Assembly: GCA_937899905.1 (NCBI GenBank)
Contig: CALCCF010000057.1
Coordinates: 1-64,000, forward strand
Source of the DNA: an uncultured Phycisphaeraceae bacterium
GTDB lineage: Bacteria > Planctomycetota > Phycisphaerae > Phycisphaerales > UBA1924
DNA: 64,000 bases
Reading direction: 5' to 3'
The notes beneath the pieces are model-generated. The model saw only the letters and a list, made by a program, of their open reading frames with translations, was not told the DNA's origin and did no database searches. Positions 1 through 64,000 of the stretch are shown in pieces. A program made the position numbers and the translations under genes. Each line of letters starts with the position of its first letter. The stretch's first letter is position 1.

Positions 1-908
1 TCGAACACGAGGTCGAACGCGTCGACCGCACGCTCGACGTCGGCCCGGAAATCCTTGCCGTCGAGCGATCGGATCCTCTGCTCGGCCTCGCCGTACTCAC
101 CCTCGGTCATCTGCAAGAACACGTCCGCAAACTCCTCGCCCGCGTTCGGTCCTCGAAACTGGCGCGCGAGTGACGCGATCAGATCACGCTCTCGACGCAG
201 AGCATCCGCGACCTGGAACGGGTCTCGGGCCGGGAATCGATCGAGTGCCTGGCGGAGCGCCTCACGCACGGCACGATCACCGCCCGTTCGATCGAGCAAC
301 CACGCGGCCTCGTTCATGGCGACCCTCGATATCGCGGAGGACACCAAGGAACTCACGAGAACCTCATCGCCGCTCGTGTGGCGCGCCAGGCGGAACGTAC
401 TGGCAAGCCGCTCTGCCGCACCCTCATGATCACCACGCAACGCAAGCCGGCGGGCATCGACCATCAACAGGCGACCCAGCATGCGCATGTGCTGGAGGTG
501 CGGAAGCAACGCCGCATAGCCGTCCTCATAGCGAACCTGAAAGTCGCAGTTCGGTTCTCGAGTGGCCCGCTCGAGGTCGTCGAAGAAGCCCTCGAGATTG
601 GCCAGCGATTCGCCGAGCGCACCACCGGGCATCAGTGCGGCGGGCTGCTCGATGGGCCGCTCATCCTCGCCGTCCGAGTGCATCTCACGGAGCGTGGACC
701 GCACCGCGTCGGCGATCTCTTCGATCTGCGGTGTCACATTCACCAAACGCCAATAGTCGAGCGCCGCGTTCCGGTCCTGGTCTTGGTTGAACTGGGCCAT
801 CTGGGCGACGGTCGAGATACTGGTCGTAGGCAGGGCGGTCGCGGCGGGAGCCATCGCCAGCCCACACAAGGCCATGAGTGCGGCAACGCTTGAGATTCGG
901 GTTCGCAT
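1..908 (-). CDS. Secreted protein of unknown function, 3' end outside window
   Basis: About 302 codons are visible and the frame runs off the left edge with no stop, so the C-terminus is missing. The start is an ATG with AGGAGG 8 nt upstream. Residues 1-25 form a signal peptide (MRTR, then an Ala/Leu-rich core ending ATA). The mature part has a DQDRNAALDYW segment near residues 42-52, a single Cys in the motif CDFQVRYEDG, and a VDARRLALRG segment; all three recur in the next gene. I recognise no catalytic motif. It is probably a periplasmic helical protein. The two genes are clearly tandem paralogs, co-oriented and 94 bp apart. Confidence 0.75.
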   Translation of the reverse strand, partial: MRTRISSVAALMALCGLAMAPAATALPTTSISTVAQMAQFNQDQDRNAALDYWRLVNVTPQIEEIADAVRSTLREMHSDGEDERPIEQPAALMPGGALGESLANLEGFFDDLERATREPNCDFQVRYEDGYAALLPHLQHMRMLGRLLMVDARRLALRGDHEGAAERLASTFRLARHTSGDEVLVSSLVSSAISRVAMNEAAWLLDRTGGDRAVREALRQALDRFPARDPFQVADALRRERDLIASLARQFRGPNAGEEFADVFLQMTEGEYGEAEQRIRSLDGKDFRADVERAVDAFDLVF

Positions 909-1002
909 CGAGGTGCCTCCTTGGGTTCTCTATACCCATAGACACCGCCCAAGGCCGCACCGTCCGGCCAGTTCTCAGATAATCCGAGCACTGGCCGCGG
1001 GA

Positions 1003-2061
1003 CTAGCCATCGCTCAGAACTCGTTCTCGAATGCGTTGCAGCTCGTTTCGAGCCCTGGAATCTACCCTGTAGACGTTTTGATACCAAGGCATGACAGTGG
1101 GGGCTACGTCCCCATACTCGCCGTCCCGGATCCTCTCCCGAAAAACCTTGAGCGCCTCTGTCGGGTTGTCAGACTTCCAAGCAGCAAGCAACTCATCAAA
1201 CGCCGTCACCGCAAGATCAACCTCTTCTTCGAATCGATCCCCTACGAACAGCCTCCAGTACTCCCCTCTCAATGCCCGGTCTTCCTCGTCCGCAGTTTCC
1301 GACATCCCGGCCAGACCATACTCGACTGCAGCGTTTGGGCCCTTGTACCGCTTGGCGATCAGACGCGTCGAGTTCACTTCCGTAAGAATTGCCGGCACGA
1401 TGCCGAAAGTGTCACCGATGACAAATCCAGACAGCCCGGTTGCGATCAACTCGCGAACTTCGGCGGTGTCGTCGACTCGATCTAACAGCCAATGACACTC
1501 CAGCACCGTCGTCTCGAATGCAGATATGGCAACCATGGAACTGATGAGATGTCGGTCGCCAACAAGATGTCGGGCGATGGCGAGAGCCGCCACGAGGCGA
1601 CGAGCCGCTCGCTCTTCGTGCCCTGATAGAGCCAGCCGCCGGGCATCGACAACCAGCAGCCGTACCAATGGGCGAATCCCGCCTAAATGCGGGAGCATCA
1701 TGTCGAATCCATCTTCGTATCGGATCTGAAAGTCACACGCCTCGACGCTGCTGGCTCGTTCGATATTGTCAAGAAAGAGCGAGTGCCGTTCAAGTAGTTC
1801 GCCATACGTGCCGCCTTCGGCAAGTTCGGCAGGCTCGTTGATGGGCTCTGCGCCGCTCTCGGGCTTGGGCTGCATCTCGTCGAGGATCGCTAGTAATCGA
1901 TCATCAAACATCGCTCCATAGAGTTCGCCATGCCTCATCTCGATCAGGGACCAGTAATCGAGCGCCGCATTCCGATCCCGTTCTTGGAAGGCAACCGATG
2001 ACGGTGCGGTCAGTGCCATGCAAGCGGCGACCATCGTGAGACATAGGGTGTTGTAGGCCAA
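1003..2061 (-). CDS. Secreted protein of unknown function, tandem paralog of the left-edge gene
   Basis: The protein has 352 residues. I start at a TTG because GGAGAGGAG lies 8 nt upstream; an ATG nine codons in is the alternative. Residues 1-24 look like a signal peptide ending SVAFQ. It shares with its downstream paralog the motifs RDRNAALDYW, CDFQIRYEDG, VVDARRLALSG and, near the C-terminus, a V-x-AVTAFDELL helix, but much of the rest has diverged. No known domain, metal site or catalytic motif is visible. The single conserved Cys sits in an otherwise acidic helix-rich protein. Function unknown; a role outside the cytoplasm is inferred from the signal peptide only. Confidence 0.78.
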   Translation of the reverse strand: MAYNTLCLTMVAACMALTAPSSVAFQERDRNAALDYWSLIEMRHGELYGAMFDDRLLAILDEMQPKPESGAEPINEPAELAEGGTYGELLERHSLFLDNIERASSVEACDFQIRYEDGFDMMLPHLGGIRPLVRLLVVDARRLALSGHEERAARRLVAALAIARHLVGDRHLISSMVAISAFETTVLECHWLLDRVDDTAEVRELIATGLSGFVIGDTFGIVPAILTEVNSTRLIAKRYKGPNAAVEYGLAGMSETADEEDRALRGEYWRLFVGDRFEEEVDLAVTAFDELLAAWKSDNPTEALKVFRERIRDGEYGDVAPTVMPWYQNVYRVDSRARNELQRIRERVLSDG

Positions 2062-2116
2062 AGCGCGTACTCCTCTCCGTACCGAACTGTCAGACCGCGG
2101 TCGATCTCTGCGAGCC

Positions 2117-2122
2117 TAGCCT
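2117..2122 (+). promoter_or_regulatory. TAnnnT -10 hexamer (TAGCCT) for phosphohexomutase
   Basis: TAGCCT ends 7 nt before the ATG and no Shine-Dalgarno site intervenes, so the transcript would begin at or next to the start codon. This is one of the set of TAnnnT-plus-start arrangements in the window. No clear -35 is visible. Confidence 0.45.
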
Positions 2123-2129
2123 CGCCCCG

Positions 2130-3608
2130 ATGACCGCCAAGACCGACGTAAAACCCCCAGCCCCGCTCATGCTCGGCGTCAGCGGCATGCGAGGCATCAC
2201 CGGCCAGAGCCTGACGCCCGAGGTCGCGCTCCGCTACGCCGCAGCGTTTGGCACGTTCCTCCACCGGCGGACGGCATCGCCGATCGTGCTGATCGGCCGA
2301 GACGGCCGGCGCGGCGGTGAGGCTGTCTACGAGGCGGCGGTCTCCGGCCTGCTCGGTGCCGGCTGTTGCGTGACCAGGCTCGGAGTGGTCTCCACCCCCA
2401 CCGTCGGCCATGCCGCGATGGGTGAGGCCGACGGTGCCGTCATCATCACCGCCAGCCACAACCCCCAGGAGTGGAACGGACTCAAGTTTCTCCTGGGCGG
2501 GGCCGCCGGAAACGAGGACACCGAATTCGACTTCGCATGCGCCCCGCCGATCGACCTCGCCAAGCAGATCATCGAGCAGTATCACGACGGCCCAGAGTGG
2601 AACGAACCCGTCGCCGATCGCCCCCTCGTCGACGAATCCGAGGCGGCGTACGGCCACTGGGTCGAAGTCGCGGGGCGCGTCATCACGATGTTGCCAGACT
2701 CGGCGACCGAGTCCTGGAGCAACCACGGTTCGATTGGCCTTCGGTGCGTGCTCGACGCCGTCAACAGCTCTGGCTCCACCGTGGGCGTGCCGTTCCTGGA
2801 CTACCTCGCCGAAGTCATCACGCTCAACTGCTCATCCAGCGGCGTGTTCCCCCACACCCCCGAACCGACGCGCGAGAACCTGTCCGGATCCGGAGGCCTG
2901 TGCTCGGTGGTGCCGGGCGTGTCGGCAGACGTGGGCTTCGCGCAGGATCCCGACGCCGACCGCCTGGCCATCATCGACGAGACCGGCCGCTACATCGGCG
3001 AGGAGTACACGCTCGTGCTCTCCGCACTCGCCCTGCTCGAGCTTGAAGACGATCCCACAGATACCGTGCTCGTCGCCAACCTCTCGACAAGCCGGATGAT
3101 CGACGATCTCGCCGAACGATTCGGAGCGCGCGTCGAACGAACGCCCGTTGGCGAGGCGCACGTCGCCCAGCGCATGATCGAACTGCTCGCCGATGGGCAG
3201 AACGTTGTGCTCGGGGGCGAAGGCAACGGCGGCGTGATCTGGCCCGAGATCTCGTTCGTGCGAGATTCCGTGGTCGCGATGGGCCTGACTCTGGCTTTGA
3301 TATCACGGCACGGGAAGCCGCTGAGCGCCATCGTCGACGGCCTGCCCGGGTACTCGATCGTGAAACGTAAGCAGGACATTCCGAGCAAGGACGCCGCCAA
3401 GCCCGCGATCGATGCGGTGGCGGAGGCGTTCAAGGACCGTGGCCGAGTCGACCTCCAGGACGGCGTTCGCATCGACCTCGATGACCAGAAGGCTTGGCTC
3501 AGCCTACGGGCGAGCAACACCGAGCCCATCGTGCGGCTCATCGCCGAAGCACCGGATGAGGCCGCCGCCAACGCCCTGCTCGACGAAGTCCAGGCCTTGC
3601 TGGACTAG
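2130..3608 (+). CDS. Alpha-D-phosphohexomutase (phosphoglucomutase/phosphomannomutase/phosphoglucosamine mutase family)
   Basis: This cytoplasmic enzyme moves phosphate between C1 and C6 of hexose phosphates for cell-wall and glycan precursor synthesis. The 492 residues show the four family landmarks in order: GVSGMRG near residue 16, the phosphoserine loop TASHNP with Ser109, the metal loop DPDADR at 273-278, the sugar-binding loop GEGNGG at 363-368, and the phosphate-binding RASNTEP near the C-terminus. GEGNGG in place of the usual GEESGH or GEQSGH is the variant seen in archaeal-type and some bacterial phosphohexomutases, so the sugar specificity cannot be assigned from sequence. Its TAG stop overlaps the TAG of the convergent aminotransferase within a palindromic CTAG. 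Confidence 0.9.
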   Translation: MTAKTDVKPPAPLMLGVSGMRGITGQSLTPEVALRYAAAFGTFLHRRTASPIVLIGRDGRRGGEAVYEAAVSGLLGAGCCVTRLGVVSTPTVGHAAMGEADGAVIITASHNPQEWNGLKFLLGGAAGNEDTEFDFACAPPIDLAKQIIEQYHDGPEWNEPVADRPLVDESEAAYGHWVEVAGRVITMLPDSATESWSNHGSIGLRCVLDAVNSSGSTVGVPFLDYLAEVITLNCSSSGVFPHTPEPTRENLSGSGGLCSVVPGVSADVGFAQDPDADRLAIIDETGRYIGEEYTLVLSALALLELEDDPTDTVLVANLSTSRMIDDLAERFGARVERTPVGEAHVAQRMIELLADGQNVVLGGEGNGGVIWPEISFVRDSVVAMGLTLALISRHGKPLSAIVDGLPGYSIVKRKQDIPSKDAAKPAIDAVAEAFKDRGRVDLQDGVRIDLDDQKAWLSLRASNTEPIVRLIAEAPDEAAANALLDEVQALLD

Positions 3609-4783
3609 AGCGCGGCCAGCCGCTCGACGGCCGCCTCGATCGTCGAGTGCTTCTTGCAAAAGCCGAACCGCACGAATCGCTTGCCGAGCGAGCGATCGAT
3701 GTAGAAGGAACTGGGCGGGAGCGCCGCGACGCCGATCTCCTTCACGAGATGGCCACAGAACGCCGCATCGCCGTCGAGCCCCAATCGCGCGGAGACGCGT
3801 GTGTGGTCACACATCACAAAGTAGCCTGACGCAGGCCGGTATACCTTGAGCCCAGCACGCTCGAGCGCATCGCACAGCAGGTCTCGATTCTTACGCAGGT
3901 TCATCCGTAACTGCTCGGTTGTGTCGAGGTGCTCGAGCAGCGCCTTCGCGGCCGCAAACTGTGCCGGAGCATTTGCACAAAACGTCAGGAACTGGTGCGC
4001 GCTCCGCACCGCCTCGGTCAATGGCGGCGACGCCACCGCCCACCCGACCTTCCAACCGGTCGCGCTAAATAGCTTGCCGATGCTACCCAGCGTGATCGTG
4101 CGCTCGGCCATGCCGGGCAAGCCCGCGAGCCGGATGTGCTCGCCCTCGTACACCAGATGGTCATACACCTCATCGGTGATCGCGATCGTGTCATGCTCGA
4201 CGCAAAGCTCGGCGATCAACTCGAGCTCGGCTCTCGTGAACACCTTCCCCGTGGGGTTGTGCGGCGTGTTGAGCAAGATGGCTCGCGGCGAGGCCGCGAA
4301 CGCCTCTCGGAGGGACGCTCCTTCGAACACGAACTCTCCTCGCTCGTCTGGTGAGAGCGTCACGGGGATGAGTCGTGCTCCCGCCATCGACGCCGTCGCC
4401 TGGTAGCTGTCATAGCACGGCTGGAAGACCACCAGCCCATCGCCAGGATTCAGCAAGCCAAGCATGGTCGCCGCGATCGCTTCCGTGCAGCCGCACGTCG
4501 CAGTAACCCAGTCGACCGGATCAACCTCGATCCCGCCGAACTCCTGGAACCACTTGGCCGCGCCCTGGCGCAACTCGGGCACGCCCGACAACGGCGCGTA
4601 CTGGTTCAGCCCATCCCCAGCCGCCCGGCCCAGCGCTTCGAGCATCGCCGCCGGCCCGTCAAAATCAGGGAATCCCTGCGAGAGGTTGATGGCCTCATGC
4701 CGCACCGCCATCGCCGTCATCTCGGCGAACACGGTCGAACCGAAGTCACGCAGCCGATCCGATACCTGTGATGTCGCGATCAT
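3605..4783 (-). CDS. Class I/II pyridoxal-phosphate aminotransferase (methionine/kynurenine aminotransferase-like)
   Basis: The enzyme has 392 residues from the chosen ATG. It transfers an amino group between an amino acid and a 2-oxo acid. Family signatures are NLSQGFPDF at 33-41, NPTG at 176-179, DEVYDHL at 204-210 (Asp that contacts the PLP ring nitrogen, and Tyr), and SIGKLFSATGWK with the Schiff-base Lys237. The NLSQGFPDF start resembles the methionine/kynurenine aminotransferase branch. An open frame extends 19 codons further upstream, but TATCCT lies 6 nt before this ATG, and the longer frame would run into the divergent peroxiredoxin, so the short start is preferred. The exact substrate is unresolved. 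Confidence 0.88.
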   Translation of the reverse strand: MIATSQVSDRLRDFGSTVFAEMTAMAVRHEAINLSQGFPDFDGPAAMLEALGRAAGDGLNQYAPLSGVPELRQGAAKWFQEFGGIEVDPVDWVTATCGCTEAIAATMLGLLNPGDGLVVFQPCYDSYQATASMAGARLIPVTLSPDERGEFVFEGASLREAFAASPRAILLNTPHNPTGKVFTRAELELIAELCVEHDTIAITDEVYDHLVYEGEHIRLAGLPGMAERTITLGSIGKLFSATGWKVGWAVASPPLTEAVRSAHQFLTFCANAPAQFAAAKALLEHLDTTEQLRMNLRKNRDLLCDALERAGLKVYRPASGYFVMCDHTRVSARLGLDGDAAFCGHLVKEIGVAALPPSSFYIDRSLGKRFVRFGFCKKHSTIEAAVERLAAL

Positions 4784-4789
4784 GCATAG

Positions 4790-4795
4790 AGGATA
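4790..4795 (-). promoter_or_regulatory. TAnnnT -10 hexamer (TATCCT) for the aminotransferase
   Basis: TATCCT, then 6 nt, then ATG. It lies back to back with the TACGCT of the divergent peroxiredoxin, only 6 bp away, so each promoter must use the other gene's coding DNA as upstream sequence. Confidence 0.5.
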
Positions 4796-4801
4796 CATCC
4801 C

Positions 4802-4807
4802 TACGCT
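4802..4807 (+). promoter_or_regulatory. TAnnnT -10 hexamer (TACGCT) for the peroxiredoxin
   Basis: TACGCT, then 5 nt, then ATG, with no Shine-Dalgarno site. It suggests a leaderless mRNA and a polymerase footprint that overlaps the divergent aminotransferase promoter. Confidence 0.5.
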
Positions 4808-4812
4808 CCTCA

Positions 4813-5286
4813 ATGCTTTCCCCAGGCTCGACAATCCCACAAGTCACAATCCCGCCTACCCCAGGCCTTTGCAACGAGCCGACCCAGCTCCGAGACCTGG
4901 CGGCCCAAGGCCCGATCGTCATCTACAGCTATCCGGCGGACAACACACCGATGTGCACCCGGCAGGCCTGCATGGTGCGAGACACCGTGGCCGAGCACGC
5001 CGAAGAGCTGAAGGCAGCGGGCCTACGCGTTGTCGGCGTCAGCCCTCAGGGCGCCAGGAGTCACGAGCGGTTCAGCTCTCGCCACAACCTGGCGTTCCCC
5101 ATCATCGCCGACGAGGACAAGGCCATCCTCCGAGCGCTCGAGGCGCTCGGGCCGCTGGGCATCCCCCGCCGTGTGACGTACCTCTTGCGCAGCGATGGCA
5201 CCATCGGCGACGCCATCACCGCCGACCTGCGCCTGAGCCGTCACACAAAATTCATCAGGCAAGCCCTCGAGACCGTCGGCGCTTAA
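4813..5286 (+). CDS. bcp: Peroxiredoxin of the Bcp/AhpC-TSA family (thiol peroxidase)
   Basis: The protein has 157 residues. It reduces peroxides through a peroxidatic cysteine. The active-site segment reads YPADNTPMCTRQACMVRD: the PxxxT/S-x-x-C pattern with peroxidatic Cys48 and, five residues later, Cys53, the atypical two-Cys arrangement of Bcp/PrxQ. A following GVSPQG and a C-terminal alpha/beta thioredoxin fold fit. The family size is about 155 residues. An in-frame ATG 15 codons upstream exists, but the TACGCT hexamer 5 nt before this ATG favours the short form. It is divergent from the aminotransferase, and its stop overlaps that of the convergent RNHCP gene in a TTAA palindrome. Confidence 0.88.
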   Translation: MLSPGSTIPQVTIPPTPGLCNEPTQLRDLAAQGPIVIYSYPADNTPMCTRQACMVRDTVAEHAEELKAAGLRVVGVSPQGARSHERFSSRHNLAFPIIADEDKAILRALEALGPLGIPRRVTYLLRSDGTIGDAITADLRLSRHTKFIRQALETVGA

Positions 5287-5735
5287 CCATCCCGCAGGTC
5301 GTCGATCGGGAACGCCGGCCGGGCGAGCGGCCGGAGCGCGAGCGCAAGCAACGCGCGCTCGCTGTCATCCCCCGCGATGCGATTGGACTTCAGCGCGCCG
5401 CATCGCCGGCACCGATGCACGACCACCCACTCGCCGGCATCGTCACCGTCCGAGCGCACGGCGATAGCGATCGGTTCCATGGTACCGCCGCACGGGCTCG
5501 CACGATCACCCGGACGCTCGTCAACATGCTTGCTGTGCAAGCAGTTCGGACAGTGGTTTCGCTGGCTGGTCCCCCAGGCAACGCCTCGCACATGGGCACC
5601 GCAGTTGACGCAGGTAAAGCCATCCGACTCATTGCGACGGCCATGGCGGGGCTTTGGAGTTTGGGAGTGATTGTCGTCGTGAGACGTGAACTTGCGCTGG
5701 TCGCGACGAGCGCGCTCTCGAGAAGGTCTTGGCAT
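5283..5735 (-). CDS. RNHCP-domain zinc-binding protein
   Basis: The protein has 150 residues. A basic N-terminal 35-residue tail (MPRPSRERARRDQRK) precedes the RNHCP domain: FTCVNCG near residue 40, the name-giving SQRNHCPNCLHSKHVD, then SPCGG with MEPIAI, and HRCRRCGALKSNRI. Four Cys pairs/CxxC motifs give enough ligands for two zinc ions. The biochemical role of RNHCP proteins is not established; a nucleic-acid binding job is inferred from the basic tail and zinc ribbons. It is transcribed away from surE across a 243-bp gap containing two perfect inverted repeats. The short Arg/Lys-rich tail is probably disordered. Confidence 0.8.
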   Translation of the reverse strand: MPRPSRERARRDQRKFTSHDDNHSQTPKPRHGRRNESDGFTCVNCGAHVRGVAWGTSQRNHCPNCLHSKHVDERPGDRASPCGGTMEPIAIAVRSDGDDAGEWVVVHRCRRCGALKSNRIAGDDSERALLALALRPLARPAFPIDDLRDG

Positions 5736-5753
5736 GGAAAGATGGCCCTAGTG

Positions 5754-5780
5754 GGCAGACCGCACGTGTGGCGGTCTGCC
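5754..5780. promoter_or_regulatory. 10-bp perfect inverted repeat upstream of the RNHCP gene
   Basis: GGCAGACCGC, a 7-nt loop, GCGGTCTGCC. It begins 18 bp before the RNHCP ATG and is not followed by a T-run on either strand, so it is not an ordinary terminator. An operator or 5' UTR hairpin of the RNHCP gene is possible. Confidence 0.4.
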
Positions 5781-5857
5781 GCGGTCCTGAAGCTGGCAAA
5801 GAGACACGGAGCCCGTGGCCGGCCGCATCCCGGCGCGGGCTTCGCGCAAAACCACAT

Positions 5858-5880
5858 CCGCGCTCAACCTTGGAGCGCGG
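5858..5880. promoter_or_regulatory. 8-bp perfect inverted repeat in the RNHCP-surE gap
   Basis: CCGCGCTC, 7 nt, GAGCGCGG, with no T-run. The 5736-5978 gap holds this, the other repeat and the surE TACGCT hexamer; no gene is visible in it. Confidence 0.35.
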
Positions 5881-5967
5881 TCTGGCCCGATGGGATGGGC
5901 AATGGAGCCAGTTCAGGACGAAGCGGTCATCAGCGACAAAGGTAGCCCGGTTGGCAGCGCCACGCCC

Positions 5968-5973
5968 TACGCT
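5968..5973 (+). promoter_or_regulatory. TAnnnT -10 hexamer (TACGCT) for surE
   Basis: TACGCT, 5 nt, ATG, identical in hexamer and spacing to the peroxiredoxin gene. No Shine-Dalgarno site is present. Confidence 0.5.
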
Positions 5974-5978
5974 CTCCC

Positions 5979-6980
5979 ATGAGAATCCTGCTCACCAACG
6001 ATGACGGCATCCGCGCCCCGGGAATCGTGGCGCTCTACGACGCCCTCATGGACACCATCCCCGGGCTCGAGGGCACGCTCGGTGGGCCGATCCGCATCGC
6101 CGGCACACCGATCGAGACCATCTTCACGGTCGCGCCCGCGACCGTCCAGAGCGCCACCAGCCATGGCGTGACCTTCCACGAGCCGCTCATGGTCGAGCAC
6201 GCCCGGATTCGCGGCCGCATGACCGGCGCCGCCGTCGACGGCCGCCCCGCCGACTGCGTGAAGCTGGCCCTCAGCGAGATCTGGCCCGGCCAGTTCGGCA
6301 CCGGCAGCACGCCCGACCTGGTCATCAGCGGCATGAATGCGGGTGCCAACTGTGGCATCAACGTCATCTACTCCGGCACGGTCGCCGCGGCGATCGAGGC
6401 GGCGTTCCTGGGCATCCCGTCGATCGCCGTGAGCCTGCACCTCGGCAAGGCTTCGACACGCTTCGACATCGGCGCGATCCACGCCCGTCGCGCCATCGAG
6501 TCCCTGTTGGCCGGCGGCCCGCCCAAGCCGCACGAGGTCCTGAATCTCAACGTGCCGCGCTGCGAAGACCCCATCGAGGACACGCCGGAGGCCAAGGCCG
6601 AGGCCGACCGCCAGCGCACGAGCGCGGGCCTGCCGACCAACTTCGATCAGAGCGACACCCGCGTCACGCGGCAGGCGAACAACGCCGTCCACCCCGCCAA
6701 CGCCGATGAGCGCCTGCCGATCGTCGTCTGCCCCATGAACACCCACGGCCACGTCGATCGCTTCGAGGGTCGCGTCAGCCCGGGAGGTCGCTCTTACTTC
6801 TGGGCGGCCGCGGGCGGCATGGACTTCCAGGACACCGAGCCGGGCAGCGACGTCGATTGGCTCTTCCAGCGTGCGGTCACCGTGACGCCGCTGCGCTACG
6901 ACCTGACCGACACCGACGCGGTCGACCGGTGGACCCAGGCTGCGGGGACCCAGCCCACGGCGACCGGCCGGGGCGCGTAG
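5979..6980 (+). CDS. surE: 5'/3'-nucleotidase SurE (stationary-phase survival family)
   Basis: SurE is a metal-dependent cytoplasmic phosphatase that dephosphorylates nucleoside 5'- and 3'-monophosphates. The N-terminus MRILLTNDDG carries the metal ligands Asp8 and Asp9; a Ser in VAPATVQS (about 58) and Asn120 in SGMNAGANCG complete the site, followed by IYSGTVAAA and GIPSIAVSL. At 333 residues it is longer than the usual 250-270: there is an insert around residues 28-46 and an extended middle (170-220) and C-terminus. The start is fixed by the MRILLTNDDG homology and the hexamer just upstream. It is followed by a separately translated gene with its own Shine-Dalgarno site. Confidence 0.92.
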   Translation: MRILLTNDDGIRAPGIVALYDALMDTIPGLEGTLGGPIRIAGTPIETIFTVAPATVQSATSHGVTFHEPLMVEHARIRGRMTGAAVDGRPADCVKLALSEIWPGQFGTGSTPDLVISGMNAGANCGINVIYSGTVAAAIEAAFLGIPSIAVSLHLGKASTRFDIGAIHARRAIESLLAGGPPKPHEVLNLNVPRCEDPIEDTPEAKAEADRQRTSAGLPTNFDQSDTRVTRQANNAVHPANADERLPIVVCPMNTHGHVDRFEGRVSPGGRSYFWAAAGGMDFQDTEPGSDVDWLFQRAVTVTPLRYDLTDTDAVDRWTQAAGTQPTATGRGA

Positions 6981-7031
6981 GCAAAGCCAGCAGATACCTA
7001 GGATTTCCCTTCACACGGAGGACGTGCCCGC

Positions 7032-8450
7032 ATGTTCATGCGCCTGATCTATGACGAGAAGCTGGCCCAAGGGGCGTACATCATCGGCTGCCAGAAGTCG
7101 GGTGAGGCGATCGTGATCGACCCGCAGCGCGACGTCGACCGCTACATCGAGGTCGCCCGAGCCAACGACCTGAAGATCGTCGCGGCGGCCGAGACGCACA
7201 TCCACGCGGACTTCGTGTCCGGCGCCCGCGAACTGGCCCACACCCACGGCGTCCGTGTCTACGTCTCCGGAGAAGGCGGCCCAGACTGGCAAAGCCGGTG
7301 GGCCGCCAAGTACGACCACGTCACCCTCAAGGATGGCGATACGTTCTCGATCGGCAACATCGAGTTCCGTGCCGTGCACACGCCGGGTCACACGCCCGAG
7401 CACATGGTGTACCTCGTAACCGATCACGGCTCTGGCGCGAGCGAGCCCATCGGAATCTGCACCGGCGACTTCCTGTTCGTCGGCGACCTTGGACGACCCG
7501 ATCTGCTGGAGAGCGCGGCCGGCCAGCGGGGCGCGATGGAGCCCAGCGCCAAGCGATTGTTCAGCAGCGCGAAATGGCTCGGCCAGCTACCCGAGTACAT
7601 CCAGGTCTGGCCCGGGCACGGCGCGGGCAGCGCCTGCGGCAAGGCGCTCGGCGCTGTCCCCATGAGCACGGTCGGCTACGAGCGACGCTTCAACCCAGCG
7701 CTCAAGCTGGCGATCGACGACGGCGCGAGCGAGGGCTCCTTCGTAAGCTTCATCCTCGAAGGACAGCCCGAGCCGCCGATGTACTTCGCGAACATGAAGC
7801 GTGTGAATCGGGACGGACCGCCAGTGCTCGGCTCGCTCCCCCAGCCATACCAGGTTCGGCTCTCCGACCTCGCCAAGATCGATCCGCAGCAGGTCGCGAT
7901 CATCGATACGCGGCCTTGGCCCCAGTACCGAGACGGCCACCTGCCCGGGGCCATGAGCTTCCCGCTCAGCACCACGTTCAACACCGACGCAGGTTCGATG
8001 GTCCGCGAGGACGAGCAGATCTACCTGATCGTCGAACCCGAACGCCTCGAGGAAGCGGTGAGAGACCTGGTCCGCATCGGGCTCGATCGCATCGTCGGAT
8101 GGATGGATCCGACCGAGATGGCAAACGCCGCCAAGACCGCCTCGATCGCCGAGGTCTCTCCCTCCGAGGCCGCCCAGCGAATCGACCGCGGCGAAGTCGC
8201 CGTGCTCGACGTCCGCCGGGCCACCGAGCTTGCCGCGGGTCGCCTCGATGGCGCGCAGACCCTCGCCCACACCAGGCTGGCGTCAAGGCTCGACGACCTG
8301 CCGGCCGATCGCACGCTCCTCATCCATTGCCAGGGCGGCATCCGCTCTGCTCGCGCCTGCGGCTACCTCCAGAGGCTCGGATACGGCGTGATCAACATGG
8401 AAGGCGGGTACGAGGCTTGGCAGCGGGCGCACACCACGGCGAACGCCTGA
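7032..8450 (+). CDS. Persulfide dioxygenase-like metallo-beta-lactamase fused to two rhodanese domains
   Basis: The protein has 472 residues. It probably oxidises glutathione or other low-molecular-weight persulfide to sulfite and handles sulfane sulfur. The N-terminal metallo-hydrolase carries THIHAD (His56, His58, Asp60), HTPGHTPEH with His120 and CTGDFL with Asp146, the mononuclear iron His-His-Asp set of ETHE1. Two rhodanese-like domains follow, about 275-355 and 370-470. The second has the active loop IHCQGGIRS with Cys433; the first lacks the Cys and is probably structural. This is the CstB-like architecture. GGAGG lies about 10 nt before the ATG. No sulfide:quinone reductase is nearby. 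Confidence 0.87.
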   Translation: MFMRLIYDEKLAQGAYIIGCQKSGEAIVIDPQRDVDRYIEVARANDLKIVAAAETHIHADFVSGARELAHTHGVRVYVSGEGGPDWQSRWAAKYDHVTLKDGDTFSIGNIEFRAVHTPGHTPEHMVYLVTDHGSGASEPIGICTGDFLFVGDLGRPDLLESAAGQRGAMEPSAKRLFSSAKWLGQLPEYIQVWPGHGAGSACGKALGAVPMSTVGYERRFNPALKLAIDDGASEGSFVSFILEGQPEPPMYFANMKRVNRDGPPVLGSLPQPYQVRLSDLAKIDPQQVAIIDTRPWPQYRDGHLPGAMSFPLSTTFNTDAGSMVREDEQIYLIVEPERLEEAVRDLVRIGLDRIVGWMDPTEMANAAKTASIAEVSPSEAAQRIDRGEVAVLDVRRATELAAGRLDGAQTLAHTRLASRLDDLPADRTLLIHCQGGIRSARACGYLQRLGYGVINMEGGYEAWQRAHTTANA

Positions 8451-8490
8451 TCCATGCCCCAAGGCCCACCCGCCGAGAGACCACTCCCCC

Positions 8491-8496
8491 TACAAT
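8491..8496 (+). promoter_or_regulatory. Probable -10 (TACAAT) of the ABC exporter operon
   Basis: TACAAT lies 26 nt before the ATG, leaving a short leader that contains GGGAGG, a normal Shine-Dalgarno-led arrangement that contrasts with the leaderless-type genes. Confidence 0.45.
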
Positions 8497-8522
8497 CGCC
8501 GCTATTCCGGGAGGCTCGCGCG

Positions 8523-9512
8523 ATGGAACACGCGGTGGTCATCGAAAACCTGCGTAAGACGTTCGGCGACAAGGTCGCCGTCGAGGGATTGGACCTGCGA
8601 GTCCAGTCGGGCAGCCTCACCGGGCTCATCGGCCCCAACGGTGCCGGTAAGAGCACGACGATCCGCATGCTCATGTCGATCCTCTTCCCAGACTCGGGAA
8701 CCCTCAGCGTGCTCGGCAAGCGCAGCGCCCTGGAAAGCAAGGACCGCATCGGCTACTTACCTGAAGAACGCGGCGTGTACCGCAAGATGAAGGTCACGCA
8801 CTTCCTCAAGTACATGGGCAAGCTCAAGGGCCTACGAGATCCCGAGCTCGGCCAGCGCGTCGCGCATTGGCTCGATCGCGTCCAGCTCTCTGACGCCGCC
8901 GGCAAGCGGTGCGAAGAGCTCTCTAAGGGCATGCAGCAGAAGGTCCAGTTCATCGCCGCCGTGCTGCACGAGCCCGAGCTGCTGATCTTGGACGAGCCCT
9001 TCAGCGGCCTCGACCCGGTCAACCTCCGCCTGCTCCAGCAGCTGATGGTCGAGCAGCACGAGCAGGGCCGCACGGTCATCCTTTGCACGCACGTGATGTT
9101 CCAGGCCGAGCAGATGTGCGAGAGCATCGTGATGATCAACAACGGGCAGAAGGTGCTCGACGCGACGATCGAAGAGATCCGTGCGAACCACGAGCCGAGC
9201 GTGGTCCTGTTCGATCCCATCGATGGCGAGGACCCGCAGTCCGCGCGAGGTATCGATGGCATCACGGGCGTCGAGCAGACCCGCGAGGGCTGGGCCGCCC
9301 ACATCGACCTGCACGCCATCGCCGCGCCCGATGCCGTGCGCGAGATCGCTCAAGCTATCCGAGTCCGCAGCGTGGCCGCCAAGCGCGTCACGCTCGAGGA
9401 TGTGTTCGTCGAGCAGGTCGCCGGCGGCAGCGCCGATCGTGAGGCCGAGGTGCGAGACTCGCTCCGGGCCTCCGTCGATGAAAGCGAGAGCATGGAAGGA
9501 GCCACGGCTTGA
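8523..9512 (+). CDS. ABC transporter ATP-binding protein, Na+/drug exporter (NatA) type
   Basis: The ATPase has 329 residues and energises the permease encoded next. Walker A GPNGAGKST spans 37-45, the signature LSKGMQQK follows near 140, and Walker B LLILDEPFSGLD near 160. A C-terminal DUF4162-like domain (about 220-310, including VTLEDVFVEQV) is typical of the NatA/YhaQ family. The start at MEHAVVIENL is chosen because GGGAGG lies 8 nt upstream; an upstream in-frame ATG would add 23 residues without homology. The stop TGA overlaps the TTG start of the permease, so the two are translationally coupled. The substrate is unknown. Confidence 0.9.
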   Translation: MEHAVVIENLRKTFGDKVAVEGLDLRVQSGSLTGLIGPNGAGKSTTIRMLMSILFPDSGTLSVLGKRSALESKDRIGYLPEERGVYRKMKVTHFLKYMGKLKGLRDPELGQRVAHWLDRVQLSDAAGKRCEELSKGMQQKVQFIAAVLHEPELLILDEPFSGLDPVNLRLLQQLMVEQHEQGRTVILCTHVMFQAEQMCESIVMINNGQKVLDATIEEIRANHEPSVVLFDPIDGEDPQSARGIDGITGVEQTREGWAAHIDLHAIAAPDAVREIAQAIRVRSVAAKRVTLEDVFVEQVAGGSADREAEVRDSLRASVDESESMEGATA

Positions 9513-10885
9513 AACGCATCCTGCACATCGCCGGCCGCGAGTTCGCCTCGACCGTGCTGACCAAGGGCTTCCTCATCGGCGCCGTCGTCGTGCCGGCCAT
9601 CCTGGCCGTCGCAATCCCGGTCATCATCTTTATCATCAGCCAACAGAAGGCGCCGCCCATCGTCGGCACTGTCGCGATCATCGACCCCACGGGAGAGGTT
9701 GCGCCGCGGCTGGTCGAGTACCTTCGACCCGAAGCGATCGCCGAACGGCGTGGGGAGCTTGCCCAAGAGATCGGCCAGGTGGTACCTTCCGTACCCGGTG
9801 GCGGGTCCGGCGCCATCGAACAGGCGGTGGATCAGGCAATGGGCGAGCTGCCCGATCTCACGGTCGACGTGCTGCCTCCCGATGCCGACTTCGATACCGC
9901 AAAGGAGCGCATCCTCCAAGCCGTCAAGAACGACCCAGACTCGACCATCGCTGTCGCGCTCGTCGACACGGACGCGGTCCTCAAAGACGACGACGCCGAA
10001 CGCTTCGGGGCGTTCAACCTGACGGTACTGCCACGATTGGATGAGCGCACCATCGGTGAGATCCGCAGCGGGCTCAACCGAAGCGTTCTAGACGCTCGCT
10101 ACGCCGCGAATGGCTACGAGACCGAACTCATCGAAGCCCTCACTCGAGTAGGCGCGCCCGCCACGAGCGAGATCACCGAAGAGGGCGAACGCACCTCGAC
10201 GAGCGCCCTGAGCTTCATCCTCCCCGTCGTTATGATGATGCTCGTCCTCGGTGCGGTCTTCACCGGCGGGCAGTACCTGCTCACCACCACAATCGAAGAG
10301 AAGTCTAACCGCGTCGTCGAGGTCCTGCTCAGCGCCGTCTCACCCACGCAGCTCATGGCCGGCAAGATCCTGGGCCAGATGGTCGTGGGCCTCTCGATGC
10401 TGGCGATCTACTCGGGCGTTGGCATCAGCGCCCTCATCGCGTTCAGCCTGGCCGACCTCATCAACCCGATGGACATCGTCTGGATGTTCCTGTTCTTCCT
10501 CACGGGCTACGGCATGATCGCCTCGCTCATGGCCTCGGCAGGCGCGGCCGTCAACGACCTGCGCGAAGCCCAGACGTTCATGACGCCCATCATGATGTTC
10601 ATGATGATCCCCTACCTCATGATGCTCGTGATCCCGCGAGCACCAAACTCGACGCTGGCCGTTGTGCTCAGCTTTATCCCTCCGATCAACCCCTTCATCA
10701 TGATGCTCCGCATCGCCAGCAACGACCCGCCACCGTTCTGGCAGATCCTGCTCGCGCTGCTCGTTTCCATCGGCGGCGCAGTTGTCGCCATATGGCTCGC
10801 CGGCAAGATCTTCCGCGTCGGCATGCTCATGTTCGGCAAGCCGCCAGACTTCAAGACACTCATCCGCTGGGTCCGCATGGCGTGA
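9509..10885 (+). CDS. ABC transporter permease, NatB/ABC-2 type
   Basis: The membrane subunit has 458 residues. One membrane segment lies at about 20-42, followed by a roughly 180-residue exported domain rich in Asp/Glu, then a cluster of five or six segments from about 235 to the C-terminus with the family-typical EEKSNRVVEVLLSAVSPTQ loop. This is the NatB plan used for sodium, drug or lipid export. The start is TTG, sharing bases with the stop of the ATPase (TTGA), with AAGGAG 8-9 nt upstream. Its own TGA overlaps the GTG of the following methyltransferase. The transported substrate is not evident from sequence or neighbours. Confidence 0.88.
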   Translation: MKRILHIAGREFASTVLTKGFLIGAVVVPAILAVAIPVIIFIISQQKAPPIVGTVAIIDPTGEVAPRLVEYLRPEAIAERRGELAQEIGQVVPSVPGGGSGAIEQAVDQAMGELPDLTVDVLPPDADFDTAKERILQAVKNDPDSTIAVALVDTDAVLKDDDAERFGAFNLTVLPRLDERTIGEIRSGLNRSVLDARYAANGYETELIEALTRVGAPATSEITEEGERTSTSALSFILPVVMMMLVLGAVFTGGQYLLTTTIEEKSNRVVEVLLSAVSPTQLMAGKILGQMVVGLSMLAIYSGVGISALIAFSLADLINPMDIVWMFLFFLTGYGMIASLMASAGAAVNDLREAQTFMTPIMMFMMIPYLMMLVIPRAPNSTLAVVLSFIPPINPFIMMLRIASNDPPPFWQILLALLVSIGGAVVAIWLAGKIFRVGMLMFGKPPDFKTLIRWVRMA

Positions 10886-11694
10886 GCGAGCCCGCAACTA
10901 AGACACCCTCGGCCCAGGACCTCTACGAGGTCTGTGTGCAGAGCCCGACCCACGTGGTCGATCTGCTCCGCGCCATCCATGGCGGCGAACCCACACGCCT
11001 CGGCGAGGACTTCGCGGGTTCGGGCGCGGTCAGCCGAAACTGGGTCACGCTCGGAAGCGACCATGAGTCATGGTGCGTCGATCGTGACGCGGCTGCCTTA
11101 TCGCGATGCAACGGCGTGGAGCGCATCCACACGCGCGTCGGCGATGTTCGCGAAGAGGGCGCTCCAACCGACGCCATCTGGGTCGGCAACTTCTCCATCG
11201 GCTACCACCACGATCGCACGAGCCTGCTCGCGTACCTACGTCACGTGCGCGCTCGGCTCAACGCTGGCGGAGTCTTCGTCTGTGATACCTACGGCGGCGA
11301 GAGCGCCTTCCTGCTCGGCGAGGTCCACCGCTTCCACCAACTGCCCCAGCACCTTTCCCCCGATGGCACTGGCGGCTGGCGCGTGCGGTACACCTGGGAG
11401 CAGCGCGACGGAGACCCGCTCACCGGGATGGTCACCAACGCGTTGCACTTCCGGATCGAACGCGCGGGCGTGATCGAGACCGAGCTCATCGACGCGTTCA
11501 TCTACCGCTGGCGGCTGTGGTCCGTGCCAGAGCTGCGCGACGCGATGGCCGAGGCCGGCTTCGCCTCCACCGCCGTCTACGGCCAGCTGCCCGACGCCGT
11601 CGACGACGAGGGCCGCCCGTTCATCCAGCCCATCGAGGACGCCGAAGAGCTCGACGACAGTTTTATTGTCTGTGTGGCAGGCCGAGTGGAATAG
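10882..11694 (+). CDS. Class I SAM-dependent methyltransferase
   Basis: The protein has 270 residues. The glycine motif is LGEDFAGSGAVSR near residue 36, with an acidic residue two strands later (WCVDRD) for the ribose, then GNFSIGYHH and a conserved VCDTYGGESAF. These mark a small-molecule or protein methyltransferase fold; the substrate is unknown. The frame is open 30 codons upstream, but GTG overlapping the permease stop (GTGA) is the natural start and matches the coupling used throughout the window. Membership of the exporter operon may mean it modifies the exported compound, which is speculative. A 73-bp gap with no clear terminator follows. Confidence 0.82.
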   Translation: MSEPATKTPSAQDLYEVCVQSPTHVVDLLRAIHGGEPTRLGEDFAGSGAVSRNWVTLGSDHESWCVDRDAAALSRCNGVERIHTRVGDVREEGAPTDAIWVGNFSIGYHHDRTSLLAYLRHVRARLNAGGVFVCDTYGGESAFLLGEVHRFHQLPQHLSPDGTGGWRVRYTWEQRDGDPLTGMVTNALHFRIERAGVIETELIDAFIYRWRLWSVPELRDAMAEAGFASTAVYGQLPDAVDDEGRPFIQPIEDAEELDDSFIVCVAGRVE

Positions 11695-11767
11695 CCGGCA
11701 CCCCGTGATTGATAGTGCACACTAACGTCGCCATGAGGCGGCAAGACAACTCACACGGGGACTCGCC

Positions 11768-12241
11768 ATGACCACCACCAGCCAAGATCACAACACCAAC
11801 AACGCTGCATCTGGCGGCCTGCCGACCATCGACTCGGGCAAGCCCTTCGCCATCGCCTCCTGGGTGGGCCAGATCGTCACGGCAGTCATCCTGGGCCAGA
11901 CGCTGTTCTTCAAGTTCACCAACGCCCCCGAGACCCAGGTGATCTTCCAGGACCTTGGCGGCCGACCCGCCGCCCTCGCCTCGGCGGTCGCGGAGCTCGT
12001 CGTCGTCGTCCTGATCCTCGTGCCCAAGACGGCCGTATTCGGAGCTCTTGGCGCCGTCATGATCATGCTGGGCGCCATCGCCTCGCACATCGCCGTCATC
12101 GGCATCGCAGTGCCCACGCCCGACGGCACCGGCGACGACGGCGGGCTCCTCTTCGGCATGGCCGTCGTCGTGCTGCTGATGTCCGCCATGGTTGCCGCCC
12201 TCAGGCGCAACGCGGCGCTCGGGTTGCTCCGCGAGGCCTAA
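11768..12241 (+). CDS. DoxX-like integral membrane protein
   Basis: The protein has 157 residues and four predicted membrane segments (about 28-50, 66-86, 88-110, 122-145). After a 25-residue polar N-terminus, the segment ILGQTLFFKFTNAPE followed by VIFQDLGG matches the DoxX family pattern of a first helix ending in a K-F-T/A motif. DoxX-type proteins are small quinone-associated or redox-linked membrane proteins, but the role of this member is unknown. The start has GGGGA about 9 nt upstream. The loop between helices 3 and 4 is acidic (DGTGDDGG). Confidence 0.6.
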   Translation: MTTTSQDHNTNNAASGGLPTIDSGKPFAIASWVGQIVTAVILGQTLFFKFTNAPETQVIFQDLGGRPAALASAVAELVVVVLILVPKTAVFGALGAVMIMLGAIASHIAVIGIAVPTPDGTGDDGGLLFGMAVVVLLMSAMVAALRRNAALGLLREA

Positions 12242-12257
12242 AGACCACGGGCGGGTC

Positions 12258-12291
12258 GCTCCTAGACTGTTGAGACACAGTCTCAAGGAGC
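12258..12291 (+). promoter_or_regulatory. Inverted repeat spanning a possible -10 and the Shine-Dalgarno site of the M28 peptidase gene
   Basis: GCTCCT-AGACTGT, a 6-nt loop, ACAGTCT, a 2-nt bulge, AGGAGC: a 13-bp stem. The right arm contains AGGAG, the ribosome-binding site 5 nt before ATG, and the left arm contains TAGACT, a possible -10. It is either an operator across the start of transcription or, if transcription starts upstream, a hairpin hiding the ribosome-binding site. Confidence 0.5.
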
Positions 12292-12295
12292 GCCC

Positions 12296-13588
12296 ATGCC
12301 ACGCACGATCCGTATCCGAACCGCCCTCATGGCTGCCTCGCTGGCGGCCTTTTCCGCGTCCGCACACGCCCAGCAATGCCCCATCGCCGAGGCGCTCCAG
12401 GCCAGCGACGCCGACGTCCGGCTCTACGACACGCATGTCTCCACGCTCTCGAGCCCGGCCATGGGCGGACGCCTGCCGGCGAGCCCGGGCATGGAACTCG
12501 CCAAGGGTTACGTCCAGCGCGTCTTCGAGATCGCGGGCCTCGAACCAGCCTTCGGCTCCGAAGGTGACGCGTCCTGGCGGCAGCCCTTCGATTGGAACGG
12601 GCAGACCGCCGAGAACGTGGGCGGCATCCTGCGAGGCCGTGGCAACCTCGCCGACCAGTACATTGTCGTGGGCGCGCACCTCGACCACCTGGGCATGGGC
12701 GAGGGCAGTTCTCGCGGCACCTCGGGCCAACTCCACCCTGGCGCCGACGACAACGCCTCGGGCGTCGCGGCCGTGCTGCTGATGGCAGACCAATTGGCAT
12801 CGTCCTACGCACAAAGCGATGAGGATCACCGCAGCGTGCTTTTCCTTGCCCTGAGCGGCGAAGAGACAGGCCTCCAGGGCGCGACCTACTACGCCAACAA
12901 CCCGATCGCCCCGATCACCACGCACACCATCATGATCAACATCGACATGATCGGACGCATCCAAGAAGACCGCATCAGCGTCTCCGGCCTCGGTACCGCC
13001 GCGGGGCTCGAGCGCACGCTCTCCCCGGTGTTCGAGGCCTCCGAAATGCGTGAGCAGATTGAGTCCTCGATGAGCGCGCGCAGCGACCACTACGCGTTCT
13101 ACGAGGCCAACGTCCCCGTGCTCTTCGTCACGCAAACCGACCAGCACGACGACTACCACACGCAGAACGACATGCCCTGGAAGATCAACCGGACCGACGG
13201 GGCCGAGACCGCCGCCGTGATGTCCGAAGTCGTGCGCACCTTGTCGACCGTGCGCAGCAACCTCGCGTTCACGCGGGTGCAGAGCGCGTCGCGCGGCCCG
13301 AGCATGGGCAGCATGCGTGTCCGCTTCGGCATCCGCCCGGGCACGTACGTCGACGGTGTCAGCGGTGTCGCCGTCGGTGGCGTCACGCCCGATTCGCCGG
13401 CCGACTACGCGGGCGTGAAGGCCGGCGACGTGCTGGTCTCCTGGAACGGCGAAGCGGTCGGCGATGTCCGCGCCTGGATGGGCCAGCTCATGCGGCACAA
13501 CCCCGGCGACGTCGTGACGATCGCCGTCGATCGCGAGGGCGAACGCATCGAGCTCCGCGTGACCCTGCAAGGCCGCGACGGCGTCTGA
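12296..13588 (+). CDS. Secreted M28-family metallopeptidase with C-terminal PDZ domain
   Basis: The protein has 430 residues. A signal peptide (1-25, ending SAHAQ) sends it out of the cytoplasm. The M28 zinc site is complete: GAHLDH (His128, Asp130), GADDNASG with bridging Asp151, SGEETG with Glu189/Glu190, Asp217 in IDMIGR and His288 in DYHTQND. It should act as an aminopeptidase or a related peptidase on peptides. Residues about 345-425 form a PDZ-like domain (VGGVTPDSPADYAGVKAGD). That combination of M28 and PDZ occurs in planctomycetes and myxobacteria. AGGAG precedes the ATG, embedded in an inverted repeat. A strong hairpin follows the gene. Confidence 0.92.
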   Translation: MPRTIRIRTALMAASLAAFSASAHAQQCPIAEALQASDADVRLYDTHVSTLSSPAMGGRLPASPGMELAKGYVQRVFEIAGLEPAFGSEGDASWRQPFDWNGQTAENVGGILRGRGNLADQYIVVGAHLDHLGMGEGSSRGTSGQLHPGADDNASGVAAVLLMADQLASSYAQSDEDHRSVLFLALSGEETGLQGATYYANNPIAPITTHTIMINIDMIGRIQEDRISVSGLGTAAGLERTLSPVFEASEMREQIESSMSARSDHYAFYEANVPVLFVTQTDQHDDYHTQNDMPWKINRTDGAETAAVMSEVVRTLSTVRSNLAFTRVQSASRGPSMGSMRVRFGIRPGTYVDGVSGVAVGGVTPDSPADYAGVKAGDVLVSWNGEAVGDVRAWMGQLMRHNPGDVVTIAVDREGERIELRVTLQGRDGV

Positions 13589-13617
13589 GCACACCCCCAC
13601 ATCCGACCGCCAAGAAC

Positions 13618-13649
13618 ACAGCCCCGGCGTCGATGAACGCCGGGGCTGT
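13618..13649. terminator. Terminator-like hairpin between the M28 gene and tRNA-Thr
   Basis: A perfect 13-bp stem (ACAGCCCCGGCGT with its complement) and a 6-nt loop lie between two convergent genes. The T-run is poor on both strands, so it may terminate weakly or block read-through in both directions. Confidence 0.6.
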
Positions 13650-13660
13650 CGCATCAGCAA

Positions 13661-13733
13661 AGCCACCTATCGGACTCGAACCGATGACCTAAGCTTTACG
13701 AAAGCTTCGCTCTACCAACTGAGCTAAGGTGGC
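13661..13733 (-). tRNA. tRNA-Thr (anticodon CGU)
   Basis: Cloverleaf with a 7-bp acceptor stem GCCACCT/AGGTGGC, a D-arm with AGCTCAGTTGGTAGAGC, an anticodon stem AAGCT/AGCTT around loop TTCGTAA (anticodon CGU, reading ACG), and a T-loop GGTTCGAGTCC. The discriminator base is U and CCA is not encoded. Confidence 0.95.
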
Positions 13734-13858
13734 ACCCAAACATGTCCCTGCCCGGACGACGCGTCGCCACGAGCAGGCCCCAAGTATTCGGCCCTCGTCG
13801 CGAGGTGTCCAGCGGCATGGGCACAATGCCGCTGCGACTGCGACTCGGTCTCACTTTT

Positions 13859-13880
13859 TGAATGAGACTCATTCTCACTG
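13859..13880. promoter_or_regulatory. Fur-box-like palindrome upstream of the small cysteine protein
   Basis: AATGAGACTCATT is a perfect 6-1-6 palindrome and, with its flank, reads GAGAATGAGTCTCATTC on the minus strand, matching about 13 of 19 positions of the classical Fur box. It lies just upstream of CATACT/TACTAG, a plausible -10. The rest of the 13734-13972 gap shows no gene. Confidence 0.5.
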
Positions 13881-13972
13881 CACATTGGGCGTTTTCATGC
13901 CATACTAGTGGCGTTGTCGCGGGCACCGGCTCGCGCCAGAACCGAACGCCCACCACCGCCAGGAGGCACCCA

Positions 13973-14182
13973 ATGCTCCAGATCACCGACGGCCAGTGCG
14001 GCAAGTGCGCCCACTTCGGCGAAGAGCACGATGGCAGCGAGAAGCTCGTCCAGATCCGCATCAGCGGCCAGGCCCCCGAGGACTTCCAGGAGACCTGCGG
14101 TCACCCGCAGCTCAAGCCCCTGAACCTCACCGTCACGGCTTCGAGCGGCTGCGCGGGATTCACCCCCGCCATGGCCGGGTAA
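13973..14182 (+). CDS. Small cysteine-containing protein of unknown function
   Basis: The protein has 69 residues. The start is set by AGGAGG 7 nt before this ATG; a longer open frame upstream has no such site. It has a CGKC pair at 9-12 followed by HFGEEH, a TCGHP around 42-45 and a lone Cys near 60. That gives four cysteines plus histidines in a domain of about 60 residues, suggesting one bound iron or zinc ion, but I recognise no named family. It stands alone as a transcription unit: a Fur-box-like element lies about 95 bp upstream and a clear intrinsic terminator follows. Iron-responsive expression is inferred from that element. Confidence 0.72.
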   Translation: MLQITDGQCGKCAHFGEEHDGSEKLVQIRISGQAPEDFQETCGHPQLKPLNLTVTASSGCAGFTPAMAG

Positions 14183-14236
14183 GCCGCCGAGCCAACGCGC
14201 TCCGCAGAGTACCCACCCGCACAACGTAAACCATCC

Positions 14237-14262
14237 GCCGCGTCCATCGCGGCTTTTTCTTT
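14237..14262 (+). terminator. Intrinsic terminator after the small cysteine protein
   Basis: Stem GCCGCG/CGCGGC with a 5-nt loop TCCAT, followed by TTTTTCTTT. Confidence 0.75.
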
Positions 14263-14284
14263 GGCATGAACCGACAGGGAGCCC

Positions 14285-14914
14285 ATGAATCGGACCCGAA
14301 AGATCCTCGCCGCCGTCTCGGCGACCGCCCTGGTTGTCCTCTCGCTCGGCTTCGTAGGGTGCGTCAAGACCTCCGGCGGGGAGTGGTACATCCACTCGGC
14401 CGCGCTCCCGGAGGACTGGCCCGAGCTCACGCCCGTGGGCGAGGTGCAGGTGAAGTCTTACCCGCTCTATCGCTCGGCCGAGGTCTCGGCACTCAGCGTG
14501 GGCTCCAGCGACTCGTCGCTCTTCCGGGAGCTCTTTCGTCACATCAGCAGCGAAGACATCGCCATGACCGCGCCCGTTGAGATGCGATACAACGGAGACG
14601 ATGCCGGCGACAACAGCATGGCGGCCATGGCCTTCTACTACCGAGATACGAGCATCGGCTCGACCGGCACCGATGGCAACGTCGTTGTTGAAGACATCGA
14701 ACCCCAGCAAGCGGCGACCGTCGGCGTACGCGGGCCATACAGCACGCGCAACTACGAGAAGGGCCTCACGCTCGTCCGAGACTGGCTCGCCGACAATCCG
14801 CAGTGGCAGCCCGACGGCGAGCCGCGATACCTGGGCTACAACGGACCGTTCGTGCTGTGGTTCATGAGGTACGGCGAGGTGCAAGTGCCGGTGCGCGAGA
14901 CAGGCACCCAATAG
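14285..14914 (+). CDS. SOUL-family haem-binding lipoprotein
   Basis: The protein has 209 residues. The N-terminus is a lipoprotein signal with lipobox LGFVGC and Cys26, so it should be membrane-anchored outside the cytoplasm. The body matches the SOUL/HBP fold: VGEVQVKSYPLYRSAEV, FRELFRHISSEDIAMTAPVEM (the I-x-MTAPV motif is the family hallmark), and GPYSTRNYEKGL with YLGYNGPF near the end. SOUL proteins bind haem or porphyrin, often without a fixed ligand residue. GGGA lies a few bases upstream of the start. It lies next to, but is convergent with, the thioredoxin lipoprotein. Confidence 0.87.
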   Translation: MNRTRKILAAVSATALVVLSLGFVGCVKTSGGEWYIHSAALPEDWPELTPVGEVQVKSYPLYRSAEVSALSVGSSDSSLFRELFRHISSEDIAMTAPVEMRYNGDDAGDNSMAAMAFYYRDTSIGSTGTDGNVVVEDIEPQQAATVGVRGPYSTRNYEKGLTLVRDWLADNPQWQPDGEPRYLGYNGPFVLWFMRYGEVQVPVRETGTQ

Positions 14915-14924
14915 TCCGCCCGAG

Positions 14925-15482
14925 TTACTCTGGCAGGCTCTCGAGCCATCCCAGCAGATCCGACGCCGAGCGCTGGCCGCGCAGCTGCGCGATGACCTCG
15001 CCGTCCCGAAGCGCGTAGGTCATCGGGATGCCACGCGATCCCAGGTGTGCGTCGACGAGTTCGGGCGATCGATCGACCTCGACATGGGTCGCCAAGAAGC
15101 GATCGTCCGAAAGCACTGCGATCACCTCGCCATCGTTCAACGCGTCCCGTTTGTACTGCTGGCACGGAGCGCAACGATCGGCCGTCGCGAACGCGATGAC
15201 CAGGCGCGCATCACCGGCCTCCTCGATCGCAACGTCGAGCGTCGGAGCGTCGGCGATCAGCGATGGAAGCTCGATCGTCTCTCGCGCGACGATGAAGCCC
15301 GTATCGGGGTCGTACTCATGCTCGACCGGCAGTCGATCCATCCATGCTTGGATCGCGGGCGGCGGCGTGGCGGGCTGTGCGCCATCAGCATCCATCACGA
15401 CCTCCGATCCCGAGCCCGGCGTGCTGCAACCAGCAACGGAGAGTGCGACGAGAATCGACAAGAACGCGACGGGCTTCATCAT
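14925..15482 (-). CDS. Thioredoxin-fold lipoprotein
   Basis: The protein has 185 residues from the chosen ATG. Possible starts are a GTG two codons upstream and an ATG one codon downstream; none has a strong Shine-Dalgarno site. The signal ends in lipobox SVAGC (Cys19). After a Pro/Ala linker and a 50-residue domain, the thioredoxin active site is ADRCAPCQQY (Cys104-Cys107), with the cis-Pro loop GIPMTYAL. It should be an envelope thiol-disulfide protein, perhaps a reductase for secreted proteins or cytochrome maturation. The CAPC motif is a thioredoxin-type dipeptide variant. It ends 10 bp from the convergent SOUL gene. Confidence 0.85.
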   Translation of the reverse strand: MMKPVAFLSILVALSVAGCSTPGSGSEVVMDADGAQPATPPPAIQAWMDRLPVEHEYDPDTGFIVARETIELPSLIADAPTLDVAIEEAGDARLVIAFATADRCAPCQQYKRDALNDGEVIAVLSDDRFLATHVEVDRSPELVDAHLGSRGIPMTYALRDGEVIAQLRGQRSASDLLGWLESLPE

Positions 15483-15550
15483 GCCCACAGGGTAGGGAGC
15501 GATCTCGCAAGCGCCCGCGCGTCACACATGCGTGGGATGACAACGCCTCC

Positions 15551-15586
15551 GAAAGAAAACGGCCCCCTCCAGAATTGGAGAGGGCC
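15551..15586 (-). terminator. Intrinsic terminator of the initiator tRNA gene
   Basis: On the minus strand a 10-bp stem (GGCCCTCTCC with one G-U wobble) and a 6-nt loop are followed by GTTTTCTTTC. It lies 10 nt beyond the tRNA 3' end. Confidence 0.75.
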
Positions 15587-15596
15587 GGCTTTCGAA

Positions 15597-15670
<74 letters not shown>

Positions 15671-15714
15671 ATCTGTTGGTCGAGATGATAGGCCGCGCGT
15701 CCGATTCGATCCAT

Positions 15715-16236
15715 TCACGCGTCGCGTCCGCTTGCGGCATCGGCCTCCGCCAAGTGCAGCTGCCAGAAGCCCACGTCGTGCCACTGGTCGAACTTCCGGC
15801 CGACCCGCTCGAAGTGCGCGACCTTGGCAAAGCCCATGCGTTCGTGCAGCGCCGCGGAGGCGTCGTTGGGGAGCGTCATCCCGCCGATGACGGTGTGGAA
15901 GCCCGCGGCCCTCAAGCGATCGAGCAGGTCGCCATAAAGCGCTGTCCCGACGCCCTTGCCCTCGAAGCCCCGGGCGATGTAGATGCCCACCTCGCAGGTG
16001 TTCTGGTAGGCCTCCCGCTCGCGCCAGACGGCCGCCTTTGCGAACCCCGCGAAGCTGCCGTCGACCTGGGCCGCGAGCCACGGGTGCGTCCGACTCCCCC
16101 GCTGCCACACCGCGGCAAACTCGTCATCGCTGGAGGTTTCGAGGGCGAAGTGGACCGCGGTGTGCTCGATGTACCAGTTCGTCAGGGCGTTCGCGGGCGG
16201 GACATCGCCGGCTTCGAAGGGACGCACGTGCATCAT
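15715..16236 (-). CDS. GNAT acetyltransferase, phosphinothricin-acetyltransferase-like
   Basis: The protein has 173 residues. It is a GCN5-related N-acetyltransferase: VRPFEAGDVPPANALTNWYIEHT at the start, VGIYIARGFEGKGVGTALY (the acetyl-CoA loop R/Q-x-x-G-x-G/A), then VIGGMTLPNDASAALHERMGF and GFWQLHL. The substrate is unknown; members act on amino-acid analogues and methionine derivatives. A much longer frame is open upstream, but it would cross purD; the ATG chosen has TACGCT 6 nt before it and begins at the conserved fold. It is divergent from purD with 43 bp between the start codons. Confidence 0.85.
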   Translation of the reverse strand: MMHVRPFEAGDVPPANALTNWYIEHTAVHFALETSSDDEFAAVWQRGSRTHPWLAAQVDGSFAGFAKAAVWREREAYQNTCEVGIYIARGFEGKGVGTALYGDLLDRLRAAGFHTVIGGMTLPNDASAALHERMGFAKVAHFERVGRKFDQWHDVGFWQLHLAEADAASGRDA

Positions 16237-16242
16237 GCCGCC

Positions 16243-16248
16243 AGCGTA
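16243..16248 (-). promoter_or_regulatory. TAnnnT -10 hexamer (TACGCT) for the GNAT gene
   Basis: TACGCT, 6 nt, ATG. Part of a back-to-back pair with the purD hexamer. Confidence 0.5.
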
Positions 16249-16268
16249 CGCGATCCAACGCCTCGCAC

Positions 16269-16274
16269 TACACT
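16269..16274 (+). promoter_or_regulatory. TAnnnT -10 hexamer (TACACT) for purD
   Basis: TACACT, 5 nt, GTG. It is the main reason for choosing this GTG as the purD start. Confidence 0.5.
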
Positions 16275-16279
16275 GCCTG

Positions 16280-17632
16280 GTGAGCAGCAATTCCCCAGCG
16301 CGTGAGAACACCAGCCCCAACTCTCTGAACGTCCTGCTCGTCGGCGGCGGCGGCCGGGAGCATGCCCTCGCCCAGGCCATCGCCGCGTCGCCCAAGCTGG
16401 GCACGCTGTACACGAGCCACCCCGGCAATCCGGGCATCGCCGCGGTCGCCACGCCGGCCGGTGTTCCGATCGACGCCGCCCAGGCGTACCGGGCCGAACT
16501 GTTCTGCCGAGATCACGACATCGATCTCGTCGTCGTCGGCCCCGAGGCGCCGCTTGCCGAGGGGCTCGCCGACAGCCTGCGTCGCAAGGGCGTGGCGGTC
16601 TTCGGCCCAAACAAGGACGGGGCGCAGCTCGAAGCCGACAAGCACTGGGCCAAGGACCTCATGCGCGGCGCCGCCGTGCCTACCGCCGAGTCACGGAGCT
16701 TCACCGACGCCGAGCAGGCGGTGCAGTACTCGCTCAGCCGGACCGAGCCGCCGGTGATTAAGGCGACCGGTCTCGCCGCGGGCAAGGGCGTGGTCGTGCC
16801 GAGCACGCACAAGGAAGCCGCCGACGCCATCCGCTGGATGCTCAACGACAAGGCATTCGGCGACGCCAGTTCACGCGTGCTCATCGAGGAACGGCTCGAG
16901 GGCCCGGAGGTCTCTGTGTTCGCGCTCACGGACGGCACGGGCGTCTACATCCTCGACGCGTGCCAGGACCACAAGCGTTTGCTGGACGGCGACGAGGGCC
17001 CGAACACCGGCGGCATGGGCGCGTTCTGCCCGAGCACGCTGATCGACGACGCCATGATGTCTCGCATCCAGCGCGAGATCCTGCTGCCCGTCATCGACAG
17101 CATGCGGCGTGAGGGCATCGACTACCGCGGCGTGCTGTACGCGGGGCTCATGTTCACGCACTCGGGCCCCAAGGTGCTCGAGTTCAACGTGCGCTTCGGC
17201 GACCCCGAGTGCCAGGTGCTCATGCCCCGGCTCGCAAGCGACGCGCTCGAGATGCTGTACGCCACGGCAACGGGCAACGTGGAGAGCCTCGAACTCGCGT
17301 GGCATCCTGGAGCCGCGGTCTGCGTGGTGCTCGCCAGCGAGGGCTACCCGCAGAAGCCGATCACCGGTCAGAGCATCACTGGGCTCGATGAAGCCGCCGA
17401 GATGGAGGGCGTGTTCGTATACCACGCGGGCACGAAGCACGACGATGCCTCAGGCCAGGTCATCACCGCTGGCGGTCGGGTGCTCGGCGTTACCGCACTG
17501 GGCGACGACCTCGAGCAAGCGAAGGACCGCGCATACGCGGCCGCCGACAAGATCCGCTTCAACGGCATGCAGGTCCGCCGAGATATCGCAGCGGCGACAG
17601 TTATTGCGCCTGCTGCAAGCCGAAATTCGTAG
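16280..17632 (+). CDS. purD: Phosphoribosylamine--glycine ligase (PurD)
   Basis: The enzyme has 450 residues. It joins glycine to phosphoribosylamine using ATP, the second step of purine synthesis. The N-domain begins NVLLVGGGGREHAL at about residue 15; the ATP-grasp region has VIKATGLAAGKGVVVP, EERLEGPEVSVFALTDG, DHKRLLDGDEGPNTGGMGAFCP and EFNVRFGDPECQVLMPRL, and the C-domain has HAGT and GGRVLGVTALG. The GTG start leaves a 14-residue polar N-terminal extension compared with typical PurD. Frames open further upstream would overlap the divergent GNAT gene. purE and purK lie at the far right end, so purine genes are dispersed here. Confidence 0.93.
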   Translation: MSSNSPARENTSPNSLNVLLVGGGGREHALAQAIAASPKLGTLYTSHPGNPGIAAVATPAGVPIDAAQAYRAELFCRDHDIDLVVVGPEAPLAEGLADSLRRKGVAVFGPNKDGAQLEADKHWAKDLMRGAAVPTAESRSFTDAEQAVQYSLSRTEPPVIKATGLAAGKGVVVPSTHKEAADAIRWMLNDKAFGDASSRVLIEERLEGPEVSVFALTDGTGVYILDACQDHKRLLDGDEGPNTGGMGAFCPSTLIDDAMMSRIQREILLPVIDSMRREGIDYRGVLYAGLMFTHSGPKVLEFNVRFGDPECQVLMPRLASDALEMLYATATGNVESLELAWHPGAAVCVVLASEGYPQKPITGQSITGLDEAAEMEGVFVYHAGTKHDDASGQVITAGGRVLGVTALGDDLEQAKDRAYAAADKIRFNGMQVRRDIAAATVIAPAASRNS

Positions 17633-17661
17633 CCAAGAACCCAACCGAAATCGGTCGACCT

Positions 17662-17734
17662 CGTGTTAGACTGGGTACTTGCCCGGGCGGCAATCCCTCC
17701 CACCCCGCACGCCCGTGGCTCGGGAGAACACACC
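17662..17734 (+). promoter_or_regulatory. Promoter and conserved leader of the first DUF1579 gene
   Basis: Contains TAGACT as a probable -10 and a leader of about 55 nt. Together with the ATG, this 76-nt block aligns without gaps to the block before the second DUF1579 gene at about 87% identity by eye. A CCCG/CGGG hairpin keeps its stem but differs in its loop between the copies, just before GGGAG. Confidence 0.6.
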
Positions 17735-18508
17735 ATGCTCGCACCGAACAACCTGCGCAACGCCGGCCTGCAGGCCCGTGGAACGATCGTCACTCCGATC
17801 ACCGCAATTGCGATCGCCACGATCGCCTTCGGTGCCGGCTCTTGGGTCACGCGCTCTGCAGACTCCACCCAAGATGTCGCGCGCGCCGTCCCCGTTCAAG
17901 AAGAAATGGACCCCGAGGCCATGATGGAGATGTACGCGCAGGCCGGCCAGCCCGATGAGCACCACGAATCGCTCAAGGTCTTCGTGGGCACATGGGACGC
18001 CGACCTCAAGACCATGATGCCCGGCATGGAGGAATTCAATACGACCGGAACTGCGACCTATGAGATGATGTTCGGCGACCGATTTATCAAGCTCGACTTC
18101 AGGAGCTCGGTGATGGGCGATCCGATGCGCGGCATGAACCTCACCGGCTACCACAAGGCGAGGCAACGCTACGAGAGCATCTGGATCGACGACAAGAACA
18201 CCGCGCTGAACTATCTCATCGGCCAAAAGACCGAAGACGGCTGGGTATACGAGGGTGAAGAGACCGATCCGGTCGCCGGCATGACGCTGCCGGTACGCGA
18301 CCTCATCGTGATGGACGGCGATGACAAGTTCACCTTCACGCGCCACTATCCAGCCGAAGCCGCAGCGGCAATGAACATCCCGGTAGAAGACGGACAAGAC
18401 TGGGTGCCGGGATTCCAGATCGTGTACACGCGGGCGAAGGCAGACGCCCAAGAGAAGCCGGAGCCACGAGTGGGGTTCGGCCCGACCAGGTTTGAATTCA
18501 GCTTCTGA
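17735..18508 (+). CDS. DUF1579-family protein with N-terminal membrane anchor
   Basis: The protein has 257 residues. Residues about 18-40 (IVTPITAIAIATIAFGAGSW) form a membrane segment or uncleaved signal; the DUF1579 domain follows: HHESLKVFVGTWDADLK, TGTATYEMMFGDRFIKLDF, MGDPMRGMNLTGYHKARQRYESIWID, and TEDGWVYEGEETDPVAG. The domain is predicted to be a lipocalin-like beta barrel; its ligand is unknown. The start ATG follows GGGAG by 9 nt and lies in the conserved leader block. It is a tandem paralog of the next gene; the two proteins share most domain motifs but differ at both ends. The tail is Pro/Gly-rich. Confidence 0.8.
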   Translation: MLAPNNLRNAGLQARGTIVTPITAIAIATIAFGAGSWVTRSADSTQDVARAVPVQEEMDPEAMMEMYAQAGQPDEHHESLKVFVGTWDADLKTMMPGMEEFNTTGTATYEMMFGDRFIKLDFRSSVMGDPMRGMNLTGYHKARQRYESIWIDDKNTALNYLIGQKTEDGWVYEGEETDPVAGMTLPVRDLIVMDGDDKFTFTRHYPAEAAAAMNIPVEDGQDWVPGFQIVYTRAKADAQEKPEPRVGFGPTRFEFSF

Positions 18509-18655
18509 AACAGGTTCTTGGTACGACCCCGAGTTCACCCAATCGCCGCCCTCCGCACGGCCGGCAGGCGTTATTCCGCAAGCGCCCTTCAGTGGCCGCT
18601 GCCCCGCTGCGAGCCAAATCTCATAGGGCCAACCCCAATGCCGCACGGCCTATCC

Positions 18656-18728
18656 CGTGGTACACTGGAAGCCTGCCCGGGCGGCACCCCCTCCCACCCC
18701 GCACGCCCGAGGCACGGGAGAACACACC
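18656..18728 (+). promoter_or_regulatory. Promoter and conserved leader of the second DUF1579 gene
   Basis: TACACT as -10 at the position aligned to TAGACT of the first copy, then the same C-rich leader and GGGAGAACACACC before ATG. The preceding 18509-18655 gap is not similar to the region before the first copy. Confidence 0.6.
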
Positions 18729-19478
18729 ATGAATGCATCAACCATCATCCGCTGCGCGGGCTCGCTGCCCCGTGGGCCAATCGCCGCCGTCGGTATCGCC
18801 GCAGCCCTCGCCTTCGGACTGGGATTCGTCGCAGCCACACGCTCCGTTGACTCCAACCAGGAACTCGCCAGCAGCGTGCTCGTTCAAGACCAGATGGACC
18901 AGGAAGCCATGATGGAAGCCTGGATGGAATCCATGCAGCCCGGCGAACAGCACGAGGCCATGGACGCCATGGTCGGCACGTGGAAGGCCGAGCTCAAGAG
19001 CATGATGGCGCCGATGGAGAGCGTCGGCACCGCGACATTCACGCGCGGCATGAACGGCAAGTTCGTACGCCAAGACTTCAACAGCAACATGATGGGCATC
19101 CCCATGCATGGCATCTCGTTCACCGGCTACAACAAGGTCCTCGATCGCTACGAGAGCGTCTGGTTTGACGACATGAACACAGCCATGTCGTTCATGACCG
19201 GCAAGAAGACCGAGAACGGCTGGGAGTACCACGGCGAGGAGACCGATCCGATGACCGGCAACACGCTGGACATCCGCGACCTGCTCATCGTGCACGGCGA
19301 AGACCACTTCACCTTCACGCGCCAGTATCCCGCTCAGGCCATGAAGGCCCAAGGAATGCCAGTGCCCGAGGGCGCCGAATGGGTCGACGGCTTCCAGGTC
19401 TCGTATACGCGGGCCGAAGGCGATCACGATCACGACCATGATCACGATGGCAACAGCGGCGGAAATAGCCACCGCTAA
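18729..19478 (+). CDS. DUF1579-family protein with His/Asp-rich tail, paralog of the preceding gene
   Basis: The protein has 249 residues. The plan matches its neighbour: a membrane segment at about 17-38 and a DUF1579 domain with QHEAMDAMVGTWKAEL, GMNGKFVRQDFNSNMMG, ISFTGYNKVLDRYESVWFDD and TENGWEYHGEETDPMTGN. It is distinguished by a C-terminal DHDHDHDHD run followed by Gly/Asn/Ser, a likely low-affinity metal-binding tail. The linker after the anchor is Met/Glu-rich. Function unknown. A strong hairpin follows. The duplication seems old: coding sequences have diverged more than the 76-nt leader. Confidence 0.8.
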   Translation: MNASTIIRCAGSLPRGPIAAVGIAAALAFGLGFVAATRSVDSNQELASSVLVQDQMDQEAMMEAWMESMQPGEQHEAMDAMVGTWKAELKSMMAPMESVGTATFTRGMNGKFVRQDFNSNMMGIPMHGISFTGYNKVLDRYESVWFDDMNTAMSFMTGKKTENGWEYHGEETDPMTGNTLDIRDLLIVHGEDHFTFTRQYPAQAMKAQGMPVPEGAEWVDGFQVSYTRAEGDHDHDHDHDGNSGGNSHR

Positions 19479-19511
19479 CGCGAACCGACTCGAATCCTCG
19501 ACCCTACCTCA

Positions 19512-19535
19512 CGACCCCCGCCCCTGCGGGGGTCG
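19512..19535 (+). terminator. Terminator-like hairpin after the DUF1579 pair
   Basis: A perfect 10-bp stem CGACCCCCGC/GCGGGGGTCG with a 4-nt loop; the following sequence is only weakly T-rich. Confidence 0.5.
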
Positions 19536-19624
19536 CGTCGCTTGGAGACCGGGCGGCTTAACATGCTCCCGCGGAGGCCCGACCGACGCCGCCCGCCCCA
19601 CCGCCTTCCACGAGGACCATCCCT

Positions 19625-21907
19625 ATGCGTACCACCGCCCCGCTGCTGTTGCTGTCCATGGCCGTCGCCGGCCTCGCCACCGGCCTTGGGCTCTCCGGCT
19701 GCACGATCTCCCAGCCCGATCGCGGCCGCTATCACGGCCCGCTCGAGGTCGCCGCCAAGGGCGGGCTGCCGCTCCTGCGATGGGAGTCGGCCTACCGCGA
19801 CGGGTTCGACCCGTTCCACATCTACGACTACCCGCTCGCGCCCACCACCGATGTGGTCGACGAGCTCCACGGCGTATCCGTCGCCGATCCCTTCCGCTAC
19901 ATGGAGGATCCCGACGACCCGCGCCTCGTCGACTGGGCCGGCCAGCAGGACGCGCTCTTCGACAAGGTGATGCAGCACGCCGGCACACGCCAGGCGTACC
20001 AGGACCGGCTCACCGAACTGCTCGACTACCCGCGCTACGGCACGCCACTCGAGCGCGGCGGCCGCTACTTCTTCACCACCAACGACGGCCTGCAAAACCA
20101 GAGCGTGCTGCGCGTCGCCGACTCGCTCGAGAGTGCGGCGGCGGGCGAGGGGCGAGTGCTACTCGACCCCAACTCATGGACCGCAGAAGGCACCAACAGC
20201 CTCGCCGGCTGGAGTCCAAGCGAGGACGGCACCATGCTGGCCTACCTCGAACAGGAAGGCGGCAGCGACTGGCGCACGATCCGCGTCATCGACATCGACA
20301 CCGGCGAGGACCTGGGCGTCGAGATCATCGAGGCCAAGTTCACCGGCATCACCTGGGCTAAGGACAACAGCGGCTTCTATTACAGCCGCTACCCTGAGCG
20401 CCCAACCGGCAGCGCAGAACTCACGAGCCTGAATGAGTTCCGCAACGTCTACTTCCACCGCATGGAGCGCGGTGAGGATGGCTCGCCGATCTGGGGCGGC
20501 AGCCTCGTCTACGAGAGCCCCGACCATCCCAATCGTGGCTGGAGCGCGGGCCTCACCGACGACGGTCGGTTCCTGCTCATCTACGGAAGCGAGACGACGG
20601 CGCCGCAGAACCTGCTCTACGTCGATGACCTGAACGACGATGCCAGCTTCATCCCCATCATCACCGAGTTCCAGGCACGCTACAGCGTGCTCGGCACAGC
20701 CGAGGGAATCGACGCAGACCCGACACGCCTCATCGTCTACACCACCGACAACGCCCCGTTCGGTCGCGTCATCGCCATCGACCCGAAGAACCCTGGCCGC
20801 GACAACTGGGAAGAGATCATCCCCGAGGGTGACATTCCGTTGCAGAGCGCCTCGATGGTCGGCGGCCACCTGATCACCCAGGCACTGCGCGATGTGCTGC
20901 CCGAGGTCAATGTCTACACGCCCGCGGGCGAGCTCATTCGCACCGTGGAGCTCCCCGGCGTTGGCAGCGTCGGTGGCTTCGGCGGCCGCCAGACCGACGA
21001 GTTCACGTACTACGGCTTCAGCAGCTACGCCCAGCCCAGCACGACGTATCGCTACCACGTTGCGTCGGGCGAGAGCGAGCTGTTCCGCGAGAGCGAGGTC
21101 GACTTCGACGGCGAGCCGTACGAGACCATCCAGGTCTTCTACCCCTCCAAGGACGGCACGCAGATCCCCATGTTCATCACGATGAAGAAGGGCACGCCGC
21201 TCGACGGCTCCAGCAAGGTGCTGCTCTACGGCTACGGCGGCTTCGGCATCCCGATGCGTCCAGGCTTCAGCACCAGCCGCGCCGCGTGGCTCGAGCAGGG
21301 CCACATCTACGCCGTCGCCAACCTCCGCGGCGGTAGCGAGTACGGCCTGCCATGGCGCGAGGCCGGCAGCAGACTCCAAAAGCAGAACACGTTCGATGAT
21401 TTCATCGCCGCCGCCGAGTACCTCCACGAGAACGGCTTCAGCGTGCCAAGCCGGACGGCCATCCAGGGTGGCAGCAACGGCGGCCTGCTCGTCGGCGCCT
21501 GCATGACGCAGCGTCCCGAGCTCTTCGGCGCCGCCATCCCGCAGGTGGGCGTGCTCGACATGCTGCGCTTCCACAAGTTCAGCGCGGGCCGCTTCTGGGT
21601 CAGCGACTACGGCAGCGCCGACAACGCCGAGCAGTTCGAGGTTTTGTACTCGTACAGCCCTTATCACAACGTGAGCCCAGGCGTCGAGTATCCGGCGACG
21701 ATGGTCACCACGGCCTACCGCGACGATCGCGTCGTGCCGATGCACAGCTTCAAGTTCGCCGCCGCGCTGCAGCGCTACACGGGGTCGGCCGAGCCAATCC
21801 TCGTGCGCATCGAGCGCGACGCGGGCCACGGCGCCGGCACGAGCACAGAGAAGCGCATCGCCGGCACCGCCGACGTCTGGGCGTTTTTGGAGATGGTCCT
21901 CGAGTAG
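19625..21907 (+). CDS. Prolyl oligopeptidase (S9A) lipoprotein
   Basis: The protein has 760 residues. It hydrolyses peptides on the carboxyl side of proline. The signal ends in lipobox GLSGC (Cys near 26), so the enzyme is anchored outside the cytoplasm. The S9A start YPLAPTTDVVDELHGVSVADPFRYMED is followed by a propeller domain, then the alpha/beta hydrolase domain: LYGYGGFG (oxyanion hole), ANLRGGSEYG, GGSNGGLL with Ser617, TAYRDDRVVP with Asp701 and AGHGAGTS with His735. All three catalytic residues are present. The start is preceded by GAGGA about 10 nt away. It is convergent with the haem peroxidase gene. Confidence 0.93.
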   Translation: MRTTAPLLLLSMAVAGLATGLGLSGCTISQPDRGRYHGPLEVAAKGGLPLLRWESAYRDGFDPFHIYDYPLAPTTDVVDELHGVSVADPFRYMEDPDDPRLVDWAGQQDALFDKVMQHAGTRQAYQDRLTELLDYPRYGTPLERGGRYFFTTNDGLQNQSVLRVADSLESAAAGEGRVLLDPNSWTAEGTNSLAGWSPSEDGTMLAYLEQEGGSDWRTIRVIDIDTGEDLGVEIIEAKFTGITWAKDNSGFYYSRYPERPTGSAELTSLNEFRNVYFHRMERGEDGSPIWGGSLVYESPDHPNRGWSAGLTDDGRFLLIYGSETTAPQNLLYVDDLNDDASFIPIITEFQARYSVLGTAEGIDADPTRLIVYTTDNAPFGRVIAIDPKNPGRDNWEEIIPEGDIPLQSASMVGGHLITQALRDVLPEVNVYTPAGELIRTVELPGVGSVGGFGGRQTDEFTYYGFSSYAQPSTTYRYHVASGESELFRESEVDFDGEPYETIQVFYPSKDGTQIPMFITMKKGTPLDGSSKVLLYGYGGFGIPMRPGFSTSRAAWLEQGHIYAVANLRGGSEYGLPWREAGSRLQKQNTFDDFIAAAEYLHENGFSVPSRTAIQGGSNGGLLVGACMTQRPELFGAAIPQVGVLDMLRFHKFSAGRFWVSDYGSADNAEQFEVLYSYSPYHNVSPGVEYPATMVTTAYRDDRVVPMHSFKFAAALQRYTGSAEPILVRIERDAGHGAGTSTEKRIAGTADVWAFLEMVLE

Positions 21908-21935
21908 CCCCGCTCACACCCGAGCGAGGCAAAAC

Positions 21936-21993
21936 GAGTTAAGAAAGAAGCCCCCGAACCGCCCGCCACAACACATGGCGGGAGATTCGGGGG
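21936..21993 (-). terminator. Terminator of the haem peroxidase gene
   Basis: A two-part stem (CCCCCGAA outer, CCCGCC inner, with a small internal loop) is followed on the minus strand by CTTCTTTCTTAAC. It sits between convergent genes and may serve both. Confidence 0.65.
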
Positions 21994-22083
21994 TTGCTCA
22001 ACTGCGCGTGAAGCACGGAGATGACGCAGTTGGGCATTGCCGCGAGCCTCCTTGGAAAGAACACCTCGCGGCAATCAGGGGGT

Positions 22084-23988
22084 TCAGTCGCACCCTCCGG
22101 CAAACACGTCCTGGAACACCAGGAAGTCGAACAGGGTGAGCTGGCCGTCACCGTCAAGATCGGCCCGATCGAGGCGACCGGCCATGAACTCGTTCTGGAA
22201 CGCCAGGAAGTCGAAAACGTCGAGCATGCCAAACGGCGGCGCGAGATCGGCAACGCAGATCGTCTCAGTCACGAAGACATCGGGCTGCAACTCTCCGCGA
22301 ACGCTGGTATTCATGCGGATGATCTCGGACAGCGTGAGCGACTGGATCTGGTTGGACATCGACGGCGGCAGGTAGCTCTCGTACCAGAATCGATCGCCGT
22401 CGCGCAGGCGGATGAACTGGTCGCGCAAGATGCGGTACAGCGTCTCGCCCACGAAGGCGCCCGGACGGTGCCGCTCGGCGAGCAGGCCGACCCATGCGTC
22501 GATCTCATCTGGGTGCGAGTACACATCCGCGAGCCGATCCGCGGTCTCACGATCCGCCCCGACATCACGGAACGTGCGTGCCGGCGGCCGGCCAAACGCC
22601 ACCCGCAGCTCGTTATAGCTCGGCAAGCCGTGGTCGCGACCACGCTGGATGTTAAGCGAGACCAGATCAAACCCGCCCGAGCCGGGCGGCCCAAACAGGA
22701 AATTGCGCACGTTATCGATGACCCGGACATCAACGTCCTGGGCGTCCTGGCTCGCGAGCCCACGAAGCACCGGCTCGATGCCCGCCTCGACGATCTCACC
22801 GGGCACGAAGAACGCATCGGCGAGCTCGAGATGGCCACCCGGGATCTCGCGCCCCTGCGCATCGACACGCTTGAGCTCGCTGGACAGCATCGTGTGCCCT
22901 ACCCGATACGCAGCCGTCGCAAACAGGTTAGAGATGCCCGCATCGACCTCGGGGCGGTACCCCGCGTACGGCGGGATCGCCCCTGGCCCCAGCAGCTTGG
23001 GTAAGAATTCGTTGTACGTAATGGCTTGCATCTCGGCGGCCACCATCGCGCGCGCATGCTCGTAGATGCTATCGCCATCGAGGTGCGGTAGGTCTCGCGC
23101 GATCTGCGTCGCCAGCCGATTGTGCTCACGCACAAACAGCGTGTGCATGGCGATCAGCCCCACCTGCTCGTTGGCGCGGATGTCTCCAGCCAAGAAGAAG
23201 GACGGGTCGTACGCCGTCGGCGCATTCTCGAAGCCATTGACGTTGAACGGCAGGAGATCGCCATCGCTCGTCTTGAGCTTGCCGGTACCATCCAGCGTGC
23301 GAAGCTCGCGCGCACGCTCTTCGTCAGAGCCGTACACGTTCGACGCATCGATGTACGCCGTGATGTTATTGATCTGCTGGCGGACCATGCCCAAGCCGGA
23401 AGCCGCCGAACGATCCAAGGAGATAGTCACCTCGCCGGTACCGCGTGGGTCAAACCACGGGTCGCCAGCCGGCACCACGATGTCAAACTCCTCGGCCGGG
23501 CTCGCAACCGGGGTCTCATCGATGTCGTGATCGAGAAACTGGCCCCACTGCCATACAAAGTCGGAGAACCGGTAGGCATTGGGAACGCTGCCGCTGTCCT
23601 GTGCGGCCACGACACTGCTGATGAGCCGAGCACTGGGCCGACCACTCCCCGCGGGTGAGCCGACGCCGTCGCCATACGCCGCGGGAACCAGCCGCAGGAA
23701 CTCGATGCCCGCCGCACCCTGCAACGGATTCGCGAGGTTATTGAACGTGCCGTCGATCGTGCGAAACTCGAACGGGAACACCGCGGGAGTGTCCGTGGGC
23801 CCGTCGGTCGATCCACGCGTGCCCTCGGTATTGGCCAGCCGTGGGCCGCGCTGGACCGGTGATCGCTCGTTTGGCGACTGGTCCTGCGGCCCCACATCGG
23901 GCCCTTGGCTCTGGTTCTGAGCATGTGCGGCTGGCAACCCGGTCGCAAGCCCAACGATCGCGAACAGAACAGCGGTGCGTCGTGCCAT
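22084..23988 (-). CDS. Secreted animal-type haem peroxidase with dockerin-like C-terminus
   Basis: The protein has 634 residues. A signal peptide covers 1-23 (ending AHA). The peroxidase-cyclooxygenase core shows WGQFLDHDID with distal His154 and the adjacent Asp, a MHTLFVREHNRLA helix (281-293), QAITYNEFLP, proximal His365 in YRVGHTML, and NIQRGRDHG (446-454), all signatures of the myeloperoxidase/peroxidasin superfamily. After residue 580 comes a duplicated DVFDFLAFQNEF / LTLFDFLVFQDVF unit with DLDGDG, ending GGC: a dockerin-like calcium repeat typical of Phycisphaerales exported proteins. The start is set by AGGAG 8 nt upstream; the longer frame lacks it. Substrate unknown. Confidence 0.92.
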   Translation of the reverse strand: MARRTAVLFAIVGLATGLPAAHAQNQSQGPDVGPQDQSPNERSPVQRGPRLANTEGTRGSTDGPTDTPAVFPFEFRTIDGTFNNLANPLQGAAGIEFLRLVPAAYGDGVGSPAGSGRPSARLISSVVAAQDSGSVPNAYRFSDFVWQWGQFLDHDIDETPVASPAEEFDIVVPAGDPWFDPRGTGEVTISLDRSAASGLGMVRQQINNITAYIDASNVYGSDEERARELRTLDGTGKLKTSDGDLLPFNVNGFENAPTAYDPSFFLAGDIRANEQVGLIAMHTLFVREHNRLATQIARDLPHLDGDSIYEHARAMVAAEMQAITYNEFLPKLLGPGAIPPYAGYRPEVDAGISNLFATAAYRVGHTMLSSELKRVDAQGREIPGGHLELADAFFVPGEIVEAGIEPVLRGLASQDAQDVDVRVIDNVRNFLFGPPGSGGFDLVSLNIQRGRDHGLPSYNELRVAFGRPPARTFRDVGADRETADRLADVYSHPDEIDAWVGLLAERHRPGAFVGETLYRILRDQFIRLRDGDRFWYESYLPPSMSNQIQSLTLSEIIRMNTSVRGELQPDVFVTETICVADLAPPFGMLDVFDFLAFQNEFMAGRLDRADLDGDGQLTLFDFLVFQDVFAGGCD

Positions 23989-24196
23989 GGCTTGGCTCCT
24001 TGCGGGGAACGCGCGATCCCCGCTCAGAACCAAATTGTGCGCGGCGGCCGAGAGTGTGACACACCGCGGCGCAGAAATTCGCCGGTTCCGGTCCGACGGC
24101 ATCAGGGGTCCAAGATTAGTGGACCTATTTTCTCGGGCGATGTCACACTCGATCGGCTAACCGGCAATACGGTGCGGCGGGCGCGTCGCCCGTGTG

Positions 24197-24212
24197 TGGC
24201 CAATTCTGGCCA
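24197..24212. promoter_or_regulatory. Double TGGCCA element in the peroxidase-sigma intergenic region
   Basis: TGGCCA-ATTC-TGGCCA, symmetric overall, 33 bp before the sigma start. The 256-bp gap (23989-24244) also holds GGTCC-N9-GGACC and GTGTGACACAC. Operator function is inference only. Confidence 0.3.
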
Positions 24213-24244
24213 CTCGAGCGTGGGCGGGCCGACGGAGCAGCTTG

Positions 24245-24781
24245 GTGCGATCACGCTCGAGAGCAGGACGTGAGATCTTCGAGATCCTTGTGCGCGAGCA
24301 CGCGGACATGCTTCTGGCGTATCTGCGCAGCTCGGTCGATGATCCCGGAGCCGTCGATGATCTCTTTCAGGAGGCCATGATCGTGGCCTGGAAGCGGCTG
24401 GATGATTACGACCGAACGCGGCCCTTCGGCCCATGGCTCCGCGGCATCGCCCGCGTGCTCGTCATGGCCCACTACCGCCGCGTTGGGCGTTCGCCCGAGT
24501 GGTTCTCCGATGGTGTGCTCGATGCCATCGACGCACGCTACGTCCGGCTGGCCGAACGACCCGGAGACTCGTTCCGGGATCGCATCGAGGCGCTTGCCGA
24601 GTGCATCGACATGCTGTCGGACCGGCTGCGGGCCGTGATCGAGATGGCCTACGGCCGTGGCATGACCCTGCGCGCCATCGCGCAGGCCACGAACGAGCAG
24701 GAAGCGGCCATACGCAAGCGGGCGCAGCGAGCCCGGACGCAATTGGCCGACTGCCTCGCCCTCCAAGGGGATGGATCGTGA
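24245..24781 (+). CDS. ECF-type RNA polymerase sigma factor
   Basis: The protein has 178 residues from a GTG start; GGAG lies 7 nt upstream. An upstream start would add 17 non-conserved residues. Region 2 is EILVREHADMLLAYLRSSVDDPGAVDDLFQEAMIVAWKRLDDYDR with FGPWLRGIARVLV; region 4 is LSDRLRAVIEMAYGRGMTLRAIAQATNEQEAAIRKRAQRAR, a helix-turn-helix. These define an extracytoplasmic-function sigma factor. Its TGA overlaps the GTG of the membrane partner, which suggests the pair is a sigma/anti-sigma unit. It is divergent from the haem peroxidase, a possible target, but no shared promoter motif was confirmed. Confidence 0.9.
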   Translation: MRSRSRAGREIFEILVREHADMLLAYLRSSVDDPGAVDDLFQEAMIVAWKRLDDYDRTRPFGPWLRGIARVLVMAHYRRVGRSPEWFSDGVLDAIDARYVRLAERPGDSFRDRIEALAECIDMLSDRLRAVIEMAYGRGMTLRAIAQATNEQEAAIRKRAQRARTQLADCLALQGDGS

Positions 24782-25917
24782 CCGACGAACGCAAGCACAG
24801 TTCCGAGCGGCCACCGGACGACGAAGCTCGCATCGCCGATGATCGGTTCATCCATGGCGTGCTCGGCGTGTTCCACCAGGAAACACCCGAGCTTCAGAAC
24901 GCTCGCATCGGCCAAGTCATGGACGACATAGCCGACCGCCGGGCCGCGCCCCCGATGCTTCGGATCGCACGCCGAGTGGCACCCCTCGCTGCCGCCGCCG
25001 CCCTTGGCCTCGCGGCGCTGGTGTTCTTTGTGTCAACACCCCCACCCGCGTACGCCGTGGTCGATTCGGCAATCGAGGCCACTCGGGCCGCGACAGCACT
25101 GCGATATGAGATCCGCGTAGGCCCCGAGGGCGACGAACGCACGATCGGCACAATGGACATGTCCAGCGATCTCCTTCGCATCGAGCTCCTCACCCCAGAG
25201 GGGCACACGTTCGTGATGGGGCGCGACGACCAAGGAGACTGGTCGCTGCGACGCGACGGATCGGTCTCACGGGGAGAGGTCCGCCGTGGCGGGCCGCGAT
25301 GGATCGACCTCGGCGAAAGCACCATCCTCGTGGGCTCGCTTGACGCCATGCTCGACAACCTGCGTGATCGCTACGACATCGGAACGCCCAGGAGCGAGGA
25401 CTCGGGCCTGCGAATCACAGCCACCCTTGCCGAGGGCAATACCGAGCCAGGCCCCGATCGCATCGAGATGTGGATCGACGATGTCGGTTCGCTCGTCGAA
25501 CGCCTCGAACTGCATTGGCCCGAGCCCCCGCGCCGTGAGGGAGCACTGCCAAGGCCGGGGCAATCGGGCCAGCTGCCGCCCGAGCGCACACCGCGAGCGA
25601 GCCGGCCCGAAGGCGCACCACAACGAGATCGAACAGGCGGACGCCCCGGCGATCCCGAAAGGCGCCCCCTCCCGCCCGATCGCCGCGCCGGCGAACGCCC
25701 CCCACGCGGCGGCATTGGCGGAGGCCCCCCGCCACGAGGCGCAGGCAGGCCCGGCGAACTCGGCGGACTCGGCGGGCCACCGCCCTCTCGCCTGATCGAC
25801 GGACGCCCAGGGTTCCGCGACGGCACGCACGCCCCGCCCCCCAAGCGGATCACGTTCATCCGTGTACCAGCCCCAGATCTGGGTGACGGCTGGGCCTTAC
25901 CGACCGGCGGCTCGTAG
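24778..25917 (+). CDS. Membrane partner of the ECF sigma factor, putative anti-sigma/sensor
   Basis: The protein has 379 residues and a GTG start inside the sigma stop (GTGA). The layout is a cytoplasmic 67-residue region, one membrane helix (about 68-86), an exported domain of about 170 residues (AYAVVDSAIEATRAATALRYE, GTMDMSSDLLRIELLTPEG) resembling LolA/RseB lipid-binding folds, then a Pro/Gly/Arg-rich disordered tail of about 100 residues. The cytoplasmic part has no Cys, so it is not a zinc anti-sigma domain. Position and topology suggest it holds or senses for the sigma factor; this is inference. The tail ends with a small non-repetitive segment (ITFIRVPAPDLGDGW). Confidence 0.75.
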   Translation: MTDERKHSSERPPDDEARIADDRFIHGVLGVFHQETPELQNARIGQVMDDIADRRAAPPMLRIARRVAPLAAAAALGLAALVFFVSTPPPAYAVVDSAIEATRAATALRYEIRVGPEGDERTIGTMDMSSDLLRIELLTPEGHTFVMGRDDQGDWSLRRDGSVSRGEVRRGGPRWIDLGESTILVGSLDAMLDNLRDRYDIGTPRSEDSGLRITATLAEGNTEPGPDRIEMWIDDVGSLVERLELHWPEPPRREGALPRPGQSGQLPPERTPRASRPEGAPQRDRTGGRPGDPERRPLPPDRRAGERPPRGGIGGGPPPRGAGRPGELGGLGGPPPSRLIDGRPGFRDGTHAPPPKRITFIRVPAPDLGDGWALPTGGS

Positions 25918-25999
25918 GTTCTGCCAGCGCTGAGCGACATAGCGACCCATGCAGGCCCCACCGTGCCCGATCGCGGCCGCACCCGCGCAATGATGGACT

Positions 26000-26269
26000 A
26001 TGCCAGACGACCGATTCCATCGAAACGATATCGAAGGTCCCGGTCCACCGCAGCGCTCGCGCTCCGATATCCCGCCACACCCCAGCCCCAAAGCCGCGCT
26101 ACCACCAAAGGCCGAGGATCACCCAGACCACGGCACATACCGATCGAGCTGGTGGCAGAGCGGCGTGGGATGCAGCTGGCAGTCCGCCGCCATCGCGGCT
26201 GGGATACTCATCGCGCTCTGGCTACTACGCAACGTCGTTGGTCCGATGCTGTCGCCCGCAAGCCCGTAA
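26000..26269 (+). CDS. Small single-pass membrane protein, hypothetical
   Basis: The 89-residue frame has a polar, Pro-rich N-terminal half (RSRSDIPPHPSPKAALPPK) and one C-terminal membrane helix, SAAIAAGILIALWLLRNVVG (about 63-82). No family is recognised. It follows the sigma partner by 82 bp and is convergent with the DUF900 hydrolase. Hydrophobic character and co-direction support it as real, but there is no convincing Shine-Dalgarno site or hexamer before the ATG. The next 96 bp to the convergent gene hold nothing I recognise. Confidence 0.45.
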   Translation: MPDDRFHRNDIEGPGPPQRSRSDIPPHPSPKAALPPKAEDHPDHGTYRSSWWQSGVGCSWQSAAIAAGILIALWLLRNVVGPMLSPASP

Positions 26270-26365
26270 AGCGCATCGATAGCATCCACGCGTTTCTCGC
26301 CGACGCCACCGCGTCGACTGCCAACTGCTGTCTCCGAACCCCCCAAAGCAGGTCACGTTCAGAAC

Positions 26366-27748
26366 TTAAGGCTTCAGGCCTCCATCACCATCGGGCGTCC
26401 ACTCTCGCAGCGCCGCCTGGCCTCGCAGATCGCCCAAGGCTCGAAGGCGGTCCGGATAGTCTGCCGGTATCGCCCAGACGATCGGCTCGCGCTCGGGTTC
26501 GCCCTCCGGTGGCACGCCTACCAGCCCACGCTGGTCCGGTCCCAGATCCGTACGGATCGCGAGAACCACATCCGAGCTCGCCCACGGATGCTTGAACCAA
26601 TACCGGTGGCCGGTAATGTCGAATCCTCGCTCGCCCGAACCACGCGAAACATTGATCACGTGGAACCGCTCGAGGTCTAGCAGCCACTCGCGATGCTCCT
26701 GCGCGACCGTTGCGGCGTGCAGCAAGCCGATGCGCGGCTCACCGCCCATAAATCGCTCGGCCGACGCCAACGCACCGTCGTTGTCGCTCTGGGTCACGAC
26801 GACCTCCCGCGCCAAGTCATGGATCGCCGGCAAGTCATCCAAGAACTGGTCCGCGGGCACATCGGCGGCCGCGAAGTACACCGCGCCCAGCCGGAGCTTC
26901 TCCTGGAGCGCCCCATGGTCGAGGTCACCATGCCGCTCGCGCAGCAACGCCAGCGCTCGCGACGTCACTCGGCCGCCCGCACTCCAACACAACACATGGA
27001 TCCGCCGCGCACTCGTGTCGGCCGCGAGCGCTTCAAGCAGCGTCGCCAGCGCCGGCGCCGCTTCATACGCCCGACCGACGTCGTTGCCCAGGGCGTAGGA
27101 CAAGATGCTCTGACGCGTCGGCCAAGAAAACGCGATCGAGGTCAGATCACGGCCCATGAAATGATCGAGCTGGGCCGCGAAGGCGCACGCGTTGTAGAAG
27201 TCGACCTTGGCCCCGTGCACATAAACCAGGATGTCCGGGTCGCGCGCGTTCGCGACGGCGGTATCGATGCTGCCCAGCACCCAAGCCGCGCGATTCGGCT
27301 CGGCCGCCTCTTGGGCGGTCGAGTCGATCGGGAATCGCCCGGCCTCGAATACACCGTTGATGGTCAATGGCGGACGGCCATCCAGTTCAGGCGACACCGT
27401 CGCGGCTCGCAGATCGGCCCAGCTCATGCCCTCGGGCCCAAATCCAATGAGCGCGACACCCATCGACAGGTGATCGCCTTGCTGGTTTCCATACGCGATG
27501 TCACGCCGAGTGCTCGTGCGCTCACGCGTCGTCGCGTAATACACACGGCGGGGCACCCACCGCTCATCCTCGGGGATATGGGCCATCGGATCGACGCCGG
27601 TCTCGGTAAAGAGTGCCGGCGTGGGCATGAGCGCCTCGAGCGCGGTCGAGCATCCGGGCAGCACGCCGAATGCCACGAAGAGCACCGCAAACGGTGCAAT
27701 CAAGCGGCGAGAGCCTGAACGCCGGTGCATGGTCGATGCCACCACCAT
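26366..27748 (-). CDS. Alpha/beta hydrolase lipoprotein, DUF900 family
   Basis: The protein has 460 residues. The lipobox is GVLPGC (Cys33). The fold begins with RRVYYATTRERT; then ILVYVHGAKVDFYNACAFAAQL (oxyanion region), SIAFSWPT, and the nucleophile elbow VLCWSAGGRV with Ser as presumed nucleophile (CWSAG rather than the usual GxSxG), followed by YFAAADVPADQF. This is the DUF900 group of esterase-like proteins with unproven substrates. It is the last gene of the oxidase-assembly operon, 4 bp after SCO1. The link to oxidase assembly is only positional; a second start ATG lies six codons downstream. Confidence 0.83.
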   Translation of the reverse strand: MVVASTMHRRSGSRRLIAPFAVLFVAFGVLPGCSTALEALMPTPALFTETGVDPMAHIPEDERWVPRRVYYATTRERTSTRRDIAYGNQQGDHLSMGVALIGFGPEGMSWADLRAATVSPELDGRPPLTINGVFEAGRFPIDSTAQEAAEPNRAAWVLGSIDTAVANARDPDILVYVHGAKVDFYNACAFAAQLDHFMGRDLTSIAFSWPTRQSILSYALGNDVGRAYEAAPALATLLEALAADTSARRIHVLCWSAGGRVTSRALALLRERHGDLDHGALQEKLRLGAVYFAAADVPADQFLDDLPAIHDLAREVVVTQSDNDGALASAERFMGGEPRIGLLHAATVAQEHREWLLDLERFHVINVSRGSGERGFDITGHRYWFKHPWASSDVVLAIRTDLGPDQRGLVGVPPEGEPEREPIVWAIPADYPDRLRALGDLRGQAALREWTPDGDGGLKP

Positions 27749-27752
27749 TCGA

Positions 27753-28445
27753 TCAGCCTGCCCGCATCGCCTGCGCCGCCGCGCGCACCCGCGTACGGAT
27801 ATCGATCATGCGATCGGCCTCGTAATACAGGTAGATCCCCAGCACCTGGCGCTCCGGGCCAATGAGGATCAGGTGCGACGGGTGGCTCACGTTGTTCATC
27901 GTGCTGCCGTCGGCCAGCTCGATCTGCCGCGTCGTGTCCTCACCCACGAAAAAATTCAGGCTATCGCGCACGATCGAACGCACGTCCTCGAACGGCCCGG
28001 TCAGCAGGCTCCATCGCTCGAAGTCCATCCCGTTGCGCTCGCCATAGGCCTTCAAGACTTCTGGCGTGTCGTTGGCCGGATCGACCGTGACGCTCAGAAA
28101 CCGAAGCCTCGTGCCCTCCATGTCGCTCTGCAGCTTGAGCATCTCCGCGGTCATGCCCGGGCACGCGAACGGGCAATTGGTGAACATGAACGTGAGCACC
28201 GTGAGTTCGCCATCCAGGATCGACTGGTCGGCAGGCCGCCCCTCCTGGTCGGTCAACGTGAACTCGGGTATCTCGTAGCCCACGAGCAACTGGTCGGACT
28301 GCAATGGATCCGACGGCACCGCGTCGGCCGAGCCAGACGCCGCCGGCGGTCCTGCCACAGGGCGCAGGAAGTACATCGTGGTAAGCAGGCTCATCAAGAT
28401 GAGGCCCACCAGAATCATCAGGATCATCAGCACGCGTTGGGACAT
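27753..28445 (-). CDS. SCO1/SenC family copper chaperone
   Basis: The protein has 230 residues. One N-terminal membrane helix (about 6-28) anchors a thioredoxin-fold domain outside the cytoplasm. The copper site is complete: CPFAC with Cys91 and Cys95, and His188 in NVSHPSHLILIG. SCO proteins deliver copper to, or reduce, the CuA site of cytochrome c oxidase. GGAGG lies 7 nt before the ATG. Upstream in the same operon are an ABC-2 transporter and the haem O synthase, which fits terminal-oxidase assembly. The oxidase genes themselves are outside the window. Confidence 0.92.
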   Translation of the reverse strand: MSQRVLMILMILVGLILMSLLTTMYFLRPVAGPPAASGSADAVPSDPLQSDQLLVGYEIPEFTLTDQEGRPADQSILDGELTVLTFMFTNCPFACPGMTAEMLKLQSDMEGTRLRFLSVTVDPANDTPEVLKAYGERNGMDFERWSLLTGPFEDVRSIVRDSLNFFVGEDTTRQIELADGSTMNNVSHPSHLILIGPERQVLGIYLYYEADRMIDIRTRVRAAAQAMRAG

Positions 28446-28488
28446 GCGTTCGCCTCCACCCCCGATTCTTCGAGATCCAAAGCCCTTC

Positions 28489-29250
28489 CTACCGCGGCCT
28501 GCCTCGCGACATCGTCAGGATAGCAAGCACAACGCCGGACAATCCAAACACGGCCGCGAGCGCGAACGCCGGAGCATCCGCCTCGCCAGCCAACCCACTC
28601 CTCACCGCCCGCTGGCACCACGCCAACGGATTCACGACAACAACGGCGCGCAGCCACCCACTCGCGCCCTCAACCGGGAAGATCGCACCACTCAGCAGCC
28701 ACATGGGCATCAGAACCAGGTTCATGACGCCGTGGAAGCCCGATGACGAATCGACCCACCACGCAGCCGCAAGCCCAAGCCCCGTGATCCCCAGCGAGAG
28801 GCACGCAAGCGACAGTGCCGCGACCAAGCCGCCAGACAGCGTCAACTCCGCACCGACAATCGGTGAGAACGAGAGCAAAACCATCGCTTGCACGAAGCCC
28901 AGCAGCCCACCACCGATCAGCTTCCCGAGCGCCATCGACCACCGCGGGGCCGGGCTCACGAGCACCGCTTGCAAGAAGCCCTCGTGCCGATCCTCGATGA
29001 GCGAGATCGCCCCGAATATCGCGCTAAACAGCACCACGAGCGAGGCCATGCCCGGAAGCAGGTAGAGCGCCAGCGAGGCATCACCCGAGCCATCGAGCAG
29101 CTCGGGACGGATGCTGCGCGCAAAGCCGCTGGAGATGAAGATCCAGATCATCGCCGGCGTCGCGATCGCTACGACGACGCGCACGCGCTGCCGGCTGAAC
29201 CGCCGCAACTCCCGGCCCGCTAACGCTAGTGCTGCGCGCATGCCGCTCAC
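28489..29250 (-). CDS. ABC-2 type transporter permease
   Basis: The protein has 253 residues and about six membrane segments: 22-45, 62-85, 105-128, 135-158, 165-190 and 225-248. It shows the ABC-2 pattern ISLIEDRHEGFLQAVLVSPAPRW after the second segment. The GTG start overlaps the stop of the ATPase gene in GTGA. Its position between a CtaB homolog and SCO1 suggests the exporter serves cytochrome oxidase biogenesis, a cluster arrangement seen in several bacterial lineages; the substrate is unknown. A gap of 43 bp separates it from SCO1, which has its own Shine-Dalgarno site. Confidence 0.88.
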   Translation of the reverse strand: MSGMRAALALAGRELRRFSRQRVRVVVAIATPAMIWIFISSGFARSIRPELLDGSGDASLALYLLPGMASLVVLFSAIFGAISLIEDRHEGFLQAVLVSPAPRWSMALGKLIGGGLLGFVQAMVLLSFSPIVGAELTLSGGLVAALSLACLSLGITGLGLAAAWWVDSSSGFHGVMNLVLMPMWLLSGAIFPVEGASGWLRAVVVVNPLAWCQRAVRSGLAGEADAPAFALAAVFGLSGVVLAILTMSRGRPR

Positions 29251-30152
29251 GCGACAACCTCCGCGTCAAGCCGCGCGCCCGCCATCCGGAGATACACGTC
29301 CGCGAGCGTCGGCTTGCGCACAAAGAATGGAATACCAGCGTCCGCCAAGGACGCCGACCAGTCGCGCAGTTGCGCCTCACCATCGGGCAGCGCGATACGC
29401 GATCCGTCGGGCTGTGCCTCCCACGGCAGTTCAACGCCGTCGACCGACGCATGCGCGGGCACGCCCAGCATCAGGCTTCCCAACTCGCCAACAAGATCTG
29501 CGGGCGAACCCTCTCGAACGATCGCGCCGCCGGACATCATCAGCACCCGCTCGAAGCGCTCAGCGTTGGTCATCAGGTGCGTCGACATGACCACTGCGAT
29601 GTCCGGCCGCTCGGCCCGTAATGCCTCGATCGCCCCCAGAAGCGCGGCACGAGCGGGTAGGTCCAGACCAACGCTCGGTTCATCGAGCAGCAACAGATCG
29701 GGCTCACCAAGGATCGCGCGCACGAACTCGACGCGCCGCGCCAATCCGCCCGAGAGCGTCTTGACCCGATCGCTAAGCCGGTCCTCGAGGCCATGCTCGG
29801 CACACAGATTCTCGATGTGATCATCAGAATGCGGCATCGCCGAGAGCGCCGCCTGCAAGCGAAGGTTCTCGCGCACCGTCAGCAATGGGTCGAGCGCAGG
29901 ACTCTGGAAGACCACGCCGAAGCGCAAATCAGGCCGCCGCTGTATGGAACCACCCGCGAGAGCCTGGAGCCCCGCGATCACGCGCAGGAGCGTTGACTTT
30001 CCAGAGCCATTGGGACCAAGCAGTGCAACATGCGAGCCCGGCTCGATCGTGAAACTCACGACATCGAGCGCGCGGACCGGCTTCGATCGACGGGAGCGAT
30101 GCTCGACCACGGCCGACTCGACCCGAACGAGCGCATGAGGCTCTGCACTCAC
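29247..30152 (-). CDS. ABC transporter ATP-binding protein
   Basis: The ATPase has 301 residues from a GTG that overlaps the ctaB stop (GTGA). Walker A is GPNGSGKST (about 45-53), the Q-loop FQSPALDPLL follows, the signature is LSGGLARR and Walker B LLLLDEPSVGLD. A C-terminal tail of about 80 residues after the H-loop (VVMSTHL) ends in FFVRKPTLADVYLRM, typical of exporters paired with ABC-2 permeases. A far longer open frame upstream overlaps ctaB on the same strand and is not used. It is presumed to work with the permease encoded next. Confidence 0.88.
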   Translation of the reverse strand: MSAEPHALVRVESAVVEHRSRRSKPVRALDVVSFTIEPGSHVALLGPNGSGKSTLLRVIAGLQALAGGSIQRRPDLRFGVVFQSPALDPLLTVRENLRLQAALSAMPHSDDHIENLCAEHGLEDRLSDRVKTLSGGLARRVEFVRAILGEPDLLLLDEPSVGLDLPARAALLGAIEALRAERPDIAVVMSTHLMTNAERFERVLMMSGGAIVREGSPADLVGELGSLMLGVPAHASVDGVELPWEAQPDGSRIALPDGEAQLRDWSASLADAGIPFFVRKPTLADVYLRMAGARLDAEVVA

Positions 30153-31234
30153 CCCAGCGGCGTTCCCTGGACGCCGAGGACCAGGCCAAGGGCCGCGTCG
30201 GCCACCCACGCCGCCATCAGGATCGGAAGGTAGATCACAGAACCGATCAACACCTTGCGTGCATCGGCGCGAGTACGCGTCCGCGTAACCTTGAGGGTTA
30301 ATCGCAGGAACATTGCGCCAGCGATGAGCGCCACCGGAACGGCGATGAATCCCGGCGTGACGTCCATCACCAGCACGGGCATCACGGTCACTGGCAGCAA
30401 GAGCGCCGCCCAGAGCACCATCATCGCCCACGTCCAGCGGCCGGTCTTGTCGACAACCGGCAGCACGCGATACCCACCCGCGGCGTAGTCGTCCTTGTAC
30501 ATCCACGCGATGGCGAGGAAGTGTGGGATCTGCCAGACGAACATGATCGTGAACAGCGCCCAAGGGCCGACATGCGCAAGCGAGGACCAGGATCCGTCAA
30601 CGCAAGCCCAGCCGATGACCGGCGGCAGCGCGCCAGGCACCGCACCGATCCACGTGCTGCTCCAGAAGCCGGGCTTGCTCGGTGTGTACAAGAAGAGGTA
30701 GCTCAACACCGTCGCAGCAATCAGAATCGCCGGAGCCATGCCAGCCAAGACCCACGCGAGGACGACGCCGAGCACGCAAAGCTCGATGCCCATGATCGTC
30801 ACGGCCAGCGGCGTGACTCGGCCGGAGGGCAATGGCCGTGACATCGTGCGCGGCATGCGTGCGTCGCGATCGATCTCCATCACTTGGTTCAATGCATTGG
30901 CGCCCGCCGCGGCGAGACCCGCGCCGAAGATGGCCGCCACGAGCCCTGTGACCAGCTGAAGCGCATCGGGCCTGAATGTCAGCGCTGCAACACCGAAGCC
31001 GAGGGCACTTGTAATGGTGACAAGCCGCGTGATCCGTGGCTTGGTCGTCTCATTCAGCGCAGCGACATCAAGGCCGCGCCGTGTTGGCGTGGGCAAGGCG
31101 ATCGCTTGGGCAGGGGCCTCGATTCGGGTCATTGGCGTCGCGGATTCCGAGGGCGATTCATTGAATCTCGTGTCATCGGAATTCTTGCGGTCTGGCCGCA
31201 ACGAATCCACAACATCATGGTTTGCCACGGTCAT
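30149..31234 (-). CDS. ctaB: Protohaem IX farnesyltransferase (haem O synthase)
   Basis: The enzyme attaches a farnesyl group to haem b, giving haem O for terminal oxidases. It has 361 residues and about nine membrane helices. The UbiA-family prenyl-diphosphate/Mg site is NALNQVMEIDRDARMPRTMSRPLP, with a second Asp-rich segment (MYKDDYAAGGYRVLP) after the IMFVWQIPHFLAIAW helix. The family is usually about 300 residues; the extra 34-50 N-terminal residues are polar and poorly conserved, and an internal ATG at residue 35 is an alternative start. The stop overlaps the ATPase GTG. It follows the EEP gene by 7 bp. Confidence 0.93.
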   Translation of the reverse strand: MTVANHDVVDSLRPDRKNSDDTRFNESPSESATPMTRIEAPAQAIALPTPTRRGLDVAALNETTKPRITRLVTITSALGFGVAALTFRPDALQLVTGLVAAIFGAGLAAAGANALNQVMEIDRDARMPRTMSRPLPSGRVTPLAVTIMGIELCVLGVVLAWVLAGMAPAILIAATVLSYLFLYTPSKPGFWSSTWIGAVPGALPPVIGWACVDGSWSSLAHVGPWALFTIMFVWQIPHFLAIAWMYKDDYAAGGYRVLPVVDKTGRWTWAMMVLWAALLLPVTVMPVLVMDVTPGFIAVPVALIAGAMFLRLTLKVTRTRTRADARKVLIGSVIYLPILMAAWVADAALGLVLGVQGTPLG

Positions 31235-31241
31235 CCTGCGG

Positions 31242-32474
31242 TCACCTTGGGGTCACCGAGAACTCGGCCCAGACCGGAAAGTGGTCGCTTGGGAACCCAA
31301 CACTCCCGCCCCGGGGCGCGGGCTCGATCGTCCACACGCCGGACCGGAGGATGCCCAATCCCCTGCTGGGGATCACGTAGTCGACGCGCAAGCCGAAGTC
31401 GGCTGTGTCCGTGGGTTCGAGCCCGTCCACCGGGCGCTGGTGCACGGGTGCGGGCATCGATTGGATCCGAGGGTTTCTCAAGAGCCGGCCCATCGGGTCG
31501 CCGACGTCGTTGCCCTTGTTTGGATCGGCGTTGAGGTCGCCCAGGATCACGAACCTGCGGCCTCGTTCCAGGCCGCCGATGCGACCATCGTCGTCGGCGA
31601 TCCAGGCGCGATTGTCGAGGTAGTCGTCCCAGAACCTGATCTCGTCGTGATTGCGCGCCTTGTTGCGGCCCTCGGGGCCGTCGAATGCCGGCGGCGTGGG
31701 ATGGCTGCACAGAAAGTGGAGCATGGCGCCGTTGGGCAAGCGCACCGGCACGTCCCAGTGGCTCTTGGAACTCAGCCGCATCGCCTGCCATTCGTCGTCG
31801 CTGTACCAGCTCTGACCATGCTCGGTCATCGGCCGGCGCGCGTCGGGCATGGCGCTCCAGGGCAGCAATCGGAAGCTGCGTATCTGGTCGTCCATGATCT
31901 GGAGCCGCTCGTCGACGAGCAGTGCCATGCCGTACTGGCCGGGATAGGTCCCAAAACCCCAGCCGTCGTTGCCAAACGCGCGACCGTCCTGGGTCTGAGA
32001 TGGGGGCGAGCCGCTGGCACTCGATGGCCCTGGACGCGGGTACGACGTAACCGCCTTGCCGTTATTGTCGAGATCGAGGCCGCTCGCTTGGCCGGTGTTG
32101 CTCGGCAGCATGACCACGTTGTAGCGGATCGGCTGGACGCCCTCGGCGTGGGCGACGGCGAGATATCGCTCGACGAATCTCCGTGCGTTGGAACCCTCGG
32201 GCTCGCTTGTCGGCACACCCGGTACGCCGTGCTGGTCGTAGGCGATCTCGTTGATGAGGACCACGTTGGGGCGCAGCCGCTGGATCACCTCGGCGATGCG
32301 CTGGAGCCGTGGGTTATCCCCGGCCAGCAGATCTGTGGTCGAGACGTCCTCGATGTTGAAGCTGGCCACCCGGATCGGGATCGCACCGTCGTCCCGCTCT
32401 TGGGCGTCAACCGGCGTCGCCAGAACCAGCAACCAGGCCAGCGTGAACGACAGGATTGAGAGACCTCGTACCAT
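31242..32474 (-). CDS. Secreted endonuclease/exonuclease/phosphatase (EEP) family protein
   Basis: The protein has 410 residues. A signal peptide covers 1-24 (ending VDAQ). EEP-fold motifs in order: IRVASFNIED (Asn), NVVLINEIAYDQ (metal Glu), FLCSHPTPP (His), VILGDLNADP (Asp and Asn) and FPSDHFPVWAEF (Asp-His). This set suits a Mg-dependent phosphodiesterase or nuclease acting outside the cytoplasm; the substrate cannot be told. It is the first gene of the oxidase-assembly operon. TACCCT lies 8 nt before the ATG. A nuclease-like enzyme at the head of a ctaB operon may only be chance linkage. Confidence 0.85.
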   Translation of the reverse strand: MVRGLSILSFTLAWLLVLATPVDAQERDDGAIPIRVASFNIEDVSTTDLLAGDNPRLQRIAEVIQRLRPNVVLINEIAYDQHGVPGVPTSEPEGSNARRFVERYLAVAHAEGVQPIRYNVVMLPSNTGQASGLDLDNNGKAVTSYPRPGPSSASGSPPSQTQDGRAFGNDGWGFGTYPGQYGMALLVDERLQIMDDQIRSFRLLPWSAMPDARRPMTEHGQSWYSDDEWQAMRLSSKSHWDVPVRLPNGAMLHFLCSHPTPPAFDGPEGRNKARNHDEIRFWDDYLDNRAWIADDDGRIGGLERGRRFVILGDLNADPNKGNDVGDPMGRLLRNPRIQSMPAPVHQRPVDGLEPTDTADFGLRVDYVIPSRGLGILRSGVWTIEPAPRGGSVGFPSDHFPVWAEFSVTPR

Positions 32475-32482
32475 GCGGAGAC

Positions 32483-32488
32483 AGGGTA
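32483..32488 (-). promoter_or_regulatory. TAnnnT -10 hexamer (TACCCT) for the EEP-ctaB-SCO operon
   Basis: TACCCT, 8 nt, ATG: at most a 1-3 nt leader is expected. No Shine-Dalgarno site. Confidence 0.45.
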
Positions 32489-32814
32489 GAAGTCCCTTGG
32501 AGCTGCGGCGGCTCCGGTGCTACGATCTCGGGTTCAGCGGCAGGACGGGAGCCGCCCGGGAGGAGCCCAGGCGGGCCGAGGCACGGGCAGGGGTTGCCGG
32601 CGGGGACCGAGTCCCCAGACCAGTGATCCAGCTCTAGGAGCCAGTCGTGGCGGTGATGCTTGCCGGCTTTGGCCGTTCTTAGCAGCATGCCACGCCCCGT
32701 GCCACCGCCGCGTCGGGAGGGTCCCGGCGTGCTCGATCGGCATGGGTTCGTGCGATGGCACGACTGGTTTTGGAGGATCGCCGCAGGTCGCAGGCGCACC
32801 GAGCAGAGTTCCAC
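32489..32814 (+). other. Structured non-coding stretch before tRNA-Gln
   Basis: No convincing gene is seen in this 326-bp part of the gap. It contains TACGAT (32521-32526), a possible -10, and several hairpins: CCGCC-c-GGG/CCC-a-GGCGG around 32554-32578, and GGGGAC-CGA-GTCCCC near 32610. It may be a leader of the tRNA transcript or a small RNA. I looked for SRP RNA, RNase P RNA and tmRNA landmarks and found none. Confidence 0.35.
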
Positions 32815-32885
32815 TGCCCGATGGTGTAATGGTAGCACATCAGTTTTTGGTACTGAGAGTCCAGGTTCGAGCCCTGGTCGGGTAG
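32815..32885 (+). tRNA. tRNA-Gln (anticodon UUG)
   Basis: Acceptor TGCCCGA/TCGGGTA, with a G-U pair at position 2; D-arm GTGTAATGGTAGCAC; anticodon stem TCAGT/ACTGA around TTTTGGT, giving anticodon UUG; T-arm CCAGG/CCTGG with loop TTCGAGC. The discriminator is G and CCA is not encoded. Confidence 0.94.
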
Positions 32886-32937
32886 TTTCCCGGTGCCCCG
32901 CCTGTTGCCGCGCGTGACCTCCAGGTTCTGGAGCGAC

Positions 32938-33771
32938 GTGAGCGACACCAACTCTACGAATCCGCATCACCCGTGCGCGATCATCCTGGCCGCCGGCAAG
33001 GGCACGCGCATGGGGAGCGACCTGCCCAAGGTCGTGCACGAGGTTGGCGACCGGCCCATGGTCTCGATCGTGGCCGAGGCGTGCCGGTCGGTTGGCTGCG
33101 AGCCAATCGTGGCGGTTGTCGGCCATGGGCGGGAGCACGTCGAGCGGGCGCTCGAGGGCGCGGCCGGCGAGGTCCGCTTCGCGTTGCAGGCCGAGCAACT
33201 GGGAACGGGCCACGCGGTGCTCGCGGCCGAGGAGAGCCTCGAGGGCATCGCGCCCGATACGGACGTGCTGGTGCTTTGCGGCGATGGCCCGTTGATCCGA
33301 GCGGAGACGCTGCGCACGCTGCTGGATGTCCACACGAGATCGGGCGCGGCGGCAACGCTCGCGACGGCGGTGGTTGAGGATCCGACCGGCTACGGCCGCG
33401 TGGTTCGCGATAGCGAGGGCCGATTCGCGCGCATCGTGGAGCAGAAGAACGCGACAGACGCCGAGCTGGCGATCCGCGAGATCAATCCCAGCTATTACTG
33501 CTTCAAGCTCGGCCCGTTGATGGACGCGCTCCGGCGCGTGGAGCGCAACCCGAAGACGGGCGAGTACTACCTGACCGACGTGCCGGCGATGCTGCTGGCC
33601 GAGGGGGCCACGGTCGAGGTCGTCGATGCGGTGCCCGCGGAAGACGTGCTGAGCATCAACACACCAGAGCAGCTCGCCGAGGTGGATCGGATCTATCGAC
33701 AGCGGCTGGAAGTCGCTGCCGATCATGGACAAGGCGCCGGAAGAGGCGCTGGAGAAGGAGTTCGCCCGTGA
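32938..33771 (+). CDS. GlmU-like nucleotidyltransferase domain protein (no acetyltransferase domain)
   Basis: The protein has 277 residues. It transfers UMP to a sugar-1-phosphate, most likely N-acetylglucosamine-1-phosphate. Signatures: AIILAAGKGTRM with PKVVHEV, LQAEQLGTGHAV (uracil/sugar contacts), LVLCGDGPLI, GYGRVVRD, VEQKNATDAE and INPSYYCF, all matching the GlmU uridylyltransferase half. The left-handed beta-helix acetyltransferase half is absent, so acetylation must be done elsewhere. The start is a GTG with GGAG 4 nt upstream; 15 further codons upstream are open but run toward the tRNA. The stop overlaps the GTG of prs. Confidence 0.87.
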   Translation: MSDTNSTNPHHPCAIILAAGKGTRMGSDLPKVVHEVGDRPMVSIVAEACRSVGCEPIVAVVGHGREHVERALEGAAGEVRFALQAEQLGTGHAVLAAEESLEGIAPDTDVLVLCGDGPLIRAETLRTLLDVHTRSGAAATLATAVVEDPTGYGRVVRDSEGRFARIVEQKNATDAELAIREINPSYYCFKLGPLMDALRRVERNPKTGEYYLTDVPAMLLAEGATVEVVDAVPAEDVLSINTPEQLAEVDRIYRQRLEVAADHGQGAGRGAGEGVRP

Positions 33772-34748
33772 AGATCGATCCAAACCAGCTCAAGGTCTTT
33801 AGTGGGCGTCACAGCAAGCACCTTGCCGAGCGCGCGTGCGAGCACTTGGACCTGCCGCTTGGCAAGGCGCGGACGATGGCGTTCCCGGATGGCGAGCTGC
33901 TCGTGAAGCTCGATGAGGATGTCCGCGGGCGTGACTGCTTCGTGATCCTTTCGACGTGCCACCCAGTGAACGACAACCTGATGGAACTCTTGGTGTTTGT
34001 CGATTGCCTTCGTCGCGCGTCGGCCAAACGGATCACGCTCGTGATCCCGTACTTCGGATACGGGCGGCAGGACCGCAAGGACGAGGGCCGCGTGCCGATC
34101 ACGGCCAAGCTCATCGCGAACCTCGTCACGGCAGCCGGTGCGGATCGTGTTCTGGCCATCGATCTACACGCCGCCCAGATCCAGGGCTTCTTCGACCTGC
34201 CGACCGACCACTTGTCGGCGACACCGGTGTTCCTGGACTACTTCCGGGAGAAGCGGGACGAGCTGGGCGACCTGTGCCTCGTGAGCCCGGACGTTGGCAA
34301 CGTCAAGATGGCCGAGGCGATGCAGAACCTGCTGAACGCTGACCTGGCGATCATCAATAAGCGTCGCATCAGTGGCAGCGAGGTCGTCACCGACAGCCTG
34401 ATCGGAAACGTCAAGGGCAAGACAGTGCTCATGTTCGACGACATGATCTCGACCGCCGGCACGGTGTGCGAGGCGGCGCGCTTTGTGATGGCAGAGGGCG
34501 CGAAAGAGGTCAAGGTCGCGGCGACGCATGCGGTTCTCGTCGGCCCCGCCATCGATCGGCTGATCGATAGCCCGATCAACGAGGTCATCGTTTCCAACAC
34601 CATCCCGCTGAGCGATCGTGCCAGGCGTCTTGACGGCAAGCTCGTCGAGCTGTGCCTGGGCGAGCTCATCGGCGATGCGATCCACAACATCCACCACGAC
34701 CAGTCCGTCAGCGCGCTCCTTCGGGATGCGGCTGGCGCCAAGCGATAA
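33768..34748 (+). CDS. prs: Ribose-phosphate pyrophosphokinase (PRPP synthetase)
   Basis: The enzyme has 326 residues and makes PRPP from ribose-5-phosphate and ATP. Conserved segments: LKVFSGRHSKHLAE, FPDGELLVKL, RRASAKRITLVIPYFGYGRQDRKDEGRVPITAKL (catalytic flexible loop with Arg/Lys), DLHAAQIQGFFDLPTDHL, SPDVGNVKMAE and the PRPP loop VLMFDDMISTAGT. The usual length is about 315. The GTG start is coupled to the preceding gene (GTGA) and has GAAGGAG 7 nt upstream. It is the precursor source for the pur genes found elsewhere in the window. Confidence 0.95.
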   Translation: MKIDPNQLKVFSGRHSKHLAERACEHLDLPLGKARTMAFPDGELLVKLDEDVRGRDCFVILSTCHPVNDNLMELLVFVDCLRRASAKRITLVIPYFGYGRQDRKDEGRVPITAKLIANLVTAAGADRVLAIDLHAAQIQGFFDLPTDHLSATPVFLDYFREKRDELGDLCLVSPDVGNVKMAEAMQNLLNADLAIINKRRISGSEVVTDSLIGNVKGKTVLMFDDMISTAGTVCEAARFVMAEGAKEVKVAATHAVLVGPAIDRLIDSPINEVIVSNTIPLSDRARRLDGKLVELCLGELIGDAIHNIHHDQSVSALLRDAAGAKR

Positions 34749-34805
34749 GAACACGAAACACTCGGCGGCGCCGATCGCGGCCCGCATCGTCTCAGGAGAG
34801 CGAAC

Positions 34806-35456
34806 ATGCATGAAGACGCACCAAGCCTGACCGCCAAGAAGCGCGATCGCACCGGCTCGCGATACTCAAAGCGACTGCGCGATCGCGGCGCCCTGCCCGC
34901 CATCGTCTACGGCCACGGCCAGGATCCGATGTCGATCGAGTTTGACGCGCACGAGGCCAATCTCCACTTCGCCAAGGGTGAGCGCGTGTTCAACCTCAAG
35001 ATGGAGGGGGACAAGGACGAGTTCGTGCTGCTCCAGGATCTCCAGTTCGATCACCTGGGCACCGACATCATCCACGCCGACTTCCGCCGGGTGGACCTGT
35101 CTGAGCGTGTCGAGGTGAGCGTGCCGCTCGAGTTCATTGGCAACGCCAAGGGCCTCAAGACGGCTGGCGCGTACCTGAACCACCCGGTCACCGAGCTCAA
35201 TTTGGAGTGCGCGGTGACCAACCTTCCCGATGTGCTGGAAGTTGACATCTCCGAGCTCGACGCCCACGAGCACATGACGGCCGGCGAGATCAAGCTGCCC
35301 AAGCCGACCATGAAGCTGCTGACTCCGGCCGACACCGTCGTCGTCGGTATCAGCGTGAAGACCGAGACCGAGGAGACCGCCGAGGGCGCTGAGGTCGATG
35401 GCGAGGCTTCGCCCGAGGTCATCACCGAGAAGAAGGCCGACGAGGGCGGGGAGTAA
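34806..35456 (+). CDS. rplY: Large-subunit ribosomal protein bL25 (general stress protein CTC type)
   Basis: The protein has 216 residues with a 5S-rRNA-binding N-domain (RDRTGSRYSKRLRDRGALPAIVYGHGQDP) and a CTC-type C-domain (VEVSVPLEFIGNAKGLKTAGAYLNHPVTEL, LDAHEHMTAGEIKLP). The C-terminal 25 residues are Glu-rich and probably disordered. AGGAG lies 8 nt before the ATG. rplY followed at once by pth is a common bacterial order and is preserved here, 14 bp apart. Confidence 0.94.
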   Translation: MHEDAPSLTAKKRDRTGSRYSKRLRDRGALPAIVYGHGQDPMSIEFDAHEANLHFAKGERVFNLKMEGDKDEFVLLQDLQFDHLGTDIIHADFRRVDLSERVEVSVPLEFIGNAKGLKTAGAYLNHPVTELNLECAVTNLPDVLEVDISELDAHEHMTAGEIKLPKPTMKLLTPADTVVVGISVKTETEETAEGAEVDGEASPEVITEKKADEGGE

Positions 35457-35470
35457 TCTCGCCACCATCC

Positions 35471-36244
35471 ATGAAGCTGATCGTCGGCCTTGGCAATCCT
35501 GGAAGCGAGTACGAGAACACGCGTCACAACGCGGGGTTCATGGTTCTCGATGAGCTCGCCCGCAGGCACGCGGGCGGCGCGGTGGCGCGTGGACGATTCC
35601 ACGCGGCGACGCTGGAGTGCATGATTGGCCACGAGAAGGTCTTGCTTGCCAAGCCCACGACGTTCATGAACAAGTCCGGGTTGAGCGTCGGTGAAGCCGT
35701 TCGCTTCTACAAGCTCGAGCCGGCCGAGGACATGCTCATCGTGGTGGATGACTTGTACATCCCGCTTGGCGCGCTGCGGCTGCGCCCGAAGGGCGGCGAC
35801 GGCGGGCACAACGGGCTCGCCGATGTCGCTCGCGCGGTCGGCGGCGATGCGTACGCTCGGCTGCGTGTGGGCGTCGATGCCAAGCCCGAGGGTGGCAGCC
35901 AGGTCGGCTACGTGCTCGGCCGCTTTACCAAAGAGCAAGCCGAGACGCTGCAGCCGGCGCTCAAGCGGGCCGCGGACGCAGCCGAGTGCTGGGTCGGCAA
36001 CGGCACTACCGAGGCGATGAACCGCTTCAACACGCCCGAGGTGAAGAAGCCCAAGGCTCGCAAGCCCAAGCCAAGCGACGCCGAAGCGTCAAAGCCCAGC
36101 GAATCGAACAGTTCGAACCAACTAAAAAGAGAAACCCGTCCTGTGGGGCCCACCGATGGGACCCCCAGTGATCAACCCCAGGGCGCGAGCGAAGCCGCGC
36201 GCGCCGGTCACCAACAGCCGAAGCACTCGGCGAAGGACTCCTGA
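35471..36244 (+). CDS. pth: Peptidyl-tRNA hydrolase
   Basis: The enzyme frees tRNA from stalled peptidyl-tRNA. It has 257 residues; the core shows VGLGNPGSEYENTRHNAGF with catalytic His20, KPTTFMNKSG, VVDDLYIPLGALRLRPKGGDGGHNGL, and RLRVGVDAKPEGG with YVLGRFTKEQ. Residues beyond about 190 are a disordered basic/Ser/Pro tail (KKPKARKPKPSDAEASKPS) of some 65 residues, unusual for Pth, which normally ends near 190-200. The tail stays open to a stop 1 bp before rpsF, so it is translated through the rpsF ribosome-binding region. Confidence 0.94.
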   Translation: MKLIVGLGNPGSEYENTRHNAGFMVLDELARRHAGGAVARGRFHAATLECMIGHEKVLLAKPTTFMNKSGLSVGEAVRFYKLEPAEDMLIVVDDLYIPLGALRLRPKGGDGGHNGLADVARAVGGDAYARLRVGVDAKPEGGSQVGYVLGRFTKEQAETLQPALKRAADAAECWVGNGTTEAMNRFNTPEVKKPKARKPKPSDAEASKPSESNSSNQLKRETRPVGPTDGTPSDQPQGASEAARAGHQQPKHSAKDS

Positions 36245-36245
36245 C

Positions 36246-36782
36246 ATGCCCCCAGAGCGCACTTTCCATTACGAAGCCATGTTCCTTGTCGGCCAGTCGA
36301 GCGCGGCCGATCTCGGCGCCGTCATCACGCACATCGATGAGCTGCTCGGCCGCTGCGAAGCCAAGCTCGTTTCGATGGCCAAGTGGGACGAGCGTCGCCT
36401 CGCGTTCGAGATCGAGAAGCAGAAGCGCGGCTTGTACATCCTGACGTACTTCGAGGCGCCGGCCCAGAAGATCTCCCAGCTCGACCGCGACTGCCAGATG
36501 AGCGAGACCATTATGCGTCTGCTCGTCACGCGTGCGGATCACCTGACCATGGAGGAGATGCAGGCCGCCGACGGTCGCGAGGCCCTCATGAGCGAGGCCA
36601 AGCTCCGCGCCGAGAAGGCCTCCGAGGACCAGGAGCAGGCCGAGGATACCTCGGTTCGCATGGGCCGCCCAGTCGAGGAGGCTCCGGCGGAGCAGCCCGC
36701 GGAGGGCTCGGGCGACGGTGCGAGTGCGGATGCCGAGCCAACTGCCGAGGGCGAGGCCGCCGAGCCCGCCGCCAACGCCTGA
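36246..36782 (+). CDS. rpsF: Small-subunit ribosomal protein bS6
   Basis: The protein has 178 residues; bS6 is usually about 95-135. The ferredoxin-like core is RTFHYEAMFLVGQ, IDELLGRCEAKLVSMAKWDERRLAFEIEKQKRGLYILTYFEAP and SETIMRLLVTRADHLT; the rest (from about 108) is a Glu/Ala-rich disordered extension. It binds the platform of 16S rRNA together with bS18, whose gene is missing from this cluster. The start ATG comes 1 bp after the pth stop; the frame open upstream overlaps pth and is not used. Confidence 0.93.
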   Translation: MPPERTFHYEAMFLVGQSSAADLGAVITHIDELLGRCEAKLVSMAKWDERRLAFEIEKQKRGLYILTYFEAPAQKISQLDRDCQMSETIMRLLVTRADHLTMEEMQAADGREALMSEAKLRAEKASEDQEQAEDTSVRMGRPVEEAPAEQPAEGSGDGASADAEPTAEGEAAEPAANA

Positions 36783-36789
36783 CTTTGCT

Positions 36790-36795
36790 ACGCTG
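36790..36795 (+). promoter_or_regulatory. Possible -10 (TACGCT) for ssb
   Basis: TACGCT lies 52 nt before the ssb ATG, leaving a leader with CGGAGA. It is weakly supported because ssb may also be read from the rpsF transcript. Confidence 0.35.
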
Positions 36796-36847
36796 AACGC
36801 GAGTCGCGTCTTCCGCGTCCCCACCACTACGACCCCGGAGAATCGCC

Positions 36848-37303
36848 ATGGCCGGCAGCTTCAACAAGGTGTTCCTGATGGGCAACCTCACCAAGGACGT
36901 GGAGGTTCGCCACACGCCTCAGAACACGGCGGTGGGCAACATCGGGCTCGCGGTGAATCGCAAGTACCGCACCCAGAGCGGTGAGAACCGCGAAGAGGTG
37001 ACCTTCGTTGATTGCGAGGCGTGGGGTCGGACCGCCGAGGTGATGGCCCAGTACCTGCGCAAGGGCCGGCCGGTGTTCATCGAGGGCCGCCTGAAGCTGG
37101 ACCAGTGGCAGGACCAGCAGGGCAACAACCGCAGCAAGCTCAAGGTCGTGATCGACAACTTCCAGTTCGTCGACAGCGGCCAGGGCGGCGGCGGTGGGCC
37201 CGGCGGTGGTGGCGGAGGAGGAGGCGGCTACTCACAAGGCGGAGGAGGAGGAGGAGGGTACGACAGCAGCCCGGTGCCGCCGGACGACGACATCCCGTTC
37301 TGA
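36848..37303 (+). CDS. ssb: Single-stranded DNA-binding protein
   Basis: The protein has 151 residues. The OB-fold is SFNKVFLMGNLTKDVEVRHTP, VTFVDCEAWGRTAEVMAQYLRKGRPVFIEGRL and WQDQQGNNRSKLKVVIDNFQF (to about 108). A Gly-rich linker with runs of nine or so Gly follows, ending in the acidic tip PDDDIPF, which recruits replication and repair proteins. The Gly-run DNA is simple sequence (GGA/GGC repeats) and may be prone to slippage. CGGAGA lies upstream of the ATG. Confidence 0.95.
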   Translation: MAGSFNKVFLMGNLTKDVEVRHTPQNTAVGNIGLAVNRKYRTQSGENREEVTFVDCEAWGRTAEVMAQYLRKGRPVFIEGRLKLDQWQDQQGNNRSKLKVVIDNFQFVDSGQGGGGGPGGGGGGGGGYSQGGGGGGGYDSSPVPPDDDIPF

Positions 37304-37313
37304 GTTCGTGACC

Positions 37314-37439
37314 TATCATCTTTGCTCGTATCCCAAGCCCGGTGGCATGCTGCCCCGGATCACATACGTTGGGGCCGACGGCATCACGCCCGGCTCCTCA
37401 ACTTCCCGGCCGGCCTTGCCGGCGGAAAGGACAGCGACC
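37314..37439 (+). promoter_or_regulatory. Promoter-like TATCAT and structured leader of rplI
   Basis: The 136-bp gap between ssb and rplI begins with TATCAT, a possible -10, giving a leader of about 110 nt. A perfect 6-bp stem GCCGGC-CTT-GCCGGC ends immediately before the GGAAAGGA Shine-Dalgarno site, placing it well for translational control. In most bacteria rpsR sits in this gap; no bS18 gene is found in it. Confidence 0.45.
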
Positions 37440-38021
37440 ATGGCTCGTGACCTGAATCTGCTCCTGGTTGAGAACGTTGACAATCTCGGCATCGTCGGCG
37501 ATGTTGTGAAGGTCAAGGCGGGCTACGCCCGAAACTTCCTGCTGCCTCGCGGGCTCGCGACCGAGCCTGATGACGATCTGATCAAGAAGCTTGCCGACCG
37601 CCGGGCCGAGGCCGAGAAGGAGGTCGCCGCCCTCCGCGCGAACCGCGAGGAGATGGCCGGCAAGCTCGACGGTCAAGAGATCACCATGGTCCGCGCCTGC
37701 AACGACCAGGGCGTGCTCTACGGCGCGGTGACCCAGCAGGACATCGCCAAGGCGCTGCAGACGCTTGGCTTCGACGTCAAGCCTCGCGAGGTCCGCCTGC
37801 CGTTCGCGATGAAGCGCATCGACAACTACGAGGTGCTGCTGAAGTTTGCCACCGACCTGGAGAGCCACATCCGCGTATTCGTCGAGCCCGATCGCACGAT
37901 CGACGACGACGAGCGCGAGGAGATGGAGTTCGACAACGAGGGCAACCTCATCGAACCGGGGAGCAAGCCGAAGGCGGACGCCAAGGCAGACGAGGACCAG
38001 GCCGAAGCCCCGGCGTCCTGA
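37440..38021 (+). CDS. rplI: Large-subunit ribosomal protein bL9
   Basis: The protein has 193 residues; bL9 is usually about 148. The N-domain is LNLLLVENVDNLGIVGDVVKVKAGYARNFLLPRGLA, followed by the long connecting helix and a C-domain with LYGAVTQQDIAKAL and VRLPFAMKRIDNYEVLLKF. An acidic disordered tail (about 150-193, EREEMEFDNEG then Ala/Asp/Glu) extends it. The start is at MARDLNLLL with GGAAAGGA upstream; the longer open frame through ssb is not used. It is convergent with the following minus-strand gene, 18 bp away. Confidence 0.94.
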   Translation: MARDLNLLLVENVDNLGIVGDVVKVKAGYARNFLLPRGLATEPDDDLIKKLADRRAEAEKEVAALRANREEMAGKLDGQEITMVRACNDQGVLYGAVTQQDIAKALQTLGFDVKPREVRLPFAMKRIDNYEVLLKFATDLESHIRVFVEPDRTIDDDEREEMEFDNEGNLIEPGSKPKADAKADEDQAEAPAS

Positions 38022-38039
38022 ACCGTCAAGACAACCCGA

Positions 38040-38780
38040 TCAACCAAAGCTCCGCGGCCAGTCCATGATCTCGCCGCGGAGTCTTCGTAGCGTCTTACTC
38101 CGCAAGCCGTACCGCTGCTCGATCGATCGCCCGGCCCGAATCATGACGGCATGCAGATAGAGCAACGGGAGCAGGATCACGCGGAACAAGGGCTTCCTCA
38201 GCCAGCGAATCTGCATCTCCAACGTTGCCGTGTAGAGCTCGAGAGGTGACGCCCCGGAATCGTGCAGCTCACACATGCCCGTATCGAAGAGGTACCTCAT
38301 CGCCAACTCGTGGCGACGCTCGAGTTCGGCAACGGTCGTGCCATGGAACGCCTCGGCGAGGTATCCCTCGTGCGGCATGTCGAGCGCGATACTGCGATGA
38401 TTCGCGGTGACGAGGATGACCTGCTCGCGGGACGAGCGCGAACGCAGCACCGTGAGAAAGCTGGTAACTACGTTCTCTTCTCCGCGAGCCGAGCCGATGA
38501 GGTAGCGGGCGCCCGACTCGATTTCCCAGGCGACATCTTGCAACGGGCTCCCGAGGAAGTGCATCTCGATGACGGACGCCAGTTCCCAGCCGCGATCGGC
38601 GGCGAGGCCCGCCTGCTCCTCCACACGCCCGAGTGTTTCCCCGGTCTCGCCGTCCTGCAGTTCGCGCGCGACTTCGCCCGGCTTCAAGCGGAGAACCGCG
38701 ACCCCGATGAGGACGACGATTGCGTACAGGCATGATGCCAGGATGCCAGCGCCGATGAGGACCCAGAGCCACCAGGCCAT
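38040..38780 (-). CDS. Membrane-anchored protein of unknown function
   Basis: The protein has 246 residues with an N-terminal membrane helix (about 3-29) and a hydrophobic stretch near 195-212 (FRVILLPLLYLHAVM). Between them lies a soluble domain with GLAADRGWELASVIEMHFLGSPLQDVAWE and YLAEAFHGTTVAELERRHELAMRYLF, helical and without Cys clusters or known catalytic motifs. I do not recognise the family. It starts 12 bp after scoA in the same direction, so the two probably share a transcript, although nothing links it to ketone metabolism. There is no obvious Shine-Dalgarno site. Confidence 0.65.
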   Translation of the reverse strand: MAWWLWVLIGAGILASCLYAIVVLIGVAVLRLKPGEVARELQDGETGETLGRVEEQAGLAADRGWELASVIEMHFLGSPLQDVAWEIESGARYLIGSARGEENVVTSFLTVLRSRSSREQVILVTANHRSIALDMPHEGYLAEAFHGTTVAELERRHELAMRYLFDTGMCELHDSGASPLELYTATLEMQIRWLRKPLFRVILLPLLYLHAVMIRAGRSIEQRYGLRSKTLRRLRGEIMDWPRSFG

Positions 38781-38792
38781 TACGTAGCCGTC

Positions 38793-39554
38793 CTAGCCGT
38801 CGCGTGTGGTGCGCTGTTCAATCCGCTTCTCGCTGGTGACCTGGATCACGCGGTCGACGAAGCTGCCCGGCGTGTGGATCTGGTCGGCACCGAACTCGCC
38901 CAGCCCGACCATGTTGTCCACCTCGGCAATGGTGTAGGCGGCGGCGGTCGCCATCATGGGGTTGAAGTTGCGGGCGGTCATGCGGTAGACGAGGTTGCCA
39001 AAGGGATCGGCGGTGTCGGCCTTGACCAGGGCGAGATCGGCGTAGATGCCGGTCTCCATGACAAACTCACGCTCGCGGAAGTCGCCCTGGTTCACCTTCG
39101 CCTGGGCGGGCGTGGGCAGCAGCGTGCGGGTCTCCTTGCCCTCGGCGATCTGCGTGCCCGCGCCGGTGGCGGTGAAGAACGCCGGGATGCCGGCGCCGCC
39201 CGCACGGATACGCTCGGCCAGCGTGCCCTGGGGGTTGAACTCGACCTCGAGCTCACCCGAGAGGAACTGCTTGGCGAAGGTGTCGTTCTCGCCCACATAG
39301 CTGGACACCATCTTCTTGATCTGCCGCGTCTGGAGCAGGAGGCCCAGCCCCCAATCGTCGACGCCGGCGTTGTTGCTGACGCAGGTGAGGTCCTTTACGC
39401 CGGTATCACGCAACGCGATGATCAGGTGCTCGGGGATGCCGCAGAGGCCGAACCCACCGACGTGGATGGTGCACCCGTCGTAGAGGATGCCGCGGTCCTT
39501 GAGGTCGGCCAGGGCCTCGGTAGCGGAGGAAACGAGCTTGGTCTTCGTAGACAT
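38793..39554 (-). CDS. scoA: 3-oxoacid CoA-transferase subunit A
   Basis: The protein has 253 residues. Subunit A works with subunit B to move CoA from succinyl-CoA to acetoacetate or a similar oxoacid. Family motifs: GCTIHVGGFGLCGIPEHLI, CVSNNAGVDDWGLGLLL, MVSSYVGENDTFAKQFLSGELEVEFNPQGTLAERIRAGGAGIPAFFTATG, and GIYADLALVKADTADPFGNLVY. The matching subunit B gene lies about 17 kb away on the other strand, an unusual split. TACACT with 6 nt to the ATG sets the start. In the normal CoA-transferase complex the catalytic Glu is on subunit B. Confidence 0.94.
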   Translation of the reverse strand: MSTKTKLVSSATEALADLKDRGILYDGCTIHVGGFGLCGIPEHLIIALRDTGVKDLTCVSNNAGVDDWGLGLLLQTRQIKKMVSSYVGENDTFAKQFLSGELEVEFNPQGTLAERIRAGGAGIPAFFTATGAGTQIAEGKETRTLLPTPAQAKVNQGDFREREFVMETGIYADLALVKADTADPFGNLVYRMTARNFNPMMATAAAYTIAEVDNMVGLGEFGADQIHTPGSFVDRVIQVTSEKRIEQRTTRDG

Positions 39555-39560
39555 GGGCGG

Positions 39561-39566
39561 AGTGTA
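39561..39566 (-). promoter_or_regulatory. TAnnnT -10 hexamer (TACACT) for scoA
   Basis: TACACT, 6 nt, ATG; the distant scoB gene has the same hexamer with 5 nt. No Shine-Dalgarno site. Confidence 0.5.
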
Positions 39567-39582
39567 TGGCGAGACCGGCCCG

Positions 39583-40161
39583 CTAGCGACGGACCCGTTT
39601 CAGCGCCATAGTCGCTTCGTGTCGCACCCGCTTCGACTGCCCCCGCTCAGCCATTTGCTGCAGATCGTTCGGTCCTAGGGCCCGTCGATCAATGAGCTCC
39701 GCCAGCAAGCGGCTCAGCTGCGGGCCCGTGAGGACTTCGAGGAACAACTCTAGCGATTCGGGGGACCAAGGCTCGGATCGGATCCGCAATCGCGCTCGCC
39801 AACGCGACACCGTGTTTGCCCACGTGGGACCAAGCCGGGCTTCGAGCTGGTCAACCTGTGTGGTGGTAAGTGAGAGCACGCTGTTCAAGCCGATCAGTCC
39901 ATTCACGATGATGCTCTCGAGGTCCGGATCGGCCTGGAGCAACCAGAGCAGGTGCTCAAGTTCTTCATCCGCCAACTTGGTGCGCGCATGGATCCAGTCA
40001 CTAAGCGCAGCCCCACGATAGTGATCGAGGTTCCACTCGACGTCCGACTCTGCCTCGCGAAGCTCTTGGCGGATGCGGGCCTCGGTCACGAAGCCATGCT
40101 TGAGCCACTCTCTCGTGTAGTTGAGCTTGGCGAGCTCGGAGTCAGAAATTGGGTCAGCCAT
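39583..40161 (-). CDS. Unknown protein co-transcribed with recQ
   Basis: The protein has 192 residues; the ATG overlaps the recQ stop by 8 bp, so the two are likely translationally coupled. The sequence is Leu/Arg/Glu-rich and helical: SELAKLNYTREWLKHGFVTEARIRQELREAE, DEELEHLLWLLQADPDLESIIV, PQLSRLLAELIDRRALGPNDLQQMAERGQSKRVRHEA. No membrane segment, signal or known domain is visible. The frame is open 75 codons further upstream inside recQ but lacks protein-like composition. Partnership with RecQ is suggested only by the overlap. Confidence 0.68.
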   Translation of the reverse strand: MADPISDSELAKLNYTREWLKHGFVTEARIRQELREAESDVEWNLDHYRGAALSDWIHARTKLADEELEHLLWLLQADPDLESIIVNGLIGLNSVLSLTTTQVDQLEARLGPTWANTVSRWRARLRIRSEPWSPESLELFLEVLTGPQLSRLLAELIDRRALGPNDLQQMAERGQSKRVRHEATMALKRVRR

Positions 40162-42076
40162 CACTGACCCGCTCGAGTTCCTCCAAGAACGCGTCGCCGA
40201 AGGCGTCGAGCTTCGCCTCGCCCACACCCTTGATCGAGAGCATCTCGCGCCGGCTGGAAGGCCGGAGCTTTGCCATCTCACGAAGGGTGGCATCGTTGAA
40301 CACGATGTACGGCGGGATGCTCTCCTCGCGGGCGATCTGGAGACGCACGGCACGGAGACGCTCGAACAGGGCGACTTCGTCGGCATCGAGCACGACGACC
40401 TCGGGCGATCTGTTGCTGCGCCGCGAGCGTTCGCGGCCGACGGCGCCCGAGCCCATGGGCCGTGCGAGTGTGATGGGCGTCTCGGCTTTCATGACGGCGT
40501 TGCCGAGGTCGCCGAAGCGGAGGGTCTCGAAGCCGCCGTCGCTTACGTGGCGTTGCAGAGCACTGGCCGCGACGAGCTGCTCGAGGTACATGAGGACTTC
40601 GCCGCGGGGCTTTTCTTTGAGCAGGCCGTGGACGCTGAGGCGGTCGTGGCCATTGGCCTTGATCTTCTCTGAACTGGAGCCACGCACGACGTCGGTCACG
40701 TGGGCCGCGCCCCACCGCTGGTCGAGGCGGGCAACGGCGCTCATGAGGATCTGCGCGATGCGGGCGCTGTCGGGCTCGTGCTCGGTCTCGCCGAGGCAAA
40801 CGTCGCAGGCGCCGCAATTGTGGCGGCCCGGCGGTGGGCCATACTCCTGGCCAAAGTGCTCGCTTAGCGCTTTGTGTCGGCACTGCATGAGCGCGACAAA
40901 GCGCTGCGCTTCGCGGACGAGATCGAGTTGGGCCCTCGTGCTCTCGGGGATGGGCTCGCCCTGGGGCACGTCTCGCAGGATCAGCCGGGACCATCGGCCG
41001 GCATCGCTGGGGCTAAACAGCAGCAAACACTCGGCGGGCTCGCCGTCGCGACCGGCTCGGCCGGCTTCTTGCTGGTAGGCCTCGACGCTCTTTGGGCACG
41101 CCGCGTGGACGACGAGGCGAACGTTGCTGCGATCGATGCCCATGCCGAAGGCGACGGTGGCGCACACGACATCGAGCTGCTCGTTGGTGAACGCGTGCTC
41201 GATGTTGTCGCGTTGCTTGGGTTTCAGACCAGCGTGGTAGGGTTGAGCGTCGAGGCCTCGCCCGCGGAGCGCTTCGGCGAACTCCTCGGTTTCCTTGCGG
41301 CTGATGCAGTAGACGATCGCGCCGCCCTCGCCGGCCTGCTGGTGGCGCGTGACGGCGGCGGCGATCTGCTCGACGGCGCGTGCGCCGGACTGACGCGCCT
41401 GCACCCTGTACGTCAGGTTCGGGCGATCGAAGATGCCAACCAAGACCTCGGGCTCGTGCAGGCCGAGCTGATCGATGATGTCCTGACGCACGCGGGGTGT
41501 AGCCGTCGCGGTGAAGGCCTGCATGGGCGTGCCTGGCACCACCGCCCGCAGCTCGGCGAGGCGGCGGTACTCGGGGCGGAAGTCGTGGCCCCACTGGCTG
41601 ATGCAGTGGGCCTCGTCGATGGCGATCGTGCCCAGGCGGCCGGCGTCGTTGAGCCTCGCCAACAACGCCCGGAAGCCGGTGGTCACCATCCGCTCTGGCG
41701 CGGCCAGAACGAGGTTCAGTTCGCCGCTCACGAGCCTCGCCTCGATCTCCCGGGCTTCTTCTGGTTCGACAGCGGAGTGGAGCGCGGCCGCGGGGTACCC
41801 GTTGAGTTCGAGGGCACGGACTTGGTCGCGCATCAAGGCGATCAGCGGGCTGACAACGACGGTGACCTTTTCGTTGACCAGCGGCGGCAGTTGGTAGCAC
41901 AGGCTCTTCCCGCCGCCGGTGGGCAGGACGACGAGAGCGTCTCGGCCTTCGAGGGCGGCGGCGATGGCGGATGCCTGCATTGGCCGCAGCGATTGGAACC
42001 CCCATACACGCTGGAGTGCCTCCAACGCCTCCTCGGGAAGGCTCGGTGGTGGCGATGTACAGGTTCCGTCAGGCAT
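40154..42076 (-). CDS. recQ: ATP-dependent DNA helicase RecQ
   Basis: The protein has 640 residues. It unwinds DNA 3' to 5' in recombination and repair. Helicase motifs: FQSLRPMQ (motif 0), LPTGGGKSLCYQLP (Walker A), AIDEAHCISQWGHDFRP (DEAH, aromatic loop), FTATATPRV, and VHAACPKSVEAYQQEAGRAGRDGEPAECLLLFS. The RQC zinc module is CRHKALSEHFG...HNCGACDVC, followed by a winged helix. A C-terminal HRDC-type domain (VALFERLRAVRLQIAREESIPPYIVFNDATLREMA) completes the classical three-part layout. The start is supported by TAGTCT 6 nt before the ATG. Confidence 0.95.
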   Translation of the reverse strand: MPDGTCTSPPPSLPEEALEALQRVWGFQSLRPMQASAIAAALEGRDALVVLPTGGGKSLCYQLPPLVNEKVTVVVSPLIALMRDQVRALELNGYPAAALHSAVEPEEAREIEARLVSGELNLVLAAPERMVTTGFRALLARLNDAGRLGTIAIDEAHCISQWGHDFRPEYRRLAELRAVVPGTPMQAFTATATPRVRQDIIDQLGLHEPEVLVGIFDRPNLTYRVQARQSGARAVEQIAAAVTRHQQAGEGGAIVYCISRKETEEFAEALRGRGLDAQPYHAGLKPKQRDNIEHAFTNEQLDVVCATVAFGMGIDRSNVRLVVHAACPKSVEAYQQEAGRAGRDGEPAECLLLFSPSDAGRWSRLILRDVPQGEPIPESTRAQLDLVREAQRFVALMQCRHKALSEHFGQEYGPPPGRHNCGACDVCLGETEHEPDSARIAQILMSAVARLDQRWGAAHVTDVVRGSSSEKIKANGHDRLSVHGLLKEKPRGEVLMYLEQLVAASALQRHVSDGGFETLRFGDLGNAVMKAETPITLARPMGSGAVGRERSRRSNRSPEVVVLDADEVALFERLRAVRLQIAREESIPPYIVFNDATLREMAKLRPSSRREMLSIKGVGEAKLDAFGDAFLEELERVSDG

Positions 42077-42082
42077 GGCCCT

Positions 42083-42088
42083 AGACTA
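42083..42088 (-). promoter_or_regulatory. TAnnnT -10 hexamer (TAGTCT) for recQ
   Basis: TAGTCT, 6 nt, ATG. It is divergent from the rpmF promoter, about 30 bp away. Confidence 0.5.
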
Positions 42089-42118
42089 TGCGAGCAACCG
42101 GCACTGGGCTTCGAAGCG

Positions 42119-42147
42119 TTGACGCGACCGGGCTCGGGGCTTATCGT
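42119..42147 (+). promoter_or_regulatory. Sigma-70-type promoter of the rpmF-plsX-fab operon
   Basis: TTGACG, 17-bp spacer, TATCGT. This is the best -35/-10 pair I see in the window. It leaves a leader of about 110 nt containing a GGCTCGC/GCGAGCC stem shortly before the rpmF ribosome-binding site. Confidence 0.6.
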
Positions 42148-42267
42148 TGAGGTCTGGGACACCGCGGGCGGACAACCCTGCCGTGTCTGGCATCTGTCCG
42201 TTGTGTGACCCGGCTCGCGTTTGCTCCTGAAGCGCCTCTTGCGAGCCTTGAAGAAGGGTATCTTGCC

Positions 42268-42468
42268 ATGCTTCCAACCCATCGCCAGTCCCACGGTCGC
42301 ACCCGCCGTCGCCGCGCACACGACTCGCTCACGGGCACCAAGGTCACCTTGTGCCCGGTCACGAGCATGCCCAAGAACCACCACCGCGCCTGCCGCCAGT
42401 CCGGGTACTACCGCCCGGGCCTGACCATCGTCGTTCCCAAGCTCGGGATCGGCGTCGAGCGTGACTAA
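42268..42468 (+). CDS. rpmF: Large-subunit ribosomal protein bL32, reduced zinc site
   Basis: The protein has 66 residues. The basic N-terminus SHGRTRRRRAHDSL and the core LCPVTSMPKNHHRACRQSGYYRPG match bL32. In zinc-bound bL32 this core has two CxxC pairs; here only one Cys of each pair remains (CPVT and CRQS), so the site is probably no longer zinc-binding. The tail (LTIVVPKLGIGVERD) extends past the usual end. The ATG is preceded by AAGGGTA. The order rpmF-plsX-fabH-fabD is the classical bacterial arrangement, which supports the assignment despite the divergence. Confidence 0.85.
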   Translation: MLPTHRQSHGRTRRRRAHDSLTGTKVTLCPVTSMPKNHHRACRQSGYYRPGLTIVVPKLGIGVERD

Positions 42469-42534
42469 ACCACACCCTCGCTTTCAATCTTGGGATGAGT
42501 GCGGGCAGATACGACGCCCGTGTGGGGTGCTGTG

Positions 42535-43602
42535 ATGCGATTGGCCGTCGACGTCATGGGCGGTGACCACGCGCCCGACGCCATCTTGGCGGGCTGCTTT
42601 CGTGCGCTCGAGCCCGATAGTGGCGCCATCCCGGAGGGTGGCCGGCTGGTGCTGTTCGGCGATCGCGACACGATCCTCGACATCGCCAAAGAGCACGGCG
42701 TTGATCCCAGCCGATTCGATCTGGTCGCCACGACCGAGGTGATCGAGATGGGTGAGAGCCCGGCCAAGGCGGTCCGCTCGAAGGCGGATTCCTCGATCGT
42801 GCGTTCGGCGGCCCTCGGCTCACCGAAGACCGCGGGCACACCAGAGCATGTCGACGCGATCTTGAGCGCCGGCAACACCGGGGCGTGCGTGTCGGCGGCG
42901 ATCATGCACCTCAAGCGATTGCCTCGTGTTCACAGGCCGGGGATCGCCGTGACCATCCCCGGCTTCTCCGGCCCGGTGGTCATGTGCGACGCGGGCGCGA
43001 ACCCCGAGCCGCAGCCCACACACCTGTGGCAATACGGCGTGATGGCCGAGGCGTACGCCCGGACGGTGCTTCACATCGAGAACCCCAGAGTTGCGGTGAT
43101 GAACATCGGTGCCGAAGAGGGCAAGGGCACCGGGCTGATCCAGCGGAGCCGAGACCTGATCGCCGCGACGCCTGGTATCAACTTCACCGGCTTCATCGAG
43201 GGCCGAGAGTTCTTCGATGGCGCCGCGGACGTGGTCGTCACGGATGGCTTCGTCGGCAACGCTGTGCTGAAGATGGCCGAAGGGTTGGCCAAGAGCCTCT
43301 TCGGCGCAATCGCCCAGGCGATCTTCACCGAGGACCCAGAGCTCGCGTTGCGTCTCGAGCCGGCGATCAAGGCCCTGTACGCCAAGAGCGACTACGAAGA
43401 GCTCGGCGGTGCGCCGCTGTTGGGCGTGAACGGCACGTACATCATCGGTCACGGATCGAGCAAGGCCAAGACCATCGCGGCGAGCATCCGCAACGGATTC
43501 GAGTACATCCGCCTCGGGCTGAACGATGTCATGACGAATCGGATCGCCGAGGTTGAGGCGTCGATGGACCCCGCCTCGGTTCTAGAGGCGGTCCGGGCGT
43601 GA
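42535..43602 (+). CDS. plsX: Phosphate acyltransferase PlsX
   Basis: PlsX makes acyl-phosphate from acyl-ACP for phospholipid synthesis. It has 355 residues: RLAVDVMGGDHAPDAIL at the N-terminus, DSSIVRSAALG, AILSAGNTGACVSAA, DAGANPEPQPTHLWQYGVMA, VMNIGAEEGKGTGLIQRS, GFIEGREFFDGAADVVVTDGFVGNAVLKMAEGL, and LLGVNGTYIIGHGSS. The chosen ATG directly precedes the conserved RLAVDVMGGD; a GTG 12 codons upstream is possible. Its TGA overlaps the GTG of fabH. Confidence 0.95.
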   Translation: MRLAVDVMGGDHAPDAILAGCFRALEPDSGAIPEGGRLVLFGDRDTILDIAKEHGVDPSRFDLVATTEVIEMGESPAKAVRSKADSSIVRSAALGSPKTAGTPEHVDAILSAGNTGACVSAAIMHLKRLPRVHRPGIAVTIPGFSGPVVMCDAGANPEPQPTHLWQYGVMAEAYARTVLHIENPRVAVMNIGAEEGKGTGLIQRSRDLIAATPGINFTGFIEGREFFDGAADVVVTDGFVGNAVLKMAEGLAKSLFGAIAQAIFTEDPELALRLEPAIKALYAKSDYEELGGAPLLGVNGTYIIGHGSSKAKTIAASIRNGFEYIRLGLNDVMTNRIAEVEASMDPASVLEAVRA

Positions 43603-44660
43603 GCGAACAGGACCAGAGCCACGTCGACCGCGCCGCCGTGCAGACGGCCGGGGGTTCGTGCGTCGGCGCGACGATCGTCGGCTCGGGCGTAGCCATCCCG
43701 CAGACCGTGCTCACCAACGCGGATCTTGAGAAGATCATCGACACGAGCGATGACTGGATCCGCAAGCGCACGGGCATCACGCAGCGACGCGTGGCCAAAC
43801 GAGAACTCGGGGAGACGACCGCGAGCCTCGGCACGAAGGCGCTGCAGGCCGCGCTCGACGACGCGGGCATGGTGCCGACCGACCTCGACCAGCTCGTCGT
43901 CGCGACCATTACACCGGACATGCCCACCCCCTCGGCGGCCTGCCAGATCGCGTCGGACATCGGGGCCGGCAACATCGGGGCGTTCGATCTTGGCGCTGCA
44001 TGCTCGGGCTTCGTGTTCGCACTCAACACCGTCGACGCGTTGATCCGCTCGGGTGTCGCAAAGAACGTCGGTGTTGTCGGCGCCGACATAATCACCCGCC
44101 ACATTGATTATTCGAATCGCGGCCGAGGCACCAGCATCCTCTTTGGCGATGCGGCCGGCGCGTTCATCGTCAAGGGCAGCGACGATCCGAGCCGCGGCGT
44201 GCTGGCCCGATCGATGCACACCGATGGCGGGCGATGGCCAGACCTCTTCATTCCTCGCGTCGACGAGGACTTCCCGTCCGACTTCGATCACGAAGCGAAC
44301 GCCGTCGAGCTTGATTGCCTGCACATGAACGGCCGAGCGGTCTTCAAGTTCGCGGTAAGCACCTTCGGAGACCTCATCCAGGAAACGCTCGACAAGGTGG
44401 GTCTGCGTCCCGAGGACGTCGACCACTACGTGTGCCACCAGTCGAATAAGCGGATCCTCGACGCCGCACGCGATCGTTTCGGCCTACCCGAAGAGAAGGT
44501 GCGGGTGAACATCGATCGCTACGGCAATACCGTGGCGGCCTCGGTGTGCCTGTGCTTCAACGAGCTCAAGACCGAGGGCCGCATCGAGCCCGGCCAGCTC
44601 GTTATGTTCCTCGGCTTTGGTGCCGGGCTGACCTGGGGCAGCAGCCTCTGGCGTCTCTAA
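43599..44660 (+). CDS. fabH: 3-oxoacyl-ACP synthase III (FabH)
   Basis: FabH starts fatty-acid synthesis by condensing acetyl-CoA with malonyl-ACP. It has 353 residues, with the catalytic triad Cys135 (LGAACSGF), His280 (VCHQSNKRI) and Asn310 (RYGNTVAAS). Other signatures are DTSDDWIRKRTGI and the C-terminal GFGAGLTWGSSLW. An N-terminal extension of about 20 residues (SEQDQSHVDRAAVQTAGG) precedes the fold. The GTG start overlaps the plsX stop. A Ser replaces the more common Ala after HQ (HQSN rather than HQAN). Confidence 0.95.
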   Translation: MSEQDQSHVDRAAVQTAGGSCVGATIVGSGVAIPQTVLTNADLEKIIDTSDDWIRKRTGITQRRVAKRELGETTASLGTKALQAALDDAGMVPTDLDQLVVATITPDMPTPSAACQIASDIGAGNIGAFDLGAACSGFVFALNTVDALIRSGVAKNVGVVGADIITRHIDYSNRGRGTSILFGDAAGAFIVKGSDDPSRGVLARSMHTDGGRWPDLFIPRVDEDFPSDFDHEANAVELDCLHMNGRAVFKFAVSTFGDLIQETLDKVGLRPEDVDHYVCHQSNKRILDAARDRFGLPEEKVRVNIDRYGNTVAASVCLCFNELKTEGRIEPGQLVMFLGFGAGLTWGSSLWRL

Positions 44661-44692
44661 TCCATCCGTAGTTTCTGAATGGGGGCTTTGCC

Positions 44693-45637
44693 TTGAGCGA
44701 GCGAGCCATTGTTGTTTGTCCTGGTCAGGGCGCCCAAGCCGTGGGCATGGGGCGCGCGTGGGCCGACGCCAGTCCCGCCGCGAAGGACATCTTCGAGCGC
44801 GCGGACGCGGCATTAGGCTCGAGGCTCGGCGCGCCGCTGAGCTCCCTGTGCTTCGAGGGCCCGGCCGAAACACTCAACCGAACCGACGTCAGCCAGCCGG
44901 CGATCTACACCTGCTCGATCGCGTCGTGGCACGGCATCCAAGAGCTTGCTGGCGATGCAGCGCCAGCGCCTGTCGCGTGCGCCGGACTGAGCCTTGGCGA
45001 GTACACCGCGCTGCACATCGCCGGCGCACTGCCGTTCGAGGCGGGACTCGAGCTGGTCACGCTCCGAGGCCGGGCCATGCAAGACGCCGCCGAGGCCACG
45101 CCCAGCGGCATGCTGGCGCTCATCGGGTGTGATGAGCCCCAAGCCAATGAGGTGTGCGAGGCGGCTCGCCAGGACGGAGTGCTCGTGTGCGCAAACTTCA
45201 ACGCGCCCGGGCAGGTCGTGCTCAGCGGTGACGCGCAGGCCATCGAGCGGGCTCAGGCCGCCGCGAAGGACGCCGGCCTGCGTGCAACGCCGTTGCCCGT
45301 CGCCGGGGCGTTCCACTCACCCTTGATGGAGCCGGCAGCCGAGCGGTTGTCGGAGGCGTTGGCAGCGGCGCCGATCGATGCTGCCTCATTGGCGAACTGC
45401 CCGGTGTACTCCAACGTCACCGCCCAGCCGCACGAACACGATGCCGACAGCATCCGCCGACGGCTCGCCGAGCAGTTGACCCACCCGGTCCGCTGGGCCC
45501 AGGGCTGCCAGAACATGGTCGACTCCGGGCTTGGTGAGGGGGCTGATTGGCATGAGATGGCCCCCGGCAAGAGCCTCGCGGGCATGATGCGGCGGATCGA
45601 TCGCGGCACCGGCGTGACCACGCACGATGGCCCGTGA
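44693..45637 (+). CDS. fabD: Malonyl-CoA:ACP transacylase (FabD)
   Basis: FabD loads malonyl groups onto acyl carrier protein. It has 314 residues: VVCPGQGAQAVGMG near the start, the nucleophile elbow GLSLGEY with Ser100, the conserved Arg in LRGRAMQ (about 127), and His208 in VAGAFHSPLM. The TTG start is supported by GGGGG about 10 nt upstream and by the conserved GQGAQ beginning at residue 11. It is the last of the plsX-fabH-fabD block; fabG follows only after an unrelated lipoprotein gene. Confidence 0.94.
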   Translation: MSERAIVVCPGQGAQAVGMGRAWADASPAAKDIFERADAALGSRLGAPLSSLCFEGPAETLNRTDVSQPAIYTCSIASWHGIQELAGDAAPAPVACAGLSLGEYTALHIAGALPFEAGLELVTLRGRAMQDAAEATPSGMLALIGCDEPQANEVCEAARQDGVLVCANFNAPGQVVLSGDAQAIERAQAAAKDAGLRATPLPVAGAFHSPLMEPAAERLSEALAAAPIDAASLANCPVYSNVTAQPHEHDADSIRRRLAEQLTHPVRWAQGCQNMVDSGLGEGADWHEMAPGKSLAGMMRRIDRGTGVTTHDGP

Positions 45638-45806
45638 GCCTTGCCTCGGCACCGTCTCGACTGGGGTCACCGGCCCGTAACGCCCTGCGCATGAGCGACC
45701 TAGGCTCGCCATGACCACCGAACCGTCGGGCAATCTCCGGCGAATCCTGGTGGGACTGAGCCACCCGCAGACGAATCACGAACGAATCCCGATGGAGGCT
45801 TCCACG

Positions 45807-47123
45807 ATGAGCCGACGCACCACCAAATCCATGACGCGCAAGGCCATGAAGCTGGGCTTGCTGGCCATCCCGGTCGTGCTGACGGCCTGCAAGGAGCCAC
45901 CACCACCGCCGCCGCCACCGCCGCCACCTCCACCGCCGCCGCCGCCCGCGCGCGTCGATGTGCAGGAAGTGCTCGCCTCGATGGAGAACGTCGACGCTCG
46001 GGTGCAAGCCGCGGACGGTCTCAGGGTGCTCGCCGAAGACGAGCCGATGATCCGGGCCGCGATCGCGTTCGCCGACGCGTTCGCCAAGGGAGACGACCTG
46101 GCGCTCGAGGGCATGCTGTCGGCCGATGCTCGCATGATCCTCGACGACCTGCGGTTCGGCGGGCAGTGGTTTGATGCCATCGAGGACATCGAGCAGGTGC
46201 GCCTGGTTTACCTGACAGCGGATGCGCAGAGCGAGGGCATCGAATTGGCTTCGGCCGCGTCGCTCGCATCACTGAGCGCCGCCCAAGCCGCGCAGTCGCT
46301 GGACTTGGGTCCGGCGGCGAGTGGTATTCCAAGCCGGTTCGGCGACCTTCCGCCCGCCGTCGAAGCGGCGCTCGCGAACCTCATTGCTTCCATGGCCGCG
46401 TATGGCGGCGATGAAGCAGCGCTGGAGCAGGAGTTTGGCATGGCGATCGCCGCGGCGATCGATGCCGATCCTGGCATGGCAGAAGAAGTTGCCGAAGCCT
46501 TGCAGATCGACGACTCTTCACCGCAGGCCATCCTCATGGCCATGCAGGACCCCGAGGCCGGGACGATGGCGAACATCGGCGGTGGACCCGACGCGAACCC
46601 CGAGATGCGGGATGCCTTGCGCCGAATGATGGTGGCCGTCCGCGACAGCCCGCAGTCCACCGATCGTGTTCGGGACATGGCGAGCGCGAGCGTCGCGGTG
46701 TTTGATGCCGCGATGCTGCCGCTCGATGACCAGCAGATGGACGTTGCCGAAGAGCCCGCAGCGCAGGACTTCGGTGGCTCAGACAGCCCCGGCGCGATCG
46801 CGATCGCGATCCAGGTTCCCGGCGAGGCGTACATCCTCGGCTGGTCGGTCACGCCGATCGGTGGCCAGTTCGCCTTTGGTGGCGCCCCCACCAACGCGAA
46901 CATTGTCGCGCGGGCGTCCGAGTTCGATGGCGCGATTGGTCCCCAGACCTTCACGGTCGATTTCTCCGGCTTGGGCCAGACCCAGACCGTGTCGACCGAG
47001 GGATTGCAGGTTGCTGAGACCGGCGGGCCACAGGTCGAAGAGCAGGAAGAGGACGATGACGATTCGGGCGAGCGTCGGCGTCGCACACCGCGCGGGCCGA
47101 TCACCATCCCCGGCGGCGGCTGA
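45807..47123 (+). CDS. Lipoprotein with 17-proline run, unknown function
   Basis: The protein has 438 residues. The start is chosen at the ATG with GGAGG 8 nt upstream; the frame is open 32 codons further up, where a TAGGCT hexamer may be the promoter. The signal MSRRTTKSMTRKAMKLG ends in lipobox VLTAC, and the mature protein begins KE followed by 17 consecutive Pro. Next come a helical Ala/Asp/Glu/Met-rich region (to about 300), an IAIQVPGEAYILGWSVTPIGGQFAFGG domain and an acidic/Arg-rich tail. Polyproline would need EF-P for translation. No known domain; it sits between fabD and fabG but is not related to fatty-acid synthesis. Confidence 0.75.
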   Translation: MSRRTTKSMTRKAMKLGLLAIPVVLTACKEPPPPPPPPPPPPPPPPPARVDVQEVLASMENVDARVQAADGLRVLAEDEPMIRAAIAFADAFAKGDDLALEGMLSADARMILDDLRFGGQWFDAIEDIEQVRLVYLTADAQSEGIELASAASLASLSAAQAAQSLDLGPAASGIPSRFGDLPPAVEAALANLIASMAAYGGDEAALEQEFGMAIAAAIDADPGMAEEVAEALQIDDSSPQAILMAMQDPEAGTMANIGGGPDANPEMRDALRRMMVAVRDSPQSTDRVRDMASASVAVFDAAMLPLDDQQMDVAEEPAAQDFGGSDSPGAIAIAIQVPGEAYILGWSVTPIGGQFAFGGAPTNANIVARASEFDGAIGPQTFTVDFSGLGQTQTVSTEGLQVAETGGPQVEEQEEDDDDSGERRRRTPRGPITIPGGG

Positions 47124-47169
47124 GTACCCCACCACCGGCTCTCTGGGCCGCTAAACTCGATCACTCCCA

Positions 47170-47205
47170 CGGGGCGCGGTGAGCGCCCCGCTTTCTTTGT
47201 CTTTT
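47170..47205 (+). terminator. Intrinsic terminator after the polyproline lipoprotein
   Basis: An 8-bp stem CGGGGCGC/GCGCCCCG with loop GGTGA is followed by CTTTCTTTGTCTTTT. fabG therefore needs its own promoter or depends on read-through. Confidence 0.8.
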
Positions 47206-47238
47206 CCCGCTTCTGGTGCAGCCAAGGAGACCACCCAC

Positions 47239-47985
47239 ATGTCCGAGACCCCAACGCGCGTTGCTCTGGTCACAGGCGCGAGCCGCGGCATCGGCCGGGC
47301 AATCGCAACCCGGCTTGCCGCCGACGGCAGACACGTGGTGCTCGTCTCGCGTTCGCAAGGGCCGCTGGACGAACTCAAGGCCGAGATCGAGTCCGCGGGC
47401 GGGCAGGCGACCGCGTTGGCCGTTGACGTCGGCGATCGCGAGGCCTTCGCAAAGGCGATCGAGGGCGTGGCCAAGGAATTGGGACGAGTCGATATCCTGG
47501 TCAACAACGCAGGCATCACGCGCGATGGGCTGATCATGCGTATGACCGACGAGCAGTGGGACGAGGTGGTGTCGGTCAACCTCACCAGCGCCTTTACTGC
47601 GTGCCGCGCTGCGGCTCGGCCCATGATGAAGCAGCGATTCGGGCGCATCGTGAACATCGCAAGCACAAGCGGCGTGGTCGGCAACGCCGGGCAGGCCAAC
47701 TACGCGGCGGCCAAGGCCGGGCTCGTCGGGCTAACGCGAACGCTCGCGCGCGAACTGGGCTCAAAGGGCGTAACCGCGAACGTGATCGCGCCCGGATTCA
47801 TCGAGACCGACATGACCGCGGTGCTTCCCGACGAGGCCAAGGAGCAGGTCCTCAAGGCCATGAGCGTGCCGAGGCTCGGGCAGGCGGACGACATCGCCGC
47901 CGCCGTCGCGTACGCCACCAGCGACGAGGCCGGGTTCCTCACGGGACAGGTCATGTGCGTCGACGGCGGCCTGACGATGTGCTGA
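47239..47985 (+). CDS. fabG: 3-oxoacyl-ACP reductase (FabG)
   Basis: An NADPH-dependent SDR enzyme of the fatty-acid elongation cycle, 248 residues. TGASRGIGR (12-20) binds the cofactor, NNAG is at 89-92, and the catalytic Ser142, Tyr155 and Lys159 lie in NIASTSGVVGNAGQANYAAAKAG. The end, FLTGQVMCVDGGLTM, is typical. AGGAG about 10 nt upstream sets the start; a frame open 20 codons upstream overlaps the terminator. The acyl carrier protein gene, which often follows fabG, is not here: the next gene is a histidine kinase on the other strand. Confidence 0.94.
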   Translation: MSETPTRVALVTGASRGIGRAIATRLAADGRHVVLVSRSQGPLDELKAEIESAGGQATALAVDVGDREAFAKAIEGVAKELGRVDILVNNAGITRDGLIMRMTDEQWDEVVSVNLTSAFTACRAAARPMMKQRFGRIVNIASTSGVVGNAGQANYAAAKAGLVGLTRTLARELGSKGVTANVIAPGFIETDMTAVLPDEAKEQVLKAMSVPRLGQADDIAAAVAYATSDEAGFLTGQVMCVDGGLTMC

Positions 47986-47988
47986 GCG

Positions 47989-49542
47989 TTAGGGCTTCGG
48001 CTCTGCCCGCTCGAACGCCGGCAGCAGCACCTCGAATTCGGCGCCACCCTTGTCCCGGTTGCGTGCGATGAGCACGCCGCCGTGCTCGCGGATGATGCCG
48101 TCTGCAACGGCGAGGCCCAAACCGGTGCCCTTGGCATCGAGCCTCGAAGTCACAAACGGCTCGAGCAAGCTGGGCAGCAGGTCCGGAGCGATGCCGGGCC
48201 CGTTGTCGCACACCGTGAGCGAGACCCACCCGGAGCCCTCGCGCGTCAGCTGCTCGGCGGCGATGGTGATGGTTGGGTCGCCCGCTTCGCTCTCGACGAG
48301 CGCCTCGGCGGCATTGCGCACGAGGTTCACCAGTACCTGGACGATGCGGTCGACATCGCACGGTGCCTGGAGGCCCTCGGGCACTTTTACGTCGACGCGA
48401 ACACCACGAACCGGATCGTCGAGGCTGAGCAGTTCCAGGGCCTGAGCGATCAGCTCGTCGACGTTGGCCCACACGATCTTGGGTGTCCGGACGCGCGCGA
48501 AGTCCAGCAGACCCTCGCCGAGCTTCTCGAGCCGGCCGACCACACGCCGCATGAGGTTGGCTTTGGCTTCGCCAACAGGCTCGTTGGGCTTGTCCTTCAC
48601 CTCTGAAGCGAGGCCTTTGAGCACAGCCAGAGGCGTGTTGATCTCGTGTGCGATCCCGGCGCTGAGCATGCCGAGGCTGGCCAGACGGTCGGCGTCGGCG
48701 AGGTTGCGCTGCGCGTTCTCGAGCAGGTGGTTCTTCCGTTTGAGATCGCCGGCAACGCGTTCGAGTTCGGCCAGTGTGGTGGCAAGCTCGGCCTCGTTCT
48801 TGCGCAGGGCCGCGATCGAACGGTTCCGGCTGCGCATGATCTCGCCAATCTCGTCTTGGGGCATGAGATGCGATGCGATGAGCTCCCTGGTCCGATCACC
48901 CTGCTGCACCGCGAGGTCGGCGTGCAGCATGCGACGGATCGGCTGGTACACGTGACGAGGCAGCACGAAGACCTCAAGGGCCGCGGCAATCAGCAGGTAG
49001 ACGCCCAGCATCGAGAGCAGCAGCACGATGTCGAGGCGTTGCACACTCGCCCGCACACCGACCAGCCGGCGATCGATGACGTAGTACCGTCCTCCCGCCG
49101 CGTGGGGCAGGTAGACCCCCGCAGAACCGAGACGATCTGGCGCGTTCCCGCCGTGGGCGAGCGGGACCGGCGCCGCTGTTGAGCGCTGCATGGCGGCGAT
49201 GGCCGAAGGTGAGAGTCCAAGCTCGGACGCATCGCCCCACCGCATCATGATGCCCGGCGCAATTGTCCGTTGTCCGCGAGCCTGGCCATCGCTGAGCTCG
49301 CGGGCATCGATCGTACCCAGGACGTACGCGGCGTCTTCTGCCTCGGCCTGTCGAACCAAGTCTTGGATCGCCGGCCGCAGGATGAAGAACATGAGGGCTG
49401 CCAGCCCGGCCGAGAAGACCGTGTGAAGCAGGATCAGCTTCTTGCGGATCCGCATCGCGCCCAGGATCGGAAGCCAGGGCCGCCGCGGCTTGGGCGGCGT
49501 GCGAACTGCGGACGGGCGGTCTGTCTCGGACCGATCGGGCAC
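47989..49542 (-). CDS. Sensor histidine kinase
   Basis: The protein has 517 residues. Two membrane helices (about 34-54 and 170-193) bracket an exported sensor of about 115 residues, then a HAMP-like linker and a coiled coil (240-285). HisKA has AGIAHEINTPLAVL with His299; the ATPase domain has QVLVNLVRNAAEAL (N box), CDNGPGIAPD (G1) and GTGLGLAVADGIIREHGG (G2). This is the NtrB/ZraS-like pattern. No response regulator is adjacent, so the partner is unknown. The GTG start has TACCAT 6 nt upstream. It is divergent from rsmB. Confidence 0.9.
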   Translation of the reverse strand: MPDRSETDRPSAVRTPPKPRRPWLPILGAMRIRKKLILLHTVFSAGLAALMFFILRPAIQDLVRQAEAEDAAYVLGTIDARELSDGQARGQRTIAPGIMMRWGDASELGLSPSAIAAMQRSTAAPVPLAHGGNAPDRLGSAGVYLPHAAGGRYYVIDRRLVGVRASVQRLDIVLLLSMLGVYLLIAAALEVFVLPRHVYQPIRRMLHADLAVQQGDRTRELIASHLMPQDEIGEIMRSRNRSIAALRKNEAELATTLAELERVAGDLKRKNHLLENAQRNLADADRLASLGMLSAGIAHEINTPLAVLKGLASEVKDKPNEPVGEAKANLMRRVVGRLEKLGEGLLDFARVRTPKIVWANVDELIAQALELLSLDDPVRGVRVDVKVPEGLQAPCDVDRIVQVLVNLVRNAAEALVESEAGDPTITIAAEQLTREGSGWVSLTVCDNGPGIAPDLLPSLLEPFVTSRLDAKGTGLGLAVADGIIREHGGVLIARNRDKGGAEFEVLLPAFERAEPKP

Positions 49543-49548
49543 GGCACG

Positions 49549-49554
49549 ATGGTA
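49549..49554 (-). promoter_or_regulatory. TAnnnT -10 hexamer (TACCAT) for the histidine kinase
   Basis: TACCAT, 6 nt, GTG; back to back with the rsmB hexamer. Confidence 0.45.
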
Positions 49555-49562
49555 CGCGCCCC

Positions 49563-49568
49563 TATCAT
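49563..49568 (+). promoter_or_regulatory. TAnnnT -10 hexamer (TATCAT) for rsmB
   Basis: TATCAT, 5 nt, TTG. It decides the rsmB start among several possible codons. Confidence 0.45.
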
Positions 49569-49573
49569 CACCC

Positions 49574-51013
49574 TTGGCACAGAAGACCTCCCAGACCCGT
49601 CGCTCGCGCCGCTTCCCACCGGCCTCGTCTGCCCGTTCGGTCGTCCACCAGCGGCTGCGAGAGGAGGCCCATCGCTATCCGGACCTCCGCCTAGAGCCGC
49701 TCGATACCAGCACCCTGAAGGGGCCGGGCGCGGGACGTGAGGCCGCACTGGCCCACGCCATCTACGACGCCGTCGTCCGGCGGTGGATTACGCTCGAGGC
49801 CGTGCTTGCCCCGCACACGAGCCGGCCGATCGGTGAGATGGACAGCACGGTCCGAGCGGCTTTGCTGGCCGGGGCGGCGCAGCTGTTGCTGCTCGATCGC
49901 ATCCCACCGCACGCGGCGATCAACGAGGCGGTCAACTGGACCCGGAGCGCCGGCAAGCCCAAGGCGACCGGCCTGGTGAACGCCGTGCTGCGGCGTGTGT
50001 CTGAGAGCATCACGCGTGGCGAGCAGGGCTGGCCGGTCGTGGTCGACGGCCCCGCAACCGAGCATGTGGGCAAGCCCGACCGGCTGCCGCTCGCGGATGG
50101 ACGCGCCCTCCAGCTCACCAACGAGACGTTTCTGGCCGAGACTCCCGACTGGCTGGCGAGCGCCACCGGCAACCCGCGCTGGCTCATCGATCGCTGGATC
50201 AAGGGTTGGGGCGAAGAGGCGGCCGTCGAGCAGTGCCTGCACACGCTGGTGCATCCGCCGGTGATCATCAATCACGCGCCCACGGACGCCCCGCTCATCG
50301 CGCCCGATGGCCAGACCCTCAACCATCACGAGCGCGACGGCCTGAGTGTGCTCGGGCCCGACGGTGCAAGCCCGCGCGATCTGCTCAAGGGCCGCAAGGA
50401 CATATGGGTGCAGGACGCGACGTCGGCCGGTGCTCTGGATGTGCTCCAGGGCACGGATGCCAGACCGAACCTCATCGTCGACCTCTGCGCCGGGCTGGGC
50501 ACAAAGACCCGCCAACTGCGCGCGATGTATCCCGAGGCGACGATCCTGGCGTGCGACACGAACGAGGCTCGCGCGAAGGGCCTGCGTCGCGTCTTCGCGA
50601 ACGATGAGAACACGCAGGTCCTCGACATCGAAGACGTGCGCTATGAGGCGGCCGGCAAGGCGGACCTCGTGCTGCTCGACGTCCCGTGCAGCAACTCCGG
50701 CGTGCTGCCACGTCGACCCGAGGCGCGGTACCGCGTGGGCCTCGAGCAGCTCGATCGCCTCGTCGCGGTGCAGCGCGACCTTCTGGCCCAGAGCCAAGCG
50801 ATGCTCGCGCCGGGCGGCCTCGTCGTGTACGCGACCTGCAGCATCGATGACGAGGAAAACCAGGGGCTGACCCAGTGGGCCTGTGAGTCCGCCGGCTTCG
50901 AGCTCGTGAACGAACAGAGCGTGATGCCCAAGGGGCTGCCGGGGGGTACTCCGACGGAGTATCGCGACGGCGGGTACGCCTCGGTGTTGCGATTGCGGCC
51001 CGGTGGCCGATAG
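49574..51013 (+). CDS. rsmB: 16S rRNA (cytosine-C5)-methyltransferase, RsmB type
   Basis: The protein has 479 residues from a TTG start. It methylates C967 (E. coli numbering) of 16S rRNA. The N-terminal NusB-like domain includes DSTVRAALLAGAAQLLLLDRIPPHAAINEAVNWTR. The SAM domain has LIVDLCAGLGTKTRQL (motif I), ILACDTNEAR, LVLLDVPCSNSGVLPRRPEARYR with Cys372 and YATCSIDDEEN with catalytic Cys422. The Cys pair is typical of RNA m5C enzymes. Upstream frames would overlap the divergent kinase. A PTS-type gene follows after about 80 bp. Confidence 0.88.
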   Translation: MAQKTSQTRRSRRFPPASSARSVVHQRLREEAHRYPDLRLEPLDTSTLKGPGAGREAALAHAIYDAVVRRWITLEAVLAPHTSRPIGEMDSTVRAALLAGAAQLLLLDRIPPHAAINEAVNWTRSAGKPKATGLVNAVLRRVSESITRGEQGWPVVVDGPATEHVGKPDRLPLADGRALQLTNETFLAETPDWLASATGNPRWLIDRWIKGWGEEAAVEQCLHTLVHPPVIINHAPTDAPLIAPDGQTLNHHERDGLSVLGPDGASPRDLLKGRKDIWVQDATSAGALDVLQGTDARPNLIVDLCAGLGTKTRQLRAMYPEATILACDTNEARAKGLRRVFANDENTQVLDIEDVRYEAAGKADLVLLDVPCSNSGVLPRRPEARYRVGLEQLDRLVAVQRDLLAQSQAMLAPGGLVVYATCSIDDEENQGLTQWACESAGFELVNEQSVMPKGLPGGTPTEYRDGGYASVLRLRPGGR

Positions 51014-51025
51014 CGGCGAGGGGTC

Positions 51026-51031
51026 TACACT
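51026..51031 (+). promoter_or_regulatory. Probable -10 (TACACT) for the EIIA-like gene
   Basis: TACACT lies 61 nt before the ATG, just beyond the rsmB stop; the leader ends in GCGGGG before ATG. Confidence 0.35.
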
Positions 51032-51092
51032 GGCGTCCCTAGGGCGAGTTCGCCGGCGGCTGGCGACGACCGACCCAGCGGAGCGGGGCACG

Positions 51093-51554
51093 ATGAAGCT
51101 TCTGGACATTCTCGATTCCGAGTGCATCAAGGCGCCCCTGGTCGCCAGCGAGAAGCGTTCGGTGATCGACGAGCTGGTCGATCTGCTCGCCGACCTCAAC
51201 CGCGTGCACGATCCGCAGAGCCTCAAGGACGCGGTCTGGGCCCGAGAACAAACCCGGACCACAGGGATCGGTCACGGCCTCGCGATCCCCCACGGCAAGT
51301 GCGAGGGCCTCAAGGGCCTGGCGATGGCGATCGGCAAGCCCGAGAGCCCCATCGAGTTTGAGGCCATCGACGGGCAGCCCGTCCGGCTCATCGTGCTGCT
51401 GGCCAGCCCGCCCGACCGCACGAGCGACCACATCCAGGCGCTCGCGCGCATCAGCCGCCTGATGACCATGGACGACTTCCGGGATCGGATCTACGCGGCC
51501 TCGACGCCGGCGGAGATCTTCGAGATCCTCGAGAGCCAGGAAAAGTCCGGCTGA
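51093..51554 (+). CDS. PTS EIIA-type (PtsN-like) phosphoryl-transfer protein
   Basis: The protein has 153 residues. The PTS_EIIA_2 domain has WAREQTRTTGIGHGLAIPHGK, with the phosphorylated His at 67, followed by LKGLAMAIGKPESPIEFEAIDGQPVRLIVLLASP and HIQALARISRLM. A stand-alone protein of this length resembles EIIA-Ntr (PtsN), which has a regulatory role rather than sugar uptake; no EIIB, EIIC, HPr or EI gene is nearby. The start is MKLLDILDSE with GCGGGG upstream; a longer frame overlapping rsmB is not used. Confidence 0.87.
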   Translation: MKLLDILDSECIKAPLVASEKRSVIDELVDLLADLNRVHDPQSLKDAVWAREQTRTTGIGHGLAIPHGKCEGLKGLAMAIGKPESPIEFEAIDGQPVRLIVLLASPPDRTSDHIQALARISRLMTMDDFRDRIYAASTPAEIFEILESQEKSG

Positions 51555-51578
51555 CAGCACCCACTGTTCGCCCTCTTC

Positions 51579-51584
51579 TACGAT
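51579..51584 (+). promoter_or_regulatory. TAnnnT -10 hexamer (TACGAT) for the ABC-F gene
   Basis: TACGAT, 6 nt, GTG. No Shine-Dalgarno site. Confidence 0.5.
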
Positions 51585-51590
51585 CACCGC

Positions 51591-53567
51591 GTGCCGGTGC
51601 TCGCTGTCTCCAATCTGCAACTGTCCTACGGCGACGACATCATCCTCGAGGGGTGCTCGCTGTCGGTCGAGGCGCGCGAGCGAGTCGCGATTGTGGGCCC
51701 GAATGGCACCGGCAAGAGCAGCCTGCTCAAGATCATGGCCGGCGTCCAGCAGGCCGACGCTGGCGAGGTCTCGCTCCAGCGGAACGCGCGCATCGCCTAC
51801 CTGGCGCAGGATCCCGTGGTTGAGCGTGGGGTGACGCTGCGGCAGCACGCGGCGGGCGCGTTCGAGGAACTCGCTCGACTCCACGAACGCCTCGAGTCCG
51901 TGTTCCACAAGCTCGGCGAGGCGTCGGGCGACGCGCTCCAGAAGCTGCTGGGCGAACAAGCCCGGCTCGAAGCCGAGATCCAAGCCGCCGGCGGATATGC
52001 GATCGATCACCGCATCGACGAGGTGCTCCACGGCCTGGGTTTCCGAGACGCCCAGTTCGGCATCCCGGTCGAGAAGCTCAGCGGCGGCCAGCGGGCCCGG
52101 CTCGCGCTCGCGCGGGCTCTGCTCACTGAGCCAGACGTCCTGCTCATGGACGAGCCCACGAATCACCTCGATGTCCACGGCCGCATCTGGCTCGAGGACT
52201 TCCTGGTCGACACGTTCAAGGGCGCGGTCGTCGTCATCGCCCACGATCGATCGGTCCTGTCTCGCGTGGCGCAGCGCGTGGTCGAGCTCGAGCGTGGGCG
52301 GGTGATTAGCTACCCGGGTGGTTATGTCGCGTTCCGCACGCTGCGGGCCGATCGGCTGCAGACGCAGCTGGAAGCCTGGGAGCGCCAGCAGACCAAGTTC
52401 CGCCAAGAGCAGGCGTTTATCGACAAGTACCGGGCCGGCCAGCGATCGAAGCAGGCCAAGGGTCGCGAGAGTCGGCTCGAGCGGGCGCGCGAGTCATCGA
52501 CCCTCGAGCGGCCGGTCGAGCTGGCGGTGTTCAAGCCGAGTGTCCCCCCCGCGCCGCGCACGGGCGACATCGTGGTCAAGGCAACCGGCCTGACCATGCA
52601 CTACCCACGCGAAGACGGCTCCATGCTGCGGCTGTTCGAGGATCTGGACATCACGATCTCGCGAGGCGAGCGCTGGGGCATCGTCGGCCCGAACGGCGCG
52701 GGCAAGAGCACGCTCATCGAGTGCCTGCTGCACAAGCGTGAACCCACGGCGGGCGTCGTCAAGCACGGCGCGGGGCTCAAGGTCGGGTACTTCAGCCAGA
52801 GCCGAAGCGACATGGACCCGGAGACCACCGTCCCTCGGCACATCCAGCGGACGGTCGCGAGGCTGGCCGACGCGGAGGAAGGCTCGGACAAGCCCAAGCT
52901 GCTCAACGAGCAGGAGTCGCGGGACTTAGCGGGAGCGTTCTTGTTCTCGGGCGATCGCCAAGAAGCACTGCTCGGCGATATGTCCGGTGGCGAGCGCGCG
53001 CGGGCGGCGCTGGCCGCATTGCTCGCGTGCGCACGCAACGTGCTGGTGCTCGATGAGCCGACGAACCACCTCGATATTCCCAGCGCCGAGCGGCTTGAAG
53101 CCATGCTCGCACGCAGCGAGGCCAAGAAGGGCGGCACGTTCGATGGGACGCTCATCGTCGTGAGCCACGACCGCACGCTTGTCGACGCCGTGTGCGACCA
53201 CCTCATTGTGTTCGACGGCGAGGGCGGCGTGAGCCTGCACCTGGGCGGTTGGAGCGATTGGCTGAACGGCGACGCCCGGGGACTGACGGCTCCCGAGCCC
53301 GTGAAACAGGCCGCCCCGCCGCCGCCGCCTCCCCCGCCGCCGGGGCCAAAGCCCAAGGCGACCAAGAGCAAGTACTCATGGATGCCCGTGGAAGCCCTCG
53401 AAACCAAGATCCAGGAGCTCGAGGGCGAGGTTGGACGCGTTGACTCTCAGCTTGACGATCCCGAGATTTGGAAGGACGCCGTCCGCGCCGCCGAGATCAA
53501 CGCTCGCCGAGACGAGCTGAAGGCCGAACTGGACGCGTTAGAAACGGAGTGGCTTGGCCGTGTCTGA
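51591..53567 (+). CDS. ABC-F family ATPase (Uup/EttA-like)
   Basis: The protein has 658 residues with two soluble ATPase domains and no membrane segments. Domain 1: Walker A GPNGTGKSS (37-45), LSGGQRARLALARALL, LLMDEPTNHLD. Domain 2: GPNGAGKST, MSGGERARAAL, LVLDEPTNHLD. The linker between them (about 245-330) is charged and helical, as in proteins that bind the ribosomal E-site. A polyproline/Lys stretch (PPPPPPPPPGPKPKATKSKYSW) and a coiled coil (ALETKIQELEGEVGRVDSQL) at the C-terminus resemble Uup. The GTG start fits the nearby hexamer. Roles range from translation rescue to antibiotic protection; undecided. Confidence 0.92.
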   Translation: MPVLAVSNLQLSYGDDIILEGCSLSVEARERVAIVGPNGTGKSSLLKIMAGVQQADAGEVSLQRNARIAYLAQDPVVERGVTLRQHAAGAFEELARLHERLESVFHKLGEASGDALQKLLGEQARLEAEIQAAGGYAIDHRIDEVLHGLGFRDAQFGIPVEKLSGGQRARLALARALLTEPDVLLMDEPTNHLDVHGRIWLEDFLVDTFKGAVVVIAHDRSVLSRVAQRVVELERGRVISYPGGYVAFRTLRADRLQTQLEAWERQQTKFRQEQAFIDKYRAGQRSKQAKGRESRLERARESSTLERPVELAVFKPSVPPAPRTGDIVVKATGLTMHYPREDGSMLRLFEDLDITISRGERWGIVGPNGAGKSTLIECLLHKREPTAGVVKHGAGLKVGYFSQSRSDMDPETTVPRHIQRTVARLADAEEGSDKPKLLNEQESRDLAGAFLFSGDRQEALLGDMSGGERARAALAALLACARNVLVLDEPTNHLDIPSAERLEAMLARSEAKKGGTFDGTLIVVSHDRTLVDAVCDHLIVFDGEGGVSLHLGGWSDWLNGDARGLTAPEPVKQAAPPPPPPPPPGPKPKATKSKYSWMPVEALETKIQELEGEVGRVDSQLDDPEIWKDAVRAAEINARRDELKAELDALETEWLGRV

Positions 53568-53841
53568 TTCGCACGCAACCGAACGCCGCAAGCACGCGCA
53601 GCGCATCAAGCTGGGCGTGCTGATCACGTGTACGCCCTGGCTCTTGCTGGGCCTCATCGGGCTGGTATCCGCTGGCGTGACCGCCGCGCGAGCTGCACGG
53701 TTGCCGATCGATGAGCTGCGACCACTGGCGTTGGTGACGCTGTCGATTTGCGCATTTGTGAGCGTCGTGGGCCTGGCTGTCATCATTCTGGGCATCGCCG
53801 GGCTTGCGATCAGTGGCAAGCCCAAGGGGGAATCGTCATGA
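53560..53841 (+). CDS. Small two-helix membrane protein
   Basis: The protein has 93 residues with two membrane helices (about 17-42 and 57-85) separated by a short basic/polar loop (ARAARLPIDELRP). The GTG start overlaps the ABC-F stop by 8 bp and its own TGA overlaps the next ATG (ATGA). I recognise no family. The overlap implies co-expression with the ABC-F protein and the following small membrane protein. Confidence 0.65.
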   Translation: MSDSHATERRKHAQRIKLGVLITCTPWLLLGLIGLVSAGVTAARAARLPIDELRPLALVTLSICAFVSVVGLAVIILGIAGLAISGKPKGESS

Positions 53842-54122
53842 TGCGGTTGGTTGGTGCGGTGATCCTGTTCATCGGGTTCGCGGTGATGGCCGTCGGCCTT
53901 GCGTTCGCGTTCCAGTCGTTCATCGGGATCTACCAGGGCATCACCGCCGATCCGCTCGCGCAATCGGCCGGCACGGATGATCCCGAGCGAGAAGCGGCCA
54001 GCGAGATGCTCAGGTGGGCCATGGTCGGCATCGGCGGTGCGGTAATCGCCGGCATCGGCGCGTTCATCTCGATGATCGCGAGAAAGCGCCGCAAGCGGGC
54101 CCAGCGGTTCGCCGCGAAGTAA
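53838..54122 (+). CDS. Small two-helix membrane protein with basic tail
   Basis: The protein has 94 residues: a first membrane helix at about 3-27 (LVGAVILFIGFAVMAVGLAFAFQ), an acidic exported loop (TDDPEREAASEM), a second helix (about 62-80), then an Arg/Lys tail (ARKRRKRAQRFAAK) that should face the cytoplasm. An ATGA start couples it to the preceding small protein. Both may form a membrane complex, but no function is suggested by sequence. A second ATG follows immediately as codon 2. A strong hairpin follows. Confidence 0.65.
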   Translation: MMRLVGAVILFIGFAVMAVGLAFAFQSFIGIYQGITADPLAQSAGTDDPEREAASEMLRWAMVGIGGAVIAGIGAFISMIARKRRKRAQRFAAK

Positions 54123-54130
54123 ACGAGACA

Positions 54131-54160
54131 CGCCGCGACTCCCGTCGCGGCGTCTTCTCG
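54131..54160. terminator. Terminator hairpin between convergent genes
   Basis: A perfect 10-bp stem ACGCCGCGAC/GTCGCGGCGT with a 4-nt loop, then CTTCTC on the plus strand and GTCTCGTTTAC on the minus strand; it probably acts in both directions. Confidence 0.7.
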
Positions 54161-54185
54161 CACGGTTTGGATTGGATCGTCGACG

Positions 54186-55979
54186 CTAGAGCTTGAACCG
54201 GCCGACCAGTTCCTTGAGGCGTTCGGCCTGGTCGGACAGATGGGCGGCAGCCTCAGAGGCCTGCTGGGCCCCGCTCGTGCTCTGCTGCGTGATGCCGTCG
54301 ATCGACTCGGCGCTCTCGCTGATGTGCCGACTGGTGCTCGCCTGCTCTTCCGTCGCACCGGCGATGGAGTCGACCATCGAGCCGAGCTTCTGGCTGGCCT
54401 CCACGATCCGGCCTAGCGCCTCGCCGGCCTTGTGGCTCAGTTCCACGCCGCGCTCGACGTCTGCGCGCCCAGCCTCCATGCGGTCAACGGCGACCTTGGT
54501 CTCGTCCTGGATCTCGCGGACACTGGATGAGACCTCTTCGGTGGCCTCGGTCGTGCGCTCGGCAAGCTTGCGGACCTCGTCGGCCACGACCGCGAATCCA
54601 CGGCCGTGCTCACCAGCCCGAGCAGCCTCGATCGCGGCGTTGAGCGCGAGCAGGTTGGTCTGATCGGCGATGTCGTTGATGACACCGATGATCTCGCCGA
54701 TCCGCTCACCCTTGCGTCCGAGCTCGGACACGGAGTGTGCGCTCTCGTTGACGCGCTCGCTGATGGCGTTGATCTGCTGGATGCTGGTGCCGACGACCTC
54801 TCCGCCGTCCTGGGCGTCCTTCCCGGCTTCCTCGGCCGCCGTGCGGGCCTCGATGCTCTGCTTGGCGACTTCCTCGACACTCGAGGTCATCTCCTCCATG
54901 GCCACACGAACCTGGCCAACCTCGCGTTGCTGGTCCGCCAGGCCGCTCGCCATCTGGTCGCTGTTTGCGGCAATCTCGGTTGCGGCTCCCGCGACGCCCT
55001 CACTCGAATGGCGCACGTCCGAAATGATCCCGTGGATGTTCTCGACGAAGCAATCGAACCAGTGGCCAAGGCGTCCGATCTCGTCCTTTCGTTCGAGAGA
55101 CAGCCGTTGCGTCAGGTCTCCCTCGCCCTCCGCGATGTCACGGATTCGATCGATCATGGCGTTGACGGGCCGGCCGAACATGCGGCTGAGCATGAACGCG
55201 AAGCTACCAAGTGCGATCAACACGAGCGGGACGGTGATCATCAGGCCGAACTTGATGAAGCCGGCCACCTGAGCATCGAGCGGTGCCAGCGGCATGGCGA
55301 CTTCGTACGCGCCGTGCATGTAGCCGGGCTCCCAGCCTTCCATCTCGAAGCCAAGCGGGTCCTTGCCGGTGATGACTCCAGTCGAGTCTGGCTTCCCGTA
55401 CTTCTGGGGGTCGCCGTGGCACATCATGCAGCTCTCGTCAAGGCGGATCGCGCGCATGTAGTGCAGCGTGTTGGTGTCGGGATTGATACGCCCAAGAGTC
55501 AGCGATCCGCCGGCCTTCACCTGCTTGGTCAACGCGGCGAGCATCTGCCCCTGGAACGTGGCGGGGTCGGCCTCGTACTCCTTGTTGCGTGCCTCAAAGG
55601 CCGTGATCTGGAAGTCGAGTCCTTCGGTCTCGGCCGCTTCCTGCGCCGCGGTCCAGCCGGCCACAACCGGGATCACGTTGAAGAAGTCGGTATCGCGATA
55701 GCTCCCACCCTGCTCGACGTGGGCGAGCGCCTCGTCAAGCAGCCGCTCGGTGTCGAACGCGCCAACCCCGTGGAGCCGGCCAACATGGGCCTTCGTCTCA
55801 TCCGCAACGGCGCTAAATGCCGCCGCGCGCTCCATGAGTTGGGCCTGGGCGTCTTCTTGGTACCTCCCGGTAAACACGTAGTAGTTGATCGCCACGACAG
55901 CCACAATGACGATCGTGCACGTGGCGACGATCCGGAAGCCGAGCGTGAGGTTGTTCCATCGAGTGAGAAGCGAACGCAT
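54186..55979 (-). CDS. Methyl-accepting chemotaxis protein with c-type haem sensor domain
   Basis: The protein has 597 residues. Membrane helix 1 (about 16-36) and helix 2 (about 240-264) enclose an exported domain of the DUF3365/Tll0287 type that carries SCMMCHGDP, a CxxCH haem-c attachment site (Cys184, Cys187, His188). HAMP (265-320) and a long signalling coiled coil follow, with the hairpin tip [40 protein letters not shown]. The exported haem suggests sensing of oxygen, nitric oxide or redox state. There is no C-terminal methyltransferase-docking pentapeptide. No che genes lie in the window. The ATG has GGGGAC a few bases upstream. Confidence 0.93.
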
Positions 55980-56170
55980 TGTCAGTCCCCTGCAAAGCCT
56001 TCGGCCCAGTCAATGGAGGGCCGCTCCCATCAAATCGGGAGATCGACCGACAAGGGCGGGCAATCCAGATAGCACGCCGGGGCTTCCCCAGGTTTAGGGT
56101 GACAGAAATTCGACTTCAGGTCCGTTAAGCCCCTGGCCACGCCCCAAAACCTGCTCTGGTTTCATTGGCG

Positions 56171-56176
56171 TACACT
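56171..56176 (+). promoter_or_regulatory. TAnnnT -10 hexamer (TACACT) for scoB
   Basis: TACACT, 5 nt, ATG, matching the scoA promoter hexamer. The rest of the 55980-56170 gap shows no gene. Confidence 0.5.
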
Positions 56177-56181
56177 CGGCC

Positions 56182-56841
56182 ATGCTCAGTCGAGACCAGA
56201 TTACCAGGCGTGCGGCACAGGAACTGAAGGACGGCTACGTCGTGAACCTGGGCATCGGGATGCCCACGCTTGTGGCCAACCACATCCCCGAGGGCATGGA
56301 CGTCTGGCTCCAGTCCGAGAACGGGCTCCTGGGCATCGGCCCATTCCCGATCGACAGCGAGGTCGACGCCGACCTGATCAACGCGGGCAAGCAGACCGTG
56401 ACCGCCCGTACCGGGGCCAGCTTCTTCAGCAGTGCCGAGAGCTTTGGCATGATCCGCGGCGGGCATATCGATATGTGCATCCTGGGCGCCATGGAAGTCA
56501 GCCAGGAGGGCGACATCGCCAACTGGATGATCCCCGGCAAGATGGTCAAGGGCATGGGCGGGGCGATGGACCTCGTTGCCGGCGTTCGTAAGGTCGTGGT
56601 GGCGATGGAGCACTGCAACAAGCAGGGCCAATCCAAGATCGTGAAGCAGTGCTCGCTGCCGCTCACCGGGCAGCGGTGCGTGGACATGGTCATCACCGAC
56701 CTGTGCGTGTTGGTAATGGACCCCGACAAGCTCCGCTTCGTGCTCACAGAGATCGCCCCGGGCGTGACCGTCGACGAGGTGAAGGCCAAGACGGACGCCG
56801 AGATCCTGGTCGCAGACACCGTCGGTGAGGTCGCCGCCTGA
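56182..56841 (+). CDS. scoB: 3-oxoacid CoA-transferase subunit B
   Basis: The protein has 219 residues. It carries the catalytic Glu of the CoA-transferase in [10 protein letters not shown] (Glu46). Other family segments are [57 protein letters not shown] and [25 protein letters not shown]. It works with ScoA, encoded 17 kb away on the opposite strand. The two are normally adjacent. A leaderless-type start, as for scoA, may keep the two subunits in balance. A 172-bp gap separates it from mrpA. Confidence 0.94.
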
Positions 56842-56940
56842 CGCCGACCTGATCGCGACCGACACATCCAACGCCATTGCTTTTCAAGCGGATTTCCCAG
56901 ACGGCCGATCGGAGATGACCGGTGGTACCGGTAGTTCGGA

Positions 56941-56964
56941 TACCATCAATAGGTTATCGAACCT
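56941..56964 (+). promoter_or_regulatory. Probable -10 (TACCAT) and inverted repeat before the mrp operon
   Basis: TACCAT is followed 4 nt later by AGGTT-ATCG-AACCT, a short inverted repeat near the expected start of transcription. The leader to mrpA would be about 60 nt and contains GGAG. The remainder of 56842-57013 shows nothing else. Confidence 0.4.
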
Positions 56965-57013
56965 TGGAGCTACGACGGTCGTGGCTGCGGTTCGATGAGA
57001 CGGAGCCGCGTCG

Positions 57014-59413
57014 GTGATCGTCGGAACGCTCCTTGCCATCTTCGGCTTGGCCATCCTGGCCCCGACGCTGCACCGCGTGCTCGGCCGTGCGACGGGCTAC
57101 GTGCTCGCGCTTGGGCCCGCCAGCGGTTTTGTCTACTACCTCACGCAGATGGCCTCGACCGCCAAAGGCGAGGCGGTTGTCCGATCGTGGACCTGGGCCG
57201 AGTCGCTGGGCGTCGACTTTGCCTTCCGGGTCGACTCGCTAAGCACGCTGTTCGCGCTGCTGGTGACCGGCGTGGGCACGGCCATCGTGCTGTACGCGAA
57301 CAGTTATCTTGAGGGCCACCCCAAACGGGGCCGTTTCTTCGGCTACCTCATGGGCTTCATGGGCGCGATGCTGGGCCTCGTGCTCGCCGACGACCTCATC
57401 CTGCTCTTCATCTTCTGGGAGCTGACGAGCATCACGAGTTATCTGCTCATCGGCTTCGACCATGAGCGCGAGAAGGCGCGCAAGAGCGCCCTACAGGCCT
57501 TGGTTATCACCGGATTGGGTGGCTTGGCCATGCTCGCCGGCCTCGTACTTCTCGGGCAAATCGCAGGCACGTTCTCCGTCTCGGGCATCATTGCGAATGC
57601 CGACGTGCTGGCCGAGAGCCAATTGACGCTAGCGGCAATGATCCTCGTGCTGGCCGGTGCTTTCACGAAGAGCGCCCAGTTCCCGTTCCACTTCTGGCTC
57701 CCCAACGCGATGGAGGCCCCCTCGCCGGTGAGTGCGTATCTGCACTCTTCGACGATGGTGAAGGCCGGTGTCTATCTCGTCGCCCGGCTGAACCCGGCCT
57801 TTGCCGAGGATCCGGCGTGGCAGTGGGCGCTTGCCGGTTTTGGTGGCGCGACGATGCTGATCGGAGCGTACCTCGCCACTCGCCAGACGTACTACAAGAA
57901 GGTCCTGGCCTACACGACCGTGAGCTCGCTGGGCATCATGGTCATGCTCATCGGGCTTGGCGCTCCGCAAGCCGCGGCGGCCTACATCCTTGCCCACGCG
58001 TTGTTCAAGGGCGCCCTATTCCTCGTCGCCGGCATCGTCGACCACGAGGCGGGCGTCAAAGACACCGAGCAGATGGGCGGGTTGTTCGGCAAGATGCCCG
58101 TCACGGCAATCGTGGCGATCGTCTCGGGGCTCTCGATGGCCGGCGTACCGCCGTTGCTCGGCTTCGTCGGCAAGGAGCTTCTTCTCAAGGGCAGCCTGCA
58201 TGCGCATGGTGGCCCGGAAGAGGTCGCCTGGCTCTGGCCGGTGATCGCGACGGTGGCTGGTGCATTCATGGCGGTGGCCGGCTTCCAGGCCGGCGTGCGG
58301 CCCTTCTTCATGAAGCGCACGGTCGAGGGCGAGTATCCCAAGCCGCCGCACGAGGCACCGCTCCCCATGCTCGCCGGGCCCGTCGTGCTGACAGCGCTGA
58401 CAGTCATTGGTGGCTTGGTACCGATCCTCTTCGCGAAGCCACTCATCGATGGCACGGCGGCCTCGATCGCCGGCAACAGCGACACTGAGCTCGTGAAGCT
58501 CAGCGCGATCTACCTCGCGACGCATCCGAGTACGGCGTTGCTGCTCAGCGGCGTTGCGCTCGTTGGGGGCGCGGTGCTCTTTGCGCTTCGCCGGCCTTGG
58601 CGCGCAATCACCGAGCCGTTTGATAGGGTCGCCCAAGCCATCGGTTGCGAGAGGCTCTACCACGTGCTCTTCGATGGCACCGTGGGACCGACGTCGCTCG
58701 CGACCGTGCAGACCAAGCTACTCCAAAGCGGCTACTTGCGTGTATACGTGCAGGTGACCGTCATGACCGTGCTGCTGCTCGCCGGCGGATTGCTGCTCTG
58801 GCGGGGCGACGTGGTCGGGCTCGTGCAGGCGGCGATGCCGAAGTTCAGCGAGATCTCATGGACAGAGTTCCTGTTCGAGGCCGTGCTGGTAGGCATGATC
58901 TGCGTGGCAGCGATCGCGGCAACGCAGATGCGCGGGCGGCTCTCGACCATCGCCGTGCTCGGCGTCGTGGGATACAGCTCGGCGGTCATATTCGTACTGT
59001 TCGGTGCACCCGACGTCGCGATGACACAGTTTGCCGTTGAGACACTCACGGTGATCATCTTCGTGCTGGTTGTGTACCACTTGCCTCGCTTTGCAGTTTA
59101 TAGCTCGAAGCTCGTCAAGACGGCGGACGCCGCGCTCGGCATCGCCTTCGGGCTCATGATGGCAGCATTCGTTGTCTCGTCCTTCGCGATCGAAGCCGAC
59201 GACGGCATCTCGTGGTACTACAACCACTTCGCGTTCCCCGACCAAGCCGGCGAGCATGCGGCATACGGGCGCAACCTCGTCAACATCATCCTGGTCGACT
59301 TCCGCTCGATCGATACGCTGGGTGAGATTGCAGTGCTGGGCTTGGCCGCAGTGGGCGTGTACACGCTGCTGCGGCTCCGCCAGGATCGCGCGCCGGAAGG
59401 GGGGATGGCGTGA
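57014..59413 (+). CDS. mrpA: Na+/H+ antiporter subunit A (MrpA)
   Basis: The protein has 799 residues, the usual MrpA length, with about 20 membrane helices. The antiporter core resembles complex I NuoL: FRVDSLSTLFALLVTGVGTAIVLYANSYL, FIFWELTSITSYLLIGFDHEREKARKSALQAL with the conserved Glu, FTKSAQFPFHFWLPNAMEAPSPVSAYLHSSTMVKAGVYL with the conserved Lys, and AYTTVSSLG. The C-terminal part carries the DUF4040/MrpA-specific helices (LGVVGYSSAVIFVLFGAPDVAMTQFAVET). It couples Na+ export to H+ import. The GTG start has GGAG upstream and the stop overlaps the GTG of mrpB. Confidence 0.95.
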   Translation: MIVGTLLAIFGLAILAPTLHRVLGRATGYVLALGPASGFVYYLTQMASTAKGEAVVRSWTWAESLGVDFAFRVDSLSTLFALLVTGVGTAIVLYANSYLEGHPKRGRFFGYLMGFMGAMLGLVLADDLILLFIFWELTSITSYLLIGFDHEREKARKSALQALVITGLGGLAMLAGLVLLGQIAGTFSVSGIIANADVLAESQLTLAAMILVLAGAFTKSAQFPFHFWLPNAMEAPSPVSAYLHSSTMVKAGVYLVARLNPAFAEDPAWQWALAGFGGATMLIGAYLATRQTYYKKVLAYTTVSSLGIMVMLIGLGAPQAAAAYILAHALFKGALFLVAGIVDHEAGVKDTEQMGGLFGKMPVTAIVAIVSGLSMAGVPPLLGFVGKELLLKGSLHAHGGPEEVAWLWPVIATVAGAFMAVAGFQAGVRPFFMKRTVEGEYPKPPHEAPLPMLAGPVVLTALTVIGGLVPILFAKPLIDGTAASIAGNSDTELVKLSAIYLATHPSTALLLSGVALVGGAVLFALRRPWRAITEPFDRVAQAIGCERLYHVLFDGTVGPTSLATVQTKLLQSGYLRVYVQVTVMTVLLLAGGLLLWRGDVVGLVQAAMPKFSEISWTEFLFEAVLVGMICVAAIAATQMRGRLSTIAVLGVVGYSSAVIFVLFGAPDVAMTQFAVETLTVIIFVLVVYHLPRFAVYSSKLVKTADAALGIAFGLMMAAFVVSSFAIEADDGISWYYNHFAFPDQAGEHAAYGRNLVNIILVDFRSIDTLGEIAVLGLAAVGVYTLLRLRQDRAPEGGMA

Positions 59414-59826
59414 ATTCCATCATCCTCCGCACCGCCACGCGTTTCATGCTCCCACTGCTGATCCTGTTCAGCGTGATCGTGCTGCTGCGCGGGCACAACC
59501 TGCCGGGCGGCGGGTTCGTCGGCGGGCTGCTGGCCACCAGCGCTTTCGTTCTCTACGCGATGGCGTTCGGCGTCCCGGCATTGCAACGGCTCTTGCGTCT
59601 CCCGCTCACCACCTACATCGCGGTCGGCCTTGGCATGGCGATCGTGAGCGGGTTCCCATCGTTAATCGAGGGTGGACCGTTCCTCTACGGCATGTGGGGC
59701 AGCTTCAACCTGGCGGGCATCGGCGAGATCAAGGTCGGCACCCCGCTTCTGTTCGATATCGGCGTCTACTTCACCGTCATGGGCGTGTGCCTGATGATGC
59801 TACTCACCCTGGCGGAAGAGTCATAA
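59410..59826 (+). CDS. mrpB: Na+/H+ antiporter subunit B (MrpB)
   Basis: The protein has 138 residues and four membrane helices. Family landmarks: [38 protein letters not shown] and [32 protein letters not shown] is diagnostic for MrpB. The GTG start is coupled to mrpA (GTGA). Its stop is followed by 10 bp, then the mrpC start with GGGAGG between. Confidence 0.94.
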
Positions 59827-59836
59827 GGGAGGCCGC

Positions 59837-60184
59837 ATGGAACTGCTACTTGCCATCGCGGTCGGAGCCTTGTACGCCACGGGGATCTACATGATCCTGC
59901 GGCGCAGCTTCGTGAAGCTCATCATCGGTCTTGCGCTCATAAGCCACGGGGCGAACTTGCTGATCTTCGCCGCCGGCGGGCTCATTCGCGGCAACCCGGC
60001 GCTCATCCCCGAGGATCAGGAGCAACTCACGGGCAAGTTCAGCGACCCGTTGCCGCCGGCGCTCATCCTGACGGCCATCGTCATCAGCTTTGCCATCCTG
60101 TCGTTCACCATCGTGCTCGTGAAGCGCACATACCAGGAGGTTGGCACCGACGACCTCGACGCCATGCGGACCACCGACCGATGA
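59837..60184 (+). CDS. mrpC: Na+/H+ antiporter subunit C (MrpC)
   Basis: The protein has 115 residues and three membrane helices; NuoK-like. [41 protein letters not shown] and [25 protein letters not shown] are the conserved segments. GGGAGG lies about 6 nt before the ATG. Its TGA overlaps the ATG of mrpD (ATGA). Confidence 0.94.
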
Positions 60185-61821
60185 ACCTCACCGTGATCCT
60201 GCCCATCCTGGTTCCTCTTGCCACAACGGTGCTGTGCATCGGGTTGTGGAAGAACCGGGCTGCGCAGCGGTGGTTCAGCGTCGCCGGTGCGGTCGCGCTC
60301 TTCGCGTCAGCGGTCTGGCTGATGATGGGCACCAGCGATGGCGAGGTGCTCACAACCAACTCGGCGGGTTGGCCCGCCCCATTCGGCATCACGCTCGTCG
60401 CCGACACGCTCAGCGCGATGCTTGTGGTGCTCAACGGCGTGGTGGGCGTGTGCATCGTGGTCTACAGCCTCGGCGCGATCGATCGCAAGCGAGAGAGCTT
60501 CGGCTACCACCCGCTGGTGCACGCCGTACTTGCGGCCTGCTCGGGCGCCTTCATGACCGGCGACATCTTCAACATGTACGTCTGGTTCGAGATCATGCTG
60601 CTGGCCTCGTTTGTGCTGCTCACTCTGGGCGGAGAGCGCGGCCAGCTCGAGGGCGCCATCAAGTACGTCACGCTGAACCTGCTCTCCAGCGGCATCTTCC
60701 TCGCTGCCATCGGCCTGCTCTACGGCATGACCGGCACGCTGAACATGGCCCATCTGGCGATCGTTCTGGATCGCTCGGAGAACCCAGGGGCGATCACGGC
60801 GCTGTCGATGTTGTTCCTGGTCGCGTTTGGCATCAAGGCCGCGGTCTTTCCGCTGTTCTTCTGGCTGCCGGCCAGCTACCACACGCCGCCAGTGGCAATC
60901 ACCGCGCTCTTTGCGGGCCTGCTGACCAAGGTTGGCGTCTACTCGATCATCCGCACGTTCACACTGCTGTTCGACCAGCAGCTCGACACGACGGCCACGA
61001 TCATCATGTGGATTAGCGGCCTGACGATGGTGACCGGCGTGCTCGGTGCCGCGTGCCAGTTTGAGATCCGCCGCATCCTGGCGTTCCACAGCGTGAGCCA
61101 GATCGGCTACATGCTCATGGGCCTGGGCATCGCGCTGTACGCGCTGGCGCACGCCGAGCCTGACAGCGTGGCGGCGCGAGAGACGGCCAAGGTCGCCCTC
61201 GCCGGCTCGGCCATGTTCCTCTTGCACCACGGCATCGTGAAGGGCAACCTCTTCCTGATCAGCGGGCTGATCCAGCGTCTTGCGGGCACGAGCGAACTGA
61301 AGCACCTAGGCGGGCTGATCAAAACGCACCCGTGGACAGGCGTGCTGTTCCTCGTCTCCGCACTCTCGCTTGCGGGCATCCCGATCTCGACAGGCTTCTG
61401 GGGCAAGTTCGTCCTGGTCAAGAGCGGCTTGTCCGCTGGCGCGTTCGCGCTGGTGGCGGCGTCGCTTGGCGTGAGCATCCTGACGCTGTACTCGATGACC
61501 AAGATCTGGGCCGAAGCGTTCTGGAAGGAGCCGCCCGAGAGCATGCCCGAGCCCCCACCGGTCCACGGCACACAAGATCGCGTTCGTATCGGCCTTATGA
61601 CCGCCCCGATCGTGGCGCTCGCGGCGGGCACACTCGTCCTTGGCATCTTCGTCGGCCCGCTTTACGCGGTGGCCGAACGCGCCGGCGAGCAGGTGCTCGA
61701 CACCGAGGGCTACCAGCGTGCGGTGCTGGGTGAGTACTACGAGCGAGCCGTCGAAGGCACGCTCCGCGAGTTGGCTACCGTTCCCCCGGCGAACGGTGAT
61801 GGCACGGAGGGCAAGCCATAG
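60181..61821 (+). CDS. mrpD: Na+/H+ antiporter subunit D (MrpD)
   Basis: The protein has 546 residues with about 14 membrane helices, NuoN/NuoM-like. Key segments: [22 protein letters not shown] (Glu), [49 protein letters not shown] (two key Lys) and [16 protein letters not shown], which build the ion path. The cytoplasmic end has [17 protein letters not shown]. It starts in an ATGA overlap with mrpC. Its TAG forms the ATAG overlap with the proposed mrpE start. Confidence 0.95.
61806..61811 (+). promoter_or_regulatory. Shine-Dalgarno site for mrpE with a non-standard start codon
   Basis: GGAGGG lies 6 nt before ATA (61818-61820). No ATG, GTG or TTG in the mrpE frame occurs between the upstream in-frame TGA (61797-61799) and the ATG at 61863, where no good Shine-Dalgarno site exists. 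Confidence 0.6.
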
Positions 61822-62291
61822 GCGCGCTCGTACTCAATCTCGTTCTGGCCCTTGTCTGGGCGATGGCGATCGGGCCATTCACGCCGACGAACTTCGTCAT
61901 CGGTTTTGTGCTCGCGTACATCACCCTGAGGCTGTGCATCCCCAAGGAGATGCGTGGGTCGTACTACCACAAGGTCGGGCGAACCGCTCGCTTTAGCTTC
62001 TTCGTGCTCGTCGAACTCGTCATCGCCAACCTCAAGATGGCCTATTACACCATGAGCCCGCTTCGCAAGCTGAAGCCGGGCGTGCTCGCCGTGCCGCTCG
62101 AGGAGCTCTCCGATACCGAGCTCACGATCCTGGCGAACCTGATCACGCTCACGCCCGGCACGCTGAGCCTCGATGTTGCGGCCGATCGGTCGATACTCTT
62201 CATCCACTTCATGCACGTCGAGGACCCCGACGAGATGCGCCGCGAGATCAAGGAAGGCTTCGAGCGACGGCTGCTGGAGGTGACACGATGA
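61818..62291 (+). CDS. mrpE: Na+/H+ antiporter subunit E (MrpE), probable AUA start
   Basis: From the ATA codon the protein has 157 residues, the normal MrpE length; from the first ATG (61863) only 142. The added N-terminus [15 protein letters not shown] is the expected first membrane helix, followed by IGPFTPTNFVIGFVLAYITLRL. Other conserved parts are FVLVELVIANLKMAYYTMSP, KPGVLAVPLEELSDTELTILANLITLTPGTLSLDV and FIHFMHVEDPDE. The ATA overlaps the mrpD stop (ATAG) as the other genes of the operon overlap, with GGAGGG upstream. A sequence error (ATA for ATG) or a CTG start at 61845 are alternatives. The stop overlaps mrpF (ATGA). Confidence 0.82.
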   Translation: MGALVLNLVLALVWAMAIGPFTPTNFVIGFVLAYITLRLCIPKEMRGSYYHKVGRTARFSFFVLVELVIANLKMAYYTMSPLRKLKPGVLAVPLEELSDTELTILANLITLTPGTLSLDVAADRSILFIHFMHVEDPDEMRREIKEGFERRLLEVTR

Positions 62292-62632
62292 ACGCCTCCC
62301 TGGTCTCCTCCACCTTCGCCATCGTGCCGGCCCAGATCGAGACGGCCATGTTCGAGGGCCCCATCGCCATCCAGGCGGTGCTGCTCATCGTCCTGGGCAT
62401 GCTCGCACTGGCCATGATCGGCTGCCTCGTGCGGCTGCTCTTGGGCCCAACGCTGCCCGACCGCGTGGTCGCCCTCGATCTCCTAGGCATGTTCGCCGTC
62501 GCGGTCATCGCGATCTTCGCGATCCTCATCGGCCGCCCGGTTCTGCTGAGCGTGTGCCTCATCATGGGCCTGATCCTGTTCCTCGGGACGGCGGCCTTCG
62601 CGCTCTATCTGGAACGGAGGGCTCGGCCGTGA
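62288..62632 (+). CDS. mrpF: Na+/H+ antiporter subunit F (MrpF)
   Basis: The protein has 114 residues and three membrane helices: AIQAVLLIVLGMLALAMIGCLVRLLLGPTLPDRVVALDLLGMFAVAVIAIFAIL. RLLLGPTLPDRVVALD is the diagnostic MrpF loop with its conserved Asp. The N-terminal 25 residues exceed the usual start, and an internal ATG at about residue 21 is possible, but the ATGA overlap with mrpE supports the long form. The stop overlaps the GTG of mrpG. Confidence 0.92.
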   Translation: MNASLVSSTFAIVPAQIETAMFEGPIAIQAVLLIVLGMLALAMIGCLVRLLLGPTLPDRVVALDLLGMFAVAVIAIFAILIGRPVLLSVCLIMGLILFLGTAAFALYLERRARP

Positions 62633-63156
62633 ACGAAGTCATGGTCACCTCCGTCACCTGGTTCAATTACACGCTCACCGTGCTGCTCGTGTTGATCGGC
62701 GGGTTCTTCAGCGTGCTCGCCGCGGTGGGCCTGCTTCGAATGCCCGATGTCTACACACGGATGCAGGCGGCGACCAAGGCCGGCACGCTGGGCGTCGGCT
62801 GCATGGTGCTCGCCGTCGCCACGCACTTCGTTACGCTCGACGTGGTGCTCGAATCGCTGCTGGTCATCGTGATGCTGTTCATCACAGCCCCGATCGCCAG
62901 CCACCTGATTGCCCGGGCGGCCTACTTCGTCGGCAGCCCGCTCTGGGACGGCACCGCCTACGACGAAATGCGGGGCTGCTACGACGCCGATTCCCACATG
63001 CTCCACAACTGCCCTATGCCGACGTCAGACGACAGCGTCGATCCACGGCCTTCGCTCGTCGCCGGGCGGACCTCACGCGAGGTCATGACCGATGAGGACG
63101 ACGAGGACACAACGCCCCGACGCCACCCCGATCGGTCGCGCTCGCAGGCGAGCTGA
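62629..63156 (+). CDS. mrpG: Na+/H+ antiporter subunit G (MrpG)
   Basis: The protein has 175 residues; MrpG is usually about 110-125. The GTG start is coupled to mrpF (GTGA). Three membrane helices: [52 protein letters not shown], then [28 protein letters not shown]. Beyond residue 105 it carries a cytoplasmic extension with Asp-rich and Arg-rich runs ([18 protein letters not shown]), not expected in the family. This completes a full seven-gene group 1 Mrp operon. Confidence 0.93.
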
Positions 63157-63167
63157 GTTCGACGTCC

Positions 63168-63173
63168 TACCCT
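63168..63173 (+). promoter_or_regulatory. TAnnnT -10 hexamer (TACCCT) for purE
   Basis: TACCCT, 6 nt, ATG; no Shine-Dalgarno site. It supports the upstream of the two candidate purE start codons. Confidence 0.45.
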
Positions 63174-63179
63174 GCCCTC

Positions 63180-63719
63180 ATGGCTGCATCTGGCCCACCC
63201 ACAGGCACACAAGAAGGCGACCAGCCGATGGTCGGCGTCATCATGGGCTCGACCAGCGACTGGGACACCATGTCGCACTGCGCCCAGATGCTCGCCAAGC
63301 TCGGCGTGCCCCACGAATGCCGCGTCGTCTCGGCACATCGCACGCCCGACCTGCTGTTCGAGTACGCAGAGCAGGCCAAGCCCCGCGGCTTGCGGGTGAT
63401 CGTGGCCGGCGCGGGAGGGGCGGCCCACCTGCCCGGCATGTGCGCGAGCAAGACCACGCTGCCCGTACTCGGCGTGCCCGTGCAAAGCAAAGCACTCAAG
63501 GGTCTCGATTCGCTGCTGTCGATTGTGCAGATGCCCGCGGGTGTCCCGGTCGCAACCCTCGCGATCGGCGGTGCCGGCGCAAAGAACGCTGGGCTGCTCG
63601 CCGCCCAGATCGTCGCGTTACAAGATGAGAGCGTCGCGACGGCGCTGGAGACTTTTCGCCAGGCACAGACGGACGCCGTGCTCAACGCAGAATTGCCGCC
63701 GCCCGGAGCGAACGCGTGA
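63180..63719 (+). CDS. purE: N5-carboxyaminoimidazole ribonucleotide mutase (PurE)
   Basis: PurE rearranges N5-CAIR to CAIR in purine synthesis. It has 179 residues from this ATG, of which the first 16 ([15 protein letters not shown]) are outside the fold; an internal ATG at residue 17 would give 163. Signatures: [28 protein letters not shown] and [30 protein letters not shown] with the active His in SAHR. The purK GTG overlaps its stop, so mutase and synthetase are co-translated. The pair means class I (N5-CAIR) PurE is likely. Confidence 0.93.
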
Positions 63720-64000
63720 CGCTCGGCGTCCTCGGCGGCGGCCAGCTCGCACGCATGCTGGCGATCGCGGCCGCCCCACTCGGAATCAACGTCCGCTGCT
63801 ACGACCCCAGCCCCAATGCCTGCGCTGGTGACTTATGCGAACTCGTTGCTGGCAGCTTCGATGATGAGGACACGCTCAAGCGATTTGCCGATGGCCTGAG
63901 CGCCGTGACATACGAGTTCGAGAACGTGCCCAGCACTGCCGTTCGATTCCTTGAGTCATGCGTGCCAGTCCGGCCGGGACTCGCAAGCCTGGAGCGATCG
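63716..64000 (+). CDS. purK: N5-carboxyaminoimidazole ribonucleotide synthetase (PurK), N-terminal part
   Basis: The first 95 codons are present; the gene runs off the right edge. The sequence [21 protein letters not shown] and then [15 protein letters not shown] and [16 protein letters not shown] are the N-terminal PurK signatures. It converts AIR, ATP and bicarbonate to N5-CAIR, the substrate of PurE. The GTG start overlaps the purE stop (GTGA). The ATP-grasp domain lies beyond the window. Confidence 0.93.

Follow-up and report, generated by a model that had tools for sequence, protein, structure and literature searches.

The window, by which we mean the whole stretch of 64,000 nucleotides analysed here, carries on its minus strand a gene whose product, judged from its sequence, almost certainly combines a signal peptide, a haem peroxidase and a C-terminal dockerin (Table 1). 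The longest open frame in the ORF listing spans positions 22084-24102 and has 672 amino acids; residue numbers of the window protein refer to this frame. Because a Sec-type signal peptide, recognised by eye, begins at residue 39, we placed the start at this methionine, which gives the upper coordinate of 23988 and 22084-23988 (634 amino acids) as the most likely extent of the gene. The AlphaFold model of the peroxidase has a mean pLDDT of 84.3 and a pTM of 0.84. The gene is flanked by a prolyl oligopeptidase gene on one side and by a gene for a divergent sigma-70-type factor on the other, neither of which gives a hint to its function. Elsewhere in the window, two adjoining DUF1579 genes (17663-18508 and 18657-19478) are likely the result of a tandem duplication, and positions 57014-61821 encode subunits of a Mrp-type antiporter, with Proton_antipo_M in two frames, one of which also includes MbhD and MbhE parts.

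Table 1. Features of the peroxidase gene and its product in the window (residues numbered in the 672-aa frame).
Feature	Position	Strand	Remarks
Secreted peroxidase with GC-type dockerin, gene (most likely extent)	22084..23988	-	Start = Met39 of longest frame, chosen by eye from signal peptide; 634 aa, to stop codon
Sec-type signal peptide, residues 39-61 (MARRTAVLFAIVGLATGLPAAHA, then Q)	23920..23988	-	Read by eye
Linker, residues 62-112	23767..23919	-	AlphaFold model: pLDDT <50 for first 42 residues
Animal haem peroxidase domain PF03098, residues 113-610	22273..23766	-	E 2.5e-158; 8s6c matches
Distal haem histidine His192 (QFLDHD)	23527..23529	-	Invariant; aligned to CyanoPOX His81
Proximal haem histidine His403 (RVGHTM)	22894..22896	-	Invariant; aligned to CyanoPOX His294
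GC-type dockerin, residues 616-671	22090..22257	-	NF041540; predicted model resembles dockerins, weak scores

The sequence-only reading of this DNA had described a complete animal-type peroxidase core with both haem histidines, and our data agree: in a domain search PF03098 matches over its whole length (model positions 1-530 of 530, 528.4 bits against a cut-off of 25), and the distal and proximal histidines are present and invariant among the relatives compared. The residue set of the superfamily is complete, with His192 and Arg309 on the distal side, Asp191 and Glu312 for the haem esters, and His403 paired with Asn484 (roles after passages in PMC4420034 and PMC11776367). Five of these residues (His192, Arg309, Glu312, His403 and Asn484) are invariant in 28 dockerin-tailed peroxidases, and the same five, in core numbering, across 21 cores. 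The closest solved structure, by sequence (E 4.8e-164) as well as by fold (Foldseek E 1.9e-60, 54% identity), is PDB 8s6c, the bacterial lactoperoxidase CyanoPOX of Cyanobacterium sp. TDX16, with which the window peroxidase shares its fold. Identical residues are aligned in the window protein to His81, Arg199, Asp80, Glu202, His294 and Asn376 of CyanoPOX and to its calcium ligands Asp82, Thr140, Asp144 and Ser146, the haem-site and calcium-site residues being those named by its authors in the relevant passages of PMC11776367. By these comparisons the enzyme is a lactoperoxidase-like bacterial relative of the milk and white-cell peroxidases, and the haem enzyme itself is ordinary for its superfamily. 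CyanoPOX is also the closest characterised relative and oxidises iodide and aromatic compounds (PMC11776367); by analogy, the window peroxidase may do the same. The two proteins differ at their C-terminal ends, where CyanoPOX has a PEP-CTERM (PMC11776367) and the window protein a GC-type dockerin. A second, distinct peroxidase in the host genome (contig C73) is likewise dockerin-tailed and adjoins another tailed protein.

The view that bacterial members of this superfamily are sparse did not hold, and rarity is ruled out by at least 535 confirmed related stretches and by matches in 35 of 100 sampled genomes of the family. Nor is the combination of peroxidase and dockerin new: bacterial animal-type peroxidases with a dockerin part are already in print as peroxidockerins, Family 6 of the peroxidase-cyclooxygenase superfamily (PMC4420034, in its passages on this family), and the window protein likewise joins the two domains. 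The likeness lies in the domain combination, since the passages of PMC4420034 on peroxidockerins are silent on the tail subtype.

The tail itself is already a named NCBIfam domain. As expected from the dockerin-like tail noticed earlier behind the peroxidase core, residues 616-671 of 672 pass NF041540 (dockerin_GC) with 37.9 bits at a cut-off of 29, in a C-terminal position and with the Gly-Cys end, a criterion that we read from the domain name and the sequences. The terminal GGC of the sequence-only reading is accurate for Gly-Gly-Cys and inaccurate for the very end of the protein, which is GGCD. The window tail is above the curated cut-off, yet it is divergent for its genome, in which all of the copies listed (at least 150) score 41 bits or more, and only the second of its calcium loops (DLDGDGQLTLFD) is canonical, the first (DLAPPFGMLDVFD) being degenerate. 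In contrast, type I cellulosomal dockerins have two calcium loops with ligands at loop positions 1, 3, 5, 9 and 12 (PMC4582956, in its description of the loops). PF00404 (Dockerin_1) does not match the window protein at E 0.1, and it matches six of the 28 dockerin-tailed peroxidases at 0.01. The predicted model of the tail (pLDDT 88.5, pTM 0.74) is most like cellulosomal type I dockerins such as PDB 2vn5, with which it shares the two F-hand repeats, at scores that are weak throughout: dockerins make up 11 of 16 Foldseek matches at E up to 10, the best at E 0.23, and the best match by VIA is a dockerin with a Z of 5.8, where a Z below 8 may, according to the warning of the tool, reflect a common arrangement. 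The window tail differs from the cellulosomal type I in its flanking pair of cysteines, in the many other kinds of host proteins that carry it, and in that a cohesin was not detected in the genome. PEP motif, hydrophobic helix and Arg cluster are absent from it, and no PEP-CTERM model matches at E 1. In nine of ten sampled tails of another genome, G021 (L203-L211), both repeats are without the usual calcium ligands 3 and 5 (DLAxPxGxLDIAD), so that most of the G021 set may no longer bind calcium.

In the 3.63 Mb host genome NF041540 matches in at least 150 places, the number scored out of 237 candidates, and each of these passes the cut-off. There was no match in 14 control genomes, which rules out a chance resemblance of the tail. 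It had been asked of this tail that it should recur on other exported proteins, and this is borne out by the same copies, because a Sec-like start is present in 101 of the 136 tailed host proteins in hand that are longer than 150 amino acids (by a crude script). These proteins are diverse: among 90 scanned of the 136, 24 match FG-GAP_3 and two are peroxidases, and further tailed families include beta-helix, subtilase and reprolysin (from the 25 commonest of 47 families). The GC-type dockerin was matched in 90 of 100 sampled genomes of the family. In a sample of the phylum it occurs in five of 118 genomes, all of them of the genus of the window, which are the only family members listed in that sample. 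Counts that reach 150 in the host genome, or 53 and 46 per genome in the family and phylum samples, respectively, are lower bounds. A sorting or anchoring role, as suggested by the sequence-only reading, is likely. A literature search retrieved no paper for 'GC-type dockerin' as a phrase and none for dockerin, PEP-CTERM and planctomycetes together, and in a narrow search we met no description of tail dialects or of the cysteine linkage reported below.

In 133 host tails of the commonest spacing the consensus reads C-x-a-D-l-D-g-D-G-x-L-t-x-F-D-F-L-a-F-Q-n-l-F, repeated and ending in G-C, and the window dockerin similarly consists of two F-hand repeats flanked by two cysteines (CVADL ... AGGC). 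Among the 28 dockerin-tailed peroxidases, 22 possess both flanking cysteines, six neither and none a single one (all cysteine counts use wide windows, and these 28 were also checked by eye); the Fisher value of 2.7e-6 for this pairing ignores relatedness, and the six without cysteines represent about three or four groups in the tree. Both cysteines are likewise found in 131 of 132 host tails that fit the pattern of our script, the remaining one being without the last cysteine, and in 39 of 39 tails from three other genomes; five host tails outside the pattern, including L086, L060 and L064, were set aside. One peroxidase tail of genome G052 keeps the dialect of that genome and has neither cysteine. 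Since the two residues are present or absent together, the last cysteine is more likely part of a disulfide than a cleavage or lipid site; the pairing is less readily explained if the terminal residue acted by itself. On the other hand, 140 of 142 host frames that match the inner tail end zero or one residue after the last cysteine, one of the remaining two being without that cysteine and one N-terminal (two of the 142 are short and doubtful), and such a strict end of the tail would also fit a C-terminal processing signal. The sole copy that is not C-terminal, L086:533-2722 (host genome, minus strand), has its GC-type dockerin directly behind the signal peptide, keeps both cysteines, and belongs to a protein with a weak match to PETase/chlorophyllase-like hydrolases. 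Single-repeat tails with both cysteines kept are found at L060:11931-13529 and L064:3384-5075 (both host genome, minus strand).

The tails further show a dialect of the genome in which they reside, with four dialects for the four genomes compared. The motif LTxFDFLAFQ of the host genome corresponds mostly to LNFLDVSAFL in G097, to LDIADVVAFL in G021 and to LNxDDIDAFV in G052, as seen in samples of 20 tails from G097, ten from G021 and nine of ten from G052, hand-picked down the ranked list among the matches listed; L201 and L212 are exceptions among the sampled tails, as neither follows the dialect of its genome. When the seven peroxidase tails of the four genomes were scored against other proteins, genome by genome, the median was in all seven cases highest for the genome of the tail itself. 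For the window tail this median is 135, compared to a score of 51 against the tail of L004, the peroxidase with the core most similar to that of the window (about 69-70% identity); the tails of these two differ, and each matches its own genome. Two peroxidase tails from other species of the genus of the window (L019 and L021) are in the host-genome dialect, and thus one dialect can span a genus. The four genomes agree at the hydrophobic repeat positions 16 and 20 and diverge most at F-hand positions 14, 11, 17, 13, 21, 9, 10 and 18. Recognition positions of cellulosomal dockerins have been given as 10, 11, 17, 18 and 22 (PMC4582956, in its account of recognition), and four of these five are among the eight most divergent of the 17 positions compared (7-11 and 13-24), an overlap that is suggestive, though with a hypergeometric sum of about 0.11 not significant.

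That the dialect arose from recent copying alone was rejected on codon identities that in part point in different ways. Codons at the same tail positions are identical at 0.664, compared to 0.538 expected from codon usage, which speaks for copying, and codons between different positions of the same tails are identical at 0.634, which speaks against it. Given the closeness of 0.664 to 0.634, recent copying can account for the dialect in part at most, and the shared dialect could partly derive from old duplications of tails.

Tails have apparently been exchanged behind the peroxidase domain. Most of the extracted relatives from outside Phycisphaerales end within some tens of residues behind the core and have no dockerin, and peroxidases of Phycisphaerales carry at the same junction either a dockerin-like tail (28 in our tree) or a PEP-CTERM-like one (17 in the tree, plus L023). 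The tree comprises 67 of 105 extracted peroxidases, namely these 28 and 17 and 22 untailed sequences chosen by hand; the tails were classed by hand as well. L103 was left out because it lies on the same contig as L002. From the scan of the family genomes, 39 of 45 peroxidase places are in the tree, and the other six are L023 and five fragments that are cut by a contig end or form parts of odd frames. NF041540 matches 26 of the 28 dockerin-like tails at E 0.1. The PEP-type label was given by reading PxP, a hydrophobic run and an Arg cluster, and the PEP_CTERM model matches just four of the 17 tails so labelled even at E 0.1; other PEP, PGAP or MYXO models match one to three each. By a quick method, the tail labels change four times on the tree for dockerin (three of the changes forced by starred branches), three times for PEP and twice for untailed, so that dockerin tails joined or left the peroxidase family more than once. 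In G052 and in G095, dockerin-like and PEP-like tails occur side by side on peroxidase paralogues of one genome. Of 80 peroxidase loci 67 were extracted; among the remaining 13, viewed separately, 12 have no dockerin tail, and in L114 the contig breaks off at what looks like the start of a dockerin-like tail. The related peroxidase L163:3743-5821 presumably carries yet another tag after its core, which we take by eye to be a FlgD-like or type IX-like sorting tail.

From the architecture, the catalytic residues, the many tagged proteins, the linked cysteines and the dialects of four genomes, all read at the level of sequence, we consider it on balance probable that the window encodes a lactoperoxidase-like enzyme that is secreted and stays attached to the surface through a disulfide-closed dockerin, the partner of which is not recognisable as a cohesin. 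The haem enzyme would be exported by the Sec route, and its C-terminal GC-type dockerin would hold it at the cell surface or in the extracellular matrix. The two F-hands of this dockerin may be closed by a disulfide from the first to the last cysteine, and it would dock to one partner, other than a recognisable cohesin, that is used by most tagged proteins of the genome. With H2O2 supplied from outside, the enzyme could then oxidise small substrates, possibly iodide and phenols, next to the cell. Points that count against this reading are the strict C-terminal end of the host tails, the low score of the window tail, the degenerate calcium ligands in its first repeat and in both repeats of the nine G021 tails, the G052 peroxidase tail that has neither cysteine, L201 and L212 with their deviating dialect, and a possible share of old tail duplications in the dialects.

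Alternatively, the tail could direct the protein to a dedicated machinery for export or processing, in the manner of PEP-CTERM and exosortase; it would then be a C-terminal sorting signal, with Gly-Cys as a processing or lipid-attachment site. The near-strict C-terminal position of the tail (140 of 142 frames), the PEP-CTERM-like tails at the same junction of related peroxidases, and the PEP-CTERM of CyanoPOX as the closest solved enzyme (PMC11776367, as above) are consistent with it, and an exosortase is found in 100 of 100 sampled family genomes. However, that count includes the ten genomes without a GC-dockerin match, so exosortase does not track the tag and was discarded as its explanation, and the paralogues of G052 and G095 indicate that dockerin-like and PEP-like signals coexist. 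Moreover, both cysteines come or go together among the 28 peroxidase tails, the two single-repeat tails keep the pair, one copy is N-terminal, and the window tail is without a long hydrophobic stretch or an Arg cluster. We regard a sorting signal of this kind as unlikely. PEP_CTERM has ten matches in the host genome. The type IX component SprA (TIGR04189) gave no match there, and none in the controls either, so that little weight can be put on it.

A classical cohesin-dockerin scaffold, i.e. a cellulosome or the proposed 'planctosome', would require that the cohesin is too divergent for detection or missing from the draft assembly. The resemblance of the tail model to dockerins (at weak scores) and the published recognition positions 10, 11, 17 and 18 (PMC4582956, same account) among the divergent F-hand positions would agree with such docking, and a cohesin-dockerin system has been proposed for freshwater planctomycetes (PMC6461901, in the passage concerned). 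On the other hand, the overlap of positions is not significant, cohesin PF00963 has no match in the host genome (95% complete, 113 contigs), and it is found in 11 of 100 sampled family genomes at E 0.001 (in nine over the cut-off) versus 90 of 100 with a GC-type dockerin; we give this explanation somewhat less credence still. It is improbable, finally, that the tail is a stabilising calcium-binding module without any partner and that its likeness within a genome results from domain duplication and shuffling. Codon identity above the expectation from codon usage, and some pairs of tails, several of them in neighbouring genes, that look like recent copies, would be explained in this way. Yet codons that occupy the same tail position match hardly better than codons from different tail positions, so that present-day selection seems to maintain the amino acids, and the window peroxidase and L004, with cores about 69-70% identical, have tails that each fit their own genome.

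A wider reading, to which we give slightly less than even odds, is that the dockerin may have become a genome-wide address tag in this planctomycete family. A single type of disulfide-closed module would then sit on as many as a hundred or more exported proteins of a genome and be recognised by a single non-cohesin partner that changes between lineages, each with its own dialect, and the peroxidases would be some passengers among many. A tag that is carried by at least 150 host proteins and occurs in 90 of 100 family genomes, of which just 11 have a cohesin match, is poorly understood, and if the tails of each lineage share one binding face, the missing receptor becomes a defined target. The peroxidase paralogues of G052 and G095 with their different tags provide a natural test of the job of each tag.

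The host genome also encodes a third, divergent exosortase (G000:C82:18117-18866, 93.9 bits); three exosortases are likewise present in G023 and G083, which belong to the same genus, and in G022, and one or two in the other 96 sampled genomes.
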